Part shown: positions 1 to 24,194 of the stretch, piece after piece
Layout of the letters: the number at the start of each line of letters is the position of its first letter
Position numbering within the stretch: the first letter of the stretch is position 1
Source of the DNA: a virus
Length of the DNA: 24,194 bases
Virus record (IMG/VR): IMGVR_UViG_3300020174_000077
Location: 1-24,194 of that record
Strand: one strand, 5' to 3'
Notes under the pieces: model-generated
What the model was told of the DNA's origin: nothing
The model's input: the letters and a program-made list of their open reading frames with translations, nothing else
Database searches by the model: none
Program-made: the position numbers and the translations under genes

Positions 1-590
1 ATGGAATGGCTCGCTGCTGGGATCGTCCTAAAACTTTTGTTTTTAATACTCATAACTTCGCTGACGATAAGCCTACGGGGCGTTTCGTTTTCTTAGACTT
101 AGATGTTATAATACAAAATGATATGGGCCCTATCATTACACACGACTTAGATAGGCCAACAAAACTCAGAAGTTGGTGGCAAGATCCTCGTCCAATGAAA
201 AGTAGAAACTTTAAACTTGCTCACGGTGCATACACAAATGGATCTTGTCAAGTGTGGTCGGATGACCAATGTGAATGTATATGGGAAGATGTATTAAAAC
301 ATCAAGAACAGATATGGTTCACATTTACTGACGGTACTGATAATTATCACAGCTGGCGGTGGGGAGATTTTAGCAAAGAAAAACTATGGGGACATTTTCC
401 AAGTTGGATGGCATACTCATATAACAGAGGCCGTTCGTGGGATGAGGATGACCTGAGAGTAGACACTTATCGTCCGGGTGCTATACTCTGTGTATTCAAC
501 ATTGACTTGTTACCATTTAAAGATAAGAGTAGAGGGCATACAAAACAAGATGATTTAGCAGACCCTAACTTATTGGCGCATTGGAAATGA
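1..590 (+). CDS. glycosyltransferase-like protein, 5' end outside window
   Basis: The frame is open from the left edge (first full codon at base 3) to a TGA at 588-590. Comparison with the next gene shows this protein lacks the first 60 or so residues of the family, so the first in-frame ATG at base 6 is probably internal and the gene starts upstream of the window. A DxD-type motif (FLDLDVIIQ; the two Asp codons lie at 96-98 and 102-104) is the usual nucleotide-sugar/metal site of GT-A fold glycosyltransferases. A second conserved block, HFPSWMAYSYNRGR, is shared with the downstream neighbour. It probably transfers a sugar from an activated donor; donor and acceptor are unknown. GC content by hand count is about 43%, far above the neighbouring homologue. 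Its stop codon overlaps the ATG of the next gene (ATGA), indicating translational coupling. Confidence 0.72.
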   Translation, partial: GMARCWDRPKTFVFNTHNFADDKPTGRFVFLDLDVIIQNDMGPIITHDLDRPTKLRSWWQDPRPMKSRNFKLAHGAYTNGSCQVWSDDQCECIWEDVLKHQEQIWFTFTDGTDNYHSWRWGDFSKEKLWGHFPSWMAYSYNRGRSWDEDDLRVDTYRPGAILCVFNIDLLPFKDKSRGHTKQDDLADPNLLAHWK

Positions 591-1291
591 TACACATCTA
601 TACAGTTAAATGGGGCAATAAGTATTCTAGCTCTCATGTTAATGCTGTTTACTTAGATTGTTTATCTAAGCTGACAATTGATTTTCAATTTCATTGCATA
701 ACAGAAAATTCTTTTGGTATATCTTCTGATATTAATATTATTGATATTCCTCTATCTAACTATTATCAAAAATGGTGGAATAAACTATATCTGTTTCGTA
801 CTGATGTAGTCACACAGAAAGGAGAAAAACTTTTTCTTGATTTAGATATTAAGATACAAAGAAATCTAGATAGATTTATTGATTATCCATGTGATAATAA
901 ATTATTATTTGTTAAGACTGAATGGCATAATCTTGAAAAAATGAAAAAAGATACTGAGCATATACCACACAAATATACTAATCTAAATTCTAGTATATTA
1001 AGATGGAACGATGGGCTAACTGAATCAGAAGAAATGAAAAGATTCAATAAGATGACTGAAGATTACCCTAGTCAAATGTTTTTCTATTTTAGAGGGCTAG
1101 ACAATTTATTTTACAACAAGTTTAGTCACGATCATATAGGACACTTTCCTAGTGGTTGGGTGTACAGTTATAACTACGGGTATCAATATCCAAATGATAT
1201 AGAACAATTTAAATACAGAGAAACACCATTCATATGTTTATACGATTCAATGGGGAGACCAGAAGATGTTAAGATTAAACTTCCTGACTAG
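587..1291 (+). CDS. glycosyltransferase-like protein (GT-A, DxD motif)
   Basis: A 234-residue protein homologous to the preceding gene. The N-terminus (MIHIYTVKWGNKYSSSHVNA) looks like the first beta strand and helix of a GT-A nucleotide-sugar fold. FLDLDIKIQ carries the DxD motif at residues 85-87, and HFPSGWVYSYNYGY lies near residue 187. The start is placed at ATG 587 because it forms an ATGA overlap with the upstream stop; a TTG two codons earlier at 581 is possible but less likely. GC content is only about 26% by hand count, much lower than its homologue and the baseplate genes, with strong A/T preference at third positions. This suggests a different recent origin. The acceptor could be a virion glycan, host surface polysaccharide or modified base; nothing in the sequence decides. 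The 3' end overlaps the next gene by 26 bases. Confidence 0.8.
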   Translation: MIHIYTVKWGNKYSSSHVNAVYLDCLSKLTIDFQFHCITENSFGISSDINIIDIPLSNYYQKWWNKLYLFRTDVVTQKGEKLFLDLDIKIQRNLDRFIDYPCDNKLLFVKTEWHNLEKMKKDTEHIPHKYTNLNSSILRWNDGLTESEEMKRFNKMTEDYPSQMFFYFRGLDNLFYNKFSHDHIGHFPSGWVYSYNYGYQYPNDIEQFKYRETPFICLYDSMGRPEDVKIKLPD

Positions 1292-1922
1292 TTTCAGGTA
1301 TTGGGGTATGGCGCTTGATAAGATTGAGCATGAAATGCCTCACAAACATGATGACTTTAGAAAGTCCATGAACCCAAACACAATGGATGCTGCTGTTTGG
1401 TTGATGGAAGAACTTGTAAAACAGTTAGACCCAGACAAAGAATACAATATTATTGTATTAAATTCTTGGTTGGGGTTTCCTCTTGTGCCTCTCATCTGTG
1501 AGAATATCAAAGTAAAGCATATGGATTTGATTGATATTGATAACGAAGCACTAGAATTATCTAAGGTTTTTAATAAGTATTATACTGACAACGGTATTGA
1601 CATAAATCATCTTCAGTTAGATGTTCCATTTGCATTCCACGACATTAATGCACTAGACACTGACATTGTTATTTCTTTGGGATGTGAACAAATGTATCCT
1701 CTCAGAGAACTAAAAACAAAAAATCCTGATTGTATGTTTGCCTTACAAACTAGTAATGTAATTCAGGAAATGTATGGTATTAATTGTGTTGATAGTATTG
1801 AAGGTCATTTAGAAAACACAGGCATAAAAAAACCACTCTACACAGGACAAATAGAGCAGTTTTATTATAACTGGGAAGGTAAAGTTTTCTTTGATAGATT
1901 TATGGCTATTGGAAAGAAGTAG
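1266..1922 (+). CDS. putative class I SAM-dependent methyltransferase-like protein
   Basis: A 218-residue protein with a weak Rossmann methyltransferase pattern. A hydrophobic strand and turn at residues 61-78 (NIIVLNSWLGFPLVPLIC) sits where motif I would be. It is followed by a strand ending in acidic residues (MDLIDIDNEALELSK, residues 86-100), typical of the ribose-binding acidic residue. DTDIVISLGCEQMYPL (121-136) could be the motif IV region. The classic GxGxG is missing, so catalytic activity is uncertain. ATG 1266 is preceded by GGAG at 1254-1257 with an 8-base spacer and overlaps the upstream gene by 26 bases; ATG 1308 in the same frame is an alternative. It is the last gene of the plus-strand trio and its end overlaps the convergent oxygenase gene by 17 bases. 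A non-catalytic SAM-fold protein is also possible. Confidence 0.55.
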   Translation: MLRLNFLTSFRYWGMALDKIEHEMPHKHDDFRKSMNPNTMDAAVWLMEELVKQLDPDKEYNIIVLNSWLGFPLVPLICENIKVKHMDLIDIDNEALELSKVFNKYYTDNGIDINHLQLDVPFAFHDINALDTDIVISLGCEQMYPLRELKTKNPDCMFALQTSNVIQEMYGINCVDSIEGHLENTGIKKPLYTGQIEQFYYNWEGKVFFDRFMAIGKK

Positions 1923-2562
1923 CGTCTTCTTCTGATATATCCTCAATCATACTACGCCATATTTCTAAGTGAGGGACAACAAACCCTAAAGTGATACGAG
2001 GCTCATAGGACCCGGCACAGTGATAATAAACTTTGTCGGGTTCTCTGCCTCTGCCATAGTATCCTACTTTACAAGTCCAACCTGGCTTGTCTTCCATAGT
2101 TACTATTTCTTTGGTGAGAGGATCCATGTATCTAAAGAAACCATTGCCTGTAGGTGAATACGACAATAGTATATTATAACCAGAAGCATTCCAATTATTG
2201 TGCCAACCCATATAACCGCCTTCGGGGTAAAATACATTGACTGCTTGATTGCGAGCACCTAGATAAGAGCATAATTTTTTTGACAATTTTAATCTTTTTT
2301 CTTTGTGTTCAGAAGGCACATTGTCACAAGAAGCTATGTCTACAGAGAGTGTTCTTTCAGGATACCCTATATGCTGGCCGTCTTTCTCTACAATTTCTTT
2401 TAGATAATCTTCACCACAGGCTTCTTCTAACTTCATACCCTTGTGGCGTTCTCTGTTGTGTGAAATATCTGTGAGTAATTTCATGTCCGTATCAAAAAAC
2501 CAAGCACTATACTCATTTAACATTTCTAGGACTTCTTCATTGTTTATATCAATCCACTTCAT
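1906..2562 (-). CDS. 2OG-Fe(II) oxygenase-like protein
   Basis: A 218-residue protein whose C-terminal half looks like a 2-oxoglutarate/Fe(II) oxygenase double-stranded beta helix. Features in order: YMGWHNNWNASGYNILLSYS (residues 117-136) with candidate iron ligand His121; KVGYYG near 165-170; YYHCAGSYEPRITLGFVV (179-196) with candidate distal His181 and Arg189, spaced eight residues apart as expected for the 2OG carboxylate contact. The usual HxD is HNN here, so the acidic ligand is Asn123 or the enzyme uses another arrangement. The substrate is unknown; related families hydroxylate proteins, sugars or nucleobases. ATG 2562 has AAGGA with an 8-base spacer and overlaps the preceding glycosyltransferase gene by 14 bases, so it is the last gene of a short operon. 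Its end runs into the convergent methyltransferase-like gene. Confidence 0.7.
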   Translation of the reverse strand: MKWIDINNEEVLEMLNEYSAWFFDTDMKLLTDISHNRERHKGMKLEEACGEDYLKEIVEKDGQHIGYPERTLSVDIASCDNVPSEHKEKRLKLSKKLCSYLGARNQAVNVFYPEGGYMGWHNNWNASGYNILLSYSPTGNGFFRYMDPLTKEIVTMEDKPGWTCKVGYYGRGREPDKVYYHCAGSYEPRITLGFVVPHLEIWRSMIEDISEEDATSFQ

Positions 2563-3262
2563 TCAATTGATCCTTGGGTATCGTATGATGATATAAAACT
2601 ATTTCAGTGCCTTGCAATTCTTCATAGTGATAGCCGTTAACAAAATTCCAACGCGCATCAGGCTCTTCTACGTATCCCCATTTAATATCAAATTCTCCGT
2701 ACGTTAATAATTTCCACATAGTAAATGTGTCCCACTGTACAGCAGTTGGAGGATAATGAGCAATATCATAATCAGGTTCACGTTGTTTCAAATACTCAGT
2801 CCACCATGCACCCATTAGATCCATGATAGCAGGTGTTTTACGATAAACAAAAAACCCACAGTGACAGGTCATTTCTTCAGTATCAGAAAGTTTTGTTAGC
2901 CTAGCATTATATGGTCTGTTTTTAGTAAATACAATATCTTTGTCTTCTGGTAAAATATCAAAAATATTTTTAATATCTTCATGCTCACACATCATGTCTG
3001 CATCAAGATATGCTGTAATATCATAGGGAGTTTTGTTTAGAGCCCAGAGTTTTGCTCTGATATGATTTGGTATTCCTTCAGTTATCACAGTGTCGAACAG
3101 TTTGTAATCCTCAGGGGTTACCCAATGTTCATGTGTAAAAAATGTAATGTTAGCTTCTGGCCAAAAGTCTCGTATTGATTCTGCTAATAGTTTAGCATAA
3201 AGATAAAATGCTTTTTTGTTAGAAGCAACAATAACAAATCCTTTATTGTTCTTCTTCGGCAC
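2549..3262 (-). CDS. glycosyltransferase-like protein (GT-A, DxD motif)
   Basis: About 237 residues. The N-terminus (GFVIVASNKKAFYLYAKLLA) reads as a first strand and helix of a GT-A fold, followed by KLWALNKTPYDITAYLDADM, in which DAD is the DxD donor/metal-binding motif (about residues 87-89). Downstream are CHCGFFVYR and a C-terminal YHHTIP that may add a metal-binding His. The layout resembles GT8-like or general nucleotide-diphospho-sugar transferases. The start is taken as GTG 3262, because AAGGA lies 8 bases upstream of it; a TTG at 3268 is possible but sits only two bases from that ribosome site. It overlaps the preceding coiled-coil gene and is followed by the oxygenase with a 14-base overlap. 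It is not closely similar to the two plus-strand glycosyltransferases. Acceptor unknown. Confidence 0.75.
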   Translation of the reverse strand: MPKKNNKGFVIVASNKKAFYLYAKLLAESIRDFWPEANITFFTHEHWVTPEDYKLFDTVITEGIPNHIRAKLWALNKTPYDITAYLDADMMCEHEDIKNIFDILPEDKDIVFTKNRPYNARLTKLSDTEEMTCHCGFFVYRKTPAIMDLMGAWWTEYLKQREPDYDIAHYPPTAVQWDTFTMWKLLTYGEFDIKWGYVEEPDARWNFVNGYHYEELQGTEIVLYHHTIPKDQLNEVD

Positions 3263-3734
3263 TTTCAAGTTCCTTCATCAACAAAATAGTAGTGTATGCT
3301 TGCACTTCTACAACACTTTTAGCTTTTCTTATTAATTTTTTAAGTTCAGTATTTTTTGAATTTTTGACTTTATCAATTTCAAAAGATTCTAGTTTAACAG
3401 CAAATAGTGCCTCTTGTTGAGCCCTAGCTTTTTGTGATTCTCGTCTTTCTGCCGTCTTTTTAATGTTGGCATTTCTTTTTTCTAAATTCAGTCTAGTGTT
3501 TTCGTCTATCTGTTCTTCGGTATACACCTTTAGTATTTCTTTCATATCAGGATTTGTTCCATCTGTATCCTGAATAGATGCCATTCTTTCTATACCATTA
3601 GAAAGTTTGACGGTTACTATGAGATGTCTATTACCCCTATTAGACCAATAGGGGTTTATGTATTCTTTGGTAGGCTTAGATTCTTCGACTATTTCTGTTA
3701 CCGACGAATCTAAAGGTACGGATAATTCCGACAT
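3243..3734 (-). CDS. conserved phage-type coiled-coil protein, function unknown
   Basis: A 163-residue protein I cannot assign. Residues 1-70 form a small domain with a recognisable block NPYWSNRGNRHLIVTVKLSN and then TDGTNPDMKEIL. Residues 75-163 are highly charged and predicted helical (LEKRNANIKKTAERRESQKA, then ESFEIDKVKNSKNTELKKLI), consistent with a coiled coil. No catalytic motif, signal peptide or membrane segment is seen. It is the first gene after a perfect sigma70-type promoter, with a GGAG ribosome site (3742-3745 on the plus strand) 7 bases before ATG 3734. Its place directly after the fibre genes would fit a fibre-assembly helper, but its co-transcription with enzymes argues equally for a partner of the glycosyltransferase. 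Both ideas are inference. Confidence 0.75.
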   Translation of the reverse strand: MSELSVPLDSSVTEIVEESKPTKEYINPYWSNRGNRHLIVTVKLSNGIERMASIQDTDGTNPDMKEILKVYTEEQIDENTRLNLEKRNANIKKTAERRESQKARAQQEALFAVKLESFEIDKVKNSKNTELKKLIRKAKSVVEVQAYTTILLMKELESAEEEQ

Positions 3735-3760
3735 AATAAAACTCCATGATTAAAAACTAT

Positions 3761-3789
3761 ATTATATTACTATATAGTCAAGATGTCAA
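3761..3789 (-). promoter_or_regulatory. consensus sigma70-type promoter
   Basis: On the minus strand the sequence reads TTGACA (plus-strand 3784-3789), exactly 17 bases, then TATAAT (3761-3766): a perfect match to the bacterial housekeeping consensus at both boxes and at the optimal spacing. Transcription would start near 3754, giving a leader of roughly 20 bases that holds GGAG before ATG 3734. The -35 box overlaps the TGA stop of the upstream fibre-like gene (3786-3788). It would drive the coiled-coil, glycosyltransferase and oxygenase genes using host RNA polymerase. Confidence 0.85.
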
Positions 3790-4874
3790 GCAGTTCTTAA
3801 CCACAGTTTAATTGTAGAAACTGTTTCTGTAGCTGCTTTAATTGTGTCACTTGAATAATTGCCGGCAAAGTCTTGAGAATAAAATCCGGTATAAGTACCA
3901 GAATAATCAGTAACACCTGTATAAAATCCGGTGTAATCTCCTGAGAAAGTTCCACCAACATAACCAGAGTAATATAATACATAATCTCCGGTGTATGTTC
4001 CGCTATAGTCAGCTGGTCCTTCATATGCTCCGGTGTAATCACCTGAGAATGTCCCAGTATAGCTTCCTGAATAAGTAGAAGAAGCTACTTGATGTCTAGT
4101 ATCAGAGAAGCCTGCTGCGTCACCCATTTGTGTCCAAGTACCTGTTTCAGAAGGTGAAGATGCTTGTACTAAGTAACATCCAACACCAGGAGTTGATCCA
4201 TATCCTTCAACAATTCTATTCCTAAAGTTAGGAACTATCTGCTCAATTTCAGCAGCTGTCTGCATTTTTAAACCACTGTCATATTTCAGAGAAGTTAAAT
4301 CGCTGTTTGCTGATGAGGTCGGCGCTGTTTTTTGCCAAAGATATATAGTGTTAGAACCATCTAAATGTGTATCGGTAATTGTATATCGAGAAGTCCAGGT
4401 ACCGCCAGAAGGAGCAGATGCTGCAAGTTTAAACTGACCAACGGTGTAATCGCTTTCGCTTACCATATCTTCTATAACTTTGTCTAATATGTCAGTGTCT
4501 AGTTGAGAATCCGTAAACTCTTTTATTCCACTATCATAACCCACAGGACGATTTGTAATACTTTCTGTAGCAGCTGAAGTTACTTGTTTAAAATAATAGG
4601 TATTAACTGTAGATGTAGCGCCTGTTGCTGGGTGAGTACCAACAGATTCAGTTCTTTGAGTGTCAGCAAAAGTGCCTATAGAAGAACCACTAAGAGCATT
4701 TGCAGTATCCATATTGAGATCACCGGTAAGGGTGCCGTCCCAATCTGTTGCATATTTGTTAGTAATTACATATGATAGATACTGTTCAATATCAGTATCA
4801 GACATCTCTTGCAAACCTTGATAGTTTGCAGAAGTTATTGGAGAACCTGAGGCCTTTACTCTTATTGGTCGCAT
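3786..4874 (-). CDS. tail fibre/appendage-like virion protein with Tyr-Gly repeats
   Basis: A 362-residue protein of modular, repetitive build. The first 270 residues hold three degenerate copies of an 80-90-residue unit that begins with a pattern like YDSGIKEFTDSQLDTDIL and ends in a beta-rich stretch such as NTIYLWQKTAP. Residues 266-341 are a Tyr/Gly/Ser/Thr-rich run of YSGTYTG and GTFSGDYTG units, a low-complexity beta-type tract seen in phage fibres and adhesins. The protein ends in a short segment with IKLWLRTA. The N-terminal VKASGSPITSANYQGLQEMS resembles starts of other marine phage fibre-like proteins. AGGA lies upstream of ATG 4874, and the gap to the previous gene is 10 bases. It is the last structural gene of the minus-strand series; its stop codon lies inside the -35 box of the next promoter. 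Receptor binding or decoration of the baseplate rim is an inference. Confidence 0.65.
   Translation of the reverse strand: MRPIRVKASGSPITSANYQGLQEMSDTDIEQYLSYVITNKYATDWDGTLTGDLNMDTANALSGSSIGTFADTQRTESVGTHPATGATSTVNTYYFKQVTSAATESITNRPVGYDSGIKEFTDSQLDTDILDKVIEDMVSESDYTVGQFKLAASAPSGGTWTSRYTITDTHLDGSNTIYLWQKTAPTSSANSDLTSLKYDSGLKMQTAAEIEQIVPNFRNRIVEGYGSTPGVGCYLVQASSPSETGTWTQMGDAAGFSDTRHQVASSTYSGSYTGTFSGDYTGAYEGPADYSGTYTGDYVLYYSGYVGGTFSGDYTGFYTGVTDYSGTYTGFYSQDFAGNYSSDTIKAATETVSTIKLWLRTA
3852..4079 (-). repeat. Tyr-Gly-rich repeat tract in fibre-like protein
   Basis: Encodes residues 266-341, built of short units YSGxYTG and GTFSGDYTGxYxG; YSGTYTG occurs twice exactly and GTFSGDYTG twice exactly. 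Confidence 0.85.
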
Positions 4875-4884
4875 TTATATATTC

Positions 4885-5367
4885 CTAGTTAAGTCTTGTA
4901 CCTGTTGAGTCATAAATTGGCAACTCTACAAGAGTATCCCAATTACTAACACTTGTTCCTATTAAATCTTTTGTAGCCCCTGTAGGAACTGTGATAGGAT
5001 CATTTGCTGTTCCACTATTTATAGAATCGCCCACTGCTGGGTAAATTTTTATATTATTACCAGAAGCGTTCGCAATTGTATATTTCAAACCCCCTGTAGG
5101 ATCAGGAAGAATAACCCCCTGATTTGTTGTGGCAGTGGTAACTATATTGTATGTTTTGGTAAGAAGTGTGGCATCACCCTGAACCGTTCCGGCTGCTGAA
5201 ACTGAGGTGTCAGCCGAGGCCTGAAAATCCCCAGAAGAAGTAATACTTCCAAAGTCTACATCATCACCGGACTCGTATTTGTCTGTATTAAGATTACTAA
5301 AGTTATCATCCATCTCAGTGTTAGTGAGAGGAGATCCTTTACCTGTTCTAGTTATAATTGTAGCCAC
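4885..5367 (-). CDS. tail fibre-like virion protein
   Basis: A 160-residue protein starting at GTG 5367 (GGGA with an 8-base spacer). The N-terminal block TRTGKGSPLTNTEMDDNFSN is a motif I recognise from many phage tail-fibre and appendage proteins, where it occurs at or near the N-terminus. The rest is beta-rich and low in charge: a GDATLLTKTYNIVTT segment, a GVILPDPTGGLKYTIANASG strand pair and a C-terminal VELPIYDSTGTRLN. In related phages this kind of C-terminal domain (polymer phase, then a small beta sandwich) is found in short appendages. The gene is separated by 3 bases from the upstream coiled-coil gene and by 10 from the downstream fibre-like gene, so they probably form one translation unit. 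Exact role unknown. Confidence 0.7.
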   Translation of the reverse strand: MATIITRTGKGSPLTNTEMDDNFSNLNTDKYESGDDVDFGSITSSGDFQASADTSVSAAGTVQGDATLLTKTYNIVTTATTNQGVILPDPTGGLKYTIANASGNNIKIYPAVGDSINSGTANDPITVPTGATKDLIGTSVSNWDTLVELPIYDSTGTRLN

Positions 5368-5370
5368 TTA

Positions 5371-5601
5371 TTATTTCCCGGATATTTTTTCTAAAATTAA
5401 TTTCATACAGTCTTTCAGTTCTTTTACTTCAGAATTTAATATATTTATGTCTAACTGCTGCTGCTCAATTTTTTTCTGATTTGCTAGCCTTTCTGCTCTT
5501 CTTTTTTTATATTCTATTGCACCTTTTGTATCGGTGCTTAAAATAGCTTTGCTATAGCCATCCTTAATTAAGTTATTTTCACCTTTTACTTTTTTTAACA
5601 T
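5371..5601 (-). CDS. small coiled-coil protein, function unknown
   Basis: A 76-residue, lysine-rich protein. Residues 1-30 contain a short DGYSKAILSTDTKGAIEYKK motif, and residues 30-73 form a strong amphipathic helix (RAERLANQKKIEQQQLDINI, then LNSEVKELKDCMKLILEKIS) with heptad-like hydrophobic spacing, hence a probable coiled coil. Its ATG is fused to the stop codon of the giant upstream gene (TAATG), without a clear separate ribosome site, so translation is probably coupled to that gene. Placement between the giant appendage protein and a fibre-like protein suggests a connector or chaperone; this is inference. Confidence 0.7.
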   Translation of the reverse strand: MLKKVKGENNLIKDGYSKAILSTDTKGAIEYKKRRAERLANQKKIEQQQLDINILNSEVKELKDCMKLILEKISGK

Positions 5602-8600
5602 TATGCTGCCAGTAGAGCGTAGGCTCTCAAGTTTGTGGACTTAGGAATTTGTGTTGTACTTGTACTCAGGTGTACAATCTTAACAGACCAAATCTTAAAC
5701 CCTACAAAAGTTGTAGTTGATACTGTAGGTGTCAAAGTAGCTCCGGCACCTGTACCGCTAATGCTATTGGTTGCTGTAAGAGTAGGAGTTCCTGTATAAC
5801 GGCCGCCTTCTGTGACAGTAACACCAGTAATTTCACCCGATCCTCCGACTGAAGAAACTGTAAGTAATGCTCCTCGTCCTACACCTGTTACTTGTATAAC
5901 ATCTCCTATTGCATATCCAGTACCTGCAGCACCTATACTAACTCCTGTGATAGTGTTCACATCATACTCTAGTATACCGCTACTATTCAAGCCAAAGTTA
6001 CCGCTACTCTTTAAAGGAACCTTATACTGATATTCTTGCCACTGCTGTCCCGCCACGTTAGACGATTGAGTTTCAATTTCTAATTCATGCCAACAAATAT
6101 CTTCTAAGAAGTTAGCACTATCATCATCCTTATGTTGTACCTTAACATAAACTTTTACGTCTGCTTGTGATGGTATCTTATTGTCTAACCAAATCTTAAA
6201 GTCCTCAGATTCTAATCCATCTGTTAGTATAACTTTCTTGCTTATATATCTAGTAGAAGCAGACCCGCCAGTAGCAACTTCTTCATCTGAAGCATCATTG
6301 TTTATTACATTCTTAATCATCAACATAGAAACACTTTCAGCGTTTACCATAGGACTCAAGTTGTTTACACCAGTTCTCATTTCAAACTGGATTGCTACAG
6401 TCTCTCCACGAGGAATGCCGCTAGAAATTTGATTAGAATAACTGTAAAGTACCTGTTCCTCTTGCAGTTCTACTGTTTCACCTATATATGTATCAACGTA
6501 GGTAGTATTTTTTGATGAAGTATTACTTGAAGGCTGTAGAGCTACCTTGGCTCGTAATCCTCCCTGCGAACCATAGTTTGTAGATCTTGCTTTTAATACA
6601 TAAGCATCTATTATACGATTATGTATGGTTCCTATTGTGGCATCGGTAGTACCGTCTGAGACCTTATTGTTGTGAGTATCATCAAAGTGTCCTTGAATTA
6701 CTTCAATTTCATGTGTTTCATATTGAGTGTCGTAAGTATAAACCCTACCACGATTCAATCTTACTGTTGCTGTAGCTATATCTGTTCCAGTATTAGGATC
6801 TGAAATAGTTATAGTTGGGGCTACTTTATATCCTGTGCCATAATCGGTGACAGTGAAGCCTGTTACTTCCCCACCACTATTAGTATTAGCAGTAAGGGCC
6901 AAACCATCTCCACCAGTTCCGTCTGAGTTTACGGTCACTCCAATAGAAGTTGAAGAGGCGGTATAATTTGATCCAGCATTTGTTATTTCAAAAGTAAATC
7001 CATGTAGGAAAGTGCCGGCTGTATATTCAGTGCTTTCAGAAAATTCAATCCAATCCATGTTTTTATTCTTCAAAGTTGCCTGGAAGGTAGTGTCTGTTCT
7101 AAATACACAACGGTTAATTCTAAATGTCATATCTTCTGCCTGGTGGGCCGTCCATGTTCTGTTATTTGCAGAAGTAAACAACACACCAGAATGAGCCTGT
7201 TTACTAATTGTCTTAGTATTTCCTATTTCAGGTTTGCCGAGTTCAGCTATCCAAACCTGATAGTCAGGGTCGTTCATATCAGGGATAGGAACAATACAAT
7301 ACTCTCTGTTATTTTCTAGATACACTGGAGCTTTAAATACAAACTTAGTTCCGTCTACGTTATTACCAGACGGATTTGTTACCACACAATCTTTTCTAAG
7401 TTTGTGACAAGTTCCTAATACTTCAGCGCCCGGATATCCATTTACTACATCTCGTATTTGTAAAGTGATACCGTTATTGTTTGCTTCTGTAGAAATTGAC
7501 TTAAAGAATATATCTACTGAGTCTACAAACATACCTCCTGGCATATTTTCAACCATAAAAGTTTGTGCCATTGGGTCGTAATACATACACAAACCGTAAA
7601 CCGATGATTGTCTAAGAAGACCTGTTTCAGCAAGTGCTGCTTGTATTGCTTCTTCTACATCAGACAAATCATAATCATATTCAACATTTGTGTGTATAAC
7701 ATTTTGTACTGGTGCTGTTTGTGAACCTGTAGTAAAGTTAGTATTAGGATTTGCTACCTGAGTTTGTTTATTAGTATTACGATCTATATTGTATTTTTCT
7801 GACGCATCTGTAAGAGTGCGAGTAACAGTTGCCGCATTACTACCACCGGCTGCTGTCTGTATAGTCTTGGTAGTTGTGTCATTGTGTGAGGTGTCTGTTA
7901 CAGTGTCAAGATCAACACCGGTATTTTTATATATGTTAGAATATGATAATCCGTCAACCGACGTTATACCAGAATATGTAATTGTAGGCTCGGTCAAAGG
8001 CACCCAATGGACTGAGCTAGGGTCGAAAACTTTTTCACCAATGACAACCTTGGGATCTTTATCAATAGTGGGGCCTGCTATAGTTCTCTTTGTTGGGGGT
8101 AAAATATTATAACCCGAATACTGAGTTGCCATGCCCTCATATACCGAAGTAAATTGAGCAGTAGCATATGATTCTATATCACCCCACTTGTCCGTATTAC
8201 CTGTGGCTATTAGTTGAACCTGTTGAGTTCCTATTTCTACCTCTGAGTCTCCTATTTGGAAACTATCTTTAATACAACCTAAACCATCACTGGTGAATGA
8301 ACCTTTGCTAATACCTGCAATATTTAAATCATACAAAGTGTTAGGGCACAATCCGTTTGCTTCAAAATCAATATTGATTTTTTTCGCATATGCTTTTACG
8401 CCGGGTATGAGATTTTCATTGTCTATATAACCATTTTGTCGAATGGGCCCAGGAATTGCTCCGGAATATATCATATCCGTTTTCATATATCCAGTTTCAA
8501 TTACATTAGATGTTACCTGAGAATAAGTTGCCCATTGTTCCTGCTCCCAATAACCTTCAGAGTAATAGTCAACACCATAGTCACCAATTTCAGACTGAAA

Positions 8601-11600
8601 ATGGTCAAGAATCTGTCTTTGGCCGCCTGGAAGCTTTGCGGTACCTGTTATTGTTGTGCCTGGTGTAGTGTTTTTATCAACAGTATGCCAGCCATGGTAA
8701 GTTTTTTCCCAAGCACCTGTATAGTTAAACTGAGAATATTCTCCTTCTACATCTTCTTGTACTTGTTCAACAGGATTGGTGTCATACCAATTGTCATAAT
8801 CTGGATTAAGAGTTAGAACACCCGGACCCTTTAAACAGCTAGATGAAGTAATATTTGGTTCACACTTTCCTGAACTAGGATTCCAAGAGTGTCCTGGTCC
8901 ACAAGCAATCGGGTCTGCTGACGATGCGCCTCTAATTGACACAGTGCTTGAAGGACTTCCTGTTGCATTACCATAACTATCTGTCGCACCCAATGTAAGA
9001 GTAACATCAACAGGAGAAGTGTCTCCAGTTTCTTTTGCTGTAAGAGAAACAAGAAACGAACCAGATGATGAAAAAGATGCAGCAACTGAAGATAGACCAA
9101 GAGCTAAAACCTGTGTTGATGTTACTCCCGTAATAGTCCATGATACAAGCGTGCCCTCAACAAGATTTTGCGCTTGAACATAGAACTCAATTGTATCACC
9201 TTGATCAACAGCATTGCCGGTTTTTCTGATGATAGTGTAGACGGGATCCGGTACATCTAGAGGACTATTATCAACAACATTAGATGTTGCATTATTTGTT
9301 GATGTGGAGTCGGGTATATTATTAACAGTTGAATTTGCTTCAGATGTTTTTGTAGTTGATACGGTGTCTGCCGCACTTGACACGGTTTCCCCCAAATCTT
9401 CTGAATTGACTGGTAATCCGCTTGCTGTATATGTTGAATCATCCTCAACATCATACAATAATTCTATTACAATGGGGCTTGCTTTACTAGCCTGTAGTTG
9501 TTCTGTGTATACTGTAGATACATAAGGAACGTGAAACACTGGGCCTGTTTGTCCTGACTGTGTTGTGGTTCCTGAGTCAATACCCCTAAAGTCTACACTA
9601 GAAGTATTAAACCATGACCTAAGTTGGTTTTTGTTTATGTCAATAGATGCTTTATAATCAGGATGACCTGCAGCTGCTACTGAATGACCTCTGAATGGAT
9701 CTACTAATAATCCATTTTTAAACCTATCTAAACCAGACCCATCTAGAATTAATTGATCTTTAGCTTGTTTTTCTAATAAAGAAAGAGAAGTATAATATTC
9801 AACATTGGTTATTCTTTTTTCCAACCTACCTATATCCCTCATTGTAAAATGAGGATTTTCTAAGTTAGTCACCTTGAGTGACAAATCTGGACGATCAATT
9901 GCCGAAGCCGCCTTTGATGCTAAAGAAGGATAAGGAGGAGCAATCAGAGTAGCTAATGTCATTTCACCTGGATCAGGAGTCTGTATTGAAACTCTCTCAT
10001 TTATAGCAGAGGCCTTCATTACAATATCTCCGTTTGCGTTTATAGTACAACGGTATCCTTGTGGCAAATATGATTGTATATCTGTTGTGAATGTCTCAGT
10101 TGGGATCGGAAAAGTTAAGTTTGAATGACTAACTACTTCTGAGTTGCTAGGATTCTCGCTAGTTACCCCTGCCACAGATGTAGATATATAATTTCCTGTT
10201 GCTGTTCTAGTAGCATAAGGTCTGAAATCTAGAGCATCTCTTAAATCAGTTATACCATATTTTTCTGACTGATAAAGAGGTATTTCCTGAGGATATACCT
10301 CACCTGCAGCTGCTGTGCTATTTTCTGTAGCAGGAAGAGGATAAGAATCTACCGTTGAAAAAGTATATCCTGATGTTGATGTATTTGAAAACCAATTGAA
10401 TTTTACTGTAAGATATTTGTAAGTAGAAAGATTTAATGTACTAGAACTTTTTTTAGTAATAGAAGCAAGACCATAGTAGTTATCTTTCTGCCCAAGGTTT
10501 AATCTAAAATCCTTAGTAACATCTTTTTCTCCAGTAGTATAATCATTTGCGGTGTATGCTAAAACTTGAACAAGTTTATATACATCAGGTACACCTAGTG
10601 AGTATGTACCAGAAGTTCCTACTGGGTGGCTATCTAAATTAAGTTTTACAAAATTATTTTTTTCTGCTGTTTTATTGATTGCTCTAATCTGACCAGAAGC
10701 ACCTGTGGTTCTTACAACAGCATACGCTTTAAAAGAAGGTGTTCCTGATGTTACACTAGTACCAAGAGTATATGTGATTGACTTGTCACTGGATGCTGAA
10801 GGTGACATTGCTTGAGCATCTATGACTTGACCAGTATAATAATTAGTAGAATCTATAACAAAATCTGATGTTGCTATCAGTATTAAATTTTGATCAGTAG
10901 TAGTAGTTACTGCGTTATACCAGGGAAATGTTTCATCTCCCGATAGAGTCAACGTGATTGAATTTGTACCTGATCGATTAATTTCTTTTAGGTATGTAAA
11001 GGTAATGTCTGTATCAGAACTACCCTCTACCTTTAATGTTTTAATAGCCTTTCTAGGTAAAGGCCAAAACATTTTGTTAGTGTCTGGATTTTGTAATGTT
11101 GCAGTAGCACCTACAATGTCTGCAAAAGCATCGGTGGTTCCATTGTCGTAGTGTATACTTTGAACATCTGAAAAAGCAGCTGTGCCTGCAGTCATTTTTA
11201 TATCATAAAGATACAATTTGTATTTACACGCAGCTGCACCGATTGTGCCGGAATCATAAATCATCTGCCGTACTTTGGCTTCACCTATTTTAGTACCTGC
11301 AGGTGAAACTGTAGTAGAAGAAGCACCACCATAAACAGTAGAGGCTGCATTAGTATTAGTATCATATAAATCTACAATGCTATCACCGGTATCTTCTAAA
11401 CCGATATTCCAACTACCTACCATTTCATCAACAACAACATAGTTTCCAAATGCTGTAGTTAGTGTTTTTCCTTCAGCTGCAACAGTTGTTGTAGGCTTTG
11501 AGAAAATTATTCTTTTAGTATTTTCCAGTATTCTAGGATATCCAGCGACATTACATTTACCAGGAGAAATCTCAGCAACTAGGTTACCATTAGAACCAGA

Positions 11601-12647
11601 AGTTGTTAGACCACCGTTGCCTTCTCCGTTGTCGAGATGTTCCCTTACTCTGAGATACAGTCCTTCTACAACATAGTTTCCATTGGTTTCAAACGCTCTG
11701 CTAGCTAGTTGATCACCAAGTTTGTTTAGAGGGTCGTTTCTAGTTCTATGATAAAGAACACTACCATATTCATACTGTGCATACCTAAAAAAGTTTTCAG
11801 GAACAGTAGTTGAATTTAGGGGAAACGATTTTAAAGTTGCCGTTAGCTTATATCTATCAGCACCCGGAGAGTTTGCATTATATGTTCCCGATGCAGGATC
11901 TAACAAAGTATCATCATCATCAGACTGTATAATAGATTCTGTTACATGAAAACCAATTTGTCGTATTACGCTGGTACTAAATTTATCTACATAACACCCT
12001 ATTTTACCAGTTCTAATAAAATGTCCTTTCGCATAAATTAGACCGGGAGACAGTGTAATCCTGTGTGCTACACCGAAATATCTATTTCCCAAAGAGTTAC
12101 TAGTCTGTGTGCCTACAACAAATGTTCTTCCTTTCCAATATCCAGAAGAAGTTACAGTTAAGGTTTCACCTGCTTTAAAATGCCTGTTTAATTCTGTATT
12201 GCTGCCTTCTGTCCAACCCACGTCTGTTTGATTAGTAACTCCCCCACCGTCTATATAACTCAAATATAAAGTCTTAGCGTCTGGGTGAGAAGTTTCTAAA
12301 CCTGTTCTAACATCTACTATCTTAGCTTTTAACCCAGAAGTTCCACCGGTTACTACTTCACCAATAAAGTTAGTAAGCAGAGAGTTTTTAACTTCTGTAG
12401 CTGAGGCATCTGCATCATCCACTTTGATGTATGGCACAACATCAATGGATTCTTCACACCCAGACATAATAGCACCTTCTTTAAGTGTAAAGGAGCTAAG
12501 ATTGGTTATTTGATCTTGTAATATAGTTTGTAGCTGCGTCAGTTCTCTAGCTTGAACAGCAACACCCGGCTTAAACAATATCCTACTGTAATTGTTAGCC
12601 GTATCAAAATCATCATAATATGGGTTCGTATTTAAATTAAGTGCCAT
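5601..12647 (-). CDS. giant DUF4815-type virion appendage protein
   Basis: A 2348-residue protein. The N-terminal part (from NPYYDDFDTANNYSRILFKP, residues 7-26, through FKPGVAVQARELTQLQ) is typical of the DUF4815 phage structural family, and that domain probably covers about the first 1000 residues, ending with a helical section rich in LEKRITNVEYYTSLSLLEKQ. Then come a Ser/Thr/Asn linker (1088-1135), an Ig-like beta domain (about 1136-1240), a small three-Cys motif (Cys1249, Cys1262, Cys1271), and a domain beginning DPMAQTFMVENMPGGMFVDS (about 1690-1850) that is common in large marine phage appendage proteins. Two GxGY beta modules lie at 1885-1968 and 2231-2308. No transmembrane or catalytic motif is seen. 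It sits 13 bases after gp8 and probably forms a baseplate-attached appendage; equivalence to T4 gp10 or a long fibre cannot be decided by eye. Confidence 0.8.
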   Translation of the reverse strand: MALNLNTNPYYDDFDTANNYSRILFKPGVAVQARELTQLQTILQDQITNLSSFTLKEGAIMSGCEESIDVVPYIKVDDADASATEVKNSLLTNFIGEVVTGGTSGLKAKIVDVRTGLETSHPDAKTLYLSYIDGGGVTNQTDVGWTEGSNTELNRHFKAGETLTVTSSGYWKGRTFVVGTQTSNSLGNRYFGVAHRITLSPGLIYAKGHFIRTGKIGCYVDKFSTSVIRQIGFHVTESIIQSDDDDTLLDPASGTYNANSPGADRYKLTATLKSFPLNSTTVPENFFRYAQYEYGSVLYHRTRNDPLNKLGDQLASRAFETNGNYVVEGLYLRVREHLDNGEGNGGLTTSGSNGNLVAEISPGKCNVAGYPRILENTKRIIFSKPTTTVAAEGKTLTTAFGNYVVVDEMVGSWNIGLEDTGDSIVDLYDTNTNAASTVYGGASSTTVSPAGTKIGEAKVRQMIYDSGTIGAAACKYKLYLYDIKMTAGTAAFSDVQSIHYDNGTTDAFADIVGATATLQNPDTNKMFWPLPRKAIKTLKVEGSSDTDITFTYLKEINRSGTNSITLTLSGDETFPWYNAVTTTTDQNLILIATSDFVIDSTNYYTGQVIDAQAMSPSASSDKSITYTLGTSVTSGTPSFKAYAVVRTTGASGQIRAINKTAEKNNFVKLNLDSHPVGTSGTYSLGVPDVYKLVQVLAYTANDYTTGEKDVTKDFRLNLGQKDNYYGLASITKKSSSTLNLSTYKYLTVKFNWFSNTSTSGYTFSTVDSYPLPATENSTAAAGEVYPQEIPLYQSEKYGITDLRDALDFRPYATRTATGNYISTSVAGVTSENPSNSEVVSHSNLTFPIPTETFTTDIQSYLPQGYRCTINANGDIVMKASAINERVSIQTPDPGEMTLATLIAPPYPSLASKAASAIDRPDLSLKVTNLENPHFTMRDIGRLEKRITNVEYYTSLSLLEKQAKDQLILDGSGLDRFKNGLLVDPFRGHSVAAAGHPDYKASIDINKNQLRSWFNTSSVDFRGIDSGTTTQSGQTGPVFHVPYVSTVYTEQLQASKASPIVIELLYDVEDDSTYTASGLPVNSEDLGETVSSAADTVSTTKTSEANSTVNNIPDSTSTNNATSNVVDNSPLDVPDPVYTIIRKTGNAVDQGDTIEFYVQAQNLVEGTLVSWTITGVTSTQVLALGLSSVAASFSSSGSFLVSLTAKETGDTSPVDVTLTLGATDSYGNATGSPSSTVSIRGASSADPIACGPGHSWNPSSGKCEPNITSSSCLKGPGVLTLNPDYDNWYDTNPVEQVQEDVEGEYSQFNYTGAWEKTYHGWHTVDKNTTPGTTITGTAKLPGGQRQILDHFQSEIGDYGVDYYSEGYWEQEQWATYSQVTSNVIETGYMKTDMIYSGAIPGPIRQNGYIDNENLIPGVKAYAKKINIDFEANGLCPNTLYDLNIAGISKGSFTSDGLGCIKDSFQIGDSEVEIGTQQVQLIATGNTDKWGDIESYATAQFTSVYEGMATQYSGYNILPPTKRTIAGPTIDKDPKVVIGEKVFDPSSVHWVPLTEPTITYSGITSVDGLSYSNIYKNTGVDLDTVTDTSHNDTTTKTIQTAAGGSNAATVTRTLTDASEKYNIDRNTNKQTQVANPNTNFTTGSQTAPVQNVIHTNVEYDYDLSDVEEAIQAALAETGLLRQSSVYGLCMYYDPMAQTFMVENMPGGMFVDSVDIFFKSISTEANNNGITLQIRDVVNGYPGAEVLGTCHKLRKDCVVTNPSGNNVDGTKFVFKAPVYLENNREYCIVPIPDMNDPDYQVWIAELGKPEIGNTKTISKQAHSGVLFTSANNRTWTAHQAEDMTFRINRCVFRTDTTFQATLKNKNMDWIEFSESTEYTAGTFLHGFTFEITNAGSNYTASSTSIGVTVNSDGTGGDGLALTANTNSGGEVTGFTVTDYGTGYKVAPTITISDPNTGTDIATATVRLNRGRVYTYDTQYETHEIEVIQGHFDDTHNNKVSDGTTDATIGTIHNRIIDAYVLKARSTNYGSQGGLRAKVALQPSSNTSSKNTTYVDTYIGETVELQEEQVLYSYSNQISSGIPRGETVAIQFEMRTGVNNLSPMVNAESVSMLMIKNVINNDASDEEVATGGSASTRYISKKVILTDGLESEDFKIWLDNKIPSQADVKVYVKVQHKDDDSANFLEDICWHELEIETQSSNVAGQQWQEYQYKVPLKSSGNFGLNSSGILEYDVNTITGVSIGAAGTGYAIGDVIQVTGVGRGALLTVSSVGGSGEITGVTVTEGGRYTGTPTLTATNSISGTGAGATLTPTVSTTTFVGFKIWSVKIVHLSTSTTQIPKSTNLRAYALLAA
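5724..5957 (-). repeat. GxGY beta modules, giant appendage protein (second pair)
   Basis: Encodes residues 2231-2308: GVSIGAAGTGYAIGDVIQVT and GVTVTEGGRYTGTPTLTATN with a GTGAGATLTPTV tail, just before the C-terminal 40 residues. Confidence 0.75.
6744..6995 (-). repeat. GxGY beta modules, giant appendage protein (first pair)
   Basis: Encodes residues 1885-1968: FEITNAGSNYTASSTSIGVT and GFTVTDYGTGYKVAPTITIS, followed by a TGTDIATATVRL strand. Same module as in gp7-like and gp8. Confidence 0.75.
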
Positions 12648-12660
12648 TTTTAGTATTATC

Positions 12661-14352
12661 CTAGAATGTTACAAATGCTTTTATAATTTCTGCTTGATCT
12701 TGTGTTCTATTAATAGCGCCCCTGTTCTCCACATAAACAATCTCACCTGTTTTTGTACTAAACTCGGGAACACTGATACTATTTATATCCGCTGCTAAGG
12801 TTGTATCACTGTTTACTGTAAGATCTTCAAATGGCGAAGCTGTCTGAATTTCTGGTATAACAGGAATTAAGTAAATAAAATATCCAGAGGTACTACTCAG
12901 TTTTTGAGCAACAATAAACTCTCCGCCAGATGCAGTTGTTACAGTATCATCAATAGTATATTTTCCATACTCAGTTGCATTTGCCAGTTCAATTTCAAAT
13001 GTTGCTCGGCCGGTTGTGTTGTTATATTGTTGGCTTGCATCAGTATATTCTTTTACATTCTTTATAAGCCCTATCTGTCTAAAATCATTATTTAAAATTA
13101 AATCTTCATTATCAGGATCTGATAATGATATTGATAAAGCTAATGTAGTTGAAAACAATTCTCTTACTATATTACTTCCATGTCCATTTATAGGACTAAC
13201 TACTGCTCTGGCTGTAGCCAAAGTAGTTGCAGTTCCCACACCTTCTGTAATGGTTACATTTGCAAAAGTATAATTTGAACCAGCATTTGTAATAGTTATG
13301 CCTGAGATGGATCCGTTATTGTCAATAGTAGGAATAGCAGTAGCACCGCTACCATCTCCTGTTACAGTAATACTAGTATCACCGTCAGTATATCCAACAC
13401 CTGCTGTAGTTATTTCAATTCTATCTATAGTTCCTTTAGTAGCTGAATTTTCCACCGCCGCTTGATCTAAGGACAAAGCACTATCAACATCACCTAAACC
13501 TAATTTTAATTGAGCACCTGTGCCGGCAATATCTTGTACTTGTACAAGAGCAAAAGAATATCCATTTCCTACTTGACTAATAGTGGCAGTAGTAATTACA
13601 CCTGCACTGACGGTCACATCAACGTCACCATTGACACCGTCTCCAACCACAGAAACTTGGGGGCTTACATAACCTGATCCCCCGTCTACTATTGTTACTG
13701 TGTCTAATTCACCATTAACATCAAAGGTGTCAGCAACGGTATCATTTTCGTCAGGTGTGCCGTCAGATTGTGTTCTTCCTACCAACTTTCTAACAGGCAT
13801 CCAGTTATCATCTAAAAATCTTGTTTTGTCACCGTCAGTTATTGTTCCTAGATATTTCCAATGATAGTTATCAGATGTTATCTGTACCTCTACTCCAGTA
13901 GTTGTAGGTTTATCTAAACTGGCTGTAACATCACCGTTAGAGTCACGGTTGTCTATACACTTATAAATGTTGTAGTCATCTGTCAAAACATAGAAGTTGG
14001 CATTAAACAATTTTGTAGCAGCACGCCATGAACGATTTTCGTAACCGGAATTGCCGGAAACAAGTCCAAGATATTGATCGTCATACCGATCATATATCTC
14101 TCCTGATGTCCAATCTATTCTCCTTACAATACTACAAACATTAGCAGAGGTTATCTTCTTTATGAACATAATATTTCTACGAAACTGATTCGTATCTAAT
14201 GGTTGGTCTACAGATGCGGGCGGATTATCTTCATCAGCCCACTCTGTAGTTTTACCAAAACAAAAGTAATAGAAATCGTTATCCGTTCTTATATCTCGAA
14301 AGTAAGAACGTGCTAATTCAACTTTTCCTAATTGTGTAAGAAGTAATGACAT
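12661..14352 (-). CDS. 8: baseplate wedge protein gp8-like
   Basis: A 563-residue protein, larger than T4 gp8 (334 residues). The N-terminus has FRDIRTDNDFYYFCFGKTTEWADEDNPP, the same layout as the T4 gp8 start (helix, FYxxFGR/K, W-(S/A)-x-E-x-x-P). IVRRIDW and YNIYKCIDNRDSNG follow, and then NYHWKYLG, matching the T4 WEYLFEI region. The end, TGEIVYVENRGAINRTQDQA, aligns with SGEMIYMENRPPIIMAMDQT of T4 gp8. The extra length is explained by GxGY beta modules at residues 214-386, inserted between the N-terminal domain and the C-terminal gp8 core. Gp8 dimers lie in the outer wedge and hold neighbouring baseplate proteins. AGGT precedes ATG 14352; the gap to the upstream gene is 11 bases. Confidence 0.88.
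   Translation of the reverse strand: MSLLLTQLGKVELARSYFRDIRTDNDFYYFCFGKTTEWADEDNPPASVDQPLDTNQFRRNIMFIKKITSANVCSIVRRIDWTSGEIYDRYDDQYLGLVSGNSGYENRSWRAATKLFNANFYVLTDDYNIYKCIDNRDSNGDVTASLDKPTTTGVEVQITSDNYHWKYLGTITDGDKTRFLDDNWMPVRKLVGRTQSDGTPDENDTVADTFDVNGELDTVTIVDGGSGYVSPQVSVVGDGVNGDVDVTVSAGVITTATISQVGNGYSFALVQVQDIAGTGAQLKLGLGDVDSALSLDQAAVENSATKGTIDRIEITTAGVGYTDGDTSITVTGDGSGATAIPTIDNNGSISGITITNAGSNYTFANVTITEGVGTATTLATARAVVSPINGHGSNIVRELFSTTLALSISLSDPDNEDLILNNDFRQIGLIKNVKEYTDASQQYNNTTGRATFEIELANATEYGKYTIDDTVTTASGGEFIVAQKLSSTSGYFIYLIPVIPEIQTASPFEDLTVNSDTTLAADINSISVPEFSTKTGEIVYVENRGAINRTQDQAEIIKAFVTF
12780..12787 (-). promoter_or_regulatory. possible T4-type late promoter box (TATAAATA) inside gp8 gene end
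   Basis: The minus strand reads CGGATATAAATAG about 133 bases upstream of the ATG of the 2348-residue appendage gene, inside the gp8 coding region. It shares 12 bases (CGGATATAAATA) with the box before gp25. A start near 12774 would give a leader of about 127 bases and separate expression of the appendage genes. Position within a coding region and the AT-rich background make it tentative. Confidence 0.25.
13195..13713 (-). repeat. GxGY beta modules inserted in gp8
   Basis: Encodes residues 214-386 of gp8, about four copies: TVTIVDGGSGYVSPQVSVVG, TATISQVGNGYSFALVQVQD, RIEITTAGVGYTDGDTSITV and GITITNAGSNYTFANVTITE. The block accounts for most of the extra length over T4 gp8. Confidence 0.8.
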
Positions 14353-14363
14353 TCATTTACCTA

Positions 14364-14837
14364 TTAAGAAATAGTAATAGTCCAAGTAATCGTCATGCTG
14401 TCAGCAGCACCTTTGTTGATTACTGAAAAAACAGTACGACAAAGCATTGTACCTACTGAAGAATCATTGAAAACACCTGCTTCTGTAAGAGCGCCTGTAC
14501 CTGTTCCTGCACCGAAAGTAGCAACGTATGCTATTGAGTTATCAGTAACCGTACCGCCAGCAGTAGTTAATGCAACACGAGCTTGAGGACTCAACGCTGA
14601 TTCTATTACGGTATCATTGATACTTGCGGCGGTTGTTCCTTCACCGACTTCCATGTGAGACATTTCATCAGGAAGTGTGTGTCCTCCAAGAGTGTCCTTC
14701 ATGCGCTGAGCAATAAAATCTAATCCGGTATCAACTACTGTATTAGTTATGTGTCTTTCATCCTTAATACGACCTTCAGCATCACGGATAATAATATCCA
14801 CTTTACCTGTCGCTTTCATTGTATCTTTGTTAAACAT
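14364..14837 (-). CDS. conserved small virion-type protein
   Basis: A 157-residue protein of a kind found in many tailed phages but without a firm function that I can name. Recognisable blocks are GKVDIIIRDAEGRIKDERH near the N-terminus, TNTVVDTGLDFIAQRM, DEMSHMEVGEGTTAA, ARVALTTAGG, VATFGAGTGTGALTEAGVFN and the C-terminal LCRTVFSVINKGAADSMTIT followed by a short strand. It is a beta-rich, Gly/Thr-rich protein with no signal peptide and probably a virion component. GGAGAT lies just upstream of ATG 14837. It sits between the gp7-like and gp8 wedge genes, a place that suggests a small peripheral baseplate part; this is inference. Confidence 0.72.
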   Translation of the reverse strand: MFNKDTMKATGKVDIIIRDAEGRIKDERHITNTVVDTGLDFIAQRMKDTLGGHTLPDEMSHMEVGEGTTAASINDTVIESALSPQARVALTTAGGTVTDNSIAYVATFGAGTGTGALTEAGVFNDSSVGTMLCRTVFSVINKGAADSMTITWTITIS

Positions 14838-14863
14838 TGGTTATCTCCAAATTTTATTTTGTA

Positions 14864-17800
14864 TTAAAATGTTGCTAATGTTGGCCCAGTAATATATTGA
14901 TCAGGTGTGGCCAAATATGTTGGGTCTACATAATTTTGTCCTGCTAAAATTATTCCAGCATCTGAGACACCTGAAGTGCTATCTGTAAAATCTCTATTCC
15001 ACGTTACTACAGTGTTAAATTCATCAGATACATCGGGCGCTGTCTCTAATCCAAACCCAGGAGGACTTTGTGTTGTTTTATTTGTAAATATATTTATACC
15101 TGTTAGATCAGAAGGATTAACAGATTCTGTAATATTTTTATAGCTTTCTATTTCAAACTCTTGTGTGCCGTCCGCCGTTACCGAAGAACTAAGATTCCAA
15201 CCTAGATCAAATAAATCTGACACCGTAGCTGAAGAACTCAATGTTAACGGGGGAATAATATTTTCCGCAAAAAACACATCCGATACTGCTGCTGTGCTTG
15301 TAATTGTTCTATTAAAGGCTACAACAGGAATTACTACTTCGCTGGTGGTAACGGTTAAATTGATATTTTTACCAACGTCAAAATATACATCACAAGATCC
15401 TGAATATGAACCATACCAATAATTAGTGTCTACATATAAAGGAGAACACCCTTCTGCTGCTGTTACAGTGTCAGTAAATGACTTAGAATAAGATATTGCT
15501 GGCAAATCTGTAACTATTACAGTTTCAGGAGTAAGAGTTATACTAAGTAATTTTTCAATTTGTTCAGTTGCCCGTAAAAGGTCTGATGTGATAAATTTGT
15601 AAATTGACAGTCCATTAGGTGTTGAATATGATACAGAAACAGGCACAGTGTTTACTGTTAAAATATCACCGAACACTTCTTTACCCGCTGGGTGCATATG
15701 TTTTCTAAAATTATAATCCCAGACAGATTGAGCAATACCTGAAGAAATAATATATGAGTATATTTGATTTCGTCTATTGTCGTTTAGTTTATTTCTTTCA
15801 GATAATTGCCCTGTTGTGCCGAAAAATTTACCAGGATAAGAGAAGTAATATTTTGTTCCTAATTCTACAAATATTTCTTCACCTGATATTGAGTTTATTA
15901 TCGTTCTATGCTGATATGCTGTAACTCCTGATAGAGCAGTAACAGCATTAGCATCCAATACTATTGTATTGTCGTCTGTAATTGAAGAAACTTTACCTAC
16001 AAACTCATTGTCGCCATTTACTATGACATATCCTGTAGAAACTTCAGTAGTTGCTGCCCCGTTACTAGCTGCTGTCATTGTATTGCTAGATGTTGTTACT
16101 GTCCAAGTTCCTGATAATTTATCTTGACTAGTTGCTCTAGTCCAACCTTCTCCGGGTGAAACAATTGACCAAGTTTGAGGAATGTAATTAGTATCTACAC
16201 TTTTGACACGTATTATGGTACCACTAGTGTTTCCTTCTTTTACTCTATAACTTTGACCTACTCTGAACCCAGCATCTGAGGGAAGAGAAGAACCAAGATA
16301 TGTGCCAGCTGAAACAGTGCGCAACACTCTCTTTATGGTTGCTTTTACATCCGAAGCCGCAGCGTCATCACCCCGTAAAACTATAAATGAATCGAAATCA
16401 GAAACATCGAGAGATATTGAAGTAGTCGCAGAACTATAATTTCTTCCACCCTGGTTTACGGTATACGATATGATATTACCAGAGCTTACATTTGCAACAA
16501 TATTTGCTCCTGTTCCTGATCCTGTATCAACAACATTTACAATGGGGGCCGCATCGTAACCAGTTCCTGCATTTGTGACAGTTATAGATTTTATAACCCC
16601 GTCTTTAATCGCAGACACTGTTATTTCTAAATTATCTGTGCCTTGTCCTACGTCTGTTGCACTTAAAGTAAGAGTATCAGATGCCGCATAACCAGAACCA
16701 CCTTCAACAATACAGGTGTCTGATAATGTTGCTACGCCGGAACCATTTATATTTACTGTTATTTTTGCGCCTGTTCCTGATCCTGACGTGGAAGCGGGTG
16801 TTATAGAACGATATATTCCTGAAGTTCTAGTAGAATCTGTTGCTCCCAAAGATATTGATATAGTGCTTAAAACACCGTCCTCAATAACAGGAGTGGCTAC
16901 ACCTGCAAAACCTGGGCCAGGAATATCGGTTATATCAGAAGTGAATCCTGATAAAAATAACTCATATGATGTGGGAGAAGTATATGCAATTTTAGTAGCC
17001 TTCTCTACTCTACAAGGTATTCTTTTTAAAATAGTATTAGAATCTCTGATTGCAAAGGAGTGAAGATCTATTGTTGCGGCTGTGACTGCTGTTGAAGCAG
17101 GAGCTATTAATTCTATGTTATCATCATTTGTAATTGAAGCAACTTTACCAATTATAAGTCCCGATGTGGTCTTTAAAGTTTGCCCTACCGAAACCTCTGT
17201 AATTGCTGAACCATTAGCTCCAGGTGAAGTGACAGTTGTGCTAGAAGTTGTTGCTGTCCAACTACCTGTTAAACTTTGTATTTTAATGGATTCATCTACA
17301 TAATAGTTTTCTGTAGAGTAATAACAAACATCTACATCTACACCGTTTAATTGTATTGAATCATAACCGTTATATCCTGCAAGGGTTCTGATAGAGTTGA
17401 TCTGTCGGTAGTCACCATCGTTGGTTCTGAAAAGTGTTTTACTAGGATACGTGATACCTATATTTTCGTTATATATTAATTTGAAATATGACTTGATAGC
17501 TCTTTCAGAGCCTTTAGCCTCATACAATGTTTTTATATGTTTGTAAAGTAACTTGGGATCTACTTCTAAAATTTGTGGAAAGTCTCTAGCAAGCTCTAAC
17601 GCCCTTTTGTTTAGAGCAACAGCTTCTAAATCGTCAATATCAAAATATTTTGTATTGAAAAGTAAATTGCCAGGCTTTCCTGTTTGATCCATGTACTCAA
17701 AATACTTTTCAATAAAAGTAGTAAATGTTGAATAGTCTTCTCTTATAAATTCAGGCAAACTGTATTTTGCCATATTTTTATATGTCTTAACATATTCATC

Positions 17801-18085
17801 GGGAGAACCTAAGGCTATTCTAACTTCTGCGGTTGCTGTGGCACCTGTTCCCCCACCCCCTGTTATAGTAACAGTTGGTGCAGATTCATAACCTGAACCT
17901 GAATTTTGTATATTGATAGTTGTTATAATATTATTAACTAACGTAGCAGTTGCTGTTGCTTGAACAGCAGGAGATCCAGTGGGAGCAGAAATTGTTATGG
18001 TGGGTAGGCTAACATAACCAGTACCACCATTAGTTACGGTTATAGAAGAAACGTATTTAAAATAATCTGGTACTTTATGTGGCAT
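14864..18085 (-). CDS. 7: baseplate wedge protein gp7-like
   Basis: A 1073-residue protein, close in length to T4 gp7 (1032). The recognisable core is EFIREDYSTFTTFIEKYFEY (112-131), then LLYKHIKTLYEAKGSERAIK (179-198) and SYFKLIYNENIGI (199-211), matching the T4 gp7 region with FEAFCEAYIQYL, then FYSTKGIEASYKFLFKVLYN. VWDYNFRKHMHPAGKEVFGD (788-807) matches the later RFVHPVGFGF segment. Layout differs from T4: two GxGY beta modules (12-88) precede the core, more lie at 399-560, a 75-residue domain occurs twice (272-348 and 657-729), and the C-terminus (about 866-1045) is a repetitive beta extension. Gp7 is the long wedge scaffold joining inner gp6/gp25/gp53 to gp8 and gp10. Its ATG is fused to the gp6 stop codon (TAATG). 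Confidence 0.82.
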   Translation of the reverse strand: MPHKVPDYFKYVSSITVTNGGTGYVSLPTITISAPTGSPAVQATATATLVNNIITTINIQNSGSGYESAPTVTITGGGGTGATATAEVRIALGSPDEYVKTYKNMAKYSLPEFIREDYSTFTTFIEKYFEYMDQTGKPGNLLFNTKYFDIDDLEAVALNKRALELARDFPQILEVDPKLLYKHIKTLYEAKGSERAIKSYFKLIYNENIGITYPSKTLFRTNDGDYRQINSIRTLAGYNGYDSIQLNGVDVDVCYYSTENYYVDESIKIQSLTGSWTATTSSTTVTSPGANGSAITEVSVGQTLKTTSGLIIGKVASITNDDNIELIAPASTAVTAATIDLHSFAIRDSNTILKRIPCRVEKATKIAYTSPTSYELFLSGFTSDITDIPGPGFAGVATPVIEDGVLSTISISLGATDSTRTSGIYRSITPASTSGSGTGAKITVNINGSGVATLSDTCIVEGGSGYAASDTLTLSATDVGQGTDNLEITVSAIKDGVIKSITVTNAGTGYDAAPIVNVVDTGSGTGANIVANVSSGNIISYTVNQGGRNYSSATTSISLDVSDFDSFIVLRGDDAAASDVKATIKRVLRTVSAGTYLGSSLPSDAGFRVGQSYRVKEGNTSGTIIRVKSVDTNYIPQTWSIVSPGEGWTRATSQDKLSGTWTVTTSSNTMTAASNGAATTEVSTGYVIVNGDNEFVGKVSSITDDNTIVLDANAVTALSGVTAYQHRTIINSISGEEIFVELGTKYYFSYPGKFFGTTGQLSERNKLNDNRRNQIYSYIISSGIAQSVWDYNFRKHMHPAGKEVFGDILTVNTVPVSVSYSTPNGLSIYKFITSDLLRATEQIEKLLSITLTPETVIVTDLPAISYSKSFTDTVTAAEGCSPLYVDTNYWYGSYSGSCDVYFDVGKNINLTVTTSEVVIPVVAFNRTITSTAAVSDVFFAENIIPPLTLSSSATVSDLFDLGWNLSSSVTADGTQEFEIESYKNITESVNPSDLTGINIFTNKTTQSPPGFGLETAPDVSDEFNTVVTWNRDFTDSTSGVSDAGIILAGQNYVDPTYLATPDQYITGPTLATF
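14951..15490 (-). repeat. repetitive C-terminal extension of gp7-like protein
   Basis: Encodes about residues 866-1045: degenerate units of 20-35 residues with a hydrophobic-Thr strand followed by Val-Ser-Asp (KSFTDTVTAAEG, RTITSTAAVSDVFF, LTLSSSATVSDLFD, WNLSSSVTADGT, NITESVNPSDL, RDFTDSTSGVSDA). T4 gp7 has no comparable tail. Confidence 0.6.
15899..16117 (-). repeat. internal duplicated domain, copy 2 (gp7-like protein)
   Basis: Encodes residues 657-729: LSGTWTVTTSSNTMTAASNG, then TEVSTGYVIVN, FVGKVSSITDDNTIVLDANA and a terminal QHRTI. Shares the order G-x-W-T-x-T-T-S-S, T-E-V-S-x-G, G-K-V-x-S-I-T-x-D-D-N with copy 1; about 385 residues separate the copies. Confidence 0.8.
16406..16891 (-). 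repeat. GxGY beta modules, gp7-like protein middle
   Basis: Encodes residues 399-560 of the gp7-like protein, containing EGGSGYAASDTLTLSATD, SITVTNAGTGYDAAPIVNVV and YTVNQGGRNYSSATTSISL: at least three module copies, the middle one very like the N-terminal copies (ITVTN-G-GY). Confidence 0.75.
17042..17272 (-). repeat. internal duplicated domain, copy 1 (gp7-like protein)
   Basis: Encodes residues 272-348: LTGSWTATTSSTTVTSPGAN, then TEVSVGQTLKT, IIGKVASITNDDNIELIAPA and a terminal HSFAIRDS. Matches copy 2 at 15899-16117. Confidence 0.8.
17822..18052 (-). repeat. GxGY beta modules, gp7-like protein N-terminus
   Basis: Encodes residues 12-88 of the gp7-like protein: two tandem copies of about 38 residues with the pattern SITVTNGGTGYVSLPTITIS then GSGYESAPTVTITGGGGTGA. 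The same module recurs in gp8 and in the giant appendage protein. Confidence 0.8.
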
Positions 18086-19992
18086 TAGTAGCCCTGTTTA
18101 TCAACAGATATTTTAATGATTACACCCTCTCTAGCACCGCTAGTTCCGTTTGCAGTGGTATTATCCAAATCTAAAATTGTATTTTTTGAGGGAGTAGCTG
18201 TAACTGCTGCAGTAGAAACACTGGCAGTTCTTGTCAAAATATTTGTAAGGATATCTTTTGATTCGTCATGTGGTCTAGTAGTGATTCTTAAAACAGTTTC
18301 ATTATTATATAGAGCTGCAACACTCATATTTTGTATTGTCACTTTACCCGTGGTGTAATCTAAAGTTCCTACGTATGATACTATGTTACCTGGAACATCT
18401 CTAGCATATACTTTTCCAGTACCATTATATTCTGGACTAACAACACCGGCATCAGGAACATCTTCTAAACGAACCTTAGTTTTTGTACCATTTACATTAA
18501 TGTCAAACCATGTAGAGTGCATTTCTCTAGGTTGTATTCTACTATTATATGTAAAGCTATAGTTTACATCTAAATTAAAATTAACAATTGCGACACGTTT
18601 TTGTAGATAAGGAACAACATTTACTGATATAATAGAGTCTGAAGAATTATTAATAATATTATGTAGTTTAGAATAGTAGAAATTTTTATTTAACTGTTTT
18701 AATTCAGTGGCAAAATAATCTTGAATTGCAGTATTAACAGAGCTAGATATTTGTGCAGATGAAAACTCTGTAAGATTTGGATTGTATGTGATACCCACTC
18801 TCATACCTATGTATGTATATTCAGGATCTACAAACACAGGTAACATAGAAATAGAACCCTTAGGATTTATAATGTTATTGACAATATTGTCTTTGTCTTG
18901 CTGTGTTACAGATTGACCTTCTTTAGGATCTAATGATATAAAAATTTTGCCATACATTGGAGGATCATTTTGTTCTCCACCCCATACTGAAACTGACTGT
19001 ATAGTGTCAGTATAAGCATTAGTTATCAAAATTTTATAGTCGTTAGCAGTAACAGCTCTTTGTTGTGTGGTGTAACTTCTAGGAGCATTTAATCTGATAC
19101 TATCAATAGATTCTTTAAATTGGCCGCCTGATGATTTTGAGGTGACAAGAGTAACAGGTTTTGTTTCACCTGAAGCAGTTAGTGTTGAGTTGATAATAAA
19201 TGATGAAGCATTATTAGCATCTGGTCCTTCCGTGACAAGATAGTCCACAGTGACAAGATTACCCGCCGTGAGCTTTTTACTAGTAACATCATCTCCAAAA
19301 TATATTTGATATTTACCATCAGGATTTTCTTCTAAATAATATACTTTAGAATCAGATTTAACATCCAACAAAGAGTTACTCAAAGTATAGGAATCTATGG
19401 TAGATGTATACGTAGTTTCTTTCACCCTGACTCTAATTGTAGAAGTATCGATGTCATCATTGGGCAATACTAGAGGCTCTAATTCTTTTCCTGCTAAAAT
19501 TGCAAACTTGTTTGTAATTCTAGTGCCTTCTTTAATTACTAGATTGTTGAATGTGAACGTGCCGTCAGCTGCCGAAACAGTAACCGCGTCTGAAGGATAA
19601 AAGTTATATGTGTCTCCTTCAATATTAGCAACAAACGGTGTATCTCTTGAAAGAGTAAAAATTGGATTGCTAGCTAAATATGACGCAGGAGGAGTAATGA
19701 CTAAATTCACCGTACATGAAGATGCTATCTTGGAACGAGGAGTGTATCCAAGAGATTTTGCTATTGATACTACTGAGCTTCTTTTAATAGCAGTGTCAAT
19801 AAAAGATTCATTCGCCAGCATATGTGCCAACATACCATTGTAATGGGTATTGTATGCAAGAGCATCTAAAAGTACAGCAAGTGCTGAACCTTCAAAATCG
19901 TAATCACTAAACTCGGCCTGAGCTGATAAATACGTTTTTAAGTTTTCTTTTATATTGTCAAAATCTAATTCTGTGACATTTAGCTGTGCCAT
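18085..19992 (-). CDS. 6: baseplate wedge protein gp6 (baseplate J-like)
   Basis: A 635-residue protein, near the 660 of T4 gp6. The N-terminal region has the family signature DYDFEGSALAVLLDALAYNT (30-49), HYN, NESFIDTAIKRSSVVSIAKS (61-80) and LGYTPRS (81-87). The middle carries the baseplate J core, including SIRLNAPRSYTTQQRAVTAN with DYKILITNAYTDTIQSVSVW after it. Gp6 dimers form the continuous inner ring of the baseplate, bind gp25 and gp53, and connect to the sheath-triggering machinery. The gene abuts gp25 exactly (TAAATG) and overlaps the gp7-like gene at TAATG, consistent with stoichiometric co-translation of the wedge parts. Confidence 0.93.
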   Translation of the reverse strand: MAQLNVTELDFDNIKENLKTYLSAQAEFSDYDFEGSALAVLLDALAYNTHYNGMLAHMLANESFIDTAIKRSSVVSIAKSLGYTPRSKIASSCTVNLVITPPASYLASNPIFTLSRDTPFVANIEGDTYNFYPSDAVTVSAADGTFTFNNLVIKEGTRITNKFAILAGKELEPLVLPNDDIDTSTIRVRVKETTYTSTIDSYTLSNSLLDVKSDSKVYYLEENPDGKYQIYFGDDVTSKKLTAGNLVTVDYLVTEGPDANNASSFIINSTLTASGETKPVTLVTSKSSGGQFKESIDSIRLNAPRSYTTQQRAVTANDYKILITNAYTDTIQSVSVWGGEQNDPPMYGKIFISLDPKEGQSVTQQDKDNIVNNIINPKGSISMLPVFVDPEYTYIGMRVGITYNPNLTEFSSAQISSSVNTAIQDYFATELKQLNKNFYYSKLHNIINNSSDSIISVNVVPYLQKRVAIVNFNLDVNYSFTYNSRIQPREMHSTWFDINVNGTKTKVRLEDVPDAGVVSPEYNGTGKVYARDVPGNIVSYVGTLDYTTGKVTIQNMSVAALYNNETVLRITTRPHDESKDILTNILTRTASVSTAAVTATPSKNTILDLDNTTANGTSGAREGVIIKISVDKQGY

Positions 19993-20409
19993 TTATCTTA
20001 ACCTTTCTAGCTCTAGTGATAATCGGTCAGGTTTGTTTACGTTTGTAGAATGAAAATTAATTGACACCGTGTAGGCATTTTGTTCATAATTTGGGTCAAC
20101 ATCTAAACTATCAATTATTGCTCTAGGCTCATACGTTTGAATCAATGTTTGTAGCTGTTTAGATATGACGTTTGCCATCATAGGTGTCATATTCTCAAAT
20201 AACAATCCTCTTAAATTTCCCCCTTTCGTGGGATAAAACGGTCTTTCATAAAAGTTAGTAAGAATCAAAATTTTAAGTGCTTGTTTGACTGCATTTAAAT
20301 CTGTTTTCTTAGACACACCTGTTTTAGAATTTGCGGTAAAATCTAAATCAAGGTCTTTATAAACCTTGGCTATAAGTGTTTTTGGTTGTATGCTATCTTC
20401 TATGGCCAT
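19993..20409 (-). CDS. 25: baseplate wedge protein gp25
   Basis: A 138-residue protein, typical of the GPW/gp25 family (T4 gp25 has 132). Family marks: FYERPFYPTKGGNLRGLLFE (residues 53-72) and YEPRAIIDSLDV (93-104), including the conserved EPR. Gp25 seeds sheath assembly in contractile machines, from phages to type VI secretion and R-type pyocins, and packs against gp6 and gp53. ATG 20409 is preceded 5 bases upstream by TATAAATA, which resembles the T4 late promoter box, while no good ribosome site is seen at the normal distance. The gap to the upstream gene is 17 bases, and the downstream gp6 gene follows without a gap. Confidence 0.95.
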   Translation of the reverse strand: MAIEDSIQPKTLIAKVYKDLDLDFTANSKTGVSKKTDLNAVKQALKILILTNFYERPFYPTKGGNLRGLLFENMTPMMANVISKQLQTLIQTYEPRAIIDSLDVDPNYEQNAYTVSINFHSTNVNKPDRLSLELERLR

Positions 20410-20414
20410 AATTG

Positions 20415-20422
20415 TATTTATA
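20415..20422 (-). promoter_or_regulatory. possible T4-type late promoter box (TATAAATA) before gp25
   Basis: The minus strand reads CGGATATAAATACAATT then ATG. TATAAATA is the T4 late promoter -10 box. The expected start point would fall at about the gp25 start codon, giving a nearly leaderless message, so the match could be chance in AT-rich DNA: about two such 8-mers per strand are expected in this window. In favour: it is intergenic, and the same 12-mer CGGATATAAATA recurs upstream of the giant appendage gene. Confidence 0.3.
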
Positions 20423-20426
20423 TCCG

Positions 20427-21026
20427 TTAGTCACCACCGAACCTAGGTTTTACAACATTTATGTATTTTTCTCCCGCTTCACGTTTTGCTCGGGCTACGT
20501 CTACTGTAAATTTCGGTTTTGGTATCTCAGGAAAGGTTCCGCCTCTTAGTATGTTTACTGCATCAATCTCAGGGAATGTGGTTGGCAGTCCTCTGAATAT
20601 AACATCTGCACCTTCTAATTCAAAGTTTGGTATTTTTTTACATATTGTATCTAGGTCCAAAGCCCCTTGTTGTAATAAAGAAGGGAGATTATTTAAATCA
20701 ATGTCTCCAAAGTTTAGACTGCCATACTTTGTTTTTATGTTTTCCAAATCATTTTTTAAATCATCTGCTGCCAATTTAGTGGTCAATAGTTTAGACGCAA
20801 GTTTTGTTACATCTGCTTGCAAGCTAACAGGAATTTTAGGCAAATCAATTTCAGGTATCATGCCTTTTACAGCATCTTTTACTTGAGAAGTAGCATCATC
20901 AACTATGGATTTGATGCCACCTATAGCACCACTTTGAATACTGCTGACAAGGCTATCTATCTCATTGTTAAGCCCGTCTACTTTTCCTGCTAATTTTTTA
21001 AGTCCGTCTGCTGGTCCGCAACTCAT
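20427..21026 (-). CDS. baseplate-module protein of unknown function
   Basis: A 199-residue protein I cannot assign to a T4 gene. Residues 1-115 are mostly helical with regularly spaced hydrophobics (LKKLAGKVDGLNNEIDSLVS, LTTKLAADDLKNDLENIKTK), suggesting a helical bundle or coiled coil. The C-terminal third is Pro/Phe-rich (RGLPTTFPEIDAVNILRGGT, FPEIPKPKF) and ends VKPRFGGD, a likely extended, binding-type tail. No signal peptide, membrane segment or enzyme motif is visible. AGGAGA stands just before ATG 21026. It lies between the gp5 spike gene and gp25, with gaps of 10 and 17 bases, so it is very probably a virion or baseplate-assembly protein, for example a hub-associated plug or chaperone; that is inference. 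Confidence 0.75.
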   Translation of the reverse strand: MSCGPADGLKKLAGKVDGLNNEIDSLVSSIQSGAIGGIKSIVDDATSQVKDAVKGMIPEIDLPKIPVSLQADVTKLASKLLTTKLAADDLKNDLENIKTKYGSLNFGDIDLNNLPSLLQQGALDLDTICKKIPNFELEGADVIFRGLPTTFPEIDAVNILRGGTFPEIPKPKFTVDVARAKREAGEKYINVVKPRFGGD

Positions 21027-21036
21027 TTAAATTCTC

Positions 21037-22545
21037 CTATGATGGTGCATCAGTATCTACGCCGCCGCCTGTGTCATTACCATCATTCTGTGCGTGAGTA
21101 TGATTTACAAGGCTAACGTCACTGCCGCCACCCAACACATCTGTGCTTGCATCTAGTGTACCCGTAACATTTGTATTCTGCTGTATATTTGTAACAGAAG
21201 CGGCCAGCGTTTGAGAACCAGATGCCGTAAATGCTTGAGTGCTTTCTGTAGATTCGAGCGTCATCGACCCTTTTGATTTTATCAAACTTTCACCGCCTGC
21301 GGTTGCTGTCAATCCTTCTTCGGCCGCCATTGAAAGTTTAGCACCTGTGCCTAATGATAAGTTGTCAACAGAAACTATATTATATGCTTCTGAAACCACA
21401 GTAGTCATTGAAGAATTGTGTGACTCTACAACCTTACCTGTTACAGTAGTAGTTTTTGTTTTGCCAACAGTATGTGTTTGCGCACCTGTAATAGTTTCAC
21501 TATCATCTTTAGACACACGAGCAGATCTATTGCCATTTATCTGTGTGGCTGAGTCTGTTAATATTTCTGTCAAATCATTACCACCAATTTTTGTGACACG
21601 GTTTTTATGTATTGTATTATACTGGTTGCCTTCTACTTCTGTATACATATCACCTTTAACATATAATTTAGCATTGCCTCCGATTGTAACATCACAACTT
21701 CCTGCAATGTATACCTTTCTATTTTGTAAAGTGATTTCATATTCATCACCTACAATCTTAGTTATCTTTTTACCGTCAGCTTGTATTTCTTCAAAGGTTC
21801 CTGAGTTATGATAGTTATGAATTCTGCCATTACCGGGTGTATCATCTATCTCAAAAACATGACCTGTCTCTGTTTCCAATACATTGTTGTACGGATAAAC
21901 AGAGGTTGTGCCTTCTTCAAAAGTGGGGACATTTCCAGGATCAGCGTATGTCCCGTCTTTAGTTGACCCAAAACGTGGATGAGGTTCTGCCCACGTTTCT
22001 CTATCATAAGTGGCGCCTGATATATCTTCACTAACAGACTCTACATGAGGAGCTGTAGCTCTAGGAATTTCAGCAAAATTTTCTCTTGATTCTCTTTTGT
22101 TAGTAAGTGTGATATGCTCTTCTGCTTTTTTACCTCTAGCAAGTCTAGAGGTATCAGGCTCGTTTAATGTATTGCGACCTTCTTGTTCACCATTAAGAGG
22201 ATACACATGAAAAGGATCGTTGAATCCTACTTCATCTCTTTCTTCTCTCTCAACAGGATACCCCATATACGAACCAATAATTATTGGTTGTTGCTCATCA
22301 TCACCGTCTGCCCAAAAACCTACGACAGTGCTTCCTTCTAATAAAGAAGGATTTTGTCCTATACCAGACATACCAGGAGAGAATACGGGCATAACACAAG
22401 TAGCCCAAGGCAAATCTGCACTAGGTAAAAGCTGTTTGTTAGCCGTGTGATAACCCAACACTCTAACTCTATATCTACCTAGCTGTTCAGGATCGGCTCT
22501 ATCTTCTACTATGCCTATCCACCATTTAATTTTAGGTGCTATCAT
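21037..22545 (-). CDS. 5: baseplate central spike/hub protein gp5-like, no lysozyme domain
   Basis: A 502-residue protein. Residues 6-97 form the N-terminal OB fold of gp5/VgrG-type spikes (WWIGIVEDRADPEQLGRYRV, LPWATCVMPVFSPG, GSTVVGFWADGDDEQQPIII). A polar linker (about 100-215) replaces the lysozyme domain that lies between OB fold and beta helix in T4 gp5 (575 residues); no such domain is seen. NNVLETETGHVFEIDDTPGN (220-239), then RIHNYHNSGTFEEIQADG leads into a beta-helix (about 250-475) with strand repeats such as TIGGNAKLYVKGDMYTEVEG. The tip SLVNHTHAQ has His482 and His484 (HxH), the iron-binding arrangement of phage spike tips. The trimer would be the membrane-piercing needle, docked on the gp27-like hub. 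It overlaps the upstream hub gene by 14 bases. Confidence 0.9.
   Translation of the reverse strand: MIAPKIKWWIGIVEDRADPEQLGRYRVRVLGYHTANKQLLPSADLPWATCVMPVFSPGMSGIGQNPSLLEGSTVVGFWADGDDEQQPIIIGSYMGYPVEREERDEVGFNDPFHVYPLNGEQEGRNTLNEPDTSRLARGKKAEEHITLTNKRESRENFAEIPRATAPHVESVSEDISGATYDRETWAEPHPRFGSTKDGTYADPGNVPTFEEGTTSVYPYNNVLETETGHVFEIDDTPGNGRIHNYHNSGTFEEIQADGKKITKIVGDEYEITLQNRKVYIAGSCDVTIGGNAKLYVKGDMYTEVEGNQYNTIHKNRVTKIGGNDLTEILTDSATQINGNRSARVSKDDSETITGAQTHTVGKTKTTTVTGKVVESHNSSMTTVVSEAYNIVSVDNLSLGTGAKLSMAAEEGLTATAGGESLIKSKGSMTLESTESTQAFTASGSQTLAASVTNIQQNTNVTGTLDASTDVLGGGSDVSLVNHTHAQNDGNDTGGGVDTDAPS
21094..21102 (-). other. HxH metal-binding tip motif of spike
   Basis: Codons for His482-Thr483-His484 near the end of the gp5-like spike. 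In P2 gpV and phi92 gp138, HxH motifs from three chains bind a buried iron ion at the spike apex; the same role is inferred here from position (18 residues before the C-terminus) and from the surrounding Gly-rich SLVNHTH context. Confidence 0.6.
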
Positions 22546-23878
22546 TTCTACTTCCCAAATCTTTCAACAAACCATTTTTAATTATTTCCGCACGTATAAC
22601 GTGCCTTTCACTTGAAATTGTATGATGTATTGCTGATATTAAATAATTTCCTGATATTAAAGGATCAAAGACATCATCTATATCTGTTTCATCACCCAAC
22701 TTAGTTTTTGCTGCAGGATAATTTATACTTATCAACATACCCACTTCAATGTCTGTTCTACCGGGTATTGTAACTTCAAATTTAAACTGATTAAAAGAAT
22801 TTAAATACATTCTTCTAAATAAAACTTTATCTGAATGATCTTCTGAGGTAAGTCCGTAACCATTATAAAGACCAGAATTATATGAAACAAATTGTGTTTC
22901 TTTTGATGGTTGAATAAAAACATCTCCTGGAATAGGATTGCCTGAATCTGTTTTAGTAAATGCGGACAAACCTGTTCTAGCATCAAATAAAACTTCTGAT
23001 ACTTTTTTACTAAAAATATCATAACCACGTACCACACTACCATAATATCCGCTGTCCTGACCATCTATAACATCTAAAACTTTTGGTATTGAAATTTCTT
23101 CTATTCTTGTCATAGCAGGTAGAAAGTTATTGCCGTATTTTTTAGGATTGAATCTAGGAACAGTATCAGGAACTAACTCATATACATATTCGTCAAATAC
23201 ACCTCTGTTCTCTCTTTGATCGTGTATCAATGCCTCTAAACTTGCAAAGTAAAATCCTTTGTTTGATTCATAAAACATCACCGTGCCCACGCTACCAGCA
23301 TTACCTCTAACTCTTTTTCCTATAAAGGTTATATTTTTTAATGGGCTCCAATAACAAGATGTATATGTTATTTCACTGGCATGAGGAGTATCATATATTA
23401 TCAAACCTGAAAGTCTATCATCATTCAGCGTTCTTTTTGATTGTATTTTTTCAAACATCTGAGTAGCTAATTTATCTGTAGTACCTGAGAATGTTTGAGA
23501 TAATACTATACCGTTATCTATATATGCTTCTAATGACATAAAATTCAAAGCATAGAATTGTGACCTATCATTGTTTAACTTTCTATCTGTGATAGAATAA
23601 ACTTGAAAAGTTTTTTCAATTAAATTTGCAGGATTATCATCGAGTGTAGGCGTTCTAAACTTCACATAAAGTAACTCAGTTCCAATCATAGGAAGTTCTG
23701 TTATTACATTTGCCGAATCACTAATTACAACATCACCATGTAGAGTAGGTGAGAACACATCCTCATAAAGATTAAACTCTATGAAAAAGTTTGAAATATC
23801 TAAAATGGTTTCGCCTGAAAGTAGAGAAATTTCCTCTACAATTACATCACCCGCAAATTGTAAACTTTCTTCTTCCAT
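22532..23878 (-). CDS. 27: baseplate hub protein gp27-like
   Basis: A 448-residue protein (T4 gp27: 391). The N-terminal half has FIEFNLYEDVFSPTLHGDVV, then DSANVITELPMIGTELLYVK, the tube-like domain of hub proteins, followed by KTFQVYSITDRKLNNDRSQF. The second half contains SCYWSPLKNITFIGKRVRGN and ends with FEVTIPGRTDIEVGMLISIN, then SGNYLISAIHHTISSERHVI and RAEIIKNGL. This matches the layout of gp27, whose C-terminal barrel holds a [20 protein letters not shown] segment. Gp27 trimers form the central cylinder between the tail tube and the gp5 spike. Gene order (gp53, hub, gp5) supports the call. Its ATG is fused to the gp53 stop codon (TAATG). Overall similarity to T4 gp27 is weak, so structural prediction would settle it. 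Confidence 0.78.
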   Translation of the reverse strand: MEEESLQFAGDVIVEEISLLSGETILDISNFFIEFNLYEDVFSPTLHGDVVISDSANVITELPMIGTELLYVKFRTPTLDDNPANLIEKTFQVYSITDRKLNNDRSQFYALNFMSLEAYIDNGIVLSQTFSGTTDKLATQMFEKIQSKRTLNDDRLSGLIIYDTPHASEITYTSCYWSPLKNITFIGKRVRGNAGSVGTVMFYESNKGFYFASLEALIHDQRENRGVFDEYVYELVPDTVPRFNPKKYGNNFLPAMTRIEEISIPKVLDVIDGQDSGYYGSVVRGYDIFSKKVSEVLFDARTGLSAFTKTDSGNPIPGDVFIQPSKETQFVSYNSGLYNGYGLTSEDHSDKVLFRRMYLNSFNQFKFEVTIPGRTDIEVGMLISINYPAAKTKLGDETDIDDVFDPLISGNYLISAIHHTISSERHVIRAEIIKNGLLKDLGSRNDST

Positions 23879-24194
23879 TATCTACCTGCTAGTGATTTAT
23901 AGGCCTTTACGAAATCCTTTAGGTATTCACTTCTTAATACAAGTTTTACCCTTTTCTTTTCATTTAGTTCAAACTCATATTGATAATTAGATATTCCTTC
24001 TATACTGCTGTCATTAGGATCGTAATCAACAATGAGTTTTTTACCTGATGATTGCCTATAGTGGTGAATCAAACCTGTTGAGTTTGCTCCATATTTGTTA
24101 ATACATAGCTGCTCCAATTCTCTATCAGGAATAGGCCATTCATCAAAAGGATCAATAATTTCATTTACTAGATACAAAACCCAATGGTATCTAG
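23878..24194 (-). CDS. 53: baseplate wedge protein gp53 (5' end outside window)
   Basis: The reading frame is open from the right edge of the window down to a TAA at 23878-23880, so the visible 104 residues are the C-terminal half of a longer protein (T4 gp53: 196). The motif YHWVLYLVNEIIDPFDEWP at the edge matches LYWVLLMCNDNYDPYYGWIT of T4 gp53. The C-terminal EYLKDFVKAYKSL corresponds to the terminal helix FMNDLIRIMEKSY of T4. A TTG at 24177 is in frame but internal, since the conserved YHWV block lies upstream of it. Gp53 clamps gp6 and gp25 in the inner baseplate. Its stop codon overlaps the start codon of the hub gene. Confidence 0.82.
   Translation of the reverse strand, partial: RYHWVLYLVNEIIDPFDEWPIPDRELEQLCINKYGANSTGLIHHYRQSSGKKLIVDYDPNDSSIEGISNYQYEFELNEKKRVKLVLRSEYLKDFVKAYKSLAGR

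Follow-up and report, generated by a model that had tools for sequence, protein, structure and literature searches.

The DNA analysed here (the window) is an entire IMG/VR virus record of 24,194 b, which gave no match to known phages in a DNA-level comparison. The closest terminase among cultured phages is only ~49% identical, hence the record belongs to an uncultured T4-like lineage. Baseplate and fibre genes fill the minus strand from position 24,192 down to 3,786, and a cassette of six genes, A to F, comes next (Table 1). The large protein J (5601-12647) is a homologue of pelagiphage VrlC. As proposed in the initial annotation, the six genes form two facing operons. All six open reading frames are present, F-E-D overlap on the minus strand and A-B-C on the plus strand, and C and D meet tail to tail with a 17-nt overlap. 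The tail fibre gene G, directly upstream of F, belongs to the finding and is counted with it.

Table 1 Features of the six-gene cassette and the adjoining fibre gene, in window coordinates
Feature	Description	Position	Strand	Basis or location
G	tail fibre protein (362 aa) ending in a run of Tyr/Phe-x-Gly-x tetrads; candidate substrate	3786..4874	-	sequence, repeat statistics
F	163-aa charged protein, probably coiled-coil; proposed fibre chaperone or adaptor	3243..3734	-	
E	239-aa GT-A glycosyltransferase (GT8/GT2-like), predicted; DxD at residues 89-91	2549..3268	-	
D	218-aa protein with predicted 2OG-oxygenase fold, H121-x-N123...H181...R189	1906..2562	-	model, fold matches, motif
C	218-aa protein with predicted class I SAM methyltransferase fold, degenerate glycine motif	1266..1922	+	
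B	234-aa glycosyltransferase (PHROG 1962), DLD motif	587..1291	+	
A	3' part of a glycosyltransferase paralogous to B, member of a tandem array	3..590	+	
Sigma-70 site	12/12 consensus TTGACA-17-TATAAT, likely F-E-D promoter	3761..3789	-	between G and F

Gene A is a partial copy because the start of the contig cuts its 5' part; the complete protein at locus L002 has 248 aa. In long relatives two more paralogous glycosyltransferases (GT3 and GT4) lie beyond A, followed by fibre, neck (gp13, gp14), terminase and sheath genes. At one locus (L161, 11181-13388) the ORF that contains GT3 has 735 aa, including a long extra region. Median dN/dS is 0.05-0.08 for all six genes (0.05-0.07 for D, E and C), indicating that each is under purifying selection.

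The perfect sigma-70 consensus upstream of F is conserved in part of the clade. Sites with at least 10 of 12 matches precede F in 40 of 177 relatives, compared with 6 of 177 mononucleotide shuffles and 1 of 176 regions upstream of E, and their position is mostly consistent. This pattern suggests that F-E-D has a predicted early-type promoter of its own, and the three proteins may be made before the late fibre. The T4 late promoter TATAAATA was found no more often than expected by chance.

Predicted folds and conserved motifs

The structure predicted for D is a double-stranded beta-helix (pLDDT 92.9), in line with its earlier description as 2OG-Fe(II) oxygenase-like. Against the PDB the model gave 116 matches at E ≤ 0.001, with 2OG-Fe(II) oxygenases as the best matches and 2OG oxygenases throughout the top 50; these include prolyl hydroxylases, PHD2, AlkB homologues and a chlorella-virus collagen prolyl hydroxylase. 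As the Foldseek TM-scores are low (0.3-0.4), D is assigned to the superfamily and not to a family. Sequence searches of Pfam, NCBIfam, PHROGs and the PDB with D gave no credible match, chance hits in the PDB and Pfam (T-cell receptor, CENP-T, NusB) being set aside as noise. Among viral proteins a single close structural match was found, to an unnamed phage protein. A search of 84,980 bacterial and archaeal genomes detected D on two contigs only, both in bacterial MAGs (L382 and L383, named Bifidobacterium breve and Muricauda sp.); the contigs are probably misbinned phage DNA.

The putative metal site of D, H-x-N...H...R, is invariant in 52 of 52 clusters, and H-x-N...H also occurs in both extra copies of D in phage C48C1. 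Here Asn replaces the Asp/Glu of the usual H-x-D/E...H triad in every cluster, and R189, a candidate 2OG-binding Arg after the distal His, is likewise invariant. We found no described H-x-N oxygenase in the searched literature. A carboxylate ligand is, however, not universal among 2OG oxygenases, as AspH and the halogenases demonstrate, and AspH is a 2OG-dependent protein hydroxylase with two His and no carboxylate (PMC10947486). Human AspH thus resembles the activity proposed for D in hydroxylating protein at a carboxylate-free, two-His metal site (PMC10947486), but it has no detectable sequence relation to D, in which the third position is always Asn. As a member of the 2OG-oxygenase superfamily by predicted fold, D would add a metal-site variant to these enzymes. 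The canonical metal-binding carboxylate is absent, so the activity of D is uncertain and hydroxylation is putative.

All three proteins previously called glycosyltransferase-like kept that assignment. B matches PHROG 1962 at 1.4e-6, and A is its paralogue, with 27% identity and the DLD motif invariant in both. E is a predicted GT-A-type transferase by weak but repeated profile matches and an invariant DxD motif. The window copy scores 17.1 bits against the GT2 profile, below the Pfam cut-off of 23.3, and among 34 relatives 25 match GT2 and 10 match GT8 (best 7e-6), with Nucleotid_trans matches too; D89 and D91 are invariant in 34 sequences. The methyltransferase-like label of C agrees with its model (pLDDT 90.6), which has 683 PDB matches at E ≤ 0.001, headed by BioC, with JHAMT also among the top and TM-scores up to 0.60. 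By predicted fold C is a class I SAM methyltransferase whose motif I is atypical, a conserved LNSWLGxP standing in place of a GxGxG-type sequence. The charged protein F could be placed in no confident family by family searches; a weak homologue is present in Mosig, a phage without a tetrad fibre.

The tetrad fibre and its linkage to F, E and D

The C-terminus of G is a long array of Tyr/Phe-x-Gly-x tetrads. We compiled 7,057 such units from 133 non-redundant fibres, using a search which restricted position 1 to Tyr (71%) or Phe (29%). Position 2 is most often Thr (33%), Ser (19%), Ala (17%) or Val (12%), position 3 Gly (67%) or Arg (12%), and position 4 Asn (21%), Thr (17%), Ala (13%) or Asp (10%). 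The repeat is therefore (Y/F)-x-(G/R)-x and not the Gly-X-Y of collagen. Ser/Thr and Asn/Asp are common in the tetrads, hence possible acceptors are frequent and none is obligatory. N-glycosylation sequons of the form N-Y/F-T/S occur 1,110 times in the fibres; as Asn is the commonest fourth residue, this is expected from composition alone and proves nothing. Fibre length ranges from ~300 to 3,700 aa across loci, with the enzymes kept throughout, and the fibre of phage C48C1 (L146, 3666-13709) has 3,347 aa and about 350 tetrads. Neither a tetrad fibre nor C48C1 is described in the searched literature, and as far as that literature shows the repeat is an undescribed fibre architecture.

To examine linkage from the fibre side, 2.9 million viral contigs were scanned for DNA encoding YTGxYTGxYTG, ignoring the enzymes. 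The scan returned at least 60 distinct terminal repeat genes, and 31 of those listed had at least 3 kb downstream. Among these matches F and E were each found downstream of the fibre ORF in 31 of 31 cases and D in 30 of 31. Among the matches listed, 11 loci of the scan lacked a real repeat gene, and these gave no hit to any of the six profiles. One further repeat ORF (L171), with 1.6 kb downstream, has none of the genes there. The reverse count used D genes found with three different D query sequences and by other searches. For 122 distinct D genes, 4 kb or more of upstream sequence was available, and there we detected a tetrad fibre in 119, F in 120, E in 119 and all three in 118. The exceptions are the two extra C48C1 copies, which lie away from any tetrad fibre (L285, 18234-18917 and 40112-40801; one is beside a tail-tube gene), L380, which has no E, and L113, where F, E and D are retained next to a fibre gene (4493-5446) that belongs to this family but has lost nearly all of its tetrad array. 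C48C1 is also the sole record among 50,697 phage records matched by D, E or the fibre N-terminal part of the window, and all of them are adjacent there. No tetrad runs, D or E were found in the pelagiphage Mosig or in the parts covered of the pelagiphage HTVC008M and four cyanophages.

The other half of the cassette is distributed differently. In all 51 loci where 5 kb or more could be assessed, C faces D, although up to 2.5 kb may intervene between the two genes; B is the neighbour of C in 93 of 93, and A is no more than 5 kb from C in 32 of 32. C stands beside D for 43 of 44 D genes of the window clade, against 2 of the 55 divergent ones. C-B-A is thus a clade-specific partner of F-E-D, locked to D within one large clade. 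The co-occurrence check suggested in the initial annotation gave values far above chance, and its refuting outcome, a lack of co-occurrence, did not arise for the whole cassette within the clade or for F-E-D far beyond it. All loci come from related T4-like phages, so these counts cannot be taken as independent events and partly reflect shared synteny; the replacement of the other flank of D in divergent loci argues against mere shared synteny.

The virion fibre had originally been one candidate target for the entire gene set. For F-E-D there is now a strong case for it, since these genes and a single fibre type go together in both directions and the sampled phages that have no tetrad fibre lack them. 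For C-B-A the fibre is still one candidate target.

Putative fibre maturation and alternative explanations

The reading we prefer, and consider reasonably probable, is that the F-E-D genes form a module devoted to maturing the tail fibre encoded directly upstream. The computation established which genes are present, their folds and conserved residues, and the link in both directions between module and tetrad fibre; the chemistry, step order, acceptor residue, role of F and target of C-B-A are what we infer. F would probably hold or present the fibre, D would oxidise side chains of the tetrad array, and E would add a sugar at the hydroxyl so formed or at Ser/Thr/Asn of the tetrads. Within the window clade C-B-A-GT3-GT4, with four paralogous glycosyltransferases and one methyltransferase, would probably extend that glycan and cap it with methyl groups. 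Hydroxylation, glycosylation and methylation as a single pathway are plausible but unproven. More speculative still is a phage counterpart of collagen maturation, in which the H-x-N oxygenase oxidises the tetrads, E glycosylates the hydroxyls, C-B-A-GT3-GT4 extends and methyl-caps the product in one clade, and the heavily modified shaft governs adsorption or durability; taken as a whole we regard this as possible but doubtful.

Mimivirus L230 is a lysyl hydroxylase/glycosyltransferase acting on collagen. The glucosyltransferase of mimivirus collagen modification is R699 (PMC9546862). Both systems would pair a viral oxygenase with a glycosyltransferase on a repetitive protein of the virus itself, but the mimivirus substrate is Gly-X-Y collagen and its enzymes are recognisable homologues of collagen enzymes, whereas in the window the proposed substrate consists of Tyr-x-Gly-x tetrads and D matches no known hydroxylase in sequence. 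For virion glycosylation in mycobacteriophages we know of no oxygenase partner. There, as summarised in PMC12619734 (citing Freeman 2023), phage glycosyltransferases decorate virion proteins. The targets in those phages are C-termini of the capsid and tail tube. A transferase dedicated to an adhesin is also known from the autotransporter system of TibC with TibA/AIDA-I, where a heptosyltransferase hyperglycosylates the adhesin (PMC4358343); this system differs in being bacterial, in its type of transferase and in having no oxygenase.

Four alternatives were weighed against fibre maturation. It is rather unlikely that D is a catalytically dead DSBH protein serving as a fibre-binding or structural factor, with E the only enzyme. 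The change of Asp/Glu to Asn in all 52 clusters would fit such a loss, but both His and the Arg are invariant as well, and AspH is active with two His and no carboxylate (PMC10947486). We also judge it unlikely that the enzymes alter host surface glycans (LPS) against superinfection, their location in a host-recognition island being incidental. Published work on the pelagimyophage island that lies between VrlC and gp14 reads its glycosyltransferases as modifiers of host LPS (PMC7029224); J is homologous to VrlC, and B-type transferases are also present elsewhere in other phages. It leaves unexplained, however, why F and E follow one fibre type in all 31 cases among the matches listed, and why this fibre precedes D in 119 of 122. 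For C-B-A-GT3-GT4, host LPS modification is the main rival and quite possible.

Hitch-hiking, where fibre, F, E and D are co-inherited as a recombination cassette while E and D act on another target, would be in keeping with the placement of fibre genes in a hypervariable island (PMC7029224) and with the ability of fibre cassettes to move as blocks. We give it a low probability, as other neighbours were replaced over the same divergence (C being kept in 2 of 55 loci) while fibre-F-E-D stayed together, and the enzymes were kept despite the wide range of fibre lengths. Other phages are known to glycosylate phage DNA with transferases of their own, and D has AlkB-type nucleic-acid enzymes among its fold matches, which would suit hypermodification of DNA bases by the oxygenase, glycosyltransferases and methyltransferase. 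The genes sit among fibre and baseplate genes and not in nucleotide metabolism, however, and D tracks the fibre, making this explanation very improbable.

Marine T4-like phages are rich in glycosyltransferases and oxygenases, which are usually classed as host-glycan or metabolic genes. Two-way genomic linkage allows a specific oxygenase-transferase pair to be assigned to a specific and strange virion protein, which opens the role of these phage enzymes to direct testing in E. coli with three genes and one substrate.

The position of the cassette is that of the hypervariable host recognition cluster of pelagimyophages, which lies after VrlC and before gp13/gp14 and carries fibre genes and glycosyltransferases (PMC7029224). 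It differs in that Mosig and HTVC008M have no tetrad fibre, D or E in the parts examined. Cyanophages sharing the J-I framework lack the island, with other structural genes and neck genes within a few genes of J-I. In HTVC008M an annotated tryptophan halogenase gene lies between terminase genes (L287, 13763-15157). Beside the fibres of Mosig (L288, 6701-19000), genes annotated as Asp_Arg_Hydrox-type oxygenases, an acetyltransferase, methylases and MoaA-like proteins occur; they may be another set of genes for modifying fibres or glycans at this genomic position.
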